From Colwellia sp. (lineage in GTDB: Bacteria; Pseudomonadota; Gammaproteobacteria; Enterobacterales; Alteromonadaceae), in contig NVWU01000008.1 of NCBI GenBank assembly GCA_002733765.1, positions 62,001 through 126,000 on the forward strand: DNA of 64,000 nucleotides, given 5' to 3'. Positions within the stretch are counted from its first letter, which is position 1. Each line of letters opens with the position of its first letter. Positions 1 to 64,000 of this stretch are shown here, in pieces. Position numbers and translations under genes: made by a program. The notes below the pieces were generated by a model. That model saw nothing but the letters and a program-made list of their open reading frames with translations. It had not been told where the DNA came from and made no database searches.

Positions 1-2
1 GT

Positions 3-185
3 ATTTATGTGATGCGACACGATCACAATCTATTAGTAAAAAGATTACAAATGTTACCGGGCGGCATCATCAAAGTTAAATCAGACAACAACATGTACGA
101 ACCGTGGGAAATAAACAAAGAACATTTGAATGGTACTGATATTGAATTAATTGGCCGCGTCGTGTGGTCAGGTCAAAGAATGTAG
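3..185 (+). CDS. C-terminal fragment of S24/LexA-like phage-type repressor (partial)
   Basis: An open frame enters from the left edge and stops at TAG 183-185, leaving 60 residues. The visible part reads VMRHDHNLLVKRL, then LPGGIIKVKSDN and ends IGRVVWSGQRM. This is the usual end of the S24 peptidase domain of phage CI/LexA-like repressors, where the last strands follow the catalytic lysine region. The helix-turn-helix and the Ser-Lys dyad would lie outside the window, so activity cannot be judged. Its last 23 codons are found again, diverged, at 1172-1240. The family call rests on motif recognition from a short piece and is therefore moderate. Confidence 0.6.
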   Translation: MYVMRHDHNLLVKRLQMLPGGIIKVKSDNNMYEPWEINKEHLNGTDIELIGRVVWSGQRM

Positions 186-235
186 AAAATTAATAAACCA
201 TACTGTTTTACATAGAAATATAAGGAAATACTTAA

Positions 236-1150
236 ATGATTCTAAAGGACAAAGAACTACAAAACGTTAAGGCCGCCAATACTATTGCAGGTCAAAAACA
301 AGAACAAGATATTGCTTTTTATTTACGAAGAGAATTTAAAAATCACCCTAAAGTATTCGTTATTAATGATTATAAGTTTTCATTTAATGATGAAACTGCA
401 CAAATAGATCACCTCATTGTATATCCATATGGCTTTATTCTTATTGAATCAAAAAGTATAACTGGAGAAGTCACGGTCAATGAGTTTGGCGAATGGTCAC
501 GCAGTTCTAAAGCTAAATGGTCAGGAATGCCCTCTCCTATTAAACAGATTGAACTACAACAAAAACTACTAAGAGAGTTTTTATATCATCATAGAGAAAA
601 AATATTGAATAAACTCTTTGGTATAAAGCAACAGTCTTTTGGAAAGCGCTGTTGGAATAATCTTTGTGCCATATCAAGTAATTCAATTATTAATAGAGAA
701 TCAATACCTAAAAACATATCTGACGTTGTAGTTAAAAGTGAGTTCCTGATAGACAAAATTAATGAAGTAATGAAGCTTGAAAAAAGTTTTTTTGAAAAAG
801 TCATCATTACAGATACCAGACCTGATTTTAATGATGAAGAATTACAATCTATAACTAATTTTTTAATCGACAATGGATACAAGAAAACAATAAAAAATGA
901 AACTAAAAAACTAGAAAAAGTCAAAACAAATAATACTGTTTTAAAATGCAAAAAATGTAACGAAGCATCAAACTACACCGCACAAAATGGTCGCTACGGT
1001 TATTTCATTAATTGCAATGAATGCAACACCAACACACCAATGAAGATGCCTTGCAACCAATGCCATAGTAAAAACACGAAAGTGAGCAAGAAAAAAGAAA
1101 AATATACGCTTAATTGTTCAGATTGTGATAATAAATTAGCGATAATTTAA
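236..1150 (+). CDS. NERD-domain nuclease-like protein with C-terminal zinc ribbons
   Basis: The 304-residue protein begins with a NERD (nuclease-related) domain, roughly residues 15-130. It has the pattern QIDHLIVYPYGFILIESK, where D58, E71 and K73 match the D...ExK core of the PD-(D/E)XK nuclease fold. The C-terminus carries four CxxC pairs (C238/C241, C260/C263, C273/C276, C294/C297), most simply two zinc ribbons like those at topoisomerase I tails, so DNA binding is likely. There is no signal peptide or membrane segment. The gene is very AT-rich, stands alone and is flanked by two copies of a repressor 3' end, which suggests acquisition by transfer. NERD proteins occur in plasmids and defence islands; its target is unknown. 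It could be a DNA-repair or restriction-like nuclease. Confidence 0.75.
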   Translation: MILKDKELQNVKAANTIAGQKQEQDIAFYLRREFKNHPKVFVINDYKFSFNDETAQIDHLIVYPYGFILIESKSITGEVTVNEFGEWSRSSKAKWSGMPSPIKQIELQQKLLREFLYHHREKILNKLFGIKQQSFGKRCWNNLCAISSNSIINRESIPKNISDVVVKSEFLIDKINEVMKLEKSFFEKVIITDTRPDFNDEELQSITNFLIDNGYKKTIKNETKKLEKVKTNNTVLKCKKCNEASNYTAQNGRYGYFINCNECNTNTPMKMPCNQCHSKNTKVSKKKEKYTLNCSDCDNKLAII

Positions 1151-1171
1151 TAAATGTAGATACAAGTAAGA

Positions 1172-1240
1172 AAAGAACATTTGAATGGTACGGATATAGA
1201 GTTTATAAGTCGCGTAATGTGGTCAAGTCAAAAAATATAG
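1172..1240 (+). pseudogene. degenerate second copy of the upstream repressor 3' end
   Basis: These 69 bases align without gaps to 117-185, the 3' end of the S24-type repressor, with 57 of 69 bases identical by hand count. The frame is kept through the stop: the copy would encode HLNGTDIEFISRVMWSSQKI against HLNGTDIELIGRVVWSGQRM. There is no start codon or upstream coding sequence, so it is a displaced tail, not a gene. With the intact copy it brackets the NERD gene as direct repeats about 1.05 kb apart. That looks like an integration or recombination scar. Confidence 0.7.
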
Positions 1241-1298
1241 TGGCATAAAAAACCCCATCAGAGACTTTCATTGATCAACCCAAAAGTAATAAAGCGTC

Positions 1299-1703
1299 TT
1301 AATTCGTTTTTTTTGTCGTGACAGGCTGCACTATATGTATTTCTTGCTTCTCCATAAAGCTAGAAATTTTTCCCAGCTGCCCATTAACAATAAACCCAAT
1401 AACAACACAGCCAGAAATTAATGCACCAATAGCGTATGCTAACTTTTTATTGATCTTGATTATTTCAGCATTCGCTTTACCTATCTCAACATTCTGATTA
1501 TCTGATGCTTTTTCAATAAGTTTTTCGATACGAAGAAGCATTTTCTCTGAATGCTCTGCATGAGCTTCGATTGCAGAAATTCGCCCAACAAGATCTGATT
1601 GACTCTTCAATACCCAGTCCAAACGAGCATGTTCGGAAGCACCACCATTAGCTGATGGTTGAGATGATACTGGAGGTTGTGTATTTTTGGTATTCTTAGC
1701 CAT
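1299..1703 (-). CDS. unknown small membrane protein with coiled coil
   Basis: I do not recognise this 134-residue protein. It has a polar Pro/Ser/Gln-rich N-terminus (1-27) and a long amphipathic, probably coiled-coil stretch (about 34-87). One hydrophobic segment follows (about 88-108, AIGALISGCVVIGFIVNG), then a short polar tail ending in lysines. This is the layout of a single-span anchored protein with a coiled-coil domain. Its ATG overlaps the stop of the upstream gene by one base (TAATG), so the two are translationally coupled and probably form a two-gene unit. No catalytic motif is visible. Confidence 0.6.
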   Translation of the reverse strand: MAKNTKNTQPPVSSQPSANGGASEHARLDWVLKSQSDLVGRISAIEAHAEHSEKMLLRIEKLIEKASDNQNVEIGKANAEIIKINKKLAYAIGALISGCVVIGFIVNGQLGKISSFMEKQEIHIVQPVTTKKTN

Positions 1704-1975
1704 TATAATCCCTTATTTTTTAGCCAATCCCAAACAGCCTTTGATTGAACTCCCCAATAAGCATCAAAAGGTACAATTAAGCACGAAATAGAAGTATCAT
1801 CACCAAATAAATCTTGAAAAATGCCTTTAGGTTGAATTGACTCAGCTCCAAAAACTAACCAAGATTTATCGTCCAACTTCAAGTGATTATCAGCGTATTT
1901 GCTTGAAATAAGAGTGTTTAATTTATTAATTTTTTGTTCATTTTTATCTGTCGCTATTACAGCAAAAATTGTCAT
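1703..1975 (-). CDS. unknown 90-residue protein, first gene of a coupled pair
   Basis: The protein starts MTIFAVIATDKNEQKIN and ends DYW/GVQSKAVWDWLKNKGL-like (AYWGVQSKAVWDWL is seen near the end). It has a compact alpha/beta look: alternating hydrophobic strands (TIFAVIAT, SWLVFGAES, SCLIVPFDAYWG) and no membrane span or signal peptide. I do not recognise the family. The stop overlaps the ATG of the downstream membrane protein by one base, a strong sign of joint expression. A short cytosolic protein coupled to a membrane-anchored coiled-coil partner could be an effector/anchor pair, but no function can be read from the sequence. Confidence 0.55.
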   Translation of the reverse strand: MTIFAVIATDKNEQKINKLNTLISSKYADNHLKLDDKSWLVFGAESIQPKGIFQDLFGDDTSISCLIVPFDAYWGVQSKAVWDWLKNKGL

Positions 1976-2179
1976 AATTAATTCAATTCCTTTTATTAAA
2001 TAGTACGGTAAGAAAATAGATATAAAGTACTAAATAATCCACCTATTATAATAATAAATTATAACTAATTTTGCCTAAACAACAAGTCAAATCACTACCA
2101 ACAACGCTCAATTGCTTTTAATTTCACCACAATTAACTATTTAATACTCTGAATATAAAGGAACAGATAAGGAACTGCA

Positions 2180-2489
2180 TTAACCACAGACCCAAGTGCC
2201 ATCTGGATTTTTTTGTGCGCCCGTATAAGCACCACCACAGACCCAAGTACCATTTGGATTTTTTTGTGCACCTGTATAAGCACCACCACATACCCAAGTG
2301 CCATCTGGATTTTTTTGTGCACCTGTATAAGCACCACCACATACCCAAGTGCCATCTGGATTTTTTTGTGCACCTGTATAAGCACCACCACATACCCAAG
2401 TACCATTTGGATTTTTTTGCGCACCAGTATAAGCGCTACCACAAACCCAAGTGCCATTTGGATTTTTCTGTGCTCCGGTGTAACCAATA
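2180..2489. repeat. 51-bp direct tandem repeat array, about six units
   Basis: A 51-bp unit containing CACCACATACCCAAGTGCC followed by a run of T is repeated about six times with only a few substitutions per unit. The unit length is a multiple of three, so several frames on both strands stay open across it. Only the minus frame with a ribosome site and non-repeat start is taken as real. High identity among units implies recent unit duplication or slippage, so copy number should vary among strains. Confidence 0.9.
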
Positions 2490-2500
2490 AATTGCGACAT
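2180..2500 (-). CDS. 17-residue tandem-repeat protein (six units), unknown function
   Basis: The start is taken at ATG 2500-2498 (MSQFIGYTG...), because GGAG lies seven bases upstream; a GTG two codons earlier would overlap that ribosome site. After five lead residues the whole protein is six copies of YTGAQKNP(N/D)GTWVCGGA, stopping inside the sixth. Each unit has one Tyr, one Trp, one Cys and two or more Gly, so six evenly spaced Cys result. There is no signal peptide, so the cysteines would be reduced in the cytosol unless the protein is exported by an unknown route. The repeats are nearly identical in DNA. I do not recognise the family well enough to name it; a metal- or ligand-binding beta repeat is possible. 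Confidence 0.6.
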   Translation of the reverse strand: MSQFIGYTGAQKNPNGTWVCGSAYTGAQKNPNGTWVCGGAYTGAQKNPDGTWVCGGAYTGAQKNPDGTWVCGGAYTGAQKNPNGTWVCGGAYTGAQKNPDGTWVCG

Positions 2501-2506
2501 TTTCAC

Positions 2507-3023
2507 TCCATTTTTAAATATACGCCTAAAATATCATGAATACGCCTCAGTAATGACGGTTCCATAATCTCATTTATTTCATATTAATATCCCATAACTT
2601 CAATAAATTAGAAACTACTAAAAACAAATATTTATCAAAAATAGTATGTACTAGATTACATTTTGCAAAAATTGAAGTTAAATACTATATGAGGCTGAAT
2701 AAACAATGAGTAAATTAATAAAAAGACAGTACTCCATAAGTACACCAATTAAACCTATAACCCAGTAAAAATAAAGAGATCAATCCAATCGAGCATTGGA
2801 GCTACAGAGAGCTTGTGAGAAATAATATAATTAAGATAACAAGTTTTTTGAATTATAAATAGATAAGCAATGAAATGTAGAGTCATTCCAAATGATTACC
2901 CGTTGCATATAAGGTGCCTAAAACTTTGATTATCAACGTACACAGCGGAGCATAGCAACGACTAATAGAGAGTATTTATAACTAGGTTTACACCACTAAC
3001 CGTATTACCGTTCAGATTTTAGT
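2507..3023. other. 517-base AT-rich stretch without a gene
   Basis: No credible open frame, RNA gene or hairpin terminator was seen here. The part next to 2507 must hold the promoter of the repeat protein; the rest has scattered stop codons in all frames. It separates the repeat gene from the orphan at 3024-3734. Confidence 0.5.
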
Positions 3024-3734
3024 TTAATTAAATGATACTTGTATATATTGGTTAACTTTCGCATTACTTAGGCGTTTAGGTGATATTTTATCTATAATTT
3101 CAAGAGCTTGATAAACCTTACTAATCCCTACCTTGTCATCTAAAGGAATGATTTCAAAAGAGTCAGCATTTATCATTTCTTTTATGGAAAATAAAGCTGC
3201 GGCGAGTGATTCTTTAAAATCAGGGGAGCTTTTTGCCCTATCAACATCTGACAGAATTGTCTTTGCTGTGGTAAGCGCTTCTGTCAAAGCTAATAAACTA
3301 TTACTTTCTGTTTCAATATTATTTTCATCAACATCCGTTGCATCTAAACGCTCGATAAAATCACCCGCAAAAGTTGCCAGTGTTTGAGTAGACATTTCTT
3401 TGTTAAGCGGTGTGTCGTTAGCAGTAGGCTCTGTATTAGTTAAATACGCGTATTCTTGTTTAGAAATTAAGCCTAGCTGGTAGGCACTCTCTTTGAGCGC
3501 ATTCACATCATTAAAACTGATAGCACCATTACTGAAAAACTCTGTACTCAAAGCATGTATTTTTGTAGCTCTGTCGCTCAGATACAAGGTTTTATTAACA
3601 TGTAAAGTGGACTCGACTGTTGTGGTATTCGAGTTTTTATGCGCTTCAATGATTCCATCTATTTCAGATGAAGATGATGACGAAGACGAATTGAGATTAT
3701 AATTACCGTTATAGGAATTAATATTATTTATCAT
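3024..3734 (-). CDS. unknown 236-residue cytosolic protein with N-terminal Ser tract
   Basis: The N-terminus is Asn/Ser-rich (MINNINSYNGNYNLN followed by eight serines). The rest (about 30-236) is mostly helical and acidic: LHVNKTLYLSDRATKIHAL, then YQLGLISKQEYAYL and a C-terminal KVYQALEIIDKISPKRLS. There is no signal peptide, membrane span or recognisable domain. The Ser tract is coded by mixed TCN/AGY codons, so it is not a simple one-codon slippage tract. The asparagine/serine start resembles disordered leaders of exported or appendage-associated regulators, but this is only an impression. It stands alone. Confidence 0.55.
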   Translation of the reverse strand: MINNINSYNGNYNLNSSSSSSSSEIDGIIEAHKNSNTTTVESTLHVNKTLYLSDRATKIHALSTEFFSNGAISFNDVNALKESAYQLGLISKQEYAYLTNTEPTANDTPLNKEMSTQTLATFAGDFIERLDATDVDENNIETESNSLLALTEALTTAKTILSDVDRAKSSPDFKESLAAALFSIKEMINADSFEIIPLDDKVGISKVYQALEIIDKISPKRLSNAKVNQYIQVSFN

Positions 3735-3840
3735 ATAGGTACTTAATCTCAGCTCAGCTTAATAAAAATTGGCACATTGAAAACAAAGCAATTATTAGGC
3801 CGTAATGTGAATTAATTATCAAAGCAATATCGAAGGCTAA

Positions 3841-3915
3841 TAAGGTGTATGTCTCGAATAGCCTGCAAATGAGTAGCCCATAATAGTCCTGCATTCGTTT
3901 GGCTAAAACACCTTA
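3841..3915. repeat. short inverted-repeat element ending TAAGGTGT/ACACCTTA
   Basis: An exact 8-base inverted repeat, TAAGGTGT at 3841-3848 and ACACCTTA at 3908-3915, bounds 59 bases with partial internal complementarity (TAGCC with GGCTA). It lies in the 299-base gap between the orphan gene and the glutathione transferase. It may be a REP-like element or a structured leader; no U-run follows, so it is not a classical terminator. Confidence 0.35.
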
Positions 3916-4033
3916 CCATATGATTTTTAGCGTTATTACTGTAATTTATTCTCGATAGCGCTACTTGTTTGGCTTTACGGTTAGACTACAGTAGGATAAA
4001 TTGAATGACCAAAATTTAAGGAATGATTAAAAA

Positions 4034-4642
4034 ATGAAAATTTATCAAACTCATAAAGCACCAAATCCTCGTAGAGTTCGTATGTTTCTTTCTGAGAAAA
4101 ATATTGAAATGGACTATCAGGAAGTTGACATTGCTGCTGGAGATAACCTTACACCAACAATGAAGGCTAAAAATCCAACTACTAAATTACCTTTTTTAGA
4201 ATTAGATGACGGTACTTGTATTGGTGAAACGGTTGCCATTTGCCGGTATTTTGAAGAAATAAAACCAGAAGCCCCATTAATGGGCCGAACAGCTTTAGAA
4301 AAAGCACAAGTTGAAATGTGGCAACGTAGAGTAGAGTTTCATTTGTTACAACCTATTAGCATGTGTTTTGTACACACTACCGGATTTTTTAAAGATCGCA
4401 TGAAACCTGTTGCTGAGTGGGGAGATATTTCAGGCCAAAATGCTGTGGCCTATTTTGATGAACTAAATGAACATTTCAGTAAATCTAGCTATTTAGTTGA
4501 TGACTATTTCAGTATTGCCGATATTACTTTGTTGTGTTCTATCGATTTTGCCCGCGTAGTAAAAATACGTGTTAATGAAAAGCATACCCATTTATTAGAC
4601 TGGTATGAACGTGTGTCTTCTCGCCCAAGTGCCAGCGCTTAA
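4034..4642 (+). CDS. glutathione S-transferase family protein
   Basis: The 202-residue length fits a cytosolic GST. The thioredoxin-like N-terminal domain (1-80) shows NPRRVRMFLSEKNI, KNPTTKLPFLELDDG and the glutathione-binding turn ETVAICRYFEE (Glu-Thr where most have Glu-Ser). The all-alpha C-terminal domain (about 90-200) shows the N-capping box pattern SIADITLLCSIDFA. Such proteins conjugate glutathione to electrophiles or act as glutathione-dependent peroxidases or isomerases; the substrate cannot be read. It appears monocistronic, followed by a strong hairpin at 4670. Confidence 0.85.
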   Translation: MKIYQTHKAPNPRRVRMFLSEKNIEMDYQEVDIAAGDNLTPTMKAKNPTTKLPFLELDDGTCIGETVAICRYFEEIKPEAPLMGRTALEKAQVEMWQRRVEFHLLQPISMCFVHTTGFFKDRMKPVAEWGDISGQNAVAYFDELNEHFSKSSYLVDDYFSIADITLLCSIDFARVVKIRVNEKHTHLLDWYERVSSRPSASA

Positions 4643-4669
4643 CCGATTTACATATTACCGAGCTTCCAC

Positions 4670-4694
4670 ATCAGGTGCTTTCAAAGCACCTGAT
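4670..4694 (+). terminator. hairpin after the glutathione transferase gene
   Basis: An 11-base perfect stem, ATCAGGTGCTT with AAGCACCTGAT, closes a three-base loop 28 bases after the GST stop codon. The U-run after it is poor (TGTATT), so it may act as an attenuator or transcript-stabilising stem as well as a terminator. Confidence 0.6.
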
Positions 4695-4699
4695 TGTAT

Positions 4700-4741
4700 T
4701 AACTGATAACTGATAACTAATAACTAATAACTAATAACTAA
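4700..4741. repeat. heptamer tandem repeat, TAACTGA/TAACTAA x6
   Basis: Exactly six 7-base units: two TAACTGA followed by four TAACTAA. It sits between the converging GST and hydrolase genes. Every unit supplies a TAA stop on the plus strand. It is a simple-sequence repeat likely to vary in copy number. Confidence 0.9.
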
Positions 4742-4762
4742 ATTAACACTTGCTGTTTGGCG

Positions 4763-5302
4763 TTACTTTATCACTGACAGAATGTCTCTAAAACTATCTA
4801 TTTTAGCACTTTTCATTAGCTCAAAAACGCACATTTCTAAACTCGTTATACTGGCTCCGCTCTCTTTCATTTTTAGTAACGCTAACTCTATATTCGATTG
4901 TAAACGAGATGAAATACAGTCCGATACTACATCTACCTCAAAACCTTCATTTAACAAACCTAAAACGGTTTGATACACACAGATGTGAGCTTCTATTCCT
5001 ACTACTAACCACTGTTTCTTATCGGTTGCTTTAATCACTTCTTTGATCGACTCTTCAAATAAACCATTAAAGTGAAATTTTTCATTGACGCTAGCCTCCC
5101 CCATCAACTCAGATAATTCTGGTACAGTAGCACCTAAGCCTTTAGAGTTTTGTTCAAGCCATACCACAGGTATACCTAACAATTTACAACATTGAATTAG
5201 CTTTTTCGTATTATCAATAAATAAATCACTGCGTTGAACAATTCGAGCTAAACTCCCTTGCACATCAACCACTATTAGACCGCAATTTTCTTGTTCAAGC
5301 AT
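4763..5302 (-). CDS. isochorismatase-fold cysteine hydrolase (YcaC-like)
   Basis: The 179 residues show the full catalytic triad of the isochorismatase-like hydrolases: D13 in LIVVDVQGS, K75 in NEKFHFNG, and nucleophile C108 in VGIEAHICVYQT, which includes the typical cis-peptide region before Cys. Family members hydrolyse amides or vinyl ethers. The short form with GIEAHICVYQT matches the YcaC-type group, whose substrates are mostly unknown. A good ribosome site (AAGGAGAAGC) lies before the ATG. It appears to be a single gene. Confidence 0.85.
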   Translation of the reverse strand: MLEQENCGLIVVDVQGSLARIVQRSDLFIDNTKKLIQCCKLLGIPVVWLEQNSKGLGATVPELSELMGEASVNEKFHFNGLFEESIKEVIKATDKKQWLVVGIEAHICVYQTVLGLLNEGFEVDVVSDCISSRLQSNIELALLKMKESGASITSLEMCVFELMKSAKIDSFRDILSVIK

Positions 5303-5438
5303 AAGCTTCTCCTTAATTAATAAAATGATTACATTTGAATTTTAACGTTATCGTCTATTAATAACGTTCTCCATTCACTTATCAACCCCGTATGTGTTTA
5401 ATCAATTTACAAGGTTTTGGCTATACATTTATCACTAT

Positions 5439-6446
5439 TTAACTCTCGGTAAAGTTTTGTATTAAATCAATATCTGTCTCAATAGTGATACTGTGTTTTT
5501 GTGATTGAGGATTGGCAATGTCGATAGCATCATACTCATCAGCAGAATCGCCAACCGCACTACAAGAAAACGCTACCGTATAATTTCCAACGGGAAGATG
5601 AGAGAAGTTATACACATAACTACTATTATCCATATCAAACGATAAGGTAGCTGATGCATAAGGTTTAATGGCATTATCAGGACGAGAATTTATCGCTTCA
5701 TCAGGATCGAACTCATCGACAAAAACGGCCTCTTCAACCATTTCGCCTTGATACAGATAAACGACTTTACCGTGATCAGTATCCTCTTCAAAAACGGTTG
5801 CGCAATCTGCGCCTACCGATAATAAATTCACATCAATACTTCCTTGCAGAGTACCTACTTCAGTACTATCAACAATACGGATACCGTGAGGTTTTAAATT
5901 GAAAGCACTGCCACCTGCGGTAGAGGTAAGAGACGATCGTAAATTAAATTCTATCGTGTAAGTTTGCTGTTCGTCACCTGATACAGACAAAGCGCCTAAC
6001 TTTAATTTATTACTCGGGGTTTTCAGTGGCTTTCTGGTGTCGTTATCAATCACCCAGCAAAATTCATCACTACCATTGGGGTTTTGTGGGCAACCTGAAG
6101 TATTTAAAATTAAGCTACTATAGTTACCCGCTGCGACTTCAAAATTTTCAATAATGATTAACTCTTCACCATTTTGATAGTCCATTACATCAATGGTCAT
6201 TGTTGTTGGATTTCCATCATCATCAAGAATAGGAATATTGATACCCGATTCATCATCTTCGTCATCAGATGCTAATTTTAACGTGATAGAGCTAAAAGTA
6301 ACATTTACCGAAGTAACTGAATCTGCGGGCGCATCAGCAATAGCAAAAGAAACCAAAGAAATAGGGGAAGCCACCTCATTTTCGTTACTAGAGTCACCAC
6401 AAGATATTAAAGAAAGACTCACAAGAGCCATAATAAATAGACGCAT
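5439..6446 (-). CDS. DUF4382-type outer-membrane or periplasmic lipoprotein
   Basis: A lipoprotein signal is clear: MRLFIMALVSLSLISC with the lipobox LISC and lipidated C16, followed by a Ser/Asn linker. The body begins VSFAIADAPADSVTSVNVTF, the typical opening of DUF4382 domains (IxDAPxD...), an all-beta carbohydrate-binding-like fold, to about residue 190. A second beta domain (200-330) has a pattern like carboxypeptidase regulatory-type domains (LPVGNYTVAFSCSAVG). It is acidic and Ser-rich. The role is unknown; related proteins sit on the cell surface of marine bacteria. Confidence 0.75.
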   Translation of the reverse strand: MRLFIMALVSLSLISCGDSSNENEVASPISLVSFAIADAPADSVTSVNVTFSSITLKLASDDEDDESGINIPILDDDGNPTTMTIDVMDYQNGEELIIIENFEVAAGNYSSLILNTSGCPQNPNGSDEFCWVIDNDTRKPLKTPSNKLKLGALSVSGDEQQTYTIEFNLRSSLTSTAGGSAFNLKPHGIRIVDSTEVGTLQGSIDVNLLSVGADCATVFEEDTDHGKVVYLYQGEMVEEAVFVDEFDPDEAINSRPDNAIKPYASATLSFDMDNSSYVYNFSHLPVGNYTVAFSCSAVGDSADEYDAIDIANPQSQKHSITIETDIDLIQNFTES

Positions 6447-6542
6447 AATAAACTACCTTTACTATATAAAATTAAACCATTATAACCAAAGCACTACTCT
6501 GTTTAGAGTAATAAACTTTTACTTGTTTGTTAACTTATTACC

Positions 6543-7916
6543 TTATACTTCCATTGCTTCAATATTAACTATTTCACTGCGATTTAACGTAATTTTAAAA
6601 CGTTGTAAATGTTCACCTTTTTTATCTACACTGCGTAAAATAAGATTAATTTGATAACGACGCTCAACTGCTTGGCTCGATACTTTTTGTCCATCTAAAC
6701 TATATAAACGGCCCGCACCTTTTGTTAAAAAGCGTACAAAAGGTGTTAAATTGAAGAACAAGCGTTGTTGTATTTCATCATAACCTGGCAAAAACTTTTT
6801 AGTGAGCACCTTATTATCACAACGAAAATGTAGTAATTGCGCGGCTTGTTTATTTTGTTGTCTGCGCTGTTGAAATAACTCATTTACTATTATTGGAAGA
6901 TCTTGCGTTGCGATATATTCCAACCATAAAGTTTGGCTAATAATGCGATTTTTATTAACACTATGTCGAAATAAGTTTTGCCACTTTGGCCGACCTTTTT
7001 GAATTTTTCTCCAAATAAGGCTAGTAAGATCTTCTTTAAATGTTTCTCGTAAGCCATATATTAGCCCTAAAAAAGCGATTAACGCTAAAGTTACCTCAGT
7101 AAAACTTGAACGAGCATTTAGTACTAAAACCATTACAAAAGCCATGATTACAGCCGTAACGCCCCCTCGTACAAAACGCTTTAAATTTACATCTAAGTAA
7201 CGAGTTTTTTTCTGAAAGACCACGCCATACTCAATTAGCCGCTGCAATAAACGCATTTTATTCGTGATCCTATTCGGATCATCTAGTGTTATTTGTGAGT
7301 TATATTTACATGCTTTACGGTAAGCATTTTCTTCTCGGCATAATACAAATAAAAACTCTCGTTCTGCTACAAAATCACTGCTTTTAGGCCCTTTTGAAAG
7401 TAGTTTTAAAAAAGATTGTTCAACATGCCAACTCAAATAGTTATCAGCATTTTCAAAAAAAGAACTCAGTTTATTATCCGACGGTGTATAACGACGTAAC
7501 TTTTTAGTTAAACCACTGATTTGTTCTGCTAACTCAATCGCTGCAGGATAAAACTCTTCGGCACTTTTCAGTTTTAATGTTTGTTTTATATCCGCATCAA
7601 GCGCCATTTTTAACTGATAGGAGTAGAGGTTAAGGTTTAAACGGTAATCTCTTTGTTCTTCCTTTTGATCGCCAACAAAACGTTGACTAATAAAACGGCT
7701 TCGTACTAGAGGTAAGTGCAATTTAGCAGAATAATAAGCGCTATGGCTTTTGATATTACTATAAAAGTAATCTTCCGCATTTAGGGTACTTGGACTGATA
7801 CCCATTTCAACGGGAAGGGAAAAATACAGATCAATGCGTTGCTGCTCTTGTGGAAGCAATTGATGGCTAATTTCAAATGATAAACTCTCATATTGAGTCA
7901 AGGTAACTTTATTCAC
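6543..7916 (-). CDS. unknown membrane protein, two central spans
   Basis: I do not recognise this 457-residue protein. It has a long soluble N-terminal part (1-245), two closely spaced hydrophobic segments (about 250-267 and 272-289) forming a hairpin, and a basic soluble C-terminal part (290-457). Both soluble parts should therefore face the same, probably cytosolic, side. The C-terminal end YQINLILRSVDKKGE is beta-like. Charged QRRQQNKQ and KKLRRYT segments suggest contacts with nucleic acid or phospholipid. It is a single gene with no visible partner. Confidence 0.6.
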   Translation of the reverse strand: MNKVTLTQYESLSFEISHQLLPQEQQRIDLYFSLPVEMGISPSTLNAEDYFYSNIKSHSAYYSAKLHLPLVRSRFISQRFVGDQKEEQRDYRLNLNLYSYQLKMALDADIKQTLKLKSAEEFYPAAIELAEQISGLTKKLRRYTPSDNKLSSFFENADNYLSWHVEQSFLKLLSKGPKSSDFVAEREFLFVLCREENAYRKACKYNSQITLDDPNRITNKMRLLQRLIEYGVVFQKKTRYLDVNLKRFVRGGVTAVIMAFVMVLVLNARSSFTEVTLALIAFLGLIYGLRETFKEDLTSLIWRKIQKGRPKWQNLFRHSVNKNRIISQTLWLEYIATQDLPIIVNELFQQRRQQNKQAAQLLHFRCDNKVLTKKFLPGYDEIQQRLFFNLTPFVRFLTKGAGRLYSLDGQKVSSQAVERRYQINLILRSVDKKGEHLQRFKITLNRSEIVNIEAMEV

Positions 7917-8035
7917 GCCCTGTTAATTATCCTTATAAAAAGATTAACTTATATCATTCATTGAATTACTTAAGCATAGCAATAAAACCACCGGTTAATA
8001 CTATTTATTTACTCATCAGTGTTACGTTTTGCTTA

Positions 8036-8298
8036 GGGTCTGTTGAACTTTCGCGGTTAAATTTCGTTCGAGATAAAAGCATTTTAATCGCGTGGGTAGT
8101 GTGTAGCCTAGTCACTCTAAGCAAATACTACTCAACAAAGAGTAAAGTGCTTTTAACCGAATCCTTCGGACAGCATCTGTTGGGTATTTTTACGGCGTTA
8201 TCGCCTTTCTATGTGGAACAACCACATGACAAAGGCTATGCCTTGTATAAATACCCAACAAATCGCTGTAAAAACAATCTCGAAAGATCAACAGACCC
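8036..8298. mobile_element. MITE with terminal inverted repeats and TA target duplication
   Basis: The ends are GGGTCTGTTGAACTTTCG and, on the other strand, GGGTCTGTTGATCTTTCG, an 18-base inverted repeat with one mismatch. TA dinucleotides flank both sides (8034-8035 and 8299-8300), as expected for insertion by an IS630/Tc1-mariner type transposase. The 263-bp element has no transposase gene. Inside, 8178-8260 is a long imperfect palindrome from TGTTGGGTATTT to AAATACCCAACA, closing at ATGTGG-AACAA-CCACAT. It ends 35 bases from the 3' end of the acyltransferase gene. A related, shorter piece is at 55545-55616. Confidence 0.85.
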
Positions 8299-8332
8299 TA
8301 GTATCACCACTAAATAATACGTTGGTTGACTG

Positions 8333-9409
8333 CTATATTTTAATAAATATTTTACGTTGATACAATATCAAAGAAATAAACCAAAATAGTACAACATGGC
8401 TAAAAGCAAACAGAAATGAGGCTAATGTAGGATCAGTAAACAAGAGGAGTTGTTGATATAACCAAGCATACAAACTACTTTTTCCAACCGCTATATTCAA
8501 ATAAGCAGTCACAAAGAAAAATGATAAAACAAAAACAAACAAAGGGTTTGTGCCATAAACCAGTAATGGCGACATCAGTTTCTTTTGCCCTTTCACATCA
8601 ATTAACCAAACAAAAACAGCTAATAATAAGCAGGCAAAACCTGTTGTATAAATAACGTAAGAGCTTGTCCATAAAGCTTTATTAATAGGAAAAAACAAAC
8701 TCCACAAAACACCAAAACCGATAGCAACACCACCAATAAGTATCAATTGAATAACACTGGATTTTTTATCTTTTATGCTCGTTAAATAACGCGTTAATTC
8801 AAAGCCGAGCAACATATTTACCACTGTAGGAATAGTACTCAATAAACCTTCCGGATCAAAGCTTACGCCACGCATGGTATACATATGATTAGCACCTAAT
8901 GTAGCTAAATCAAATTGACGAATAATATTGCCTTCAAGCGTTAAACTATTATCCCCCATACTGAGTAATAGCCCCCAATAAGCTAATAAGATGATGGCTG
9001 AAATAATAAATACACCACGACGATTCAACAGTAACACTAAACTTGCCGCAACAATATAAGCAATACCAATGCGTTGTAATACGCCCATAATACGCAATGA
9101 TTCAATTGGCGTATTAAACGGAATAACACTCAACATAACGCCAATAACAAAAAGAATAAATCCACGTTTTATTATTTGGGTAAATTGCGTAGGTGTAGCA
9201 GCAAAATTATTTTTTGTGAACGAGAAAAACATGGCTGAGCCAATACTAAACAAGAAAAAAGGAAACACTAAGTCGGTTAATGTGCAGCCATGCCAATTAG
9301 CATGTAATAATGGCGCATAGACATGTGACCAAGAACCCGGCGTATTAACTAAAATCATCAAGGCGATAGTTGCCCCTCTGAAGGCATCAAGCGCTAAATA
9401 ACGTGTCAT
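8333..9409 (-). CDS. NagX-like multi-span acyltransferase family membrane protein
   Basis: The start is placed at ATG 9409 (MTRYLALDAFRGATIAL) because GGAAATTAT precedes it; the open frame extends 17 codons further upstream without a better site. The 358 residues contain about ten hydrophobic spans. The N-terminal motif LDAFRGATIALMILVNTPG and a following H (HANWHGCTLTDLVFPFFLF) match the heparan-alpha-glucosaminide N-acetyltransferase/YeiB-like family. Marine relatives (NagX) lie in chitin/GlcNAc regulons, where they are thought to acetylate or carry GlcNAc. No nag genes are nearby here, so the substrate is inferred only. Confidence 0.75.
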   Translation of the reverse strand: MTRYLALDAFRGATIALMILVNTPGSWSHVYAPLLHANWHGCTLTDLVFPFFLFSIGSAMFFSFTKNNFAATPTQFTQIIKRGFILFVIGVMLSVIPFNTPIESLRIMGVLQRIGIAYIVAASLVLLLNRRGVFIISAIILLAYWGLLLSMGDNSLTLEGNIIRQFDLATLGANHMYTMRGVSFDPEGLLSTIPTVVNMLLGFELTRYLTSIKDKKSSVIQLILIGGVAIGFGVLWSLFFPINKALWTSSYVIYTTGFACLLLAVFVWLIDVKGQKKLMSPLLVYGTNPLFVFVLSFFFVTAYLNIAVGKSSLYAWLYQQLLLFTDPTLASFLFAFSHVVLFWFISLILYQRKIFIKI

Positions 9410-9569
9410 ATAATTTCCATATCGCGAGATGATTTTTATCAAAATAAGAAGACAAAGCACTAAAATAACAGCGCTATCATTTTGATAATATAAAGTACTC
9501 CTTAGTTGATGGCGAATAATAATGCTACACTGACCAAAATAACTAATAACTGACTTAAAAAGTACTCTA

Positions 9570-10016
9570 ATGACTGCTTATTCATCTGAAACACTATTAG
9601 CGCAAGCACAACAAGTATGCAAAAAGAAAGGCGCTCGCTTTACCAAAGTGCGTGAACAAGTATTTTTATTGCTGGCAAAACATAAAGGGGCTGTCGGTGC
9701 CTATGATTTACTAGCCCAGCTTAAAGAAATTGATAACGCAGCTAAACCGGCAACAATATATCGCGCATTAGACTTTTTATCTAAACAAGGTTTTGTGCAT
9801 AAAATAGAATCTATTAATGCCTTTGTTATGTGTCATCATTTTGGTGATTGTGACCACCCTGTGCAATTGCTCATTTGTGACCAATGCGGTCATGTTGAAG
9901 AAATCCAATCAAATAATTTTGATTTGGCACTGCGTTCAATGGCTGATGCCAATGGCTTTACTATTAGCCATCAAATTGTTGAAGCACACGGTCATTGCAG
10001 AACTTGTAGTGGTTAG
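9570..10016 (+). CDS. zur: zinc uptake regulator Zur (Fur family)
   Basis: A 148-residue Fur-family repressor. The winged helix is at 15-80 with TKVREQVFLLL and the recognition helix KPATIYRALDFL. Ligands for structural and regulatory zinc are visible: C88, H89, H90, C94 and H96; C103 and C106 (CDQCG); H140, H142, C143 and C146 in the HGHCRTC tail. The Cys-rich MCHHFGDCDH pattern and the CxxC at the end fit Zur better than Fur. It would repress zinc uptake genes when zinc is sufficient. No zinc transporter is adjacent, and I could not identify a convincing Zur box upstream. Confidence 0.85.
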   Translation: MTAYSSETLLAQAQQVCKKKGARFTKVREQVFLLLAKHKGAVGAYDLLAQLKEIDNAAKPATIYRALDFLSKQGFVHKIESINAFVMCHHFGDCDHPVQLLICDQCGHVEEIQSNNFDLALRSMADANGFTISHQIVEAHGHCRTCSG

Positions 10017-10059
10017 TTGTCGCAAATAAACCTAGTGACAACTAATATTATACGAACCC

Positions 10060-10455
10060 CTTATCTCAAAATGATTGCCTTTCATCGCAAAGGCCCTCTC
10101 GATTACCCAATTATTCGTTTAAAAGCAGATTCACTTTTTTCCTGAACATCCAAAATATACTCAATACATACAAGCCCACGTTAAAAACATTTTATCGTTG
10201 AACACAACTATAAAAATTTTTGGCCAAACTGGCGTGGTTTGAGGTTAAACAAAGGCAAGTGTTTAGTTACCAAAAAGTACACATAAAAACTTTTTAACTA
10301 ATTTAGTGGTAAAAAACACGATACTCGTTGATACTAACCCCAAGCAAATAAATATGGTGAATTATCAAGACGTAACATCACCTAGTAAGTTGCAAGGAAG
10401 TTTGATTTATGAGCAATCGCCAAGTGTTACTGTTATTAGCACAGGTGAAATTTGA
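10060..10455 (+). pseudogene. probable decayed protein-coding gene, family not recognised
   Basis: In this 545-base gap the three plus frames hold broken pieces that read like real protein. They are MIAFHRKGPLDYPIIRLKAD from about 10071, then FPEHPKYTQYIQAHVKNIL near 10139-10195, and finally a 62-codon open piece ending TVISTGEI and stop at 10453-10455. The last piece contains YQDVTSPSKLQGSLIYEQ. Frame changes and stops separate them and there is no start codon or ribosome site for the last piece. I infer a frameshifted remnant of one gene, but I do not recognise it and chance open frames are not excluded. Confidence 0.35.
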
Positions 10456-10562
10456 ATATAAATAAAGCTAATAATAATTAATTATCGCAGTTTGATTTAC
10501 ATTTATTATATTAAATATGTAAAATCAAACAGTTGCAAAATAAATAAGGTTCGGAAAACTTC

Positions 10563-11027
10563 ATGAAAGTAGAGTTTATCAATCCATTTTTATCATCACT
10601 GCTAAATGTCATGTCCACAATGGCACACATGGAATTAATACCTGAAAAGCCTAAACTAAAAAAAGATAACATTGCTCATGGTGATGTTTCGGGGCTTATC
10701 GGCATGGTTAGTCCTGAAACAAAAGGATCATTATCAATTACTTTTGATGCACCATTAGCATTAGCCACAATGAAAGGCATGGTAGGCGAAGCACCCGACG
10801 AAGTGAATGAAGAAATTACTGACTTAGTCGGTGAAATTACCAATATGGTCACTGGTGGTGCTAAACGTTTGTTGAGTGAAAAAGGCTTTGAATTTGATAT
10901 GGCAACGCCTATTGTTGTTTCAGGAAAAAATCATACTATTCACCATAAATCAAAAGGTCCTATCGTAATAATTTCACTTAAAGGTGAGGCAGGTAGAGCT
11001 TATATTGAATTCAGTTTTGATGATTAA
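10563..11027 (+). CDS. cheX: CheX-type CheY-P phosphatase
   Basis: The 154 residues match the CheX/CheC-like fold with beta strands around two helices. The phosphatase signature ExxN is seen as E91-I-T-N94 in DLVGEITNMVTGGAKRLL, which positions a water to attack the aspartyl phosphate of a response regulator. A GSLSITFDAPLAL strand pair precedes it. CheX dephosphorylates CheY or a related receiver domain in the cytosol. No chemotaxis genes are adjacent, so its partner could be an unlinked CheY or a surface-motility or diguanylate pathway regulator. A terminator follows at 11112. Confidence 0.8.
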   Translation: MKVEFINPFLSSLLNVMSTMAHMELIPEKPKLKKDNIAHGDVSGLIGMVSPETKGSLSITFDAPLALATMKGMVGEAPDEVNEEITDLVGEITNMVTGGAKRLLSEKGFEFDMATPIVVSGKNHTIHHKSKGPIVIISLKGEAGRAYIEFSFDD

Positions 11028-11111
11028 ATATTGAGTTACGAATAAATATTTCGAGTAAACATTTCGAATAAAAAGTAACAAATTTAGAAAACCACAAACT
11101 AGACATGCAAG

Positions 11112-11142
11112 AAAGGCACTATTCCAATAGCGCCTTTTTTTC
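11112..11142 (+). terminator. rho-independent terminator after cheX
   Basis: AAAGGC-A-CTATT pairs with AATAG-C-GCCTTT across a CC loop, followed by a run of T on the plus strand. It lies 85 bases after the cheX stop and between converging cheX and metE. Confidence 0.75.
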
Positions 11143-11200
11143 TTTAACTATTACCGACTGTCCTCCTGGTGTCTTTGCCTACAGGACGCAGGTATTTAAC

Positions 11201-13516
11201 TTATTGAGCATACTTTTCTCTTAATTGCTTCGCCGCATTCACCATATTTTCTAAGGCCAACTTAGTCTCAGGCCAAGCCCGCGTTTTTAAACCGCAATCT
11301 GGATTAACCCATAATCTTTCCTGTGGTATATAACGTTGTGCTTTTTCTAATAATGTCACCATCCATTCAATATTGGGTACATTCGGAGAATGAATATCAT
11401 ATACACCCGGCCCTAAATCATTCGGATAAGCTTGTTGCTCAAACGCATCAAGTAAAGCCATATTAGAGCGTGATGTTTCTACCGTTAATACATCCGCATC
11501 CAAAGCAATGATGGCGGGTAAAATATCATTAAATTCTGAATAACACATATGAGTATGTATTTGAATATTAGCCGGTGCTTTTGCTGCTGATAAACAAAAT
11601 GAAGCGGTTGCCCAATCTAAATAGTGTTGCCACTGACTTTGCTTAACAGGCATTCCCTCTCGAATTGCGGGTTCATCAATTTGAATTATTTCAGTGCCAC
11701 TATCAATTAAATCAACCACTTCATCACTTATTGCCAACGCAATTTGTGTCGTTACTTGCTCGCGAGATATATCATCTCGAACAAATGACCATGCTAAAAT
11801 AGTTACAGGCCCTGTTAACATACCTTTTACCGGCTTACTTGTTAATGATTGTGCATAACTTGTCCACTCAACTGTCATTGGTTTTTTACGACTAATATCC
11901 CCAAAAATAATCGGCGGTTTCACACAGCGAGAGCCATAACTCTGCACCCAAGCAAATTGGGTAAAGGCAACACCTTCCAGTAACTCACCAAAATATTCCA
12001 CCATATCGTTACGTTCAGCTTCACCATGCACTAAAACATCTAAACCAATATTTTCTTGACGCTCAATAGCCGCTTTAATTTCAGTTTGAATCAATGACGT
12101 ATATTGCGCCTCAGTAATTTCTTTTCTACGCCATTTTGCCCGTGTTTCACGAATATCACCTGTTTGCGGAAATGAGCCAATAGTTGTCGTTGGTAATAAA
12201 GGTAAGTTAAGTTTATTTTGTTGAATAACTTTCCGTTCAGCAAAAGGTTGTGCGCGATAAAAATCTTCTGCCGTAAGCTGCTTTACTCGTGCTATAACTT
12301 CATTATTATGAATGCGTTTTGATGCACCACGCGCTATGGCTGAATTTGAATAAAGGCTAATTTCATCACTACTTTCACTAACAAGTGCTTGCTTTAATAA
12401 ACTCAACTCTTGACACTTTTGCTTAGCAAATGCCAACCAAGATTGAAACTCGCTATCAAGTTTTTTCTCTGAATCTAAATCAACAGGGCTATGTAATAAT
12501 GAGCAGGAAGGAGCAAGCCATAAACGCGCACCTAATTGACGATATATAGGAATTAACTGCTGATATACAGACAGCAAGTCAGTTTTCCAAATATTTCTCC
12601 CATTGATTACGCCAAGTGAAATAACCCAATTGTCAGGTAAACTTGCAATAATATCGTTAACCTGAGTTTGTTCAGCAAGAGTATCAAGGTGAACACCATC
12701 AAAAGGTAAGTCTTTAATCAACTCAATATGGTGGTCAATGGATGCAAAATAGGTAGTGAGTAATAGTTTTAATGAGCCTTTTTCTAAGGTTTTATATGCC
12801 TGAAAAAATGCTTTTTGCCATTGATTATCTAATTCTAACCCTAATACAGGCTCATCAATTTGCAACCACTCTACACCTGCACTAGCAAGCTGATTTAATA
12901 CCTGTTGATAACGTGCTAATAATGCGGGTAATAAGGTAAGCTTATCTTCTTGTGCTACCACACTTAAATGCAAATAAGTAATAGGTCCAACAAGAACAAC
13001 TTTACGCTTAGCCGATACTTTTTTCGCATCAGCATATTGGTTAATTAAGCTTTCTACATTTACTTTACTATTAACATCGTTAACTAATGCAACAGAAAGC
13101 TCAGGCACAATATAATGATAATTAGTATTAAACCATTTTGTCATGTCACTTGCTGCACATTGACACCCTGATGGCGCTTGACCACGGGCTACCCGAAACT
13201 CTAAATCAAGAGCGTTTGAATTGATATTGCTATTGTGAACATGGCTATTTTCAGCGTGGCTATTCTTAGTAAAGCGCTCAGGAATAAGCCCTAACAATAC
13301 CGTAGTATTTAGTACATGATCATAATGAGCAAAGTCACCAACGGGCAACAAATCAATGCCTGCATCTTGCTGAATCTGCCAGTTTGACTCACGACGCTCT
13401 CGACTTTGTGCTAAAAATTCAGCTTGGTTAATATCACCACGCCAATACTTTTCTAATGAAAATTTTAACTCTCGCTTTGCGCCAATGCGCGGAAAACCTA
13501 AATTGTGAATTTGCAT
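11201..13516 (-). CDS. metE: cobalamin-independent methionine synthase
   Basis: MetE transfers a methyl group from 5-methyltetrahydropteroyl-triglutamate to homocysteine, the last step of methionine synthesis. The start is ATG 13516 ([17 protein letters not shown]) with GGAGCAGG just upstream; the 15 codons before it lack a site. The zinc ligands are all present: H656 and C658 in [11 protein letters not shown]680 in LTVETSR, and C741 in NPDCGLKTR, each 15 residues beyond the E. coli numbering. A His/Asn-rich insertion ([13 protein letters not shown]) near residue 100 accounts for part of the extra length. It is divergent from metR with MetJ- and MetR-type sites between. Confidence 0.97.
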
Positions 13517-13563
13517 AACCTGCTCCAATTGTATTAATTTATTTGTTAAACGAAAAAACAAAT

Positions 13564-13609
13564 AGACGTCTAGACGTTTAAGTGGTTATACTTTAAGAAA
13601 TAGACATCT
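13564..13609. promoter_or_regulatory. MetJ-type met boxes upstream of metE
   Basis: Two adjacent 8-base boxes, AGACGTCT (13564-13571) and AGACGTTT (13572-13579), match the AGACGTCT tandem operator of the MetJ repressor, which binds as a dimer per box in the presence of S-adenosylmethionine. A third copy, AGACATCT, is at 13602-13609. They lie 48-93 bases upstream of the metE start and in the divergent metR promoter, so both genes are probably repressed by methionine surplus. metJ itself is not in the window. Confidence 0.8.
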
Positions 13610-13641
13610 TTGGCACAAGCGCAAATAATTCACTAGGGGTA

Positions 13642-13654
13642 TGAAGGATTTTCA
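13642..13654. promoter_or_regulatory. MetR-type box overlapping the metR ribosome site
   Basis: TGAAGGATTTTCA matches the TGAA-N5-TTCA palindrome bound by MetR. It ends two bases before the metR ATG and includes its AAGGA ribosome site, a position suited to autorepression of metR. It could also serve as the distant activator site for metE. Confidence 0.65.
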
Positions 13655-13656
13655 TA

Positions 13657-14622
13657 ATGGTTGAAATAAAACACTTAAGAACACTAGAAACGCTAGCAAA
13701 AGCAGGAAATATAAGAAAAACAGCCGATATACTCTTTGTTAGTCAGTCTGCACTTTCACACCAATTAAAAGAGTTAGAACAGCGTTTAAATACCCCACTA
13801 TTCATTCGTAATACTTCTCCAGTGCAATTTACCGCCCAAGGAAAAATATTATTACAACTAGCTCAAGAGGTGTTACCTAAAATAACAACGGCGATATCTC
13901 AACTTAACAACGGTAATAATATAGCAACGCAGCTTAATTTGGCTATTACTTGCCATGCGTGTTTTCAATGGTTATTACCCATTACACAAGTCTTTTCACA
14001 GCAATATCCTAACTTAACAATTGAGTTTATTGAGCAAGTTTTTCCTGCACAATTTAATAATAAAAGTGAAACTAAAATTGATATATTATTTACCGATGAA
14101 AAGATAATAGATGACGGTTTCAGCTATCATGCGCTGGGTAAATATGAAGTGGTTGCTGTATTAGCTAAACAAAATAATTTAACCAACAAAGACTTTCTAA
14201 CTGCCACGAACTTTAGTCAGCAAGTGCTATTAACTTACCCAGTAAAAAAAGAGCAACTCGATATTTTTAAATATTTTCTTAACAGAGATATGAATAAAGA
14301 GCTAGATAATAAGTTAACTGTCACAAAAGGGAGTTGCCAACCTAAAGCAATTAAGCAGGTAGCGAATAGTCATATGATTTTGCAAATGGTGGCGGCTGAC
14401 ATGGGCATTGCGACTTTGCCTAACTGGTTAGTAACTAGTTTAACAAAACAATCACTAGTACAAACCAAACGCATAGGTAAATACGGCATATATAAAACGT
14501 TATATGCTCGATACCAAAAAAATAATAAATTAACCACTGTGATAGAACAATTAATACCACAAGCTGCAACGGCTTTTAGCAACCTAACAATTAACAACAT
14601 GTCCCCACGGTCAAATAGATGA
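13657..14622 (+). CDS. metR: LysR-type regulator of methionine genes MetR
   Basis: A 321-residue LysR-family regulator. The N-terminal helix-turn-helix (about 1-62) reads LRTLETLAKAGNIRKTADILF then SQSALSHQLKELE, and the effector domain fills the remainder. Divergent placement beside metE and the TGAA-N5-TTCA site identify it as MetR, which senses homocysteine and activates metE. The last few codons (SPRSNR and stop) run into the outermost decayed copy of the dnaB tail repeat, so the present C-terminus may have been set by that rearrangement. The length stays close to E. coli MetR. Confidence 0.9.
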   Translation: MVEIKHLRTLETLAKAGNIRKTADILFVSQSALSHQLKELEQRLNTPLFIRNTSPVQFTAQGKILLQLAQEVLPKITTAISQLNNGNNIATQLNLAITCHACFQWLLPITQVFSQQYPNLTIEFIEQVFPAQFNNKSETKIDILFTDEKIIDDGFSYHALGKYEVVAVLAKQNNLTNKDFLTATNFSQQVLLTYPVKKEQLDIFKYFLNRDMNKELDNKLTVTKGSCQPKAIKQVANSHMILQMVAADMGIATLPNWLVTSLTKQSLVQTKRIGKYGIYKTLYARYQKNNKLTTVIEQLIPQAATAFSNLTINNMSPRSNR

Positions 14623-14802
14623 CTCCGTTACACTGTTAAGTACGCTATTAACCACATGAAGCCTAATCTTCTTCTAACACATGCGGCCCGGCATAATTAT
14701 CAAAACGGGAGTATTTTCCTTGGAATGCTCTTAAGATATAGTGGCACTCGACCCAATAGACGGCTCCGTTACACTGTTAACTACACTCTTAATGCATCAG
14801 GC
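14607..14802 (-). pseudogene. tandem decayed copies of the dnaB 3' end
   Basis: On the minus strand the segment 14663-14723 still encodes FQGKYSRFDNYAGPHVLEED and stop, identical to the end of intact DnaB. All six base differences in this stretch are third-position synonymous changes (His, Pro, Ala, Asp, Ser and Phe codons). Upstream of it indels break the frame, though GTAACGGA...CTATTGG at 14775-14752 still aligns with the GPIGRI codons of dnaB. The flank after each stop repeats too: the segments 14620-14723 and 14758-14863 are direct repeats, and another unit start lies at 14634-14608. There is no start codon, so these are non-functional remnants. Confidence 0.8.
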
Positions 14803-16221
14803 CTAATCTTCTTCTAACACGTGTGGCCCAGCATAATTGTCAAAACGAGAGTATTTTCCTTGAAACGTTAATGGTATGCGACCAATAGGTCCGTTACGTT
14901 GCTTACCAATAATAATTTCAGCCATACCTTTATATTCACTATCATCGTGATAAACCTCATCGCGATAGATGAACATAATTAAATCAGCATCTTGCTCAAT
15001 AGCACCTGACTCACGTAAATCTGAGTTGATTGGGCGCTTATCTGAACGTTGCTCCAAACCACGGTTAAGCTGAGAAAGTGCTATTACCGGTACTTTCAAT
15101 TCTTTCGCTAACGCTTTTAATGAACGTGAAATTTCAGAGATTTCTAAGGTACGGTTATCCGAAAATTGTGGTGCTCGCATTAACTGTAAGTAATCAATCA
15201 TGATCAGAGAAATACCACCATGATCACGATGAATACGCCTTGCTCTTGAACGTACTTCTGTCGGCGTTAAACCGGCGGCATCATCAATAAACATTTTGCC
15301 ATTTTCAATTAACAAACCCATGGTAGAAGATAATCTAGCCCAATCTTCATCGTCTAGTTGGCCCGTACGAATTTTAGTTTGATCAATTCGACCTAAAGAA
15401 GCTAACATCCGCATCATAATTTGATCCGCTGGCATCTCTAAGCTAAAAATTAATGCCGGATATTCTTGCGTCATAGCCGCATGCTCTGCCAAGTTCATCG
15501 CAAAAGTGGTTTTACCCATAGATGGACGCGCAGCAACAATGATTAAATCTGATTGTTGGAAACCAGCCGTCATTTTATCCAAGTCAGCAAAACCACTTGG
15601 TACACCTGTTACACCACCGGTATCGGTTGAACAAAGCTTTTCAATTCTATCCACCGTTTTTTCTAACACGGTATGAATGCTTTCTGGACCTTCTGATTTA
15701 TTAGCCCGTTTTTCGGCAATAGCAAATACTTTAGTTTCGGCAAAATCGAGTAGTTCAGCACTACTACGCCCTTGCGTATCGTACCCAGCTTCAGCTATTT
15801 CATTCGCCACGCTAATCATTTCACGTGTTACCGCACGTTCACGAACAATATCAGCATAGGCTGTTATATTCGCTGCACTTGGCGTGTTTTTCATCATCTC
15901 AGCGAGATAAACAAAGCCGCCTGCATCGTCTAACTTTTGATCGTTTTCTAATGCTTCAGACAAGGTAATTAAATCAACCGGTTCACCTAATTCAATTAAG
16001 GCGCCAATGGTTTCAAAAATCAGCCTATGGGAACGACTATAAAAATCTCCCGCTACCGCTTTTTCAGCAACTCGATCCCACGTTTCATTATCGAGTAATA
16101 AACCACCTAACACGGATTGTTCCGCTTCAAGAGAATGTGGTGGTGTTTTTAATTCATCAATTTGTTTGTCTTTGATAAATTGCCTTTCTTTGGCAAATTT
16201 ACCGAATTTTTTATCTGCCAT
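14803..16221 (-). CDS. dnaB: replicative DNA helicase DnaB
   Basis: The 472-residue hexameric 5'-3' helicase unwinds DNA at the replication fork. The N-terminal domain (25-130, SLEAEQSVLGGLLL) binds primase. The linker is followed by the RecA-like domain with Walker A ARPSMGKTT at 231-239, Walker B LIMIDYLQLM, and the DnaB H3/H4 signatures (SQLNRGLEQR, DLRESGAIEQDADLI). An AAGG ribosome site precedes ATG 16221. The helicase loader candidate dciA is at 27758, elsewhere in this window. Remnants of its own 3' end lie directly downstream. Confidence 0.97.
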   Translation of the reverse strand: MADKKFGKFAKERQFIKDKQIDELKTPPHSLEAEQSVLGGLLLDNETWDRVAEKAVAGDFYSRSHRLIFETIGALIELGEPVDLITLSEALENDQKLDDAGGFVYLAEMMKNTPSAANITAYADIVRERAVTREMISVANEIAEAGYDTQGRSSAELLDFAETKVFAIAEKRANKSEGPESIHTVLEKTVDRIEKLCSTDTGGVTGVPSGFADLDKMTAGFQQSDLIIVAARPSMGKTTFAMNLAEHAAMTQEYPALIFSLEMPADQIMMRMLASLGRIDQTKIRTGQLDDEDWARLSSTMGLLIENGKMFIDDAAGLTPTEVRSRARRIHRDHGGISLIMIDYLQLMRAPQFSDNRTLEISEISRSLKALAKELKVPVIALSQLNRGLEQRSDKRPINSDLRESGAIEQDADLIMFIYRDEVYHDDSEYKGMAEIIIGKQRNGPIGRIPLTFQGKYSRFDNYAGPHVLEED

Positions 16222-16236
16222 TTACTTAGCCTTAAA

Positions 16237-16277
16237 GTGAGTATGTGTGTGAGTATGTGTGTGAGTGCGAGTGTGAG
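16237..16277. repeat. 12-bp tandem repeat in the dnaB leader
   Basis: Three units of GTGAGTATGTGT (the third altered to GTGAGTGCGAGT) plus a partial fourth lie just before dnaB, ending 16 bases from its start on the minus strand. As transcript this is a CA-rich, unstructured leader. Copy-number change here could alter dnaB expression. Confidence 0.75.
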
Positions 16278-16760
16278 AAATTTCAGGAGGCTAATGTAGC
16301 AGAAATCAAGATAGAAATAGAGAGTTAAGCAAAGAAAAATACATCTATTTGTCTTTATTTGAGGAAGCCACAATAATATAAAATTTTTAGACCTAATCTT
16401 CCGCATCAATGCATAGATAATAAACATGACAAAAGATGAAACGCTGCCTTAATTTTAACTAAAAACCACTAACGAGTTAATTTAAAAAATAATAATCGTG
16501 TTTTTTATGTTTACGCTTTACCATGTGTAATAACTTGTTTATATTGATAGAAGCTTTAGGTGAATGTCTTTGTTTTACTTAGTTTAATTGAATATATTTA
16601 TATTATATAATTTTTATATTGAGTTCTTTTACAAAAGTATATTATTCAGGCAATTTATTTAGGGTGCTATTTATATAATGATAAAAACATAAAAAAACGC
16701 AATATTATTTTACATTTATAAAATTATGTCGCATATTAACCGCAGCCCCCGTAGTAATTA
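16278..16760. other. AT-rich divergent region between dnaB and pilA
   Basis: About 480 bases with no supported gene. It must contain the dnaB promoter on one side and the pilA promoter on the other. I looked for a GG-N10-GC sigma-54 motif before pilA and found none that fits. The last 150 bases before pilA are extremely AT-rich. Confidence 0.5.
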
Positions 16761-17213
16761 ATGGATATTACAACTATGAAAAACTTAAACGCAATGAACA
16801 ACATGACTAACAAAGCCCAAAAGGGTTTTACTTTAATTGAATTGATGATCGTTGTGGCGATTATCGGTATTTTAGCGGCGGTTGCACTGCCTGCTTATCA
16901 GACTTATACACAGAAAGCTAAATTCTCAGAGGTTGTACTTGCTACTTCAGGAATAAAAACCCAAGTTGAATTATGTGCTTTAGACTTAGGGACCGTAACT
17001 GGTTGTACTGATGCTGCATCTGGAAATGGTTGGTCTATCACTGCTGTGACCGCTTCAGGTTTTGTTGCTTCTGTTGCAACTACAAATGGTAGTATTGTTG
17101 CTACAGCTGTAGCAACTGGAGGATTTGCTAGTGAAACAGTTACCTTAGCCCCTACCTTAGCTTCAGGAAAAATAACTTGGGCTAAAACTTGCTCTGATAC
17201 AGACCTTTGTTAA
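16761..17213 (+). CDS. pilA: type IV major pilin PilA
   Basis: The prepilin motif [20 protein letters not shown] is complete. Cleavage is after G, the new N-terminus is F, and Glu5 is kept for assembly. The body ends with a disulfide pair (C...DTDLC). Start choice is uncertain: ATGs at 16761, 16776, 16794 and 16803 are in frame. The last gives an 8-residue leader typical of IVa pilins, and none has a strong ribosome site. The globular part is short and rich in Ala/Thr/Gly with few charges, a cold-adapted look. PilB, PilC and PilD follow downstream, and a terminator at 17266 separates pilA from them. Confidence 0.93.
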
Positions 17214-17265
17214 TTTAATAAGAATTGATATAGAGTAAGTATTTCCTCTCTTGTTTAATTAATTT

Positions 17266-17290
17266 TAAAGCTCCTTAGGGAGCTTTTTTT
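17266..17290 (+). terminator. rho-independent terminator after pilA
   Basis: AGCTCC pairs with GGAGCT around TTAG, extended by A-T pairs and followed by seven or more T. It allows pilA to be expressed far above pilB. Confidence 0.88.
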
Positions 17291-17540
17291 GTTATTTATA
17301 ATGTAAAACATTCAGAGTAAGTTGATTTATTTTTAATTCCCTTACTTATATTCTACCTTTGTTAAATTAGCTCAGAATAACTTAAAATTTCAACAAAAAA
17401 GCTCTCTTTGGAACTTTTTGTTTTCAAAATGAATCAAAGGCTAAAGATTAAACAAATCTTTTGTTCTTTTAACCCAAAGTAAGTTACACTAAAATTTAAC
17501 GTATTCATTGTTTTTATTCAAAAGGTTATGCTAAAAAGCT
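17291..17540. other. pilA-pilB spacer
   Basis: No gene is seen. A weak second hairpin (AAAAAGCTCTC...) lies near 17395-17424. A pilB promoter is expected in the last 100 bases, but no confident -35/-10 pair was assigned. Confidence 0.4.
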
Positions 17541-19241
17541 ATGAAAGGACATCACCAACAGTCGAGTGTTTTATCCGCTTTATCTAAAGAACAGTTAGTT
17601 CCCCTTACCAGTATTGATGATATTTGTACCGATTATATTGGTAAAAATAAGCCTTTTATTCGTTTTCTCGTTGAAGATAAACAGCTTGATGGCAAAAAAA
17701 TTGCCAAAATCCTCTCCAATAAATTTGGTTATCCCTATATTCAATTAGCCAATTTTGATACTAGCCTAGTACCTGAAGGCGTACGCAATGAAAAGCTGAT
17801 CACTAAACATAATGCTTTACCGTTATTTCTACGGGGAAAAGTATTATTTGTCGCTATGTCAGATCCTACCAATATTGATGCCTTGGAAGAAATTCAATTT
17901 AATACTGGGTTTAGTACTGAGTTAGTATTAACCGATGAACATGGATTGAAGGGCTGCATAGAAAAAGTACTCGAAGATGAAAGTGATGCCCTTGATATTA
18001 CCGATATTGATGCAGAAGAGCTGTCTGGCTTAGAAGTTCAAGAAGACAAAAAAGAAGACGATGCTAGGGGCGGTGAAGATGATGCCCCTATTGTAGTATT
18101 TATCAATAAAATTCTTCTTGATGCAATTAAAAAAGGCGCTTCAGATTTACATTTTGAACCGTATGAAAAAACTTTTCGTATTCGCTTTCGAATTGATGGC
18201 ATATTATCTGAAATTGCCCGCCCACCGGTGAGTTTGTCATCACGTATGGCCGCTCGCTTAAAAGTTATGTCAAAGCTTGATATTGCTGAGCGCCGTGTTC
18301 CTCAAGATGGACGAATAAAACTCGCCTTATCAAAGAAAAAATCTATTGATTTTCGTGTTAGCACCTTACCTACCATGTGGGGTGAGAAAGTTGTAATGCG
18401 TATTCTTGATTCCTCTAGCGCCATGTTAGGTATTGATATGCTTGGCTATGATCCTGAGCAGAAAGCAATCTATATGGCCGCATTAGAACAGCCTCAAGGC
18501 ATGATTTTAGTAACCGGCCCTACTGGCTCAGGTAAAACAGTTTCGTTATATACCGGTTTAAATATTTTAAACACACCAGAGCGTAATATTTCTACCGCGG
18601 AAGATCCGGTAGAAATTAACCTTGAAGGCATTAATCAAGTTCAAATTAACAATCGTGCCGGCTTAACTTTCCCTAGCGCACTCCGATCTTTTTTACGACA
18701 AGATCCCGACATTGTTATGGTAGGTGAAATTCGTGATTTAGAAACTGCCGAAATAGCAATAAAAGCAGCACAAACGGGCCATTTGGTATTGTCTACCCTA
18801 CATACTAACTCTGCTGCTGAAACGCTCACCCGTTTAATGAATATGGGGGTTCCTTCCTATAATGTTGCCAGCTCTGTTACCATTATTATTGCCCAACGTT
18901 TAGCAAGACGTTTATGCCCAAAATGTAAATCTGAAGAAATATTAACCGAGGCACAATTGGCTGAGCAAGGTTTCCCCCATGATAAACTGAGTGAAATACA
19001 GTTATTTAAAGCCGTTGGTTGTGAGCAATGTACTGATGGTTATAAAGGCCGAGTCGGTATTTATGAAGTAATAAAGATTAGCCCAACAATCTCGGCTATT
19101 ATTATGGAAGGCGGAAACTCGCTCGACATCGCTAAACAATGCCAAAAAGAAGGTTATAACAATTTACGTCAATCTGGATTAATAAAAGCGATGAATGGCA
19201 TGACCAGTCTTAAAGAAATTAATCGCGTAACCAGTTCATAA
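17541..19241 (+). CDS. pilB: type IV pilus extension ATPase PilB
   Basis: PilB is the hexameric ATPase that powers pilin polymerisation at the inner membrane. The 566 residues contain the N-terminal MshE/GspE-like domain (20-150), an acidic linker (150-182), Walker A GPTGSGKT at 326-333, and the Asp box around 355. The Walker B region [12 protein letters not shown] is at 388-399 and the His box [13 protein letters not shown] follows. The C-terminal zinc site is C459/C462 and C494/C497. It starts the pilB-pilC-pilD-coaE run. Confidence 0.97.
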
Positions 19242-19272
19242 CCAATACATGATAAAGTAAGTTAGGATATTT

Positions 19273-20520
19273 ATGGCAACAGCAATAGCAAAAAAAAGAA
19301 CTCCCAAGGTAAAGCCTTTAGACGTTTTTACTTGGCACGGAGTTAACCGTAAGGGTAAAAAAATTAATGGTGAGCTTTCTGCTAATAATGCCATCGAATT
19401 AAAAGCCCAATTGCGTAAACAAGGTATTACGCCAAGTAAAGTTAAGAAAAAAGCTAAACCACTTTTTGGCTTAAGTGGCGACAAAGCTATCACACCTGGT
19501 GATATTGCCATAATCTCACGACAAATAGCGACTATGTTGGGAGCAGGGGTTCCTTTAGTACAAACCATAGAAATGATTGGTAAAGGACACAATAATGGTA
19601 ATATGCAAAAACTATTAGGTGAAATTGGCAATAAACTTTCTTCCGGTATTCCCTTATCAGACTGTTTACGTGACCACCCTCGATACTTTGATGATCTCTA
19701 TTGTGATTTAGTGGCTTCTGGTGAACAGTCCGGTTCGTTAGAAACTATTTACGATAGAATCGCGACTTACAAAGAAAAAGGCGAGGCGCTAAAGGCCAAA
19801 ATCAAAAAAGCCATGACTTACCCTATTGCAGTATTAGTTATTGCCGGTATTGTTACCTCTATCTTATTAATTTTTGTTGTACCTGTATTTCAGGAAATAT
19901 TTGCCGGTTTTGGCGCTGAATTACCCGGTTTTACTCTCTTTGTTGTTGGTATTTCTGAGTTTATGGTTGCTTATTGGCACTTAGGCTTAGGTGCCATTTT
20001 TGCTTTTATCTTTTTGTTTAAACGTGCCCATAGAAACAGCCTAAAGTTACGCGACCAAGTTGATAAACGAATACTAAAACTGCCGGTTATTGGTAGTTTA
20101 TTAGAAAAAGCAGCGGTTGCCCGTTATGCCCGTACCTTATCGACAACTTTCGCTGCTGGCGTACCGTTAATTGATGCTTTAGAGTCTGCTGCTGGTGCTT
20201 CAGGTAATGCGGTATTTAGAGACGCTATTCTTGAGGTACGTGCTGAAGTAACATCAGGTATGCAAATGAATTTAGCCATGCGAAATTGCAGTATATTTCC
20301 TGATATGGTCATTCAAATGGTGGCCATTGGTGAAGAGTCAGGCTCGGTGGATGATATGCTGTCTAAAGTGGCTAATGTGTATGAAGCTGAAGTAGATAAT
20401 GCCGTTGATAATTTAACGGCGCTGTTAGAGCCTATGATTATGGCAGTATTGGGCGTGGTGATTGGTGGATTAATTATTGCCATGTACTTACCAATATTCC
20501 AAATTGGTATGATTGTATAA
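19273..20520 (+). CDS. pilC: type IV pilus inner-membrane platform protein PilC
   Basis: A 415-residue GspF-family polytopic protein with two repeated GspF domains (about 75-200 and 280-405) and three membrane spans (around 180-205, 220-245, 385-410). It couples PilB to the growing pilus. Recognisable segments include ISRQIATMLGAGVPL, the repeat TLSTTFAAGVPLIDAL, and the terminal MAVLGVVIGGLIIAMYLPIF. It lies 31 bases after pilB with GTTAGGA before ATG, so the two are co-transcribed. Confidence 0.96.
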   Translation: MATAIAKKRTPKVKPLDVFTWHGVNRKGKKINGELSANNAIELKAQLRKQGITPSKVKKKAKPLFGLSGDKAITPGDIAIISRQIATMLGAGVPLVQTIEMIGKGHNNGNMQKLLGEIGNKLSSGIPLSDCLRDHPRYFDDLYCDLVASGEQSGSLETIYDRIATYKEKGEALKAKIKKAMTYPIAVLVIAGIVTSILLIFVVPVFQEIFAGFGAELPGFTLFVVGISEFMVAYWHLGLGAIFAFIFLFKRAHRNSLKLRDQVDKRILKLPVIGSLLEKAAVARYARTLSTTFAAGVPLIDALESAAGASGNAVFRDAILEVRAEVTSGMQMNLAMRNCSIFPDMVIQMVAIGEESGSVDDMLSKVANVYEAEVDNAVDNLTALLEPMIMAVLGVVIGGLIIAMYLPIFQIGMIV

Positions 20521-20597
20521 TTATACCAGATCAGAGTCAGATTCTAGTTTCGCTTTAACCAGTAGAAGTGATCACATATTTAGTGAGATTGGTATAA
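20521..20597. repeat. small inverted-repeat element TTATACCA...TGGTATAA
   Basis: Right after the pilC stop, TTATACCAGATCAG faces GATTGGTATAAG on the far side, giving near-symmetric ends around about 77 bases. The position and size suit a non-autonomous REP/MITE-like element dispersed in intergenic spaces. Only one copy was noticed in this window. Confidence 0.5.
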
Positions 20598-20609
20598 GCA
20601 CCGTATTTC

Positions 20610-20652
20610 ATAAAAAGGTTTCTAAGTCATATAGGTTTAGAAGCTTTTTTAT
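20610..20652 (+). terminator. hairpin with U-run between pilC and pilD
   Basis: GTTTCTAA pairs with TTAGAAGC (one G-T pair) and is followed by TTTTTTAT. It would weaken read-through from pilBC into pilD and coaE. Confidence 0.6.
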
Positions 20653-20677
20653 TTATAATTTGTTAATTGAGTAGTTT

Positions 20678-21562
20678 ATGTTTGAGCCAACCCTTATTTT
20701 TTTTCAGCAGTCACCTACTGCTTTTAATACCTTTATCGTAATTTTTTCCCTGCTTATTGGTAGTTTTTTAAACGTAGTGATCTATCGTTTACCTGTAATG
20801 ATGCACAATGCTTGGTACCTTGAGTGTCGTGAATTTTTAGCTGATGAAGTTAATAATATTCCCGCAAAAAAAATGACTGAACTCTCCTTATCAAAACCTG
20901 ATTCAACTTGTCCTAAGTGCCAGCATAAAATTCGTTTTTACGAAAATATTCCTATTATTAGTTGGTTATTTCTCAGAGGAAAATGTGGCCAATGTAAAAA
21001 TAATATTTCTATTCGTTATCCTTTAGTTGAAGCAACTACGGCACTGCTGAGTTTAGTCATCGCTAACGAATACGGCGTTTCTTTTGAAACCTTGCTGTTA
21101 CTGGTACTCACTTGGGGATTAATCAGCTTAACGCTTATCGACTTTGATCATATGTTACTGCCAGATCAAATTGTTATGCCATTATTGTGGTTAGGTTTAT
21201 TGGTTAATATTACCGGCACCTTTGTTCCCCTTAATGATGCAGTGATTGGCGCAGCTGTTGGTTACATAAGCCTATTTAGCGTATTTTGGCTATTTAAGTT
21301 AATAACAGGTAAGGAAGGTATGGGACATGGCGATTTCAAACTATTTGCTTTATTTGGTGCTTGGCTTGGTTGGCAATTACTCCCTATTCTTATTTTAATG
21401 GCTTCTGTTGTTGGTGCTATTGTTGGTATTTCATTAATGCTATTTAAAAACCATACACGTGAACAAGCTATTCCGTTTGGCCCTTATTTAGCCATTGCCG
21501 GTTGGATCACGCTACTGTGGGGTAAAAGTATTTGGTCATGGTATATTATTCAAATTAGTTAA
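20678..21562 (+). CDS. pilD: prepilin peptidase/N-methyltransferase PilD
   Basis: PilD cleaves the PilA leader after Gly and methylates the new Phe. The 294 residues show the cytosolic zinc motif C78-x2-C81...C103-x2-C106 and about eight spans. Both catalytic aspartates of the GxGD protease family are present: one in LTLIDFDHMLLPDQ (about D155) and D219 in GMGHGDFKLFALFGAW. The N-methyltransferase half is typical. It is part of the pilus gene run, and coaE follows 18 bases later. Confidence 0.96.
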   Translation: MFEPTLIFFQQSPTAFNTFIVIFSLLIGSFLNVVIYRLPVMMHNAWYLECREFLADEVNNIPAKKMTELSLSKPDSTCPKCQHKIRFYENIPIISWLFLRGKCGQCKNNISIRYPLVEATTALLSLVIANEYGVSFETLLLLVLTWGLISLTLIDFDHMLLPDQIVMPLLWLGLLVNITGTFVPLNDAVIGAAVGYISLFSVFWLFKLITGKEGMGHGDFKLFALFGAWLGWQLLPILILMASVVGAIVGISLMLFKNHTREQAIPFGPYLAIAGWITLLWGKSIWSWYIIQIS

Positions 21563-21580
21563 CAATTGTTAAAGGGTATT

Positions 21581-22207
21581 ATGTCTGATTTTATTGTCGG
21601 TTTAACGGGTGGTATTGGTAGTGGTAAAACAACCATTGCCAATATTTTTGCTGAACATAGTATCACCATTGTTGATGCTGATATTGTTGCCCGTGACGTT
21701 GTTGCGATAGGCAGCCCTGCCCTTGCGCAGATTAGTAAGCACTTTGGTGCAGAGTTTATTCAAGCCGATGGCCAACTTGATCGAGCATTACTTCGCAAAC
21801 AGATATTTAGCAATGACGCCGATAAATTATGGTTAAATAACCTGCTTCATCCCCTCATTAGAGAACAGCTAATTACGCAAATGAAAGCAGCACAAAGTAC
21901 TTACTGTTTATTAGTTGCTCCGCTATTAATTGAAAATAATTTAACAACGTTAGTTAACCGTGTTCTCGTTATTGATGTCAGTGAAACAACCCAAGTAAGC
22001 AGAACGACAACACGAGATAATAATAGCGTAGAGCAAGTACAAGCCATAATAGCAAGTCAAACAAGTAGACAAGTTAAGCAAGAACATGCTGATGACCTGT
22101 TAAACAATGAGAGTAATTCATTAGAAGCACTAAAAAGTGCTGTAGTTAAACTACATCAACATTATTTAATCTTGGCAACCAAAGCGATTAAAAGTAGCAC
22201 AGTATAG
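21581..22207 (+). CDS. coaE: dephospho-CoA kinase
   Basis: CoaE phosphorylates the ribose 3' hydroxyl of dephospho-CoA, the last step of coenzyme A synthesis. The start is ATG 21581 with AAAGGG upstream; the TTG five codons earlier is not needed. The P-loop is GGIGSGKT at 10-17, followed by DADIVARDVV (substrate Asp) and the lid region NRVLVIDVSETTQVSR. At 208 residues it has the normal length. pilD-coaE-zapD-yacG order is common in gammaproteobacteria. Confidence 0.96.
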   Translation: MSDFIVGLTGGIGSGKTTIANIFAEHSITIVDADIVARDVVAIGSPALAQISKHFGAEFIQADGQLDRALLRKQIFSNDADKLWLNNLLHPLIREQLITQMKAAQSTYCLLVAPLLIENNLTTLVNRVLVIDVSETTQVSRTTTRDNNSVEQVQAIIASQTSRQVKQEHADDLLNNESNSLEALKSAVVKLHQHYLILATKAIKSSTV

Positions 22208-22270
22208 AAAATAATCTACAAATAATTCGCCATTTTAATTGTCTATGGTTACTATAGCGTTACCTTGATA

Positions 22271-22317
22271 TATACTCATTCCACTTGAAGATGCATGATT
22301 TAGCTGGAGCAAGTATA
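22271..22317. repeat. short inverted-repeat element with CCACTTGAAGATGC core
   Basis: TATACT and AGTATA bound 47 bases in the coaE-zapD gap. The internal CCACTTGAAGATGC is matched at 13 of 14 bases by CCACTTCAAGATGC at 55523-55536, so the piece is probably part of a dispersed intergenic repeat family. Confidence 0.4.
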
Positions 22318-22348
22318 GTAAATAATTTAAATTTTCAAACCTTTTGTC

Positions 22349-23095
22349 ATGACAACAATATTATATGAACATCCGCTTAATGAGCGTATTCGTAACTATC
22401 TAAAACTTGAGCAATTATTTGTTCAAGTCTACAGTTGTGCCAATGCCGATATACAGTCTAGCCATCAAGTATTTTTTAATGCCTTATTTGCCATCATTGA
22501 TACCTTAGAGCGTAGTGACATTAAAGGCGAATTAATTAAGGATTTGGAAAAGTTACAACAAAACTTAGTTATATGGTCTCAAGCACCTGACATTGATAGC
22601 AGCGCCCTAGAAAAGAATTTACGTGAAACAGTAGGGTTAATCTGTCAGTTAAAAGCTCACAATCAAACTTGGTATCAGCTTAAAGAAAATAAATTACTCG
22701 CCAGCTTAAAACAACGTTTTGCTATTCAAGGGGGTAATTCAAGTTTTGATCTTCCACAATTACAATTCTGGCTTCATCAACCAACACAGCAAATAGCCCC
22801 TCAAATCAAGCACTGGTTATCATTGCTAGACAATATAAAACACTCCCTCGCTTTAGTGCTTAAATTTATTCGTCAACGAGCAGAATTCAAGTCGATAGAA
22901 ACTGAAAGTGGCTTCTACCAAGATAGCGGGGAAGGTTTACTGTTATTACGCATTAAAGTCGATCAGTCTGCTCAGTATTACCCCAGTATAAGTGGTAATA
23001 AGTTTCGTTATTCTATTCGTTTTATGTTGCCATGTGAGACAAATGGTCGATGCTACTCAAACCAAGCAACTAAATTTCAACTAGCTCGTTGTTAG
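22349..23095 (+). CDS. zapD: cell division protein ZapD (FtsZ bundling factor)
   Basis: A 248-residue ZapD/YacF protein that crosslinks FtsZ filaments by binding the FtsZ C-terminal peptide. Family features are the opening YEHPLNERIRNYLKLEQLF, the FALIDTLER-like segment (FAIIDTLERSDIKGEL), and the C-terminal beta part ending RFMLPCETNGRC. The C-terminus (residues 238-248) is slightly atypical. It sits between coaE and yacG as usual. Its target FtsZ is encoded at 29502-30662. Confidence 0.93.
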   Translation: MTTILYEHPLNERIRNYLKLEQLFVQVYSCANADIQSSHQVFFNALFAIIDTLERSDIKGELIKDLEKLQQNLVIWSQAPDIDSSALEKNLRETVGLICQLKAHNQTWYQLKENKLLASLKQRFAIQGGNSSFDLPQLQFWLHQPTQQIAPQIKHWLSLLDNIKHSLALVLKFIRQRAEFKSIETESGFYQDSGEGLLLLRIKVDQSAQYYPSISGNKFRYSIRFMLPCETNGRCYSNQATKFQLARC

Positions 23096-23163
23096 TGAGT
23101 TTCCAATAAGCAGTTATAACGTTATAATAGTAATTATTATGACTTATTGATTTTGATAAAAAT

Positions 23164-23400
23164 ATGACTCTACAAGTTTCCTGCCCAAACTGTGATAAAC
23201 CAGTAATTTGGTGCAAAGAAAGCGAATTCAGACCTTTTTGCTGCAAGCGTTGCCAGTTAATTGATCTCGGTGAATGGGCTGATGAAGGCCATAAAATATC
23301 ACAACCAATTCAAAATGATATGCCACTAACTGAAGAAATGCTCGATGCATTAGAAGATGAATTTTTATTAAATAATAAATTTTTTGTTGAGCCTGAGTAA
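23164..23400 (+). CDS. yacG: DNA gyrase inhibitor YacG
   Basis: A 78-residue zinc protein. The four Cys ligands are C7 and C10 (CPNC), and C26 and C30 in [20 protein letters not shown], the family signature. YacG binds GyrB and blocks DNA binding by gyrase. The acidic C-terminal tail is typical. It converges on mutT with a two-base gap between stop codons. Confidence 0.93.
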
Positions 23401-23402
23401 GC

Positions 23403-23813
23403 TCACAAATTGCAAGTTGTGAGTTTAGCTATAATACCTTCATTGGCTTTTGGAAAATCTAACTTGTTAAATTCTTTCAGCGTAAACCAACTTTGTTCCT
23501 GCCCCTCTTGAGCGCTTGGTTCGCCAATATAATTATCAACAACAAACACCTCTAAGCATACTTTTTTATCGCCATAATCATGATGAATAACCATTAGAGG
23601 CTGACAACTTAGTACCTCAATATTAACTTCTTCCTTAAGCTCTCTAGCAAGAGCTTGAGCAATAGTTTCATTTTTTTCAAGCTTACCGCCGGGGAACTCC
23701 CACTTCCCACCTTGATGGGCATCATTAAGGCGTTTGGTTAGGAAATATTGTGTTTGTTGATGCTCGTTGGTTGAGATGATAACACCAACAGCAACGTGGA
23801 CAGATTTAGACAT
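23403..23813 (-). CDS. mutT: 8-oxo-dGTP diphosphatase MutT
   Basis: MutT hydrolyses 8-oxo-dGTP and so prevents A-to-C transversions. The Nudix box is at 43-65 (GGKLEKNETIAQALARELKE followed by EVNI): G43, E49, R57, E58, E61 and E62 are kept, while the Gly near the end is Asn64. The 136-residue length and the FPGGK lead match MutT. It lies downstream of secA on the same strand, a common order. Confidence 0.9.
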   Translation of the reverse strand: MSKSVHVAVGVIISTNEHQQTQYFLTKRLNDAHQGGKWEFPGGKLEKNETIAQALARELKEEVNIEVLSCQPLMVIHHDYGDKKVCLEVFVVDNYIGEPSAQEGQEQSWFTLKEFNKLDFPKANEGIIAKLTTCNL

Positions 23814-23857
23814 ATATAATAAATTTCGAGTGAACAGCGACGAGTAATAACAAGTTC

Positions 23858-23915
23858 GTACCTCAAGCTCAGGATAAACGTAATAGTCGCTTAGCCTGAG
23901 CTTGTCAAAAGGTAC
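23858..23915. repeat. palindromic REP-like element between secA and mutT
   Basis: GTACCT plus AAGCTCAGG on the left faces CCTGAGCTT plus AGGTAC on the right around a 21-base centre. The CCTGAGCTTGTC motif is familiar as an intergenic palindrome in many proteobacteria. It could form a hairpin in the secA-mutT transcript and uncouple the two genes. Confidence 0.6.
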
Positions 23916-23928
23916 TAGTCACTTACTT

Positions 23929-26637
23929 TTATGTCAACTTACCATGACATTGTTTGTATTTTTTACCTGAGCCACAAGGACAAGGTTCATTACGCCCAAC
24001 ACGTGGCATTTGAGGTTTTTCATCAATACCAGCAGCACTTTGATGTTGGAACTCTTTTGGTGTTTCTGACTTTCTGTGTAGCTCTTCTACTGCTTCTACA
24101 TCTGATTCTGCTTGAATTTTAACTTTAGATAAAATACCAACAACATCATATTTTAAGTTATCTAACATTTCTGTAAATAATTCAAACGATTCACGTTTAA
24201 ATTCTTGTTTAGGATTTTTCTGTGCATGAGCACGTAAACCAATGCCTTGGCGTAAATGATCCATAGCCGCTAAATGCTCTTTCCAATGAGAGTCCAAGCT
24301 TTGTAACATCACCGCTTTTTCAAATTGGCGTAACACCTCTGCGCCAACCATCTCTTCTTTATCTTTATAAAGCTGCTCAAATTCAGCGATAATTTTTTCA
24401 CGTAAGCTTTCTTCATGAAGTTGTTTATCTTCTTCAAGCCACTTCGCTATAGGTAAATTCGTATTCAATTCACCTTTAAGTTGTTCTTCAAGGGCTGTAA
24501 TATCCCACATTTCAATTAATGATTGCGGTGGAATATGTTGCTCGATAATACCCGTGATAACGTCACTACGGATAGCATTAACCACTTCGCCTATTTCAGC
24601 TTCATCAAGTAATTCATTACGTTGTTCATAAATAACGCCACGTTGATCATTGGCGACATCATCATATTCTAATAACTGTTTACGCATATCAAAGTTACGG
24701 CCTTCAACTTTACGTTGAGCATTTTCAATACTGCGAGTCACCCAAGGATGTTCAATCGCTTCACCGTGTTCCATACCTAATTTACGCATCATATTTGAAA
24801 TACGCTCAGAGGCAAAAATACGCATTAATGAATCTTCCATCGATAGATAAAAACGTGTTGCGCCAGCATCACCTTGACGACCTGAACGACCACGAAGCTG
24901 ATTATCAATACGACGAGATTCATGACGTTCTGTAGCGACTATTTTCAAACCACCTAACTCAAGTACACGGTCATGATCAATTTGCCATTGTGCTTTGAAT
25001 TTTTCAATTTGTTCTTCTGTAGGTTCATTTTTCCCTTTAGTTAAAGAGGCGATACCTGCGTCTAAATTACCACCGAGTACTATATCAGTACCACGACCTG
25101 CCATATTAGTGGCAATGGTTACCGCACCTTCTTTACCAGCATCAGCAATAATTTGAGCTTCTTGTTCATGAAATTTGGCATTGAGTACTTTATGCTTAAT
25201 CTTAGCCTTTTTCAAAAAGCCAGATAAAAACTCTGATGTTTCAATAGTGATTGTACCCACTAATACTGGCTGACCACGTTCAGCACAATCTTTAATGTCG
25301 TCTAATATTGCTTCAAATTTTTCTTCTGTAGTGAGATAAATCAAATCAGACATGTCTTTACGAACCATTGGCTGATTAGTCGGTATAATAACCGTTTCTA
25401 ACCCGTATATATGTTGAAATTCAAATGCTTCAGTATCAGCTGTACCTGTCATACCTGACAATTTTTCATATATTCTAAAAAAGTTTTGGAAGGTAATTGA
25501 AGCAAGGGTCTGATTTTCATTTTGAATATTCACACCTTCTTTCGCTTCTATTGCTTGATGTAAACCTTCAGACCAACGACGACCTTCCATCGTACGACCT
25601 GTGTGCTCATCAACAATCACTATTTCATCGTCTTTTATTATGTAATCTATATCTTTAGTAAATAGTTTATGAGCGCGTAACGCTGCCATAACATGGTGTA
25701 ACAAGGTAATGTTAGTTGCAGAGAATAAAGTCTCACCTTCTTGTAATAAACCTTTTTCCCGCATGATATTTTCAATAAGGATTTGGCCACGCTCAGTTAA
25801 ATAAACCTGTTTGGCTTTTTCATCAACAGTATAATCACCTTCAACAAAATCTTCCGATTGACCTGTCTCTTGATCTTTATCTTCTTCACTTTGTACTTCA
25901 AGTGTTGGCACAATGACATCAATGGCTTTATATAGCTCTGAGCTATCTTCGGCTTGCCCTGAAATAATGAGTGGTGTACGCGCTTCATCAATTAAAATTG
26001 AATCAACTTCATCGACAATAGCAAAGTTTAATTTTTTCTGAGCTCGTTCATCAGGTGAAAACACCATATTGTCACGTAAATAGTCAAAACCAAACTCGTT
26101 GTTAGTACCATAAGTAACATCGGCTTGATAAGCTGCTTGCTTATCTTGCGGTGTCATACCGGCTACATTACAACCAACAGTCATTCCTAAAAAAGTAAAT
26201 AAAGGACGACTCCAATCAGCATCCCTCGTTGCTAGATAATCATTAACGGTAATAACATGAACACCATCACCCGTTAAAGCATTTAAATAAGAAGGTAATG
26301 TTGCGGTAAGGGTTTTACCTTCACCTGTGCGCATTTCAGCAATTTTACCGTCATTTAGCACCATGCCGCCAATCATCTGCACGTCAAAGTGGCGCATTTT
26401 GAAAACACGTTTACTGGCTTCACGAACAACAGCAAAAGCTTCAGGCAGTATTTGTTCTAATGTTTCATTATTGGCTAAACGTTCTTTAAACTCAGTTGTT
26501 TTTGCTTTTAATTCATCATCATTTAGCGCTTCTAAAATCGGCTCTAATGCATTTATTTTTTTTACTTCTTTGCCCATTTGTTTTAATAATCTATCGTTAC
26601 GACTACCAAACATTTTTGTCAACAATTTAACAAACAT
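23929..26637 (-). CDS. secA: preprotein translocase ATPase SecA
   Basis: SecA drives export of unfolded preproteins through SecYEG. The 902 residues contain Walker A TGEGKT at 104-109, DEVD in [17 protein letters not shown], the preprotein crosslinking domain, HSD/HWD and the IRA1 region ([16 protein letters not shown]). The C-terminal zinc tail [13 protein letters not shown] (C886, C888, C897, H898) binds SecB and phospholipid. No secM arrest gene lies upstream; an M23 peptidase gene is there instead. Confidence 0.98.
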
Positions 26638-26772
26638 CTTATTTAACCATTTTGTGATATTTAGCAGGCAAACAATTTTGCATACTATGTGAATTTAATT
26701 ATAAATTTTTAACTATTATTTATATGCTTAGATTACAATTTCATTATTCTAAATCACTTACCTTTCCACTAA

Positions 26773-27699
26773 TTATTTTGCTTTACGATAAACAAACTTA
26801 ATTGGATCTATTTGTTTATCATTACGCAAAATCTCATAATGCACATGAGGCCCAGTTGAACGTCCGGTACTTCCCATACGAGCTATTACCTGTCCTTTAT
26901 TGACTACGTCACCAATATTAACTAATAACTGTTTATTATGTCCGTAGCGTGTTTTAAAACCATCACCATGATTGATTTCGATCAATAAACCATAGCCATA
27001 CCGATCATCAGCCCAACTAACAACACCTGATGCGGTGGCGATAATATCACCGTCTTCCTTGCCAGCAAAATCAATGCCTTTGTGCATTGATGGTCGACCA
27101 TTAAAGGGATCTTTACGTAGCCCAAAATAAGAAGACAACCAACCTTTAGTAATAGGTCGTCCAGATAAATAACGGCTATTTTCTATATGGTGGGCTAATG
27201 TTAAAGATTCAAGCATAATTAACTGATTTTCTTTATGATCGAGTGAATTTTCTAATTGCGTAATTTCAATCAGTAATTGTGCAAAAGACTTTTTACTGAT
27301 AGCAGCACTCGTGGCAGAAGGACCGCCACTTGGTGGCAGTTTATGAAAATCAAATTCTTTTTGGGGAATATTCGCGTTATCCGCTAAACGACCACCTAAT
27401 GCATTCAGGCGCAGTACATGGCTTTGTAATTCAGCCAACTTCATCGTTAATGTCGTTAATTGCTGCTTTTTAAATTCAACACTCTTTAATTCAGCCGCCT
27501 CAATAGTTGTTTTTTGCTCAGTGCTATCACTCACCAAATAATTACTACTATTAATAGGCTGTTCATTCGTAGATAACACTAAATGAACAATAACACCTGA
27601 AACCAAAGCAAAAATAATGACAATAGAAAGCCAATGCAGCTTATTTAGACGCATTGAGAATCTTACATTTTTTCCTCGGTATAGTAGTGTTAAACTCAT
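26773..27699 (-). CDS. membrane-anchored M23 (LytM) peptidoglycan peptidase
   Basis: The 308-residue protein has one N-terminal span (about 23-43), a periplasmic coiled coil (60-100 and 140-170), and a C-terminal M23 domain. All zinc and catalytic residues are present: H206 and D210 in HKGIDFAG, then H285 and H287 in GPHVHYEI. Because the site is complete it may be an active DD-endopeptidase rather than an EnvC/NlpD-type activator. The location between dciA and secA is shared by relatives such as Shewanella. Divergent dciA begins 58 bases away. Confidence 0.88.
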   Translation of the reverse strand: MSLTLLYRGKNVRFSMRLNKLHWLSIVIIFALVSGVIVHLVLSTNEQPINSSNYLVSDSTEQKTTIEAAELKSVEFKKQQLTTLTMKLAELQSHVLRLNALGGRLADNANIPQKEFDFHKLPPSGGPSATSAAISKKSFAQLLIEITQLENSLDHKENQLIMLESLTLAHHIENSRYLSGRPITKGWLSSYFGLRKDPFNGRPSMHKGIDFAGKEDGDIIATASGVVSWADDRYGYGLLIEINHGDGFKTRYGHNKQLLVNIGDVVNKGQVIARMGSTGRSTGPHVHYEILRNDKQIDPIKFVYRKAK

Positions 27700-27757
27700 A
27701 CTTACTTCTTAATACTTTTTTAAAAGCTCACAACAGCTCAAATCTAGGTTCATCATT

Positions 27758-28252
27758 ATGGCGCGCAGATCAAAAGCTCCCAAAAATATGTCAACGCTAT
27801 TCAATTCAACGACTGGCACTTTGGCACAAATTCAAGAAAAAACCAACTCTTTGAATTTATTGTCCGACATTGTACGACAAATATGCCCTGACCTACCAGA
27901 GGATGCGTTCAATATTGCTAATTTTGTTCAATCGACTTTAATTATTGAAGTGAAATCACCCGTTTGGGGGCAGAGGTTACAATTTGAACGTAATAATATA
28001 TGCCGACAACTCAATGAAGAAACCCAAGGGAAATTTACTAAAATTGAGATCAAAGTGAATCCTCAAGCTCACCGACAAACACCGAACCAAAAAACATATC
28101 AGTATATTGAGTCAGTTAACAACAAAAGTTCAGTGCAAAATATTTCAACTACAACAGCTAAACATTTATTAGATATTGCCGAAAAGGCTCCTAAAGGTTT
28201 AAAAGAAAAATTGAAAAGACTGGCAGCAAATGCAGGTAAACCAAATAAATAA
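27758..28252 (+). CDS. dciA: DciA-like (DUF721) DnaB helicase loader/partner
   Basis: The 164 residues carry the DUF721 core (about 45-115), with AHIVNFVQST-like NIANFVQSTLIIEVKSPVWG and RLQFERNNICRQLN, a KH-like fold. The C-terminal extension (120-164) is basic and disordered-looking. DciA is the ancestral bacterial factor that helps DnaB onto DNA in species lacking DnaC; here dnaB is at 14803-16221. It lies between the M23 gene and lpxC, the classical position. Confidence 0.85.
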   Translation: MARRSKAPKNMSTLFNSTTGTLAQIQEKTNSLNLLSDIVRQICPDLPEDAFNIANFVQSTLIIEVKSPVWGQRLQFERNNICRQLNEETQGKFTKIEIKVNPQAHRQTPNQKTYQYIESVNNKSSVQNISTTTAKHLLDIAEKAPKGLKEKLKRLAANAGKPNK

Positions 28253-28255
28253 ACT

Positions 28256-28279
28256 AAAAAAACCGAGCTAGTGCTCAGT
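28256..28279 (-). terminator. terminator shared by lpxC and dciA
   Basis: ACTGAGC pairs with GCTCGGT (one T-G pair) around ACTA on the minus strand and is followed by a T-run. It ends lpxC strongly and the convergent dciA more weakly. Confidence 0.75.
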
Positions 28280-28307
28280 TTCTTATTGTTATAAGAGCCT
28301 TAAAAAA

Positions 28308-29228
28308 TTAAAAGGCTGTAGCATTTACTTCTTGATATTTTATAGGGGCAGACGCCTTATCACCTTCATAGGTAACCCACTCCCATGAATCTGTTTGTTT
28401 GAATACTTTTCGTAACAACATGTTGTTTAAACCGTGACCCGATTTAAAAGCATTTAATTCACCTAATATACTTGCACTTCCCATATAGAGATCGCCAATG
28501 GCATCAAGTATTTTATGCTTAACAAATTCATCATCATAGCGTAATTCACTTTTATTCAGCATACGATATTCATCCAATACTATCGCATTTTCTAAACTAC
28601 CACCTAAAGCAAGATTATGAGAACGGAGAAAATCAATATCTTTCATAAAACCAAAAGTACGAGCCCGACTGATCTCTTTAATAAAGGAACGACTCGAAAA
28701 ATCCATACTCATCGTTTGACAAGTATTGGCAATAACCGGGTGTTCAAATTCTATCGCAAAGTTGACTCTAAAGCCTTCATAAGGCAGTAACTCTGCCCAT
28801 TTATCATCTTCTTCAACGCGAATTGCTTTTTTAATACGAATAAAACGTTTGGCAACATTTTGCGTTTCTATCCCAACAGACTGAATTAAATAGACAAAAG
28901 GTAAAGCACTTCCATCCATAATAGGTATTTCAGGAGCATCAACATCAATAATTAAATTATCAATACCTAAGCCTGACACTGCTGATAATAAATGTTCAAC
29001 GGTAGAAACCTTGACAGATTGTTCGTTAACTAAACAGGTACACAAAGTTGTTTCACCCACAGCTTCAGGCGTTGCTTTGATATCAACCACAGGGTTAAGA
29101 TCAACACGACGAAAGACAATACCGGTGTTTGCTGGTGCAGGACGGAGAGTAACCTGTACCTTTTCACCTTTATGTAATCCAACACCTACGGTTGAAACGC
29201 TTGTTTTTAGTGTACGTTGCTTAATCAT
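28308..29228 (-). CDS. lpxC: UDP-3-O-acyl-N-acetylglucosamine deacetylase LpxC
   Basis: LpxC is the committed zinc deacetylase of lipid A synthesis. The zinc ligands H79 (STVEHLLSA), H238 and D242 ([12 protein letters not shown]) are at the E. coli positions, as is the 306-residue length. [19 protein letters not shown] is the canonical N-terminus. It is separated from ftsZ by 273 bases that must hold its own promoter. Confidence 0.97.
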
Positions 29229-29501
29229 ATTAGCCTCGTTTTTTTATTTATATCATTACTTTTTCTTCTAACCATTACATTTAAAATTACGCTTCAAAGT
29301 TAGGCTTAAAAATAGAATAATAACCAATGCAAGTTACCTAATGCGATAGGCATGCTTTTTCGCTGACGTAATATAACAAAAATACGCAATAAAATCAAAA
29401 ATGACTCTTTATTACTGCCGTTATTTTACATCTAACAACTCATAACCGACCAGTATCAATTTGTAATATTAATCAAGTAATTGGTAACTACGCATGAGTT
29501 A

Positions 29502-30662
29502 TTAGTCAGCTTGCTTACGCAAAAATGCTGGGATATCTAAATAATTATCCAAATCTGCATGGGCAACTTTTTGCACATTACTATCCATCATTACAATAGG
29601 CTCTGCAGCCATATCAACTTGTGGTGCCGCTGGCGTATAATCGCCACCAACAACTCTTGATTCAACCATAGGTGCAGGATTAACCAGCGTAATATCTGGT
29701 TTATTTTCTGCTCCAATACCGGTAGCAACAACGGTTACGCGAAGTTCTTCTGTCATTTCAGGGTCAATAACTGCACCGACAACCACTGTAGCATTTTCAC
29801 TGGCAAATGCTTTTACTGCATTACCAACCGTTTCAAATTCGTCAATGCTAATATCCATACCAGCAGTAATATTAACTAAAATACCGCGTGCTCCAGCTAA
29901 GTCAACATCTTCAAGTAATGGGCTAGAAATAGCAGCTTCTGCGGCTTCTTCTGCACGGTCTGGACCTGATGCGATACCAGAACCCATCATAGCGGTACCC
30001 ATTTCTGACATTACTGTGCGTACATCGGCAAAATCGACATTAATTAAACCTGGACGAGTGATTAACTCAGCAATACCTTGTACCGCACCTAATAAAACAT
30101 TATTAGCCGCTTTAAAGGCATCTAATAAACTGGTTCCTGGGCCAAGCACTTTTAATAACTTTTCGTTAGGAATAGTTATTAATGAATCAACGCTTTTTGA
30201 CAAGGCTTCAATACCTTGATCAGCATAGTTCATACGTTTTTTACCTTCGAATGGAAAAGGTTTAGTTACTACCGCAACAGTTAATATACCCATTTCTTTC
30301 GCTATTTCAGCAACCACTGGCGCAGCACCTGTACCTGTACCACCGCCCATACCTGCGGCAATAAAGATCATATCGGCACCATTAAGCGTTTGCATAATGG
30401 TTTCTCTGTCTTCTTCTGCTGCTTGGCGGCCAATATTAGGGTTAGCGCCAGCACCTAAGCCTTTTGTTACATCAGCACCTAGTTGCAAAGTGACATTAGC
30501 CGATGAATTACGCAACGCCTGTGAATCAGTATTGGCCGTAATAAACTCTACACCTTCAATAGTTTGGCTTACCATGTGTTCTACAGCGTTGCCGCCGCCG
30601 CCACCAACACCAATGACCTTTATAATCGCTTCTTCGTTATGGTCTTCCATTAATTCAAACAT
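29502..30662 (-). CDS. ftsZ: cell division GTPase FtsZ
   Basis: FtsZ forms the cytokinetic ring. The 386 residues show the tubulin signature GGGTGTG at 106-112, the synergy loop region NVDFADVRTVM, a variable linker (320-368), and the C-terminal peptide LDIPAFLRKQAD, which binds FtsA, ZipA and ZapD. It is the last gene of the dcw run, 87 bases after ftsA. Confidence 0.98.
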   Translation of the reverse strand: MFELMEDHNEEAIIKVIGVGGGGGNAVEHMVSQTIEGVEFITANTDSQALRNSSANVTLQLGADVTKGLGAGANPNIGRQAAEEDRETIMQTLNGADMIFIAAGMGGGTGTGAAPVVAEIAKEMGILTVAVVTKPFPFEGKKRMNYADQGIEALSKSVDSLITIPNEKLLKVLGPGTSLLDAFKAANNVLLGAVQGIAELITRPGLINVDFADVRTVMSEMGTAMMGSGIASGPDRAEEAAEAAISSPLLEDVDLAGARGILVNITAGMDISIDEFETVGNAVKAFASENATVVVGAVIDPEMTEELRVTVVATGIGAENKPDITLVNPAPMVESRVVGGDYTPAAPQVDMAAEPIVMMDSNVQKVAHADLDNYLDIPAFLRKQAD

Positions 30663-30749
30663 TTTTCTCTCTCCGTTTTTTATTAAATTTGTCAGAATAA
30701 ATTCTGACCTATATAAATTCTTTATACCTAAATTTACTTGTCAAACAGC

Positions 30750-31985
30750 TTAAAATTCGCCTTTAAACCAAGCATGTAATCTTGACCACAAGCCCGTAAC
30801 ACCTGCCGACTTGTGACTTTCTTGAGTTCCTGATTGATGCGCTTGCAACCCGTAATGCAATAAGCCAACAACTGTGGCATAACAGGGATCATCTACATAT
30901 TCTTTTAAACCTTTTACCGCTAACGGCGAGGCTATCCGTACTGGCATTTGAAAAATTTCTTCAGCAAATTCGACTACGCCTTCCATTTTTGAGGTGCCTC
31001 CAGTTAAGACATAACCAGCCGCAATTTGATCTTCTAAACCTGCTTCGCGAACTTCTTCTTGAATTAATTCAAATAATTCCTGATATCTTGGTTCAACCAC
31101 TTCAGATAAGGTATGGCGCGACATAGTACGAGCAGGACGACCACCAACACTGGGTACTTCAATACTTTCTTCCATGCTAACTAAATGTCTTAAGGCGCAT
31201 GCATATTGCACTTTAATATCTTCAGCATGGCTTAATGGCGTGCGAAATATTTTGGCTATGTCACTGGTCACTTGATTGCCAGCAACAGGAATAACCGCAG
31301 TATGACGAAGTGCACCACCAATAAATATCGATATATCCATCGTCCCTGCACCCATATCTATCACACAAATACCTAGCTCTTTTTCATCATCGGTTAATAT
31401 CGAGTAGCTTGAAGCTAAAGCAGAAAAAATCAATTGATCGGCACTTAAATGACACCGTTCAACACATTTCACTAAATTTTTAGCCATGTCGTTAGCACAA
31501 GTAACAATGTGTACTTTGGCTTCCATACGAACGCCCGACATACCTATAGGGCTTTTAATACCATCTTGACAGTCAATACTAAATTCTTGTGGTAGCACAT
31601 GTAACATACGGCGCTCTGCCGAAATAGGTACGCTGCGAGCAGTATGAATAACGTTATCAACGTCTTCCTGAGTCACTTCTTTGTCGTTAATTGGCACCAT
31701 GCCATTTTCATTTTGACAACTAATATGTTTACCTGAAATACCCAAATAAATTGAACTAATTTGACAATCAGCCATCAATTCAGCTTCATTAATTGCTCGC
31801 TGTACAGACTGAATAACTAAGTTCAAATCATTAACACCACCTTTGTCCATACCACGTGCCGGTTGATTACCAACACCAACAATACTCAATTGGTTATCCG
31901 GGGTAATTTCACCAACCGCAACGGAAATTTTTGATGTGCCGATATCTAATCCTACGACTAAATTTCTTTCTGTAATTTTAGACAT
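30750..31985 (-). CDS. ftsA: FtsZ membrane tether FtsA
   Basis: A 411-residue actin-fold ATPase that anchors FtsZ. Seen are the N-terminal phosphate loop VVGLDIGTSKISVAVGE, the 1C domain (85-160), the phosphate-2 motif CVIDMGAGTMDISIF, adenosine motif AAGYVLTGGTSKMEG, and a C-terminal amphipathic helix (LWSRLHAWFKGEF) for membrane binding. Its start overlaps ftsQ by eight bases. Confidence 0.97.
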   Translation of the reverse strand: MSKITERNLVVGLDIGTSKISVAVGEITPDNQLSIVGVGNQPARGMDKGGVNDLNLVIQSVQRAINEAELMADCQISSIYLGISGKHISCQNENGMVPINDKEVTQEDVDNVIHTARSVPISAERRMLHVLPQEFSIDCQDGIKSPIGMSGVRMEAKVHIVTCANDMAKNLVKCVERCHLSADQLIFSALASSYSILTDDEKELGICVIDMGAGTMDISIFIGGALRHTAVIPVAGNQVTSDIAKIFRTPLSHAEDIKVQYACALRHLVSMEESIEVPSVGGRPARTMSRHTLSEVVEPRYQELFELIQEEVREAGLEDQIAAGYVLTGGTSKMEGVVEFAEEIFQMPVRIASPLAVKGLKEYVDDPCYATVVGLLHYGLQAHQSGTQESHKSAGVTGLWSRLHAWFKGEF

Positions 31986-32847
31986 TAAAGGTGAACTCTT
32001 TTGTTAATAGCATAAATATATGGCTGGTTTTTTGTCGGTTTGCAGATTTCATGTTTAAGGGTATGTAGGCCACCGACTTCCAGCCAACAGCCAATCCTGT
32101 ATCATACCGTAAATCAATATAATCCACCGCTTGTTTTACCTGTTTTTTACGATTATTATTCCGTTTTTCTTGCTGTTCTAAGTGAGTTTTGATTAAAGGG
32201 TATACATCCATAAACCTTTGCACTCGTTTTACCCGTTCTTCACGGCCTAAATTCAACATAACGCCATTATTTAAGGTCAATTGCCATGAGAAACGCTCGC
32301 TAAGTACAAGTTCATCAATCGCTAAATCTCTATACTCAAGTAAGTCATTTAAATTAATAAAATTCTCTAACGCTAATAACTCGCTACCTTCAGGGCCAAA
32401 AAACTGCGGTAAAGCTTGCGTTAGTTGTTGAGTATCCGCTTGAAATGCCTTGCCAAACTGATTCAAAATGAAATCACCATTCCATAAAGCCACAGGCGTT
32501 TGATCGACAATATAAATTTTAACTTCATTAGGCCATTGTTTTCTTACTGCAACAGAGTAAACCCAAGGTAAAGCAGATACTTGGCTTTGGATTTCATTGA
32601 CATCAACTTGAAAGAAATTACCTAAGTTAATATTGTTCATCGCAGCCAATACATCGTCACGTTTTGTATAAGACATTTCACCGCTAATAACCACGGAATT
32701 TACCGGTAAATTTTCTTGATCAACCAATCTATTCGTTAACCACCAAGCAATACTGATCAAACCAATAAGCACACACACGAAAAATGCCAAGCCAAGGCCA
32801 AACGATAATGTTTGCTGATTCACTGATATTGATTGCTTATCTTTCAT
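31978..32847 (-). CDS. ftsQ: divisome protein FtsQ
   Basis: FtsQ bridges early and late division proteins and recruits FtsB and FtsL. The 289 residues have one span (about 15-37), a POTRA domain (NSVVISGEMSYTKRDDVL at about 46-63) and the beta domain with VKIYIVDQTPVALWN. The C-terminal 25 residues (AYIPLNMKSANRQKTSH onward) are a little longer than usual. It is coupled to ftsA. Confidence 0.94.
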   Translation of the reverse strand: MKDKQSISVNQQTLSFGLGLAFFVCVLIGLISIAWWLTNRLVDQENLPVNSVVISGEMSYTKRDDVLAAMNNINLGNFFQVDVNEIQSQVSALPWVYSVAVRKQWPNEVKIYIVDQTPVALWNGDFILNQFGKAFQADTQQLTQALPQFFGPEGSELLALENFINLNDLLEYRDLAIDELVLSERFSWQLTLNNGVMLNLGREERVKRVQRFMDVYPLIKTHLEQQEKRNNNRKKQVKQAVDYIDLRYDTGLAVGWKSVAYIPLNMKSANRQKTSHIFMLLTKEFTFNV

Positions 32848-32885
32848 GTTTTATTATCTGTTTTTGTCGAAAAATTCAAGTCATG

Positions 32886-33863
32886 TTAATTAAGGCTAAG
32901 TAAAACAATACGTTCAACTAGTTCGCTAAAAGTTAAACCCTGTACTTTTGCAGCTTTTGGCACTAATGATGTTTCTGTCATTCCCGGTACGGTATTCACT
33001 TCTAATAGTTGCCAATCCCCTTCACTATTTTGCATTAAATCGACACGTCCCCAACCGCTTGCACCTGTCGCTTTAAATGCTTGTAGTGAAAGTGCTTGTA
33101 TATGCGCTTCTTCTTTTTCACTCAAACCACACGGACAATGATATTGAGTGCTTGTTGACTGATATTTAGCTTCATAATCATAAAATTCTCGTGGCGTTTC
33201 CATATGTATTGCCGGCAGAGCTTCATCACCTAAAATGGCAACAGTGTATTCAGGACCATCAATCCATGCTTCTAATAAAACATCACCGTCAAAGCCAAAA
33301 GCTTCCACTAAAGCGTTATGTAACTTAGCAGGCGAATCTGCCATTGCCATGCCTATACTAGAGCCTTCATGAGCGGGTTTAACCATGACTTTACCGCCGA
33401 GTGAATTAAGTTGTTGCTCTATATCTAATTCACAAAAGTCGGCCTTAGTTACCACTGCAAAGGCCGCTGTAGGTATACCACAGGCTTTAAATATCTGTTT
33501 ACTACGCACCTTATCCATAGATAAAGCCGAGCCTAAAACATTGGATCCGGTATAACTGATATCTAACGATTCTAATGCGCCTTGCAAACAACCATCTTCA
33601 CCACCACGCCCATGCAAAGCAATAAACACATGCTTTATATTTTGGCTAACTAACGTTGTTAATGGCACAGTTTTAGTGTCAACTAGCTGTACGTTAAAAC
33701 CTGCTTGCTCCAACCCTTGTGCAATAGCTTTTCCTGAGTTTAACGAGACATCGCGCTCAGCAGAGTTACCACCATAAAGTACTGCCAACTTCTCTTGTTT
33801 AAGTTGAGTCAATAGCTTGTTCGTTTTAGGTTCTGATGCTTTATCAGGCACAATTAGCGTCAT
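32886..33863 (-). CDS. ddlB: D-alanine-D-alanine ligase DdlB
   Basis: DdlB makes the D-Ala-D-Ala dipeptide for the peptidoglycan stem. The ATP-grasp fold is clear: [45 protein letters not shown], and metal ligands in WGRVDLMQ and [10 protein letters not shown]. Its ATG overlaps the murC stop by four bases (ATGA). Confidence 0.97.
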
Positions 33864-35353
33864 TTTTTCACCTGCTCTACTTGTAATAACGAATGCAAGG
33901 ATAGATCACGTGCTACTGCACCAATATTACCTGCGCCTTGAGTAATAACCATATCGTTATCTTGTAACTGTGCGGCAAGTAATGCGGGTAACTTATCAAC
34001 ATCACTCACATAAATAGGTTCAATTTGACCCCGTTGACGAATTGAACGGGTTAAACTTTTACTGTCGGCAGAAACGATTGGCGCTTCACCTGCAGAATAA
34101 ACATCTAACAAAAATAAACAGTCAACTTCTGATAACACTTCAACAAAATCTTCGTACAAATCACGCGTACGAGAATAACGGTGTGGTTGAAAAACCATGA
34201 CTAATCGTTTATCTGGCCAACCGGTACGCATTGCTAAAATAGTGGCTTTAACTTCACTTGGATGATGACCATAATCATCAACTAAAACCATATTGCCGGC
34301 ATCTGTACTTAAGTCACCAAGCTGTTCAAACCGACGTCCTATACCCGCAAATTCAGCTAACGCTTGGCAAATTGCTTCATCGTTAATACCCTCGTCTTTG
34401 GCAACGGCAACACCGGCAAGTGCATTAAGTACATTGTGCTGTCCAGGTAAGTTAACACTCATATCTAGCGGTGGTTGGCCATCTACTTCCACGGTAAAAT
34501 AACTGACACCACCGTCTTGTTGATAATTAGCTGCACGTACATCGGCATCTTCTGAAAAACCATAAGTAATGACTTGACGGCTAATGCGTGGTAATAATTC
34601 ACGAACAACTGGGTTATCAATACACACCACAGCTAAACCATAAAAGGGTAAATTATGTAAAAACTCAATATACGTGTCTTTGAGTTTTTCAAAATCACCT
34701 TGATATGTTTCCATATGATCCGCATCAATATTAGTAATAACAGAGACCATTGGTTGTAAATGTAAAAATGACGCATCACTCTCATCGGCTTCAGCGACCA
34801 AATATCGGCTATTACCTAAACGCGCATTAGTACCTGCACTATTGAGTAAACCACCAATAACAAAAGTAGGATCTAGCTGCCCTTGTGCGAATATGCTAGC
34901 AATTAAACTCGTAGTAGTGGTTTTACCGTGAGTACCTGCAATAGCAATTCCGTGACGAAAACGCATCAACTCAGCTAACATTTCAGCACGACGAACGATT
35001 GGAATACGCGCAGCTTTCGCAGCAATCAATTCAGGGTTATCTTGATTTATCGCTGTTGAAACCACAATAACACTCGCGCCAATAACATTTTCACTGGCAT
35101 GACCAATAGTAATATTCGCTCCAAATTTCATTAGGCGTTTCACCACTTGGTTTTCACCAATATCCGAGCCCGAAATTTGATAACCTTCATTCAATAACAC
35201 TTCAGCAATACCGCCCATGCCAGCACCACCGATACCAACAAAGTGGATCCGTTTCACGCGGCGCATTTCTGGTATTTTAACATTACGCGTTTTCATCGCG
35301 TTTTGGCTTATTGCGTTTTGATTCATTGTGTTTTCGCTCATGTTATTACTCAT
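33860..35353 (-). CDS. murC: UDP-N-acetylmuramate-L-alanine ligase MurC
   Basis: MurC adds L-Ala to UDP-MurNAc. The Rossmann motif [12 protein letters not shown] and the ATP loop GTHGKTTT are present, with YGHHPSEV and HRYSRT in the C-terminal domain. The 497-residue form has a 19-residue low-complexity leader of Asn, Ser and Met before [13 protein letters not shown]. The upstream start has AGAG at a suitable distance, but ATG 35296 would give a more typical N-terminus. Confidence 0.96.
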
Positions 35354-35362
35354 TTTCTCTAT

Positions 35363-36508
35363 TTAGTTCTTATTGCTGCATACAAGTTGCTGACAAAGAC
35401 TGGCAACTTTATCCGTTGCATTAATGTCCGCAGCGGAAAAAGCCGCTTGCGCCATATTGTTTAAAATTTGTGGTTCACTAAATAATTCACTCAATAATTT
35501 AGCTAATCCCTCACTGGTTAAGTCACTTTGCTTAACCAATGTTGCCGCACCACGAGCAACCAAATATTGAGCATTTTTTACTTGGTGATCATCAACTGCG
35601 TGAGGTAAAGGAATAAAAATAGCAGGCGTTGCCGCCATCGCTAGTTCAGAGACTGTTAATGCTCCCGCTCGACAAATAACAACATCGGCCCATTGATATG
35701 CACTGGCTATATCATCAATAAACTCTGTAACACGTACTTGCTCATTAGCTAAATATTGCTGGTTATACGCTTCAATAACGTCGCTTTGTTTCCCTTTGCC
35801 CGTTTGATGGCATATCTTAAAAGATAATTGCGCCATAGCTTTGTTTGATTTTTTTACCAATTGAGCAAAACTTATTGGCACAATTTGATTTAAGACTTGC
35901 GCACCTAAACTGCCTCCCACTACCAAAATGTTATGGCTTGTTTTAGCGGTATCTTCACTAATGCTATGCTCTACTGGCTCACCAATACTTGCTCTTAAAG
36001 GATTCCCCACGACTTCTGCATTAATATTACTTTTAAAAGCCTGCGGAAAAGCACAACAAACTTTAGTGGCAATACGCGCTAATAATCGATTAGTTAACCC
36101 TGCCGCTGCATTTTGCTCATGTACAATTAAGGGTTTTCTCATGAGCCATGCGGCTAAACCACCGGGAGCACTGGCATAACCTCCCATACCTAAAACTGCA
36201 TCCGGTTTTATTTTCTTAATCACACAGAATGCTTGTAATAGCGAATTCACTAATTTAAAAGGTAACTGCAACCAAGCTAATAAGTTTTTATGACGTAGGC
36301 CGCTAATATTTATAAAAGAAATATCATAACCATGCTCAGGAACAATATCAGCTTCCATCCGATCAGCCGTACCTAACCAGTGAATATGCCAACCTTCATT
36401 TTTTAATTTATCTGCCACGGCAAGTCCCGGGAAAATATGACCGCCGGTACCCCCTGCCATCACCAGTAAGGTCGGAGCTTTAGTAGTGTGGTTAATGTTA
36501 TTAATCAT
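35363..36508 (-). CDS. murG: lipid II synthase MurG (GlcNAc transferase)
   Basis: MurG adds GlcNAc to lipid I at the cytosolic face. The start is taken at ATG 36508 ([20 protein letters not shown]), with GGAAG upstream and an ATGATTAA overlap with ftsW. The glycine-rich motif [14 protein letters not shown], the second loop [12 protein letters not shown], and [12 protein letters not shown] for the UDP-sugar are visible. The length of 381 residues is slightly above E. coli MurG (355). Confidence 0.96.
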
Positions 36509-37775
36509 TTTTATCTTCCACACTTTTCTCTTTTCGTTTAGATGATGTTGCTTGAATACTTTGCATGCGTAATTCGTGATCGATCCGAATTAAAATCACC
36601 ACGGCAAGCGTCATAATAATCATAGAGCTACCGCCATAACTGATCAGTGGCATAGTTAACCCTTTAGTCGGTACCATACCTGCACTGGCACCAACATTGA
36701 CTGCCGCTTGAAAACACATCCAAATACCAATGGCATAAGCAAAAAAACCTTCAAAAAACTTCTCTTTAGCAAGGGCTTTTTTTCCTAACATCAAGGCTTT
36801 AAATACCAAGGTCATGCTCAGTAATAAAATGAATGCTACACCGATAAAACCAAATTCTTCCGCTAACACTGCCATCACAAAATCGGTATGCGCTTCGGGT
36901 AAATATTCTAATTTTTGAATACTATTGCCTAAACCCTGGCCAAAAACTTCACCTCGACCATAGGCCATCAGTGACTGAGTTAACTGGTAACCACTACCGA
37001 AGGGATCTTGCCATGGATCTAAAAAACTGGTAATTCGACGCCAGCGATAAGGTTCAAAAACAGCTAACATAGACAATAGAAAAACACCTACTGATGCCAA
37101 ACTAGTAAATTGCCACAGTTTAGCGCCCGCTAAAAACAGTAAACCAAACGTAGTAACAAACATCACAATAATAGTGCCTAAATCGGGTTGCCTTAATAAC
37201 AAGCCAGCCAATATGCCAAACACAACTAAAGGTTTAGCAAAGCCTCGCCAATCTTCCATCACTTGGTCGCGACGACGCACTAAATAAGCGGCCAAATAAC
37301 AAAAGAAAAATAACTTCGCCGGCTCTGCCGCTTGTATGGTAATAGGGCCAAGTCCAATCCAACGAGTTGACCCGTTAACTGAGCGGCCAATAAATAAAAC
37401 AGTTACCAGCAAAAACATGCCAAACATTAACAGGTAGCCACTATTTTTTTGCCACCAAGCCATCGGTATTTGTAAAGCGACGCCAGCAATACCTAAACTC
37501 AAAACGATGTAAATAGCATGACGAATAACAAAGTGAAAAGGGTTGTTAAACAAGCGTTCTGCCACTGGCATAGAAGAGCTTGCCACCATAATCAAACCAA
37601 CCATATACATCACTAAAGCGATAACGACTAAGCTACGATCAAAAACGGCTTTGTCTTGATTTACATTGGCTGAACTAAAATGATTAAACCTATTAACTAA
37701 ACTGCTTAACACTTCTTGAAAAAATGGCAGCTGTATTTGGTTTTCAGTTTTAGTGCTAGTGGTTGACGTAGTCAT
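36501..37775 (-). CDS. ftsW: SEDS peptidoglycan polymerase FtsW
   Basis: FtsW polymerises lipid II with FtsI at the septum. The 424 residues show ten spans, [18 protein letters not shown] with the E/K-rich AEPAKLF motif, and [19 protein letters not shown], which contains the catalytic-region Asp/Glu residues of the large periplasmic loop. It abuts murD by one shared base and overlaps murG by eight. Confidence 0.96.
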
Positions 37776-39193
37776 TAGCTTGCCTCCGTAACTTTCGCCA
37801 CAGCAGCAATAAATTGCTCACCACGATCACTAAAATTCTTAAACATATCTAAACTAGCGCACGCTGGAGATAACAAAACCACATCACCTGTTTTAGCGAT
37901 TGCTTGCGCTTGTTGTACCGCAGTAAACAAGCTCGTTACTTTGTTAACACTCGATGATAATTTCGCAATTTTATCGCCATCTTTACCCAGCGTAATCACT
38001 TGATTAACATGCGCTATTAACGGTTTAATTAATGGCGAAAAATCAGCACCTTTACCGTCGCCACCGGCAATTAAAATCAACTTTTGTTTTACGCCATTTT
38101 GTAATGTTAATGTTTGTGCTAAGCCATTGATTGCAGCGATTGTTGCGCCAACATTGGTCGCTTTTGAATCATTGATCCAAGTAATACCATCATTACTAAC
38201 TATTTTTTGACAACGGTGCGGTAAGCCGCTAAATCCCGCTAGGCTGTTAACCATTTCCGCTATCGACCAACCTGCACTGTAGCCAAGTGCTAACGCTGCT
38301 AAATAATTTAAGGCATTGTGCATACCTGCTAGCGGCAGCTCATCTAACGCGATTAAGTTTTGCGCTGCAAAAGCTAAGCTTGCTTTACCGTTTTCCCATG
38401 TTATGCCAAACTGATTTTGAGCCGGTACATCACTACCAAAAGAAAGTACTGGTTGTGACTTATTAACGACTTTAGTGGCATTATCATCACGATTAGTGAT
38501 GGCTAATTGACCTTGTGGATAAATACTTTGTTTAATACCTTGATAGTTTGCCATATTTTGATGGCGATCAAGGTGATCATCACTAACATTAAGCACGCTA
38601 GTCGCAATAGCTTGCATGCTTGTTAGTGTTTCTAGCTGAAAGCTGGATAACTCTAGAATTAATATTGTTGGTATCTCGGTATTTTCACCCGTTGTTTCTT
38701 TAGTGAAAATATCTAAGACTGGCTGACCTATGTTTCCGCCAAGTTGAGCAATAATCCCTAGACTATCCGCTAAATGAGCCAGTAAAGAAACCACGGTAGA
38801 TTTACCATTTGAGCCCGTTACCGCTAATATTTTAATGGGATTAATACGCGCATTATTAAGTAAACAAAATAGTTCAACATCGCCCATAACATGACAATCA
38901 GCTGAAATATGTTGTGCTATTTCATTAATGGCACTATCAATACCTGGGCTTATCAAAATAATGTCAGCAGTCGCAATCAATTCACCGTGCCATCGCCCTA
39001 ACTGTAAACTAGCATTAGGAAATTCATTACTAAATTGTTGTTCGCTATAATCATCTGAAAAAGGCTGAGGTCGAGAATCATTAACAGAAAAAAACAAACC
39101 TTGAGCACTAAGGAAGCGAACACAAGACATGCCTGTGATGCCAGCGCCTAACACTAGGATTTGTTTATCTTTAAAGTCTGCTAATAAAGTCAT
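37775..39193 (-). CDS. murD: UDP-MurNAc-L-Ala-D-glutamate ligase MurD
   Basis: MurD adds D-Glu. The 472-residue protein starts with [15 protein letters not shown], has the ATP loop [18 protein letters not shown], and the C-terminal [13 protein letters not shown] and [10 protein letters not shown] motifs that bind UDP-MurNAc-Ala and ATP. It is coupled to ftsW and lies 83 bases after mraY. Confidence 0.96.
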
Positions 39194-39276
39194 TTCTACC
39201 TTTTTTTCATACTCGTTACTATTAACTCAAGGCTATAAACTCGAGATTATTAATTCAAAAATCAAACCTACTTCGT

Positions 39277-40356
39277 CTAGCGAAGTTTCAGTGTTGCTAA
39301 GCCAATCAAGACTAAAATAAATGATATGATCCAAAAACGCACAATCACTCGTGGTTCAGGCCAACCTTTTAATTCGTAATGATGATGAATGGGCGCCATA
39401 CGAAAAATTCGTTGACCTCGTAATTTATATGAGCCAACTTGCAAAATTACCGAGACCGTTTCCATCACAAAAACGCCGCCCATAATAAATAGTACTAGTT
39501 CTTGTCTGACTAAAACGGCAATCACCCCTAATGCAGCGCCTAACGCTAATGAGCCAACATCACCCATAAAAACTTGTGCTGGGTAGGTGTTAAACCATAA
39601 AAACCCTAGGCCCGCACCAACAATAGCGGTACAAACCACCACGAGTTCTGAGGTCATAGCAATATAAGGAATATTTAGATAACTAGAAAAATTGACATGA
39701 CCAGTAACGTAAGCGAATAATGCGAAAGCCCCGGCAACCATGATAGTTGGCACTATGGCTAAGCCATCTAAACCGTCGGTTAAATTCACCGCATTACTGG
39801 TACCAACAATGACAAAATAGGTCATCACAATATAGAAAATGCCAAGTTGAGGCATCACATCTTTAATAAAGGGAATAAGTAAAAAGGTTTGCTCAGGATG
39901 TGATATTTGATATAAAAATATTGCTGTGGCTAAACCTGCTACGGTTTGCCAGAAATATTTCCACCTAGCAATTAAACCATTAGCGTCTTTTCGAATCACT
40001 TTGCGGTAATCATCAACAAAACCAATAGTGCCAAAGCTCACTACCACAAATAGCACTACCCAAACATAAACATTACTTAAATCAGCCCACAGTAAAACAC
40101 TAAAAACAATTGCAGCTAATATTAAAATACCACCCATTGTTGGTGTGCCCGATTTCGACAAATGACTTTCAGGGCCATCACTGCGCACTGTTTGCCCTAT
40201 TTGCATTTTTTGCAAATAACGAATTAACTTAGGACCAAAATAAAGAGAAATAAATAACGCGGTTAACGTGCTAACAATGGCACGAAACGTTAAGTACGAA
40301 AAAACATTAAACGCACTATAGTATTGGGTTAAATATTCAGCTAACCAGTGTAACAT
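39277..40356 (-). CDS. mraY: phospho-MurNAc-pentapeptide transferase MraY
   Basis: MraY moves phospho-MurNAc-pentapeptide to undecaprenyl phosphate, forming lipid I. The 359 residues carry ten spans and the signatures [52 protein letters not shown] and [13 protein letters not shown] (catalytic aspartates and the HHH loop). It shares one base with the murF stop. Confidence 0.97.
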
Positions 40357-41864
40357 TAAGCATTGTCCTCAGAAGTGCGACAAACGCTGTTTTCATCACG
40401 ATTAGCGTGCCAACTAAATATATCCTCAACGACATATTCCATATGAGCGCTACGTGAGCCTTTAACTAAAATATTGATATTAGATTCCTGATTATTATTG
40501 CCTGGTGTAAGCAGTGAACATAAATATGCTGATAACTCAGCACGTTCACTAAAGTGTTTACTCATTGATTCATTATTACGAGCAAAAGCATCACTCGTAT
40601 TTTGGCTTAATACCCCAAGGGTAAGCAGAACATTAATCCCTTGTTCTTTGGCAAAGTCGCCAACTTCTTGATGGTAACTACGTGCTTCACTGCCAAGTTC
40701 CCCCATGTCACCCAAAATTAATATTTGCTGACCTGAGTAATTTGCTAACAAAGAGATTGCGGCTTTAATCGACTCTACATTGGCATTGTAAGTATCATCA
40801 ATTAGCTTTATTTCTTGGTTTGAATTTTTACTGGTTAAATGGTGAATATTCAAACGCCCTTTTACCGGCGTCATTTCAGCTAAACCCAAGCGAATATCAT
40901 CTAGATTTGCGCCACATTCAATAGCAGCAGTAGCAGCCGCAACGGCATTACAAACATTATGTTGACCTGGCACCGTGAGTTTTACTACACATTGACCAAT
41001 AGGTGTTTGTAAATCAAAACTTGCACAGCCGTTATCATCTAAGCGAATATGACTACTGTAACAATCAGCATTCATAAGGTTATTGGTGTGCTTCTTGTCC
41101 ATGTGTTTAGCATTAGCACAGGAAAAAGTACGAACTTTTTTGTCGGTTAAACGCCACTGCCATTTGCTGGTATATTTTGTATCTTGGTTATAAAGCGCAA
41201 TACCATCAGCAGCTAAGCCAGAAAATATTTCCCCTTTAGCACGAGCAACACCACATAAATCACCGAAACCTTCTAGATGTGCTGCGGCAATATTATTTAT
41301 CATCGCAATATCTGGTTTTACTAACGCCGTGGTATAAGCAATTTCACCAATATGATTAGCACCCATTTCTATTACGGCAAAATCATCACCGTGCTCTAAA
41401 CGTAATAACGTTAAGGGCACGCCTATATCGTTATTAAAATTTCCCTTGGTCGCTAATACTTTACCTAACCGAGACAAAATGGCTGCTAACATTTCTTTGA
41501 CTGTGGTTTTACCGCTACTTCCAGTAATACCAATAGTTTTAGGTGCTACTTGTTGTTTCACATAAGCGGCTATTTGACCCAAAGCAATACGGGTATCACC
41601 CACAATAATTTGCGCAACATCTTCAGTGTTCAAACATTCAATGTGGTGATCAACAATTAACACCTGACAGCCATTCTCGACAACTTGTTGCGCAAAGCGA
41701 TGACCATCAAAGTTGGGGCCTTTTAGCGCTAAAAAAGCATCACTTACTTGTAACGTACGTGAATCAGTAATCAAATTTTCAATAGTGATTGTTTTCAGTG
41801 ATTCATGACAAAGTAATTGGCCATTAGTTACTGTTGCTAATGTAGCTAAATTCAGTGTAATCAT
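40356..41864 (-). CDS. murF: UDP-MurNAc-tripeptide-D-Ala-D-Ala ligase MurF
   Basis: MurF adds the D-Ala-D-Ala made by DdlB. The 502 residues show [16 protein letters not shown] (substrate), the ATP loop [28 protein letters not shown], and [17 protein letters not shown]. An insertion near 240-260 is rich in Lys/His/Asn ([12 protein letters not shown]), which is unlike E. coli MurF. It overlaps murE by four bases. Confidence 0.95.
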
Positions 41865-43420
41865 AGTTGTTCACCTACTGATTTATGTACTGAATTAGCG
41901 ATAACATGCTTAAAGAAGTCCATCACAACTTGTCGCTCGTTATAAGCAATTTTTTCTTTACCTAAAATAATATAATCTTCGTGTCCCTTGCCAGCTAACA
42001 GCACCACATCACCAGTGCTAGCTTTGGTTAAGGTTGCTAATACTGCCTGTTCTCTATCAACAATAATCTGGTGTTGTGCATGCGGCGTTAAACCCAGAAA
42101 AATATCATTGATGATACTCATGGGCACTTCAGAGCGTGGATTATCATTAGTGATCACCAAGTAATCAGCATGCTTTTCTGCTGCTTGTGCCATTAACTCT
42201 CGTTTGCCTCTGTCTCGATCTCCACCACAACCAAAAACCACGTATAAACGTCCACGACAATGTTGGCGACAAGCCAATAGTGCTTTTTCTAAAGCATCTG
42301 GTGTGTGGGCATAATCAACAACGGCCATTGGCGCCATTTGATCTATTGCCGAAAAAGCTTCCATGCGGCCAGCAATAGCCTTAACTTCAGTAATTTTCTG
42401 AGCAATATCAACTAAAGCAAGCCCTTCAATTAATAACACCGCAATCACAGCTAATAAATTGTCTACATTAAAGTCACCCAGTAATGGGCTGTGAATATCA
42501 ATATCACCTAAGTGTGTCATTAAAACAAAGTTAACACCTTGGCTATGGTGCTCAAGGTTACGACAACTAACAAATTTCGTTGAATTTTTAATATAATCAC
42601 TGCGCCCATAAAGCCAGACATTATTTTGATTATTAGCCCATGTGGTTAGCCATGTTTTAACTTGTGATTCATCACCATTTAGTACCGCAACTTGGTTATC
42701 ATTATTAGTAAACAACTGTCTTTTTGCCGCCGCATAATCAGCCATAGTACCGTGATAATCTAAGTGATCTCGGCTTAAATTAGTAAAAATAGCAATATCA
42801 AAGGCATTACCGTTAACACGACCTTGCTCAAGCGCATGTGAAGAAACCTCCATGGCTAAGTGGGTTACTTTTTGTTGACTAAATTTATCAAATAACTGTA
42901 CTAAATCAGTAGCACTTGGCGTGGTATTTTCGATGGTTTGTAAATTATCTACCAACCCTGCACCATTAGTACCGATAATTGCGCAAGGTTTTTTACAACT
43001 GGTTAGTATTTGGCCAAGTAACTGACTCGTACTTGTTTTACCATTAGTGCCGGTAATTCCTATCATGGTCATTTTTGCTTGCGGGGTTTGATAGTAAGCA
43101 CTAGCAAGGTTAAATAACTCTTTATTTAACTGGTAAAAACTAACAACGGCAACATCTTGTTGAAAAACAATACGGCCATGCTCACTTTCATCTGAGCATT
43201 CAGCTAAAACTAAACTAGCCCCTTTATTGATGGCACTCGCAATATATTTTCGTCCATCTAAAGCATGACCAATGATGGCACAAAAAATATCACCGCGGTT
43301 AAGCTGACGACTGTCATTAGTTAAGTCACCTAAGTTGTTAACTAGGGTAAAACTATCAGGTAACTTGATAGCAAAATCATGTAACAGTTGCGCTATAGAT
43401 AGGTTTAAAGACTTAGACAT
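41861..43420 (-). CDS. murE: UDP-MurNAc-L-Ala-D-Glu-meso-DAP ligase MurE
   Basis: MurE adds the third stem residue. The start is set at ATG 43420 (MSKSLNLSIAQLL), six bases after AGAGG inside the end of ftsI. The ATP loop GITGTNGKTSTSQLL, the conserved DYHGTMADYAAAK and the meso-DAP-specific motif DNPR (ITNDNPRSE) are visible. DNPR indicates diaminopimelate rather than lysine. Confidence 0.95.
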   Translation of the reverse strand: MSKSLNLSIAQLLHDFAIKLPDSFTLVNNLGDLTNDSRQLNRGDIFCAIIGHALDGRKYIASAINKGASLVLAECSDESEHGRIVFQQDVAVVSFYQLNKELFNLASAYYQTPQAKMTMIGITGTNGKTSTSQLLGQILTSCKKPCAIIGTNGAGLVDNLQTIENTTPSATDLVQLFDKFSQQKVTHLAMEVSSHALEQGRVNGNAFDIAIFTNLSRDHLDYHGTMADYAAAKRQLFTNNDNQVAVLNGDESQVKTWLTTWANNQNNVWLYGRSDYIKNSTKFVSCRNLEHHSQGVNFVLMTHLGDIDIHSPLLGDFNVDNLLAVIAVLLIEGLALVDIAQKITEVKAIAGRMEAFSAIDQMAPMAVVDYAHTPDALEKALLACRQHCRGRLYVVFGCGGDRDRGKRELMAQAAEKHADYLVITNDNPRSEVPMSIINDIFLGLTPHAQHQIIVDREQAVLATLTKASTGDVVLLAGKGHEDYIILGKEKIAYNERQVVMDFFKHVIANSVHKSVGEQL

Positions 43421-45203
43421 CATTAACCTCTGGTGCACTTACTTGTAACTCATCACTTGTTGCTATTACTTTACTCGTCTGTGCTAGCTTTTTATTGGCA
43501 TCTGGCGCAATATTTAACACCCGTAGCGCGCCTTTCATAACACGAGAAAACACCGGTGCAGCAACTTCGCCACCATGATATAAATCACCACCTGGATCGT
43601 TAATAACCACTACTACCACAACTTTAGGATCTGAAATAGGCGCAACACCAGCAAATAAACCGACATAATCATTGCCATAACCACCAGCCACCGCTTTAAA
43701 AGAAGTACCGGTTTTGCCACCAACGCGATAGCCCGCCACTTTCGCTTTTTGTACATGCTCATCAACGACGGTTTCTAGCATATTTATCACAGCATTCGCG
43801 TTTTCTTGAGAAAATATTCGTACACCTTCATTTACTTGTTCAGTTTTAACAATAGACAGTTCGCGCTTAATGCCACCATTAGCTAAGGTGGCGTAAAAAC
43901 GAGCAAGTTGCATCGGGGTTATTGCCAAACCATAACCCCATGATAACGTTGCCAATTCAAACTTTGACCAGCGTTGCCTGTCATGCATCATCCCGAAGCT
44001 TTCACCAACCAAACCTGTACCTGTAGTCTCGGCAAAACCCACATCAAAAAACTTATCAAGTAAAAAGTTTTTTGGCACTGACAAGGCAAGTTTAGTGGTA
44101 CCTATATTCGATGATGTGACTAAAATTTCTTCAAGAGATAATTTACCACGGTTAATAGGATCATTAACCCGTCTGCCTCCTAAGCGCATCCAACCTGGGC
44201 TAGTATCAATAATCGTATTAATTTTAGTTGAGCCAAACTCTAATGCAGTTAACACTGTAAGGGGTTTCATGGTTGAACCCGGCTCGTAAATATCAGTAAT
44301 GGCACGATTTCGAAAACGATGAATAGCCGTATTACGACGATTATTAGGATTATAAGATGGGCTATTCGCCATCGCTAATATTTCACCCGTATGAATATCG
44401 GCCACAACTACCGAACCAGAAGTAGCTTTAAAAGCTTGTACAGCGCCTTTTAGCTCTTTGTAAGCAATAGCTTGAATACGCTGATCAATTGTCAGGGTAA
44501 TATTTTTTGCTTCTTGTGCTACTTCAACCGATAAAATTTCAATTTTACGGCCTTTCGCATCTTTTCTAAAGCGCTTGCTGCCACCTTTACCGGTCAGTAG
44601 TTGGTCGTATACCCGCTCAACCCCTTCGATTCCTTTATCATCAACATTGGTAAAGCCAACAATATGAGCACTTATTTCTCCGGTTGGATAAAAACGTTTC
44701 GATTCTTTACGCAGATGAATGCCAGGAATTTTCAATTCACGAATATAATTGGCCATGGCAGGTGATATTTTTCGTTCTAAATAAACAAAACGTTTTGTCG
44801 GATGACGAATGACACGAGTCGTTAACTTATTAACATCTTGACCTAAAACATCAGCCAGTGCTTGCCAATGTTCAGTCATCGTGAGGGCATTATTATCCAT
44901 AATTATTTTAGGATCAGCCCACACGGTCTCTACCGGTACACTAATAGCGAGTTCATCGCCATTTCTATCAATAATAGAGCCTCGCTGTACCGTATTGGCA
45001 GCAACCCGCATTGAGCGCATATCTCCTTGCTTTTTCAGCATGTCAGGTTCAATTATTTGAATATAAGCACTACGTGCTAGCAGCCCAGCATAAATCAAGG
45101 CAACAATAGCCAGCACGACATAATAACGCCATGCGGTAGTTGTTGGTTGACTGCTGCGATTGCTTGCTTTTTTACTCACGCTTACGCTCACTTTATTGTT
45201 CAT
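43413..45203 (-). CDS. ftsI: septal transpeptidase FtsI (PBP3)
   Basis: FtsI crosslinks septal peptidoglycan with FtsW. One span (about 26-45) is followed by the pedestal domain with RGSIIDRNGDELA and by the transpeptidase domain. All three penicillin-binding motifs are present: S310-T-M-K313, S364-S-N366 and K497-T-G-T500. The overlap with murE implies coupling. Confidence 0.97.
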   Translation of the reverse strand: MNNKVSVSVSKKASNRSSQPTTTAWRYYVVLAIVALIYAGLLARSAYIQIIEPDMLKKQGDMRSMRVAANTVQRGSIIDRNGDELAISVPVETVWADPKIIMDNNALTMTEHWQALADVLGQDVNKLTTRVIRHPTKRFVYLERKISPAMANYIRELKIPGIHLRKESKRFYPTGEISAHIVGFTNVDDKGIEGVERVYDQLLTGKGGSKRFRKDAKGRKIEILSVEVAQEAKNITLTIDQRIQAIAYKELKGAVQAFKATSGSVVVADIHTGEILAMANSPSYNPNNRRNTAIHRFRNRAITDIYEPGSTMKPLTVLTALEFGSTKINTIIDTSPGWMRLGGRRVNDPINRGKLSLEEILVTSSNIGTTKLALSVPKNFLLDKFFDVGFAETTGTGLVGESFGMMHDRQRWSKFELATLSWGYGLAITPMQLARFYATLANGGIKRELSIVKTEQVNEGVRIFSQENANAVINMLETVVDEHVQKAKVAGYRVGGKTGTSFKAVAGGYGNDYVGLFAGVAPISDPKVVVVVVINDPGGDLYHGGEVAAPVFSRVMKGALRVLNIAPDANKKLAQTSKVIATSDELQVSAPEVNDV

Positions 45204-45243
45204 TTAACTCATGCTGTCTATGCGTTACTTGCTTGGAAACTAG

Positions 45244-45573
45244 TTAATCTAACGTTATAATTATTTCTGACTTAGTATCTGGCCGCTTCATGTTTAACAA
45301 CTTCTTCGCTTTACTTTCTATTGCGCTGTGCTCAGCTAAAGAACTCTGCTCTAATAACAAATTACGCCATTCAATATCTAACTCATCTCGTTGGGTAAAT
45401 AATTGCTCTAATTCACTGGTCGTTTGTCTATTTACATGGGTGTAATAGATAACTGAAAATGCTGATATCACTACCAATGCTAATAAAATGTAACTAACAA
45501 AATGCTGTAAAATATCTTCCCAAATATCTAGTGTTAATAGTGTCTTACGTTGTGCCGCTCTTTGATTTGGCAC
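45244..45573 (-). CDS. ftsL: divisome protein FtsL
   Basis: A 109-residue single-span protein (about 28-48) with a periplasmic leucine-zipper coiled coil (52-95) that pairs with FtsB. Sequence similarity in FtsL is low, so the call relies on the layout and on its place between rsmH and ftsI. The stop of rsmH is two bases before its start. Confidence 0.9.
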   Translation of the reverse strand: MPNQRAAQRKTLLTLDIWEDILQHFVSYILLALVVISAFSVIYYTHVNRQTTSELEQLFTQRDELDIEWRNLLLEQSSLAEHSAIESKAKKLLNMKRPDTKSEIIITLD

Positions 45574-45575
45574 AA

Positions 45576-46526
45576 TTAGTCATCTATATGCGGTAAACGT
45601 TTAGCAATACGTAACACTGAGCTGCGCGAGCGCACATTGACTTCCACTTCATTTTTACTCGGTTTTAATTTACGACCGATCAATTGCAGCTTTTTACCTT
45701 TATTTAATTCTTCTTCACTAATAGGCAAACCACGAGGGACTTTTTTACCCTGTGAATGCTTTCTCATAAATTGCTTAACCAAACGATCTTCAAGTGAATG
45801 AAAACTAATCACCACTAAACGGCCACCTTCAGCTAATACAGTTAAAGAAGCTGCCAAGACTTTTTCAATTTGCTCAAGTTCACTGTTGATATAGATACGA
45901 ATGGCTTGAAAACTTCGCGTTGCCGGATGTTTTTTGATTTCACGCTGTGGAGCTGTAGTTTTTATCAATTTAGCTAACTGGCTAGTGCGGGTAAAAGGGG
46001 TTTCTTCGCGCGCATCAACAATCGCATTGGCAATACGCCATGCATGTTTCTCTTCACCGAAGGTTCTTAAGACCCAAGTGATATCTTCCACATCAGCAAC
46101 GGCTAACCACTGTGCTGCTGTTTGGCCGCGACTAGTATCCATGCGCATATCTAACGGGCCATCTTTCATAAAACTAAAACCACGTTCAGCTTCATCTAAT
46201 TGTGGCGAAGACACGCCTAGATCTAATAATATACCGTTAACTTTACCAACTAAATTATGTTGTTGAGCTATATCAGCTAAATTGGCAAACCCTTCGTGTT
46301 CAATAAGAAAACGTTTATCTTCTTGGAATTTTTCAGCCGCGGTAATCGCTGAAGGATCACGATCAATAGCGATTAACCGCCCCTGCGCTGATAATTTAGA
46401 AAGGATCAACGACGAGTGACCGCCACGACCGAAAGTACAATCGATATAGCAGCCATTGGGATCGATGTCTAAACCATCTATCGCCTCAGCTAATAAAACA
46501 GAAATGTGTGTTTTATCTGATTCCAT
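45576..46526 (-). CDS. rsmH: 16S rRNA m4C1402 methyltransferase RsmH (MraW)
   Basis: RsmH methylates N4 of C1402 in 16S rRNA using S-adenosylmethionine. Motifs are [13 protein letters not shown], the AdoMet loop [29 protein letters not shown], and the [11 protein letters not shown] signature. The length of 316 residues is typical. It follows mraZ by 79 bases. Confidence 0.96.
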
Positions 46527-46605
46527 GTTGTTATTTTTATAACCTTTTTAATGTAGTCGTACGTTCTAACGCTAAAATGTATGGCTAAAAATCGCCTACA
46601 AATAC

Positions 46606-47064
46606 TTATAGAGACAAATCAAGTAAACGGTCTGTTAATTCAATTTCACCTGATTGTATTTTACTAATACCTTGCTGCATTTGGGCTTGCCATGCTGACT
46701 CACTCCAAATTTCAAATTTTTTCAATTGCCCGACTAACATCACTGACTTTTCTAATCCCGCGTGTTGCCTTAATGGACCATTGAGTAATAAGCGTCCATT
46801 TTTATCCATGTCACAATCAGTAGCATTTCCCAGCAGAACTTGCTGTAATAGTCGTTCTTGTGGATTCATACTTGATAAACTGCAAAGTTTTAATTCAATT
46901 TCTTCCCATTCAGGCAAGGGGTAAAGTAATAAACACGGGTGTTGAATATCAACCGTACAGATCATCTTTCCTTGGCAATCGGCAAATAGCTCCTCGCGAT
47001 ACTTAGTAGGTACCGTGATTCTATTCTTACTATCAAGCGTAATTGCGCTAGCGCCTCTGAACAT
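46606..47064 (-). CDS. mraZ: transcriptional regulator MraZ
   Basis: MraZ is an AbrB-like repressor of the dcw promoter. The 152 residues contain two repeats with the DxxxR motif: ITLDSKNRITVPTKYRE at about 9-25 and CDMDKNGRLLLNGPLRQ at about 84-100. It is the first gene of the cluster, and its operator is recognisable upstream at 47135-47168. Confidence 0.95.
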   Translation of the reverse strand: MFRGASAITLDSKNRITVPTKYREELFADCQGKMICTVDIQHPCLLLYPLPEWEEIELKLCSLSSMNPQERLLQQVLLGNATDCDMDKNGRLLLNGPLRQHAGLEKSVMLVGQLKKFEIWSESAWQAQMQQGISKIQSGEIELTDRLLDLSL

Positions 47065-47096
47065 AATATTTACTTATATCAACTTTGTTTTGGTTT

Positions 47097-47168
47097 AATA
47101 TTTTGCAGTAATTGTTAAAAATCAACTTGAATATACCCCAAGATCCACAATTACCCACTTTTTACCAC
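47097..47168 (-). promoter_or_regulatory. MraZ operator repeats and candidate dcw promoter
   Basis: On the minus strand GTGG occurs at exact 10-base spacing: GTGGTAAAAA, GTGGGTAATT, GTGGATCTTG, then GGGG (47168 down to about 47136). This matches the TGGGN repeats at 10-bp pitch that MraZ rings bind. Downstream, TTGATT (47125-47120) and AATATT (47102-47097) are 17 bases apart, a fair sigma-70 pair 33-61 bases before mraZ. The repeats are clear; the promoter is less certain. Confidence 0.7.
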
Positions 47169-47410
47169 ATTGATACAGTTTAGTGACTAAAGCAAAGTTA
47201 TGTCAAGCAAAGATCACTAAAAAAATGAGTAGAAGTACTGGTAAAAAACCCAGTAAAATTAAGGTCTGAAGAAAGATTTTTAGGAAGTGAATGAATTTGT
47301 GGGCTTTTGTGGATCTATATCTCAAAAAAGTATCAATAAAGTGTAAAAAATAATTTTTAGGTTAACAGAAATATTCAAAAGGTGGAGTAATTGAGCAGTA
47401 TTATCCCAAA
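47169..47410. other. spacer upstream of mraZ
   Basis: About 240 bases between the MraZ operator and the acyl-CoA dehydrogenase terminator. No gene or structured element was seen. Confidence 0.4.
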
Positions 47411-47438
47411 TAATAAAACCCCGCCATAATTAGCGGGG
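47411..47438 (-). terminator. terminator of the acyl-CoA dehydrogenase gene
   Basis: CCCCGC and GCGGGG form a GC stem around an 8-base loop, followed by TTTTATTA on the minus strand, 31 bases after the stop codon. Confidence 0.85.
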
Positions 47439-47468
47439 ATTCATTAGAAAATTAGAAAAATTAATTAT

Positions 47469-49277
47469 TTAAAATAACTCATCATCAATGGCAAACAAAC
47501 AATCACAACCAGATTTTGCTGAAGCAATTAAAGACAGTCTACGTGGTAATAATCGAGTAAAGAAGTAACGAGCCGTATGTAGTTTACTTTGATAAAAATC
47601 TGCACCGCTTTCACCATTACTCGCTTGTTGTGTTAAAGATACTTGTGCCATTTTCGCCCAAACAAATGCCATTGCCGTATAACCAAACACATGTAAATAA
47701 TCATTTGCCGATGCGCCTAATTCATTTATATCACTTTGTGACTTCGTTAATAAATCAGTCGTTAACTCGGTTAAATCAGTTACTGCGGCTGCTAGAGGAG
47801 CAATAAACTCATTCATGGCTTCATCATCGGTGCTGTTTTCGATAAAAGCATTCACTTCATCAGTAAACACTTTTAACATAGCACCTTTTGAACTGGCTAC
47901 TTTTCGCATCAGTAAATCCATGGCTTGAATACCATTGGTGCCTTCATATATTTGAGTAATTCGAGCATCACGAACTAATTGTTCTTGACCCCATTCACGA
48001 ATATAACCATGGCCACCAAAAACTTGTTGACCTGCAACAGTATTTTCAAAACCTAAGTCAGTGAAAAAGGCTTTAGCAATAGGTGTCATCAATGCCGCTA
48101 ACGTTTCACCTTTAGCCTGTTCTTCGCCTTCACCATAAGTAGCATAATCAAGTTGCATAGAAATATAGCTAGAGAGTGCGCGCGATCCTTCATTTAATGC
48201 TTTCATATTTAATAGCATGCGACGTACATCACCATGTACCATGATAGAGTCAGCTTCTTGATTAGGGTTTTTAACACCATTTGTTTTACTATCAAGAGCT
48301 CGACCTTGTATTCTGTCTTTCGCATACTCTAGCGCATTTTGATAAGAGCGTACTGCAGCACTTAATCCTTGGATACCCACACCAATACGTTCAAAATTCA
48401 TCATAGTGAACATGCAAGCTAAGCCTTTATTTAATTCTCCAACTAAGAAACCTTTAGAATCATCAAAATTCATTACACAAGTTGCTGAAGCATTAATACC
48501 CATTTTATGCTCGATAGAACCACAACTAACATTGTTATGCTCACCAAGTGTTTCATCATCATTAACATTAAATTTAGGTACTAAAAACAGAGAAATACCA
48601 CGAGGTCCTGCTGGCGCATCCGGTAATTTAGCTAAAACTAAATGAACAATATTTTCCGTAAGATCGTGTTCACCACCAGTAATAAATATTTTATTGCCTG
48701 TAACACGATAACTACCATCATCTTGTGGAATTGCTTTTGTACGAATAATACCTAAATCAGAACCCGAGTGTGATTCAGTTAAACACATCGATGCCGTCCA
48801 ATCACCAGCATACATACGTGTTAAATAACGTTGTTTTAATTCATCACTACCATGCTTGGCTAATGACAACGCTGCACCTGCGGTAAGTACCGGATAAAGC
48901 GCAAAAGAAATATCTGCGCTATTTAGCATCTCTTCATGCATAGCGGTTAACATTTTTGGCATACCCATGCCACCATAATCAACATCACCACCAAGTGCGG
49001 TCCAACCACCTTCGGCATAGGTATTAAACGCTTCTTTATAACCAGGGGCTGTGGTAACTGCGCCATCTTTAAAGCTCACACCAATTTCGTCACCTTGACG
49101 AGCAATAGGATCAATCTCTTGCTCAGCGATTTTGGCACACTCTTGTAAAATAGCTTGAGCCGTATCTTTATCAACTTGCTCTGCTAATTTTGGAAGTTTT
49201 TGCCACATTTCATCCGCTTTAAATACTTCATAAAGCAAGAAACTCATATCTTTCAACGGAACTTTATACTCAGCCAC
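47469..49277 (-). CDS. acyl-CoA dehydrogenase (FadE-like, long form)
   Basis: The flavoprotein catalyses the first oxidation of beta-oxidation. The 602-residue form belongs to the long acyl-CoA dehydrogenases with an extra C-terminal domain. Visible parts are MCLTESHSGSDLGIIRTKA and KIFITGGEHDL (FAD/substrate binding), the family segment FERIGVGIQGLSAAVRSYQN, and VFGGHGYIREWGQEQLVRD with IYEGTNGIQAMDL. The catalytic Glu follows YEG (E in QIYEGTN). It stands alone, so the acyl chain preference is not known. Confidence 0.92.
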   Translation of the reverse strand: MAEYKVPLKDMSFLLYEVFKADEMWQKLPKLAEQVDKDTAQAILQECAKIAEQEIDPIARQGDEIGVSFKDGAVTTAPGYKEAFNTYAEGGWTALGGDVDYGGMGMPKMLTAMHEEMLNSADISFALYPVLTAGAALSLAKHGSDELKQRYLTRMYAGDWTASMCLTESHSGSDLGIIRTKAIPQDDGSYRVTGNKIFITGGEHDLTENIVHLVLAKLPDAPAGPRGISLFLVPKFNVNDDETLGEHNNVSCGSIEHKMGINASATCVMNFDDSKGFLVGELNKGLACMFTMMNFERIGVGIQGLSAAVRSYQNALEYAKDRIQGRALDSKTNGVKNPNQEADSIMVHGDVRRMLLNMKALNEGSRALSSYISMQLDYATYGEGEEQAKGETLAALMTPIAKAFFTDLGFENTVAGQQVFGGHGYIREWGQEQLVRDARITQIYEGTNGIQAMDLLMRKVASSKGAMLKVFTDEVNAFIENSTDDEAMNEFIAPLAAAVTDLTELTTDLLTKSQSDINELGASANDYLHVFGYTAMAFVWAKMAQVSLTQQASNGESGADFYQSKLHTARYFFTRLLPRRLSLIASAKSGCDCLFAIDDELF

Positions 49278-49506
49278 GACAACCCCTAATTTATTGGTTA
49301 AATTGTAATTAGCTTATTTTGCTTCATTGGTAAACAAACCAAGAGACGAACAAGCGATTAAAACAGTTGTTTGAATATACCTTATTGACAGTAAAAGTAA
49401 AGTATTAGCCCAAATAAACCTGTGTTTAACTTGATATTTTATCAAAACTTACGTTAGTGTTAATAAAACACTAAAACGAAGTATAGATAACTTGTACAAA
49501 ACTGCG

Positions 49507-50466
49507 ATGAAAACCTTCATAAGTTTATTTTTTTTAACTTTCTTGCTAATAACAACTGCGCAAGCCAAACAATTAAGCTTCACAAAACAAGCTCAAGATA
49601 ATAATTATAGTCTTAATTATCAATGGCTTGATTATTATAACGTTCGCCAATCAATCCGCTTTAACTTAACTAAACCCGCTTTATTTGAGCGCTTTAGAAT
49701 ACTTAAGCCTTATCAAAGTGAATTTGCCCAAAAAACAATTTTACGCGCAATAAAAAAACAACTTAGGCAGCAGCCATTAATCGGCGCTCGCGTGATTTTT
49801 AAACAACAACAGGGTAAAACAGTTATTAAAGTAGAAGGGCAAGATGAGGAAAAAGTTGCTGCTGCGTATCAAAAAATAAAATTAGTAGAACAAGAAGTTA
49901 CTAAAAAGTACTTTAAAAAGAATTACTACCAACGTTTTACCACCCCTGATCAACAAACAGGCATCAAAGTAGCTCATGTTAATATTGCATTAGATTCCGT
50001 GGCAGATTTTAAGGTACTTAAGCCGATAATTTTAGATAAAGTATCCATTGAAAATGTTCGTAAAGTCACTGATTTTGTCCTCAGCTTTGTACAAAGTATT
50101 CCTTATTCAACATTAGAATCTCGCCTTACTTCTTCAGGTGCTGGCTTTAATCCTCCGGCAAAATTATTATGGGAAAATCAAGGTGATTGTGATAGTAAAA
50201 TGACATTAACAGCAACTATTTTACGCGCGTTAATGCCAAGAATAGATATGGCGATGATATATATTGATCAGCATGCCTTTATTGGTATTGCCATTCCCGC
50301 AGAGGCTAATGAGATCAGTATTGAATACCAAGGGGTTAATTATCTATTGGCTGAGCCAACAGGACCTGCTTTATACAAATTAGGAACCTTAGCCCCTGAA
50401 TCTGAATTAGCAATAAATCAAGAGCGCTATGTTGTCGAAGAGTTTCATTCCGACGGCAGTTATTAA
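49507..50466 (+). CDS. secreted transglutaminase-fold protein
   Basis: The start is taken at ATG 49507, giving a signal peptide (MKTFISLFFLTFLLITTAQA, cleavage before KQ); an in-frame TTG lies five codons earlier. The mature part begins with a basic region. A C-terminal transglutaminase-like domain (about 180-310) shows a possible Cys-His-acid triad in QGDCDSKMTLTATILRAL, QHAFIGIAI and LLAEPTGP. Such exported domains act as cysteine peptidases or are inactive. No neighbour helps. Related unknowns occur in Alteromonadales. Confidence 0.7.
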   Translation: MKTFISLFFLTFLLITTAQAKQLSFTKQAQDNNYSLNYQWLDYYNVRQSIRFNLTKPALFERFRILKPYQSEFAQKTILRAIKKQLRQQPLIGARVIFKQQQGKTVIKVEGQDEEKVAAAYQKIKLVEQEVTKKYFKKNYYQRFTTPDQQTGIKVAHVNIALDSVADFKVLKPIILDKVSIENVRKVTDFVLSFVQSIPYSTLESRLTSSGAGFNPPAKLLWENQGDCDSKMTLTATILRALMPRIDMAMIYIDQHAFIGIAIPAEANEISIEYQGVNYLLAEPTGPALYKLGTLAPESELAINQERYVVEEFHSDGSY

Positions 50467-50865
50467 ATACTTTTTACCTCGTCAATTTAATCGCTATTTC
50501 CTCACTATATTTCCCTGTATTTTCATGACAATGTTCACCATTCAAAAGGCAGGATTTTAGTGGGAATTAAAAACACTTTAGGTAAGACAAATAATTTAGG
50601 CATAATCATTCGATGGTGTGATTATTTAACGCAATATAAAGTGATTATTACCAACAATAATTGAAAAATTAATAAAAATTGATACTAAGCTAGTTGAACA
50701 AACTTACAAAGTTGATGGTATGTACGGCAAATAAATAACGGAGGTTGGTACAGCCAAAGAAACCTGAAAGCAATATACTGCTGTATTAGAATCAGGTCGT
50801 GCTGATTTAGTTGCCTCGTATGACCTAAAATGAAGCTCTTCATTAAGAAGAATAATACTGAATAT
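50467..50865. other. gene-free stretch before the nir region
   Basis: About 400 bases with no supported gene in any frame. Short open pieces between 50,700 and 50,890 lack ribosome sites and protein-like composition. It separates the transglutaminase-fold gene from the terminator of the fusion cytochrome. Confidence 0.4.
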
Positions 50866-50905
50866 AAAAAGCGCCTTGATCTGAATTAACAAATCAAGGC
50901 GCTTT
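50866..50905 (-). terminator. strong terminator of the NapC-fusion cytochrome gene
   Basis: A 13-base perfect stem, AAAGCGCCTTGAT with ATCAAGGCGCTTT, around a 12-base loop, with a T-run on the minus strand. It lies 68 bases after the stop codon. Confidence 0.88.
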
Positions 50906-50972
50906 AGTAAATCACTTTAATACGGCGTCAATACTGTTTTAGTGTCGCTTAAAACAATCAGAGCAACCGTTT

Positions 50973-52775
50973 TTACTGTTTAACCGCATTCACTTCAGCT
51001 TCATCATTATCAAGCGCTAGCTTGTAACCAAATGAAACATGGTGATAACGAGCACTTGAGTAATCGTCATGGATAGCAAAGCCAAAGTTATATACTTTAC
51101 CGGCTTCAATACTAACATCGCCTGCTTTATCTGATTTAAGTTTACGCTTAACAATCACAGACCAAGTACCATTTTTAAGTGAAGCTTCAACAGTTGCGCC
51201 CACGCCTTTGTGCATATCGCGTTCTGCCAAAATTTGACCATCTTCTACTTCACCTGTACCTGATTTATAGCGAACAACATCCATAAATTGATTCGCCGTT
51301 TGTGCTGCATCAATTTCGCTTTGATCTTTAAGCTTATCCCAACCACCTAGCGCTTTACCACCACGACCTTTAAGCTCTAACTTAGTACGCGATTCTTTAA
51401 GATACTTAGTAACACCTGTACCTGAACCAGTATTAAAGTTAAGACGTTTAGCCAAATCACTACCCTTCAACGTATCAACATCTGGTGCAAATGGCATCGA
51501 ATTAGCATCTGCATGACACGTACCCCAACAACCAGCTCTATCTGCGTATTCAACATCATCAGTTGCTAGCATAAAGGCTAATTTCATTGGGTTTTCTGGG
51601 TCCATTTTACCGCCATCAACAAATGGAACAGCAGCATGTTCACCATCAGCCCAGCTAAATCTTAAATATAAATTTTCAGCATCGTGAGTTGAATCAATAG
51701 TGACATCGATATAACCACGTTTTCCAGGGATAACATTAGGTTCAAGCTTCTTATCACTTTCACCTGACACAATATTGTTGCCAATATCCGCTATCTCTTC
51801 ACCATGACACTCAATACAACGATCACCTTTAGTAAAGGCTCGTTTACCACCATGTCTACGACCTAAAATCCATTCAATAGAAGCCGTACCAGGATAGAAA
51901 ACACCAATATCTTTTGAACTTGCTTTACTCCAATCAACATTAATATTACTTGCCGCAGGTGAAGGCCCTTTCGCCGGCTTGCTTGTCGTTGCATTACTAG
52001 CAACAACATTAGCCAGTGCTTCTTTAACCGCAGCTGCTATTTTTTGTTCAGTTTTTTCTTTTTCAGCCATTTTTTCTGCTTTGGCTTTCGCAGCAGCTGC
52101 CGCTTCTTTCGCTTCAATACGTGCTAAACCATCGCGATAAGCTTGTGGCACTTCACGAATATAATCTGGATTCGGTGCTTCTAACTTTTCTAATGCTTCA
52201 TCAGAAAGTTTGTCGCGTACATTATTATGCGCGATACCTTTATGACAATCGATACAGGTTTGTCCGGTTTCAAAAGCATTTAAATGTTGTTTACGCGCAC
52301 GAGGTTTTTGAAACTCAGGATTCATCGATTCAAAATTGTGACAGTTACGACATTCTCTTGAATCAGTTGACTTCATTGCATGCCAAACACTTTGCGCTAA
52401 TTCAAATCGGTGCTCATTAAATTTTTCTTTGGTATCAAGCTTACCTGTTAACCAAGAAAAAACTTCTTTTGACGCTTGAATTTTCCGAACAACTTTGTGT
52501 ATCCAAGGTTTAGGTACATGACAGTCAGGACAGCCTGCACGAACGCCAGTACGATTAGCAAAGTGAATTGTGGGTTTGTATTCTTGATAAACATTGTCTT
52601 CCATTTCATGACAACCAATACAGAACTCTGTAGTGTTTGTTGCTTCCATTGCCGTATTAAAACCACCCCAAAAGATAATACCGATAATAAAGAAAATAAC
52701 GGCGCCAGAAACGGTAGTACCCAGTATTAGTCGACGTGACCAGAAACTCGGTTTTGTAAATGTGTTATTTGTCAT
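50973..52775 (-). CDS. NapC/NirT-type tetrahaem cytochrome fused to a haem-binding dehydrogenase-like domain
   Basis: The 600-residue protein starts with a NapC/NirT module: one membrane anchor (about 16-40) and four haem motifs, CIGCH (52-56), CPDCH (82-86), CRNCH (142-146) and CIDCH (174-178). NapC/NirT proteins take electrons from quinol and pass them to periplasmic reductases. A long Ala/Lys/Glu helix (about 212-262) and a Pro/Ser linker follow. The C-terminal domain (285-590) has a CIECH motif (320-324), a CX3CH motif CWGTCH (416-421), and beta segments resembling the gamma-subunit (EB_dh) haem-binding domain of ethylbenzene/DMSO-type dehydrogenases. Next to nirS, it is the likely quinol-to-nitrite electron donor. 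Confidence 0.85.
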   Translation of the reverse strand: MTNNTFTKPSFWSRRLILGTTVSGAVIFFIIGIIFWGGFNTAMEATNTTEFCIGCHEMEDNVYQEYKPTIHFANRTGVRAGCPDCHVPKPWIHKVVRKIQASKEVFSWLTGKLDTKEKFNEHRFELAQSVWHAMKSTDSRECRNCHNFESMNPEFQKPRARKQHLNAFETGQTCIDCHKGIAHNNVRDKLSDEALEKLEAPNPDYIREVPQAYRDGLARIEAKEAAAAAKAKAEKMAEKEKTEQKIAAAVKEALANVVASNATTSKPAKGPSPAASNINVDWSKASSKDIGVFYPGTASIEWILGRRHGGKRAFTKGDRCIECHGEEIADIGNNIVSGESDKKLEPNVIPGKRGYIDVTIDSTHDAENLYLRFSWADGEHAAVPFVDGGKMDPENPMKLAFMLATDDVEYADRAGCWGTCHADANSMPFAPDVDTLKGSDLAKRLNFNTGSGTGVTKYLKESRTKLELKGRGGKALGGWDKLKDQSEIDAAQTANQFMDVVRYKSGTGEVEDGQILAERDMHKGVGATVEASLKNGTWSVIVKRKLKSDKAGDVSIEAGKVYNFGFAIHDDYSSARYHHVSFGYKLALDNDEAEVNAVKQ

Positions 52776-52910
52776 GCTGATTCCTACGAACGAATGACTC
52801 GTAATGATTAGATCAAATTATCTGTTAATGTTAATAACAGAATCTCGGTACATATACCCAAACAACTTTAAAAATACGAAGTAAAGTGGTTTGCCTATAC
52901 GTCCTTAAAA

Positions 52911-52941
52911 CAAAAAAAGGACATGACATCAGCCATGTCCT
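52911..52941 (-). terminator. terminator of nirS
   Basis: AGGACATG pairs with CATGTCCT around an 8-base loop and is followed by TTTTTTTG on the minus strand. It separates nirS from the downstream fusion-cytochrome gene, which therefore needs read-through or its own promoter. Confidence 0.85.
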
Positions 52942-52996
52942 CAGTTGTAAATAAAGCTAATCAGTAATGATTAAACTTTAGACTTAAGCGTTTAAC

Positions 52997-54625
52997 TTAA
53001 GTTTTATGGTTTGAACGGTTAAACACGTTAAACTTACCTGTTGGTGTAGTTAAGCCTTTAATACGTGCTTTTTCTTTAAGCGTTTTGGCATCATATACTA
53101 CGATTTCACCCGTTGGATTTTTCGCATCTTTACGGTTCCAAACTGAAACCCAAACTTCAGTTCCGTCGTTGTTAAATTCCATGTGTAAAGCAGCTTTACC
53201 TGGCTCAGTTGTTACACGAATCGTTTTAACAATTTCATGAGTAACTTTGTCAAATACTTGCACAGATTGCTGTATTTCAGGTTCAGGATGCTTAAGTTGA
53301 TCAGCCCAAACATATTGTGACGTTTCATGTGTACGGATAAAAACACCTGCACCATCTGTTTCAACTTCATAACAAAGTTTCCACGCTTGATCCGGGTGAC
53401 CCATAGGATCGTTACCCCAAACAGACACTAGACCAACACCTAAGTGAGTTGTACCCGCAACAGGACCACATTTTTCATCAATCCAGTTAGCGCCAGGACC
53501 AGGATGTGGTAAAGAATCAACATCGATCATCGCTTCTAACTTACGTTCTATCGTATCGATAACAACCATTTTGTTTGACGCATTTGCGGCAATTTGGAAG
53601 TAACGACCTGAAGGGTCGAAGAAACCATCATGTAAGAATTCTGCTGAAGCAATGCTCGTAATTGTTAAGTTATCTAAATCGGTATAATCAACTTGTAACA
53701 TTTGACCCGTTTCTTTAACAGCAACGATAAATGAAGATGTTAGAGGCGAAGTGTAAATTGCAGCTACACGTGCTTCGTTGATGAATTCACCTTTAGTATT
53801 GTAACCACGAGTAGAGACAACTTTAAGTGGATTTAACGTTACCGCATCCATGATAACGAAATGCGCAGGCCAGTAACCACCAGCAATTACGTATTTTCCG
53901 TCACCAGAAACTGCAATATCACGTGCGTCATAAGCCATTTTAGTTTCAGCAACTAACATTTTATCAGGTGTTTGCCATAAATCGATTTTGTTAACTTTAC
54001 CGTCACGACCAATGGTGTACCAAAAACGTCCAACATCTTTTGCATGTTCAACTTTATGGTGCTCAGTACCTTTAATTACATGTACTGCGTAACCTGTATC
54101 GATATGAGTGACAATTTTTTTAGTATCACCATCGATAATTGCCGCAGTACCTGCGTCACGTTCGATAACAACGAAGAAGTTTTTCCAGTTTAAACCGTGC
54201 ATTGGTTTAGTTGGGTAGTCTTTTGGTGCAACATATTCTTTAGTGTAAGAACGCATTTGCTCTAAAGACATTTCTGGTGGAATAGGTGGTTCCATTTGAA
54301 TGAACGTTGCCATGTTTGAAATTTCTTGTTTAGTAAACAAGTCATCAAAGTTGTTCATGCCGCCTTCAGTACCTAAAGAAATAATTTTCTCTAAACGCTT
54401 CTGGCCTTTTTTCATTGTGCTTTTGGGTTCTAAGTTTTTGCCTGTAGCGCCTTTACGCAAAGTACCATGACAACCAGCACAGCGTTGGAAGTATTGTAAT
54501 TTTGCTTTTTCATAATCAGCTTCAGCCAACGTTGGTTCTGCCGCTGATACTGACATGCTAAAACCGCTAACTGCCATGCCAATAGCTAAACCAAGTGCTG
54601 AAAGACTGTATTTAATATTTCTCAT
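52997..54625 (-). CDS. nirS: cytochrome cd1 nitrite reductase NirS
   Basis: NirS reduces nitrite to nitric oxide in the periplasm, the defining step of denitrification. A signal peptide (cleavage after about residue 28, VSAAEP) precedes the cytochrome c domain with C49-A-G-C52-H53. The eight-bladed d1-haem propeller fills the rest. Catalytic histidines are recognisable in LPHPGPGANW and GTTHLGVGL, and the proximal ligand in DTGYAVHVIK. The length of 542 is normal. Two FNR-like sites lie upstream (54745 and 54794). The assembly genes are on the other strand from 58276 on. Confidence 0.97.
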   Translation of the reverse strand: MRNIKYSLSALGLAIGMAVSGFSMSVSAAEPTLAEADYEKAKLQYFQRCAGCHGTLRKGATGKNLEPKSTMKKGQKRLEKIISLGTEGGMNNFDDLFTKQEISNMATFIQMEPPIPPEMSLEQMRSYTKEYVAPKDYPTKPMHGLNWKNFFVVIERDAGTAAIIDGDTKKIVTHIDTGYAVHVIKGTEHHKVEHAKDVGRFWYTIGRDGKVNKIDLWQTPDKMLVAETKMAYDARDIAVSGDGKYVIAGGYWPAHFVIMDAVTLNPLKVVSTRGYNTKGEFINEARVAAIYTSPLTSSFIVAVKETGQMLQVDYTDLDNLTITSIASAEFLHDGFFDPSGRYFQIAANASNKMVVIDTIERKLEAMIDVDSLPHPGPGANWIDEKCGPVAGTTHLGVGLVSVWGNDPMGHPDQAWKLCYEVETDGAGVFIRTHETSQYVWADQLKHPEPEIQQSVQVFDKVTHEIVKTIRVTTEPGKAALHMEFNNDGTEVWVSVWNRKDAKNPTGEIVVYDAKTLKEKARIKGLTTPTGKFNVFNRSNHKT

Positions 54626-54744
54626 CGGTTACTCTCCAGATATTATTGTATTTTCGTCTTTATGTGCTAATACCTGCGCTTTTCAATAATACAGGCACTA
54701 AATGTTTCTAAATGTAACTATCACTTTATTTGCATTACATTTAC

Positions 54745-54758
54745 CTGATTCAGATCAA
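54745..54758. promoter_or_regulatory. FNR/Dnr-like palindrome on the nirS side
   Basis: CTGAT-TCAG-ATCAA matches TTGAT-N4-ATCAA at nine of ten positions, 120 bases upstream of the nirS start. FNR/CRP-family regulators that respond to low oxygen (FNR) or NO (Dnr, NnrR) bind this pattern. The base at position one cannot tell which regulator is used. Confidence 0.7.
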
Positions 54759-54793
54759 TTTTTTGAAAAAATGATAACTAATAGTAAAACAAT

Positions 54794-54807
54794 TTGATCA
54801 AGGTCAA
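54794..54807. promoter_or_regulatory. FNR/Dnr-like palindrome on the hemerythrin side
   Basis: TTGAT-CAAG-GTCAA matches TTGAT-N4-ATCAA at nine of ten positions, 129 bases before the hemerythrin start. With the site at 54745 it forms a nearly symmetric pair in the 310-base divergent region. Confidence 0.65.
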
Positions 54808-54935
54808 TAAACCGAAAGTTAACACTGTGCTTTACAACAAATAAATTTAAAATATCCTTAGGTTCAGAATCAGCCGTGATAATTTAACCCTATTAATATT
54901 AAGGGCTTTATTAAAGAGAAACAAAAGGAAGTAAA

Positions 54936-55502
54936 ATGAACAAACGTACTAAATCTTTTATTTACGCCATGGCAATAGGTCTTATTATTGTCATTATATT
55001 TCTTGGCTTTTTATCGAGTTTCAGTAACCCTGTCTCTTGGCTATTAATTGGTGCTTTATTTCTTATTCCCATTTTTTATAAAAAGTCAGAACAGTCTAAT
55101 CAAATTCAATGGAAGGATGAGTATAGTGTGGGGATTGCCCATATAGATCAAGATCATAAAAAACTAATTAACTTATTAAATAAATTTACTGTTGCCTATG
55201 ATCACGCCATGAGTGAAGAGTTTGAAAAAGAAGCACTGAATGCGCTAATTGATTACACTAAATATCACTTTAAACGAGAAGAAAAAATGATGCGTGACAA
55301 TGATTACCCTGATTTTATTGCTCATCAAGCCAAGCATAAAGAAATGATTGACCAGGTAAATAGCTTTGTCGATTTATATAATGACAAAGGTCACGATGCC
55401 TTAAAAGATATTAGCGAATTTTTAACTGTGTGGTTAATTAGCCATATTAATGGTACAGATAAAGAATATAGCCAATACCTGAATGATCGTGGCATAAAAT
55501 AG
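54936..55502 (+). CDS. membrane-anchored bacteriohemerythrin
   Basis: The C-terminal hemerythrin domain (about 55-188) keeps all seven diiron ligands: H69 and H74 (HIDQDH), H111 and E115 (HFKREE), H130 and H134 (HQAKH), H170 with D175 (HINGTD). Two hydrophobic segments (about 8-28 and 32-48) at the N-terminus place the domain on the cytosolic side of the membrane. Hemerythrins bind O2 and also react with NO. Divergent to nirS with a shared regulatory region, it may guard haem d1 enzymes or the cytosol from O2 or NO. AGGAAGT precedes the ATG. Confidence 0.88.
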   Translation: MNKRTKSFIYAMAIGLIIVIIFLGFLSSFSNPVSWLLIGALFLIPIFYKKSEQSNQIQWKDEYSVGIAHIDQDHKKLINLLNKFTVAYDHAMSEEFEKEALNALIDYTKYHFKREEKMMRDNDYPDFIAHQAKHKEMIDQVNSFVDLYNDKGHDALKDISEFLTVWLISHINGTDKEYSQYLNDRGIK

Positions 55503-55544
55503 TGATAAAACTTATCGCCAAGCCACTTCAAGATGCGAATGTCA

Positions 55545-55616
55545 GGGCTACAGAGCAAGGCGAGTTTAAAAGGCGTTAATCTCGAACAAAATTGAACCAA
55601 GAAAGATCAACAGCCC
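55545..55616. mobile_element. short MITE-like relative of the 8036 element
   Basis: Read on the minus strand from 55616, GGGCTGTTGATCTTTC and the following GTTCGAGATTAACGCCTTTTA align with the left end of the element at 8036, about 42 of 51 bases by hand. The other end is GGGCTACAG at 55545. TA flanks only the right end. It lies between hemerythrin and receptor genes and is probably a deleted or compound copy. Confidence 0.55.
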
Positions 55617-55628
55617 TAACATCACCAT

Positions 55629-55664
55629 CAAAAAAAAATGACAGTATGCTAGCAGCTGTCATTT
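55629..55664 (-). terminator. terminator of the TonB-dependent receptor gene
   Basis: AAATGACAG pairs with CTGTCATTT around TATGCTAGCAG, followed by T8 on the minus strand, 37 bases after the stop codon. Confidence 0.85.
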
Positions 55665-55700
55665 TCGTTGTTTATTAATCAACGTAACCGTTTCCATTAA

Positions 55701-57926
55701 CTACCAAGCATATTTTAGTTGCAGCGAGGCATTAACACCTGGCGCAGCTAAGGTTGCTAATAGCGGATCACTTGCTGTAAAACCATTAACATCAGACCAA
55801 CGCCAATACTGGCGATCGGTAAGGTTATTAACCGCTGCAGCTAAGGTTAATTGCTCATTAAAGTGATAGTTGGCAATCAAATCAAATGTGGCATAGCCTT
55901 TAGTTGTGGCCAACTGGGTTTCAGCGTCTCCCGCATTTGGATCGTCAATATCTGACTTAGCATCAACAATATTGGCATTCAACGCAACAGAAACACTTTC
56001 ATTGGCGCTTAACCATTGCACCCCTAATAAAGCATGATTAGGTTCCATTTCATTTAATGGCTGATCAGTTTCCTTATTTTCACCTTTACTCCAAAACATA
56101 TTCACATAAGTAGTAATGCTATCGCTATCGGTTAGTAAGCTATCAAAATGGCCCTGATAGCTTAACTCAAGCCCATAAATTTCTGCACTATTTATATTTT
56201 GCGATTGGAAGATCACTCGCCCAACGGTTGGATCAAAACCTAAATTCACTTTTGTTTGAATAAAATCGTGGTAATCATTATAGAAAGCCACTAAATCAAT
56301 TTTGTGCTGAGTACCGCTATAGTTGTAACCAATTTCATAACCATCGGTGCTTTCTGATTTTAAATCAGGGTTGGGTATCGCCCGTACTTTAAACAAGGGA
56401 ACATCTAAACCAATATTGGCATCTTCAAAAGGCGGCGCTCTAAAACCTTTCGCATATTGCGCATAAAGTTGATTTTCGCTATTTACTTTATATACCACGC
56501 CTAACTTAGGTGACACACTATCTTCACTAATATTTACCACGGTAGTGGTTGGGTTATCTGCTAAATAAATAGCGTCAGGTTGGGGAGTTAATTTATATTT
56601 GTCGTAGCGTATTGCTGGAATAATGGTAATGGCTGTACCGTCAATGCTAATTTCATCATTAATGTAAACACCAAACTCTTCAACCTCTGAAATAGGAAAG
56701 TCTCTTAGTGGAAATTCTTCTGATAAAATATTATTGGTTGAGTCGCCTGTCGCAATAGTCGTTTTTAGGCCATGGCGTAATTCTTTAATTTTATTTTTGC
56801 TAAACTCGACACCATAACCAATGTGTTGCGTCGTAAATTTTGAGTTGATATTAGTATATAAGTTAGCTCTTAACCCTTGTGTTTTTTGTTCAAAGAAAAA
56901 ATCTCTATCGTAAAGATATTCCTGACCTTGAGCGGTTCTTCTTTCATCAGTTAATTGTTCGGTTTCAGTTTTTTGATCATAATAGCGAATAACGCCTCCT
57001 TCTAACCAAAAGGCATCAAGCACAAAATCATAACTCACTACAAAGTTTTCTCGCTTGGTTTCATCATCTCCTAATAACAAAGAGGTTGATTTAAAACGTC
57101 CCAAACCTAAAGTCGATTGTAAATCTGTTTGTGCTGAACGCTTAAAGTAATCATAACTAAAGCTGAGTACTTGGTTATCAGATATTTCATAAAAAGATTT
57201 AACTAAAAATGCCTGAGTTTCATTGTCCTGAACATCTGTTGCTATATCACTTGACATATTACGGTCAAACTCATGTCCTTTTCGCAGCGAGGCTGAAATA
57301 AGTACGCTTGATGATTCATAACCAAAAACAGAATTCACTGATACTGACTTACTGTCGTCAACAGAATAATAACCAGCCTTAAGACCTAGATAAAAATCAT
57401 TATCCGTTTGTCTTAATAGATCTATTGGCTTTTTAGTGATAAATGATACAACACCACCAATAGCGTCACTACCATAGGTACTTGATGCTGGGCCACGAAG
57501 AATTTCAACTTGTTTGATCAAGTCAGGGTCAATATAATTTCGACCTGAGTTGGAATAGCTACCAATATTAAATTGATCAGCGACAGGTACACCATCAATT
57601 TCTGTCGCGATACGATTGCCAGAAATACCCCTGATGGCAATGCTAGAGTTACCAAATCGACTACCTGAATTAACAACATTAACACCCACTTCATAACGCA
57701 ATAAATCGGCAATATCATGTACTAATTGTTTATCTATTAAGTCGCTATTAATCACAGATACCGCACCGACAACATCTTGTACTTTGCGTGGTGTTTTACC
57801 AATAACAACCAAGGTTTCAATGTTTTCATCAATGCCTTGGTGAACAATATCATCTTCGGCGACACTATAAGTGCTAGGTAATAACACACTAGCTAATGCC
57901 ACGGCTAATAACGATTTTTTAAACAT
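55701..57926 (-). CDS. TonB-dependent receptor, haem/haemoglobin type
   Basis: The 741-residue outer-membrane receptor has a signal peptide (about 1-23, cleaved near SVAED). A TonB-box-like ETLVVIGK follows, then a plug with GVNVVNSGSRFGNSSIAIRG and VEILRGPASSTYGSDAIGGV, and a 22-strand barrel ending in LQLKYAW. The barrel signature YAQYAKGFRAPPFEDANIGL resembles haem, haemoglobin and transferrin receptors. No Fur box was seen, but two FNR-like palindromes occur upstream. Placement opposite the d1-haem genes suggests uptake of haem or iron to feed NirS and cytochrome assembly. Confidence 0.85.
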   Translation of the reverse strand: MFKKSLLAVALASVLLPSTYSVAEDDIVHQGIDENIETLVVIGKTPRKVQDVVGAVSVINSDLIDKQLVHDIADLLRYEVGVNVVNSGSRFGNSSIAIRGISGNRIATEIDGVPVADQFNIGSYSNSGRNYIDPDLIKQVEILRGPASSTYGSDAIGGVVSFITKKPIDLLRQTDNDFYLGLKAGYYSVDDSKSVSVNSVFGYESSSVLISASLRKGHEFDRNMSSDIATDVQDNETQAFLVKSFYEISDNQVLSFSYDYFKRSAQTDLQSTLGLGRFKSTSLLLGDDETKRENFVVSYDFVLDAFWLEGGVIRYYDQKTETEQLTDERRTAQGQEYLYDRDFFFEQKTQGLRANLYTNINSKFTTQHIGYGVEFSKNKIKELRHGLKTTIATGDSTNNILSEEFPLRDFPISEVEEFGVYINDEISIDGTAITIIPAIRYDKYKLTPQPDAIYLADNPTTTVVNISEDSVSPKLGVVYKVNSENQLYAQYAKGFRAPPFEDANIGLDVPLFKVRAIPNPDLKSESTDGYEIGYNYSGTQHKIDLVAFYNDYHDFIQTKVNLGFDPTVGRVIFQSQNINSAEIYGLELSYQGHFDSLLTDSDSITTYVNMFWSKGENKETDQPLNEMEPNHALLGVQWLSANESVSVALNANIVDAKSDIDDPNAGDAETQLATTKGYATFDLIANYHFNEQLTLAAAVNNLTDRQYWRWSDVNGFTASDPLLATLAAPGVNASLQLKYAW

Positions 57927-57997
57927 ATTGATCCTTTGTACTCAGGTTTGTTCATAGATAATTACTGCTATTTATAAAATAAAAGAAAAGCGACTGT

Positions 57998-58011
57998 GTG
58001 ACCTATATCAA
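57998..58011. promoter_or_regulatory. FNR/Dnr-like palindrome on the receptor side
   Basis: GTGAC-CTAT-ATCAA matches TTGAT-N4-ATCAA at eight of ten positions, 72 bases upstream of the receptor start codon. It is weaker than the other three sites. Confidence 0.45.
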
Positions 58012-58146
58012 AAACATATATTACTTTATCTAAGTACTTAATATTTATTTAAAAAAACAGATCTACATCATAATTTCATCACAATAAAGTTAGCTGATAT
58101 CAGTACCGAAACTATATCGCGCCCAATTTCAACATTTTACTTTTTT

Positions 58147-58160
58147 CTGATTTAAATCAA
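58147..58160. promoter_or_regulatory. FNR/Dnr-like palindrome upstream of nirC
   Basis: CTGAT-TTAA-ATCAA matches TTGAT-N4-ATCAA at nine of ten positions, 116 bases before the nirC start. The same CTGAT left half and similar distance are seen at nirS, suggesting one regulator for enzyme and cofactor genes. Confidence 0.7.
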
Positions 58161-58275
58161 TAAATGCTGCTCTTTGTATTCCTTTATGCTCAAAAGATGA
58201 TCTTAGGTAAAAAACACTATTGTCCTTCTCTGTAGACTACAAACCAAGTAAAAAATAGTGTTTGGATAGTAAAGA

Positions 58276-58632
58276 ATGAATTCATCAATAATTAAACGTA
58301 CTTGTCGTATAACAGCAATAATGGCCGTATTTTTTATACTGACCAATCAAAGCTATGCCAGTGAAGAATTCTTATCAAATATACGAAAAGCACAACTAAT
58401 CCACATAGTAAAACAAGATTGCGGATCGTGCCATGGTATGACATTAAAAGGCGGTTTAGGACCAGCTTTATTACCTGAAAACCTTGAAGGAAAACCAATA
58501 CTGTTTTTACAAAATACCATTTTATATGGCCGTACTGGAACTGCCATGCCGCCATGGAAACCCCTATTAACGGAACAAGAAGTATTGTGGATTTCTCAAC
58601 AATTAAAAGCAGGAAAAATAGCTGAACCTTAA
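58276..58632 (+). CDS. nirC: monohaem cytochrome c NirC
   Basis: The 118-residue protein has a signal peptide (about 1-29, cleaved near YASEE), one haem motif C49-G-S-C52-H53, and a likely axial Met91 in TAMPPWKPLLTEQE. Small cytochromes of this type are NirC, which can deliver electrons to NirS or take part in d1-haem maturation. It is the first gene of the assembly operon. A later PPWKPLL motif supports NirC over generic class I cytochromes. Confidence 0.85.
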   Translation: MNSSIIKRTCRITAIMAVFFILTNQSYASEEFLSNIRKAQLIHIVKQDCGSCHGMTLKGGLGPALLPENLEGKPILFLQNTILYGRTGTAMPPWKPLLTEQEVLWISQQLKAGKIAEP

Positions 58633-58745
58633 ATTCTGAAGTAAAGCTTAAAGAGCCAATATAGAACACTAAAAATAAAAAGTAATTGACCAAACATCAC
58701 AACAAAAACGCTGAGCACCGATAAAGCAGCATGAAAGGAATATTG

Positions 58746-59987
58746 ATGAATACTAAATTAATAAAACTAGCGAGCGTTGTAATACTATCTAGTGTTATTA
58801 CCGCTTGCGCTAGTTATACCACTAATAACACAGCGAAAATACCATTACGCGCCACCGGTGATATGGGTGTTGTTATTGAACGCGCCACCGGCCAAGTGCA
58901 AATTGTTAACCATACTAATCAAGTAGTATTAGCCGAAATAGAAGGGCTAGGTGATTTATCGCACGCTTCTATTGTTTATTCACGTGACCAACGTTACGCC
59001 TATGTTTTTGGCCGTGATGGCGGCCTAACTAAAATAGATATTCTTAAAGATAAAATTGCCAAACGGGTAATGCAATCAGGCAACAGTATTGGCGGCGCTA
59101 TTAGCCAAGACGGTAAATTAGTGGCGGTATCAAATTACACACCGGGCGGCGTAAAAGTATTTAACAGTGAAACACTCGAATTAGTCGCTACTATCGACAG
59201 CTCAATTTTGACCACTAAACCTAAAAATAAAGATGGCAGCCCCGTCCGCTCTAAAGTGGTTGGCTTAGTTGATGCGCCAAATAACAAATTTGTTTTTAGC
59301 TTATTTGATAGCCATGAAATTTGGATCGCCGACTTCTCCAATATTGAGAAAAATAAAACGCCTAAGCTAACTAAGTTCACTGATATCGGTTTATTCCCTT
59401 ACGATGCCTTAATCAGCCCTGATGGTCGCTACTATATAGCCGGATTATTTGGTGAAGACGGCATGTCATTACTGGACTTATGGCATATAGAAAAAGGGGT
59501 TAAACGCATTTTACCTAATTACGGTAAAGGTCAACAGAAACTACCTGTTTATAAAATGCCGCATTTAGAAGGTTGGGCAATTGCTGGAGATTACGCTTTT
59601 ATGCCCGCAGTTGGTCAGCATAGTGTCTTAGTGGTAAACACTAAAACATGGCAACAAGTAACCGAAATTCCGGCCCATAGCCAGCCAATATTTGTCATGG
59701 CACAACCTGATAACCGTCAAATATGGGTTAACTTTGCTCATCCTGACAACAACACCATTCAAATATTTAATACCGAAACCTTTGAGTTAGTAAACACCTT
59801 AACGCCAGGACCTGCTGTTTTACACATGGAGTTTACCCCCCGTGGCGAACACGTATGGATGTCAGTACGCGACAGCAATGAAATTCAAATATACGACACC
59901 AAAACACAAACATTACAAAAAACACTTAAATCATCCAGCCCGAGTGGTATTTTTTTCACCAGTCGTGCGCATCAAATAGGCTTGTAA
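58746..59987 (+). CDS. nirF: haem d1 biosynthesis lipoprotein NirF
   Basis: The start is ATG 58746, placed 7-8 bases after AAGGA; the frame is open five codons earlier. The lipobox ITAC ends at C21 (MNTKLIKLASVVILSSVITA), so NirF is anchored in the periplasm. The rest is a WD-like propeller related to the d1 domain of NirS, with GDMGVVIERATGQVQIV, AGDYAFMPAVGQHSV and LHMEFTPRGEHVWMSVRD. NirF binds the d1 precursor in the last steps. It lies 113 bases after nirC. Confidence 0.93.
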   Translation: MNTKLIKLASVVILSSVITACASYTTNNTAKIPLRATGDMGVVIERATGQVQIVNHTNQVVLAEIEGLGDLSHASIVYSRDQRYAYVFGRDGGLTKIDILKDKIAKRVMQSGNSIGGAISQDGKLVAVSNYTPGGVKVFNSETLELVATIDSSILTTKPKNKDGSPVRSKVVGLVDAPNNKFVFSLFDSHEIWIADFSNIEKNKTPKLTKFTDIGLFPYDALISPDGRYYIAGLFGEDGMSLLDLWHIEKGVKRILPNYGKGQQKLPVYKMPHLEGWAIAGDYAFMPAVGQHSVLVVNTKTWQQVTEIPAHSQPIFVMAQPDNRQIWVNFAHPDNNTIQIFNTETFELVNTLTPGPAVLHMEFTPRGEHVWMSVRDSNEIQIYDTKTQTLQKTLKSSSPSGIFFTSRAHQIGL

Positions 59988-59989
59988 TT

Positions 59990-61108
59990 ATGACTAAAAA
60001 CATGGCTAAAGATAAAGTGACTATTTCGCAACTTCAGCAAGATATTATTAATAATAGCCAGAAGGGTTTCCCTCTGACTAGTCAGCCATATCAGACAATT
60101 ACTGAACAACTGGCTAACGTTAATATCGTCACTAATGAACAGGAAGTATTTCAAGCCATTGAAGATCTCAATAGCCAAGAAATACTCTCACGTGTTGGGC
60201 CAGTATTTGATCATAAAAAAGCCGGTGCAAGCACATTAGCGGCACTTGCTGTACCAGCTGAAGATCTTGATAGAATTGCCGATATTGTTAACCAATTTGA
60301 ACAAGTTAATCACAACTATGGTCGCGAGCCCTATTCTGGAAAACAAAAGTTCAATCTTTGGTTTGTGATAACAGCCAGCGATATGGTGGCACTTAATAGC
60401 ACCATAGCACACATTGAATTACTCACCGGTTTAGCTGTTCTAGTATTGCCTATGGAAGCTTCATACCACATTGATTTAGCGTTTAGCATTAATGTCACTG
60501 GCGTAGAAAGCCCCACTTCCAACCAAGTAAACAGTCAAGTCGAAAACCAGACAGGTAACAAGCTAACTGGTTTAAGCAAAATTGAAAAAACAGCCTTACG
60601 TCACGCCATTGAGAAAGGTTTACCAACACACTTATATCCTTACCAAGTGATTGCCAAGCAACTCGGGTTAACAGAGCAACAAGTATTAATACAAATTTCT
60701 CTTTGGCAAAAAGAAGGGTTAATTCGCCGATTTGGTTTGGTTATTAAACATAGAAAACTAGGGTATGACGCTAATGCCATGGTGGTTTGGAATATCCCGA
60801 ATGATGACATGGATAACGTCGCCCAAAGGCTAGCAAAATGCGCCCCTGTTTCGTTATGTTATCAGCGCCCTCGCCGCTTACCTGATTGGCCTTACAATTT
60901 ATTTTGTATGATTCATGGCACGGATAGAACCTTAGTTTTACAACAAATTAGTCAAATAACAGAGCAACTTGGTCTTGAGTCGATAGAGAAAGATATCCTG
61001 TTTAGCTTCAAAGCGTATAAACAACACGGTGCTCGCTACGGGAAAATAAAAGCCAACAGTACACCGAACAACATTGACATAAAAAAGCAAGGACAAGCCC
61101 ATGGATAG
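59990..61108 (+). CDS. nirDL: fused haem d1 decarboxylase NirDL
   Basis: A single 372-residue chain holds two AsnC/Lrp-like modules. The N-terminal half (about 8-165) resembles NirD/NirG: SRVGPVFDHKKAGASTLAAL and NHNYGREPYSG. After a Ser/Asn/Gln linker (175-192) the second half (195-345) resembles NirL/NirH: GLIRRFGLVIKHRKLGYDAN, and CYQRPRRLPDWPYNLFCMIH. The complex decarboxylates sirohaem side chains to give didecarboxysirohaem. Fused NirDL proteins are known from some species. nirF ends two bases before it, and its end overlaps nirG by eight. Confidence 0.92.
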   Translation: MTKNMAKDKVTISQLQQDIINNSQKGFPLTSQPYQTITEQLANVNIVTNEQEVFQAIEDLNSQEILSRVGPVFDHKKAGASTLAALAVPAEDLDRIADIVNQFEQVNHNYGREPYSGKQKFNLWFVITASDMVALNSTIAHIELLTGLAVLVLPMEASYHIDLAFSINVTGVESPTSNQVNSQVENQTGNKLTGLSKIEKTALRHAIEKGLPTHLYPYQVIAKQLGLTEQQVLIQISLWQKEGLIRRFGLVIKHRKLGYDANAMVVWNIPNDDMDNVAQRLAKCAPVSLCYQRPRRLPDWPYNLFCMIHGTDRTLVLQQISQITEQLGLESIEKDILFSFKAYKQHGARYGKIKANSTPNNIDIKKQGQAHG

Positions 61109-61625
61109 CAGCCAATTTAAAAGCCAAAGTATTGGTAATATTAATAGCCTAAGCAAAAGTAGAAAGTGCCAAACCGTTGAGCTATCTCCCTTAGAAAAAA
61201 GTTTAATCAACTTATTACAACATGGCTTACCTGTGTGCGAACGACCTTTCGCGCAAATCGCTGAAGCTGTATCAAGCACCGAAAAAGCAGTCATTGAATG
61301 CGTTAATAAATTACGCCGCGAAAAAGTACTTACCCGCTTTGGCCCCATGTTTGATGCAGCAAGTTTAGGCGGCGCTTTTACCCTAGCCGCCTTAGCGGTA
61401 CCCGAAGAAGATTTTGACCTTGTCACCGAGCAAGTCAATAGCTTTGAACAAATTGCCCATAACTACCGCCGAGATCATGATTTTAATATGTGGTTTGTTA
61501 TCGCCACTGAATCGGCTGAAGAAATTGAACAAATAGTACAAGAAATTGAAATAAAAACGAATTTAAAAGTACTCAACGTACCAAAATTAAAAGAATTTTA
61601 TGTGAATTTATATTTACCGGTATAA
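61101..61625 (+). CDS. nirG: sirohaem decarboxylase subunit NirG
   Basis: A 174-residue AsnC/Lrp-like protein with an N-terminal helix-turn-helix-like region (LIELVQHGLP-type seen as LINLLQHGLPVCERPFAQIA) and RFGPMFDAASLGGAFTLAAL, plus IAHNYRRDHDFNMWFVIATE. These match the D/G subfamily. The gene order nirF-nirDL-nirG-nirH-nirJ supports NirG. DNA-binding function is not expected in these enzymes. Confidence 0.88.
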   Translation: MDSSQFKSQSIGNINSLSKSRKCQTVELSPLEKSLINLLQHGLPVCERPFAQIAEAVSSTEKAVIECVNKLRREKVLTRFGPMFDAASLGGAFTLAALAVPEEDFDLVTEQVNSFEQIAHNYRRDHDFNMWFVIATESAEEIEQIVQEIEIKTNLKVLNVPKLKEFYVNLYLPV

Positions 61626-61716
61626 CTACCCGTTTAACAAGTTATGCGTTTCACCCTTTACACCAACAGCTTGTTAATCACTACATGAAACTTTCACATA
61701 CCAAAGAGTCAACATT

Positions 61717-62268
61717 ATGTCCGTAACCACTCAAGAAAAAATAACAAAAGACAAACTCAGCGAGCAAGAAAGACAATACATTTTATTAACCCAAAATGGT
61801 CTTCCCATTATTGAAGAGCCATATCACGCTATTGCCAAGCAAATGAACCTTAGTGTTGAGCAAGTGCTTACCCTAACCAAAAGCATGCAAGAACGTGGCA
61901 TTATCAGGCGCATTGCTGCGGTACCTAACCACTATAAATTAGGCTACCAATATAACGGCATGACCGTATGGGATATTGACGATGAGCACGCTGAAAAATT
62001 AGGCGATGTAGTTGGCCAATTGCCTTTTGTTAGCCATTGCTATTTAAGACCACGCTTTTTACCTGAGTGGAATTACAACTTATTTGCTATGGTGCACGGA
62101 AAAACTCAAGAAGAAATAACCAAGTACAGGGGTCAGATCAAAGAATTGTTAAAAGAAATACTGGTTAAGCGCAACAATGATTCAAGTCAAAACTTTATCA
62201 CCATGAGTAATGATATGTTAACCAGCACAGCAATACTGAAAAAAACAGGTTTGCGATTAAAAAAATAG
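61717..62268 (+). CDS. nirH: sirohaem decarboxylase subunit NirH
   Basis: A 183-residue protein of the L/H subfamily: MQERGIIRRIAAVPNHYKLGY, GMTVWDIDDEHAEKLG and CYLRPRFLPEWNYNLFAMVH. The YNLFAMVHG motif is shared with the second half of NirDL. A 91-base gap after nirG and 47 bases before nirJ fit a single transcript. Confidence 0.88.
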   Translation: MSVTTQEKITKDKLSEQERQYILLTQNGLPIIEEPYHAIAKQMNLSVEQVLTLTKSMQERGIIRRIAAVPNHYKLGYQYNGMTVWDIDDEHAEKLGDVVGQLPFVSHCYLRPRFLPEWNYNLFAMVHGKTQEEITKYRGQIKELLKEILVKRNNDSSQNFITMSNDMLTSTAILKKTGLRLKK

Positions 62269-62315
62269 CACCAAAGGTAAACTAATCGCACGCAGCAACG
62301 CCCTAGGGACATATT

Positions 62316-63548
62316 ATGTTTAGAATTTCACAATTATTAAAAACACTTCATGACGACATGCTTGAACTCAAGCCTGTTAAAGCATCACGTAAAATGCCGG
62401 GTCCTGTGGTTATATGGAACCTTATTCGTCGTTGCAACTTACAGTGTAAACACTGTTATTCCACCTCACTTGATATCGACTTTAAAGATGAACTATCGAC
62501 CGAGCAAGTTAAAGCTACTATTGATGACTTAAAAGTTGCCCATGTACCTGTGCTTATTTTATCGGGCGGTGAGCCATTATTACGCCCTGATATTTATGAA
62601 ATTACCGAATATGCCAAGCAAAAAGGATTTTACCTTGCGCTATCAACTAACGGCACTTTAATTAACGAAGACAACATTGAAGCCATTAAAGCCGCAGAAT
62701 ACCAATATGTTGGTATCAGTATTGACGGCTTAGAAGAGTTTCACGATGAATTCCGCCGTCAAAAAGGTAGTTTTAAAACGTCAATGCACGCCATTAAACT
62801 GTGTAAAGAGGCCGGTATTAAAGTAGGTATGCGCTTATGTTTAACCCGTGAAAATTTCAAAGACTTACCCGCCATGTTGAATTTAATGGAAGAAAACAGT
62901 GTTGATAAATTTTATTTATCTCACCTTAATTATTCAGGCCGCGGCAAACGCAACGCTGAAAATGATGCCATGTTCAAAATGACTAAAGACGCAATGGAGA
63001 TGCTTTATGAACGTGCTTGGTCACATATCAATCAAGGCATAGAAACCGACTTTGTTACCGGCAACAATGATGCTGATGGTCCATTTTTACTACAATGGGT
63101 AACCAAAAAATTTGGTAACGAGTATCCAGAAGCCATTGCCAATTTAAAACAACGCTTAATCAATTGGGGTGGTAATTCTAGTGGTATTAACGTAGCCAAC
63201 ATTGATAACACCGGCACCATTCACCCCGACACTTACTGGTGGAACCATGCCATTGGTAACGTAAAAACAGAAAAATTCTCAGACGTTTGGAAAAACACTC
63301 AAGATCCACTAATGCTTGGTTTTAGAGAAAGCCCTCGCCCAGTAAAAGGACGCTGTGCACATTGTGATCACCTAGCTATTTGTGGTGGCAATACCCGTAC
63401 CCGTGCTTTTGCACAAACGGGTGATGCTTGGGCTGAAGATCCGGGCTGTTACTTAGATGACGATGAAATTGGTTTTGTGCCGTTACCGTCAAAATTTACA
63501 AACGAATTAGCAAACACAGAAAACACGATTCAATTTGTTGAAGTCTAA
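62316..63548 (+). CDS. nirJ: radical SAM haem d1 enzyme NirJ
   Basis: NirJ removes propionate side chains and installs oxo groups on didecarboxysirohaem. The radical SAM cluster motif is C40-x3-C44-x2-C47 in RRCNLQCKHCYST, with GGEPLLRPD as the SAM-binding GGE. A C-terminal SPASM-like Cys cluster (GRCAHCDHLAICGGN, then DPGCYLDD) would hold a second 4Fe-4S cluster. The length of 410 is typical. Confidence 0.95.
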   Translation: MFRISQLLKTLHDDMLELKPVKASRKMPGPVVIWNLIRRCNLQCKHCYSTSLDIDFKDELSTEQVKATIDDLKVAHVPVLILSGGEPLLRPDIYEITEYAKQKGFYLALSTNGTLINEDNIEAIKAAEYQYVGISIDGLEEFHDEFRRQKGSFKTSMHAIKLCKEAGIKVGMRLCLTRENFKDLPAMLNLMEENSVDKFYLSHLNYSGRGKRNAENDAMFKMTKDAMEMLYERAWSHINQGIETDFVTGNNDADGPFLLQWVTKKFGNEYPEAIANLKQRLINWGGNSSGINVANIDNTGTIHPDTYWWNHAIGNVKTEKFSDVWKNTQDPLMLGFRESPRPVKGRCAHCDHLAICGGNTRTRAFAQTGDAWAEDPGCYLDDDEIGFVPLPSKFTNELANTENTIQFVEV

Positions 63549-63660
63549 CGGCGATTAGCAAAGTAAGGCCTAATAAAAATTCAATAAATCAAAAACTAAA
63601 GAAACTAATTAAGCAACTGAGCCAACCCTGAAGTTGGCTAAACTGCAATAAGGCGAGAGC

Positions 63661-64000
63661 ATGAATACAACATCACCAAACCAAGTAAACCAAGAAAATA
63701 GCCTGACCTCTGTGAATAACAAAAAAATATCAGCTAGAGGGAAGTCTGTCTTAAATAGTGGTGAAGTCGCTTTAGTAGGCTCTGGCCCCGGTGATGCAGA
63801 ATTGCTTACTATTCGTGCTATGCGTTTTATTGAGCAAGCTGAAATTGCCATTTACGACCGCTTAGTCAGCGCTGAAATATTAGCGCTTTTACCGGAAAAT
63901 TGTGAACGTTTTTATGTCGGTAAGGAGCAAGCTAAACATTGCGTGCCACAAGACCGAATTAACGAAATTTTAGTCGAAGAAGCAAAATCAGGTAAAAAAG
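63661..64000 (+). CDS. nirE: uroporphyrinogen-III C-methyltransferase NirE (partial at right edge)
   Basis: From ATG 63661 the frame stays open to the window end, giving 113 residues. After a 33-residue Asn/Ser/Lys-rich leader the SUMT signature appears: VALVGSGPGDAELLTIRAMR (about 37-56), then ADIAIYDRLVS-like AEIAIYDRLVSAEILALLP and YVGKEQAKHCVPQ. It methylates uroporphyrinogen III to precorrin-2, the first committed step towards sirohaem and haem d1. Position after nirJ supports NirE rather than CobA or CysG. The remainder, and any nirN, lie outside. Confidence 0.92.
   Translation, partial: MNTTSPNQVNQENSLTSVNNKKISARGKSVLNSGEVALVGSGPGDAELLTIRAMRFIEQAEIAIYDRLVSAEILALLPENCERFYVGKEQAKHCVPQDRINEILVEEAKSGKK

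Follow-up and report, generated by a model that had tools for sequence, protein, structure and literature searches.

The gene at positions 50,973..52,775 (minus strand) of the window, the 64,000-nucleotide stretch of Colwellia sp. DNA analysed here, encodes a 600-residue protein (counted from its ATG) which, judged from its sequence, is a NirT–NirB fusion, gene order carrying most of the weight in this assignment. We consider it likely that this protein carries electrons from quinol over six haems straight to the cytochrome cd1 nitrite reductase NirS encoded next to it. The electron route to cd1 NirS, and the accumulation of nitrite in some denitrifiers, are still debated, and nirTB has been tied to this question of electron supply (PMC13086519, in a passage on these genes). 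That the two are fused in nature argues strongly, on comparative grounds, for NirT and NirB working as one unit, and electron transfer from quinol to NirS could be tested on just one protein.

A preliminary description of this DNA had proposed a NapC/NirT protein fused to an EB_dh-like domain with six haem motifs; its coordinates were exact (it gave no strand), and a Pfam search of the protein recognized both domains above cut-off in one chain. The tetrahaem NapC/NirT domain (residues 25–186; 52,218..52,703, on the minus strand like every feature of the gene given below) matches PF03264 with E 6e-73 and 244.7 bits (cut-off 24.1). Both a hydrophobic N-terminal membrane anchor, read from the sequence at residues about 16–38 (52,662..52,730), and four CX2CH motifs are present in this domain: CIGCH (residues 52–56; 52,608..52,622), CPDCH (82–86; 52,518..52,532), CRNCH (142–146; 52,338..52,352) and CIDCH (174–178; 52,242..52,256). 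The NCBIfam model TIGR02161 gives 262.6 bits, under its whole-protein cut-off of 310.6. Elsewhere in the same genome an ordinary NapC occupies a 201-residue frame.

The C-terminal EB_dh domain (residues 278–600; 50,976..51,944) matches PF09459 over two segments starting at residue 281 (E 2e-31; 110.3 bits, cut-off 33.3) and contains the two remaining motifs, CIECH (residues 320–324; 51,804..51,818) and the extended CWGTCH (416–421; 51,513..51,530), both conserved in related loci. Structure prediction gave a C-terminal domain model with a pLDDT of 95.6, whose nearest solved folds are the gamma subunits EbdC and NxrC; EbdC being a haem-binding subunit, the objection that this part might resemble no haem-binding domain, raised in the preliminary description, falls away. 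The whole-chain model was of low confidence (mean pLDDT 44, from a 14-row alignment), and our structural statements rest on the domain model. In single-protein searches of solved structures, the whole chain found no match and the C-terminal part only weak, unrelated chains; profile searches did better.

The nirS gene is indeed a neighbour, lying directly upstream on the same strand, and encodes a 542-residue protein (52,997..54,625, minus strand; PF02239, E 1e-120). This protein scores 457 bits against a solved NirS, and its FLHDG and HLG motifs align to the same residues there, which we take to be those holding the d1 active-site histidines; it is, on this alignment, a true cd1 reductase. The alternative that it is nirN was rejected: it scores only 199 bits against chain 6rtd (file title cytochrome c), presumably NirN. 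Beyond nirS, on the plus strand, lie a nirC-like gene for a small c-type cytochrome (58,276..58,632, named by position and size), a gene for a nirF-like d1 protein (58,731..59,987; PF02239, named by length and place) and genes similar to those annotated for haem d1 in Ruegeria, the names being given by analogy. Between nirS and nirC/nirF are genes for a hemerythrin-domain protein (54,936–55,502) and a TonB-dependent receptor (55,701–57,926).

Upstream of nirS we found two boxes with one mismatch each (54,745..54,758 and 54,794..54,807), which we take to be of the FNR/DNR regulator type; the pattern TTGAT-N4-ATCAA with at most one mismatch occurs 19 times in the whole window, compared with 5.3 expected by shuffling. 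A hairpin scan of the region returned four terminator-like sites versus 2.7 expected by shuffling, among them one between nirS and the fusion (52,917..52,942, minus strand), a possible attenuator, and one with a 16-pair stem 3' of the fusion (50,868..50,905, minus strand). The first of these separates nirS from the fusion and counts against the fusion as the electron feeder of NirS.

The layout is not due to chance, since it recurs in 26 of the 99 genomes of a set of relatives (the own genome included) and in 78 of the 80 best loci retained from the 323 that a scan of species genomes with the C-terminal profile returned. In the relatives, the gene is interrupted in one of the 26 (G009) and split over contigs in another (G026), and two further genomes (G002 and G019) hold short C-terminal fragments only. 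The two exceptions among the best 80 are split over two frames (L059) or cut by a contig end (L114). The preliminary description had called for a survey of the fusion with nirS, and the two proved to adjoin: each of the 26 fusion genomes of the relatives set has nirS directly before the fusion on its strand, and 76 of the best 80 loci have it just upstream, the other four starting at or near contig ends. These 80 loci include Colwellia and its relatives, Pseudoalteromonas, Amphritea, Marinobacter, Sedimenticola, Kangiellaceae and alphaproteobacteria. Five fused records, from Ruegeria, Aliiroseovarius and Azospirillum brasilense, are on plasmids. In three fused loci of another order (L217, L219 and L220), the NirS adjoining the fusion is of the window type.

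As to the fusion partner, EB_dh-like was right as far as it went; the more exact identity is NirB of nirSTB clusters. This rests on the unfused counterparts. Close homologues of the unfused EB_dh protein encoded at locus L139 occur in 11 of 119 genomes of one gammaproteobacterial family, directly after a separate NapC/NirT gene in all 11 loci; the order is nirS-nirT-nirB in 10 of them, all 10 with the NirS type that has been studied and structurally solved. Locus L139 itself reads nirS-nirT-nirB, then come genes for a small cytochrome and a nirC-like protein, and finally nirF. The gene order in P. stutzeri is nirSTBMCF. A 1991 paper, listed among the references of PMC13086519, names nirSTBM in its title. 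In the window, nirT and nirB homologues likewise lie directly downstream of nirS, as in nirSTB clusters. This order points to a NirT–NirB fusion. In a tree of EB_dh domains, the fused domains fall on one side with the single NirB row, L139 (support 89/88, under the star limit, L139 being on a long branch), and five separate NapC-paired EB_dh proteins are set apart (support 99/98). We had considered these five pairs as nap-linked; their neighbouring genes give no support to this, and the tree grouping stands.

How would such a protein work? Its NirT part would sit in the inner membrane, take electrons from quinol and pass them along four c-haems; the NirB part, a periplasmic dihaem relay on the linker, would hand them to the NirS encoded upstream. 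The fusion would turn an otherwise separate pair into one hexahaem chain, so that nitrite reduction by NirS could be supplied from the quinol pool with no diffusing carrier in between. Quinol oxidation, the direction of flow, covalent haem attachment at CX3CH and direct contact with NirS are put forward by analogy with what is known of these families. NirT is reported to be required for nitrite reduction in strain ZoBell (PMC13086519), a NirT-like protein to oxidize quinol in vivo (PMC9600427), and the separate pairs PcrQ plus PcrO and NapC plus NapO to pass electrons on to reductases (PMC5845722). Beside the fusion, a diffusing carrier could still be at work, because a nirC-like cytochrome is encoded here and an azurin-type or copper-protein gene stands 3' of the fusion in the three alphaproteobacterial plasmids examined. 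On these plasmids (L191, L192 and L222) the order is nirS, fused NirT–NirB, then a gene for a plastocyanin/azurin-type or copper-binding protein. Such nearby small cytochrome and azurin-type genes would also suit a role in which the fusion mainly activates NirS, its first electrons switching on the resting, oxidized cd1 enzyme and the steady flow being left to soluble c-type cytochromes or azurin. Pairing with nirS is compatible with activation and with electron feeding; however, the need for NirT in strain ZoBell, plainly read, exceeds activation (PMC13086519), and we regard an activating role as unlikely.

The transfer of electrons to NirS over six haems presupposes that the extended CX3CH motif binds haem. 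This motif, always C-W-x-x-C-H, has both cysteines and the histidine in 80/80 of the best 80 of 323 loci, its first cysteine being partly selected for because one of the two search peptides used to find these loci ended there. It is also found in all of the first 20 loci from the 26 fusion genomes of the relatives set, one of these 20 lacking a cysteine of haem motif 3. Conservation among rows that had been chosen by their motifs follows by construction and is left out of account. Matches to separate EB_dh proteins come from at least 15 genomes of the class; in the 12 fetched after the profile search (L135–L146; G407, G433 and G456 were left out), a CX2CH and a CX3CH motif are paired in all 12, L141 with Y for W, as they are in 11/11 separate NirB of the gammaproteobacterial family. 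Since NirB is called dihaem, and NirT tetrahaem, in a passage of PMC13086519, the extended motif would have to be the second haem site of NirB, provided that the published protein carries the same motifs as these relatives.

One could argue instead that CX3CH is no covalent haem site, the protein having five c-haems or its EB_dh fold keeping a non-covalent b-haem. NxrC, one of the two nearest solved folds, holds a non-covalent b-haem. So does EbdC, the other and the model for this reading, according to a passage of PMC10654088. Conservation of Cys, Cys and His across the best loci, the separate relatives and the NirB proteins weighs against it, as does the description of NirB as dihaem (PMC13086519, in part), and we hold it to be quite unlikely. 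The gamma subunits EbdC and NxrC are separate subunits of molybdenum enzymes; the protein described here differs from them by a long insertion and by its two motifs for c-haem. Other haem motifs vary now and then: motif 3 is CRNFH, with one cysteine lost, in the otherwise intact fusion of L006 and is likewise absent from L036, which may be the same genome, and in the diverged fusion of L217 (5960–7657) motif 1 is extended too (CSSTCH).

The two domains are joined by an Ala/Lys/Glu-rich linker of about 90 residues (residues 187–278; 51,942..52,217), of which the stretch at about 211–257 was modelled as a helix, in the whole-chain model and with low confidence only. Haem motifs 4 and 5 are 125–168 residues apart in 79 proteins (median 147); Azospirillum, with 114, and L217, with 106, fall below this range. 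In the 79 proteins, 40–66% of the linker residues are Ala, Lys, Glu, Gln or Arg. The preliminary description saw here a rigid helical spacer; as a general feature this is unsupported, because the linker is Pro/Ala-rich (L069 and Azospirillum) or acidic (L217) in other fused members. The linker reads as a tether, and a rigid helix may hold for some lineages only.

The fusion accompanies a particular NirS. Full-length matches to the window NirS in 369 genomes of the class fell into an upper group of 25 copies in 24 genomes, scoring at least 844 bits and 67–77% identical to the window NirS (its own copy apart), with no further match until 491 bits, where a lower group starts at about 50% identity. 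In a NirS tree (unrooted, groups set by score) the two are split by a branch of 2.27 with a support of 100. The solved NirS structures that we found belong to the other type: they score 932 and 818 bits against L151 and 457 and 432 bits against the window NirS. All 24 genomes of the upper group also match the C-terminal profile at fused strength (at least 287 bits), a few of them split over contigs; of the 43 genomes with only lower-scoring NirS, none does. Counting fragments (G386, G192 and G415), 26 of the 369 genomes hold both window-type NirS and the fusion, one holds NirS alone (G415), one the fusion alone (G244), both at contig ends, and 341 neither (Fisher p 1e-37, kinship ignored). NirS and the fusion are adjacent on one contig in 24 of 27 fused genomes of the class (those without a fetched locus being called fused by frame length), and the contigs of the other three (G251, G457 and G244) end there. 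Pairwise distances of the fusion and of NirS correlate across 67 loci (Spearman 0.76, shared ancestry not removed).

The link has exceptions on both sides. Locus L233 has a separate nirT and nirB with a window-type NirS (assigned from a 109-residue NirS fragment) and a small cytochrome frame between nirS and nirT, which rules out that only fused forms accompany this type; the plasmid of Azospirillum brasilense Sp7 (L192) carries the fusion with the studied NirS type, which rules out that the fusion is confined to the window-type lineage. The studied type is mostly without a NirT/NirB partner: among its 30 best-scoring loci fetched, nirT or nirB lies within 1.5 kb only in G259. In five loci (L028, L034, L164, L174 and L180), the NirS frames are 705–789 residues long and have a second N-terminal CXXCH motif.

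Alternatively, the fusion could be a periplasmic quinol oxidase of general use, as CymA is, serving other reductases or haem d1 maturation and lying near nirS through shared regulation. This would suit the separate EB_dh proteins that adjoin MtrA/MtrB-type genes (in L136, where NapC is present too), decahaem cytochromes (L141 and L145) or weakly porin-like proteins (L135 and L140; L137 by position and size), but is very improbable given nirS beside the fusion in 76/76 of the best 80 loci having upstream sequence and a fused-strength match in 0/43 genomes with only other NirS types. Electron delivery to NirS by the fusion could be extended, tentatively and with more doubt than confidence on our part, to a whole cd1 NirS lineage that a dedicated hexahaem chain, in some species an octahaem one, would connect straight to the quinol pool, bypassing bc1 and diffusing carriers, reductase and feeder evolving as a unit.

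The proposed octahaem chains are doubled forms. The EB_dh domain is doubled in 14 of the best 80 of 323 loci (L073, L079, L080, L085, L090, L093, L095, L096, L097, L099, L104, L109, L112 and L113), giving NirT–NirB–NirB proteins of 920–985 residues with eight haem motifs; G182 has a doubled form of 998 residues. In the EB_dh tree, which included nine doubled proteins, the two copies are nearest each other in six (one weakly supported); in L097 and L113 the first copy pairs with the first and the second with the second, and L090 follows neither pattern. As the copies pair differently among these nine, doubling or gene conversion probably took place more than once.

A NirT–NirB fusion is already known in kind, a fused NirTB having been found in Halomonas sp. 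2A (PMC13086519, in part); the present form is widespread and little described. In the passages of the literature that we examined, in which one paper names a fused NirTB, no EB_dh or tandem form is described, and a search largely outside subscription journals found no description of the breadth of the fusion, its almost one-to-one pairing with a single lineage of NirS or the doubled form. Like NirT plus NirB of the Pseudomonas/Stutzerimonas stutzeri nirSTBM cluster and NirTB of Halomonas sp. 2A, the window protein combines a tetrahaem NapC-type and a dihaem protein directly 3' of nirS, a likeness drawn by description. It differs in its NirS partner, which shares about half of its residues with the studied type, and, in contrast to the separate NirT and NirB of S. 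stutzeri, it is one chain with a linker. PcrQ plus PcrO and NapC plus NapO of Azospira suillum PS similarly pair a NapC-type quinol dehydrogenase with an EbdC-like dihaem carrier, but (again by description, from part of PMC5845722) as separate genes and with perchlorate and nitrate reductase as terminal enzymes. In Chloroflexi, nirS is fused with a cytochrome c551/552 domain (PMC10999283, in part): an electron-transfer cytochrome is joined within a nirS system in both cases, to NirS itself there, whereas here it is the feeder that is joined and NirS is separate. TorC, too, is a long NapC-type protein with one extra C-terminal haem domain, the domain added here being EB_dh; identity with TorC was rejected, as two TorC models match the NapC part only (249.1 and 162.4 bits, cut-offs 478.2 and 455).

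Separate EB_dh dihaem proteins are also found in other surroundings. In L136 (2381–7371), L141 (5662–7656) and L145 (5135–7586), they adjoin genes for DmsE/MtrA-type decahaem proteins, and in L136 a separate NapC and MtrB/PioB are encoded as well; these layouts may link the quinol pool to outer-membrane conduits. In L135 (6398–9451), L137 (6173–9013) and L140 (4959–8109), a NapC plus EB_dh pair is followed by a protein of roughly 400 residues with one CXXCH, whose porin likeness in L135 and L140 is below cut-off and which we take to be Cyc2-like in shape.
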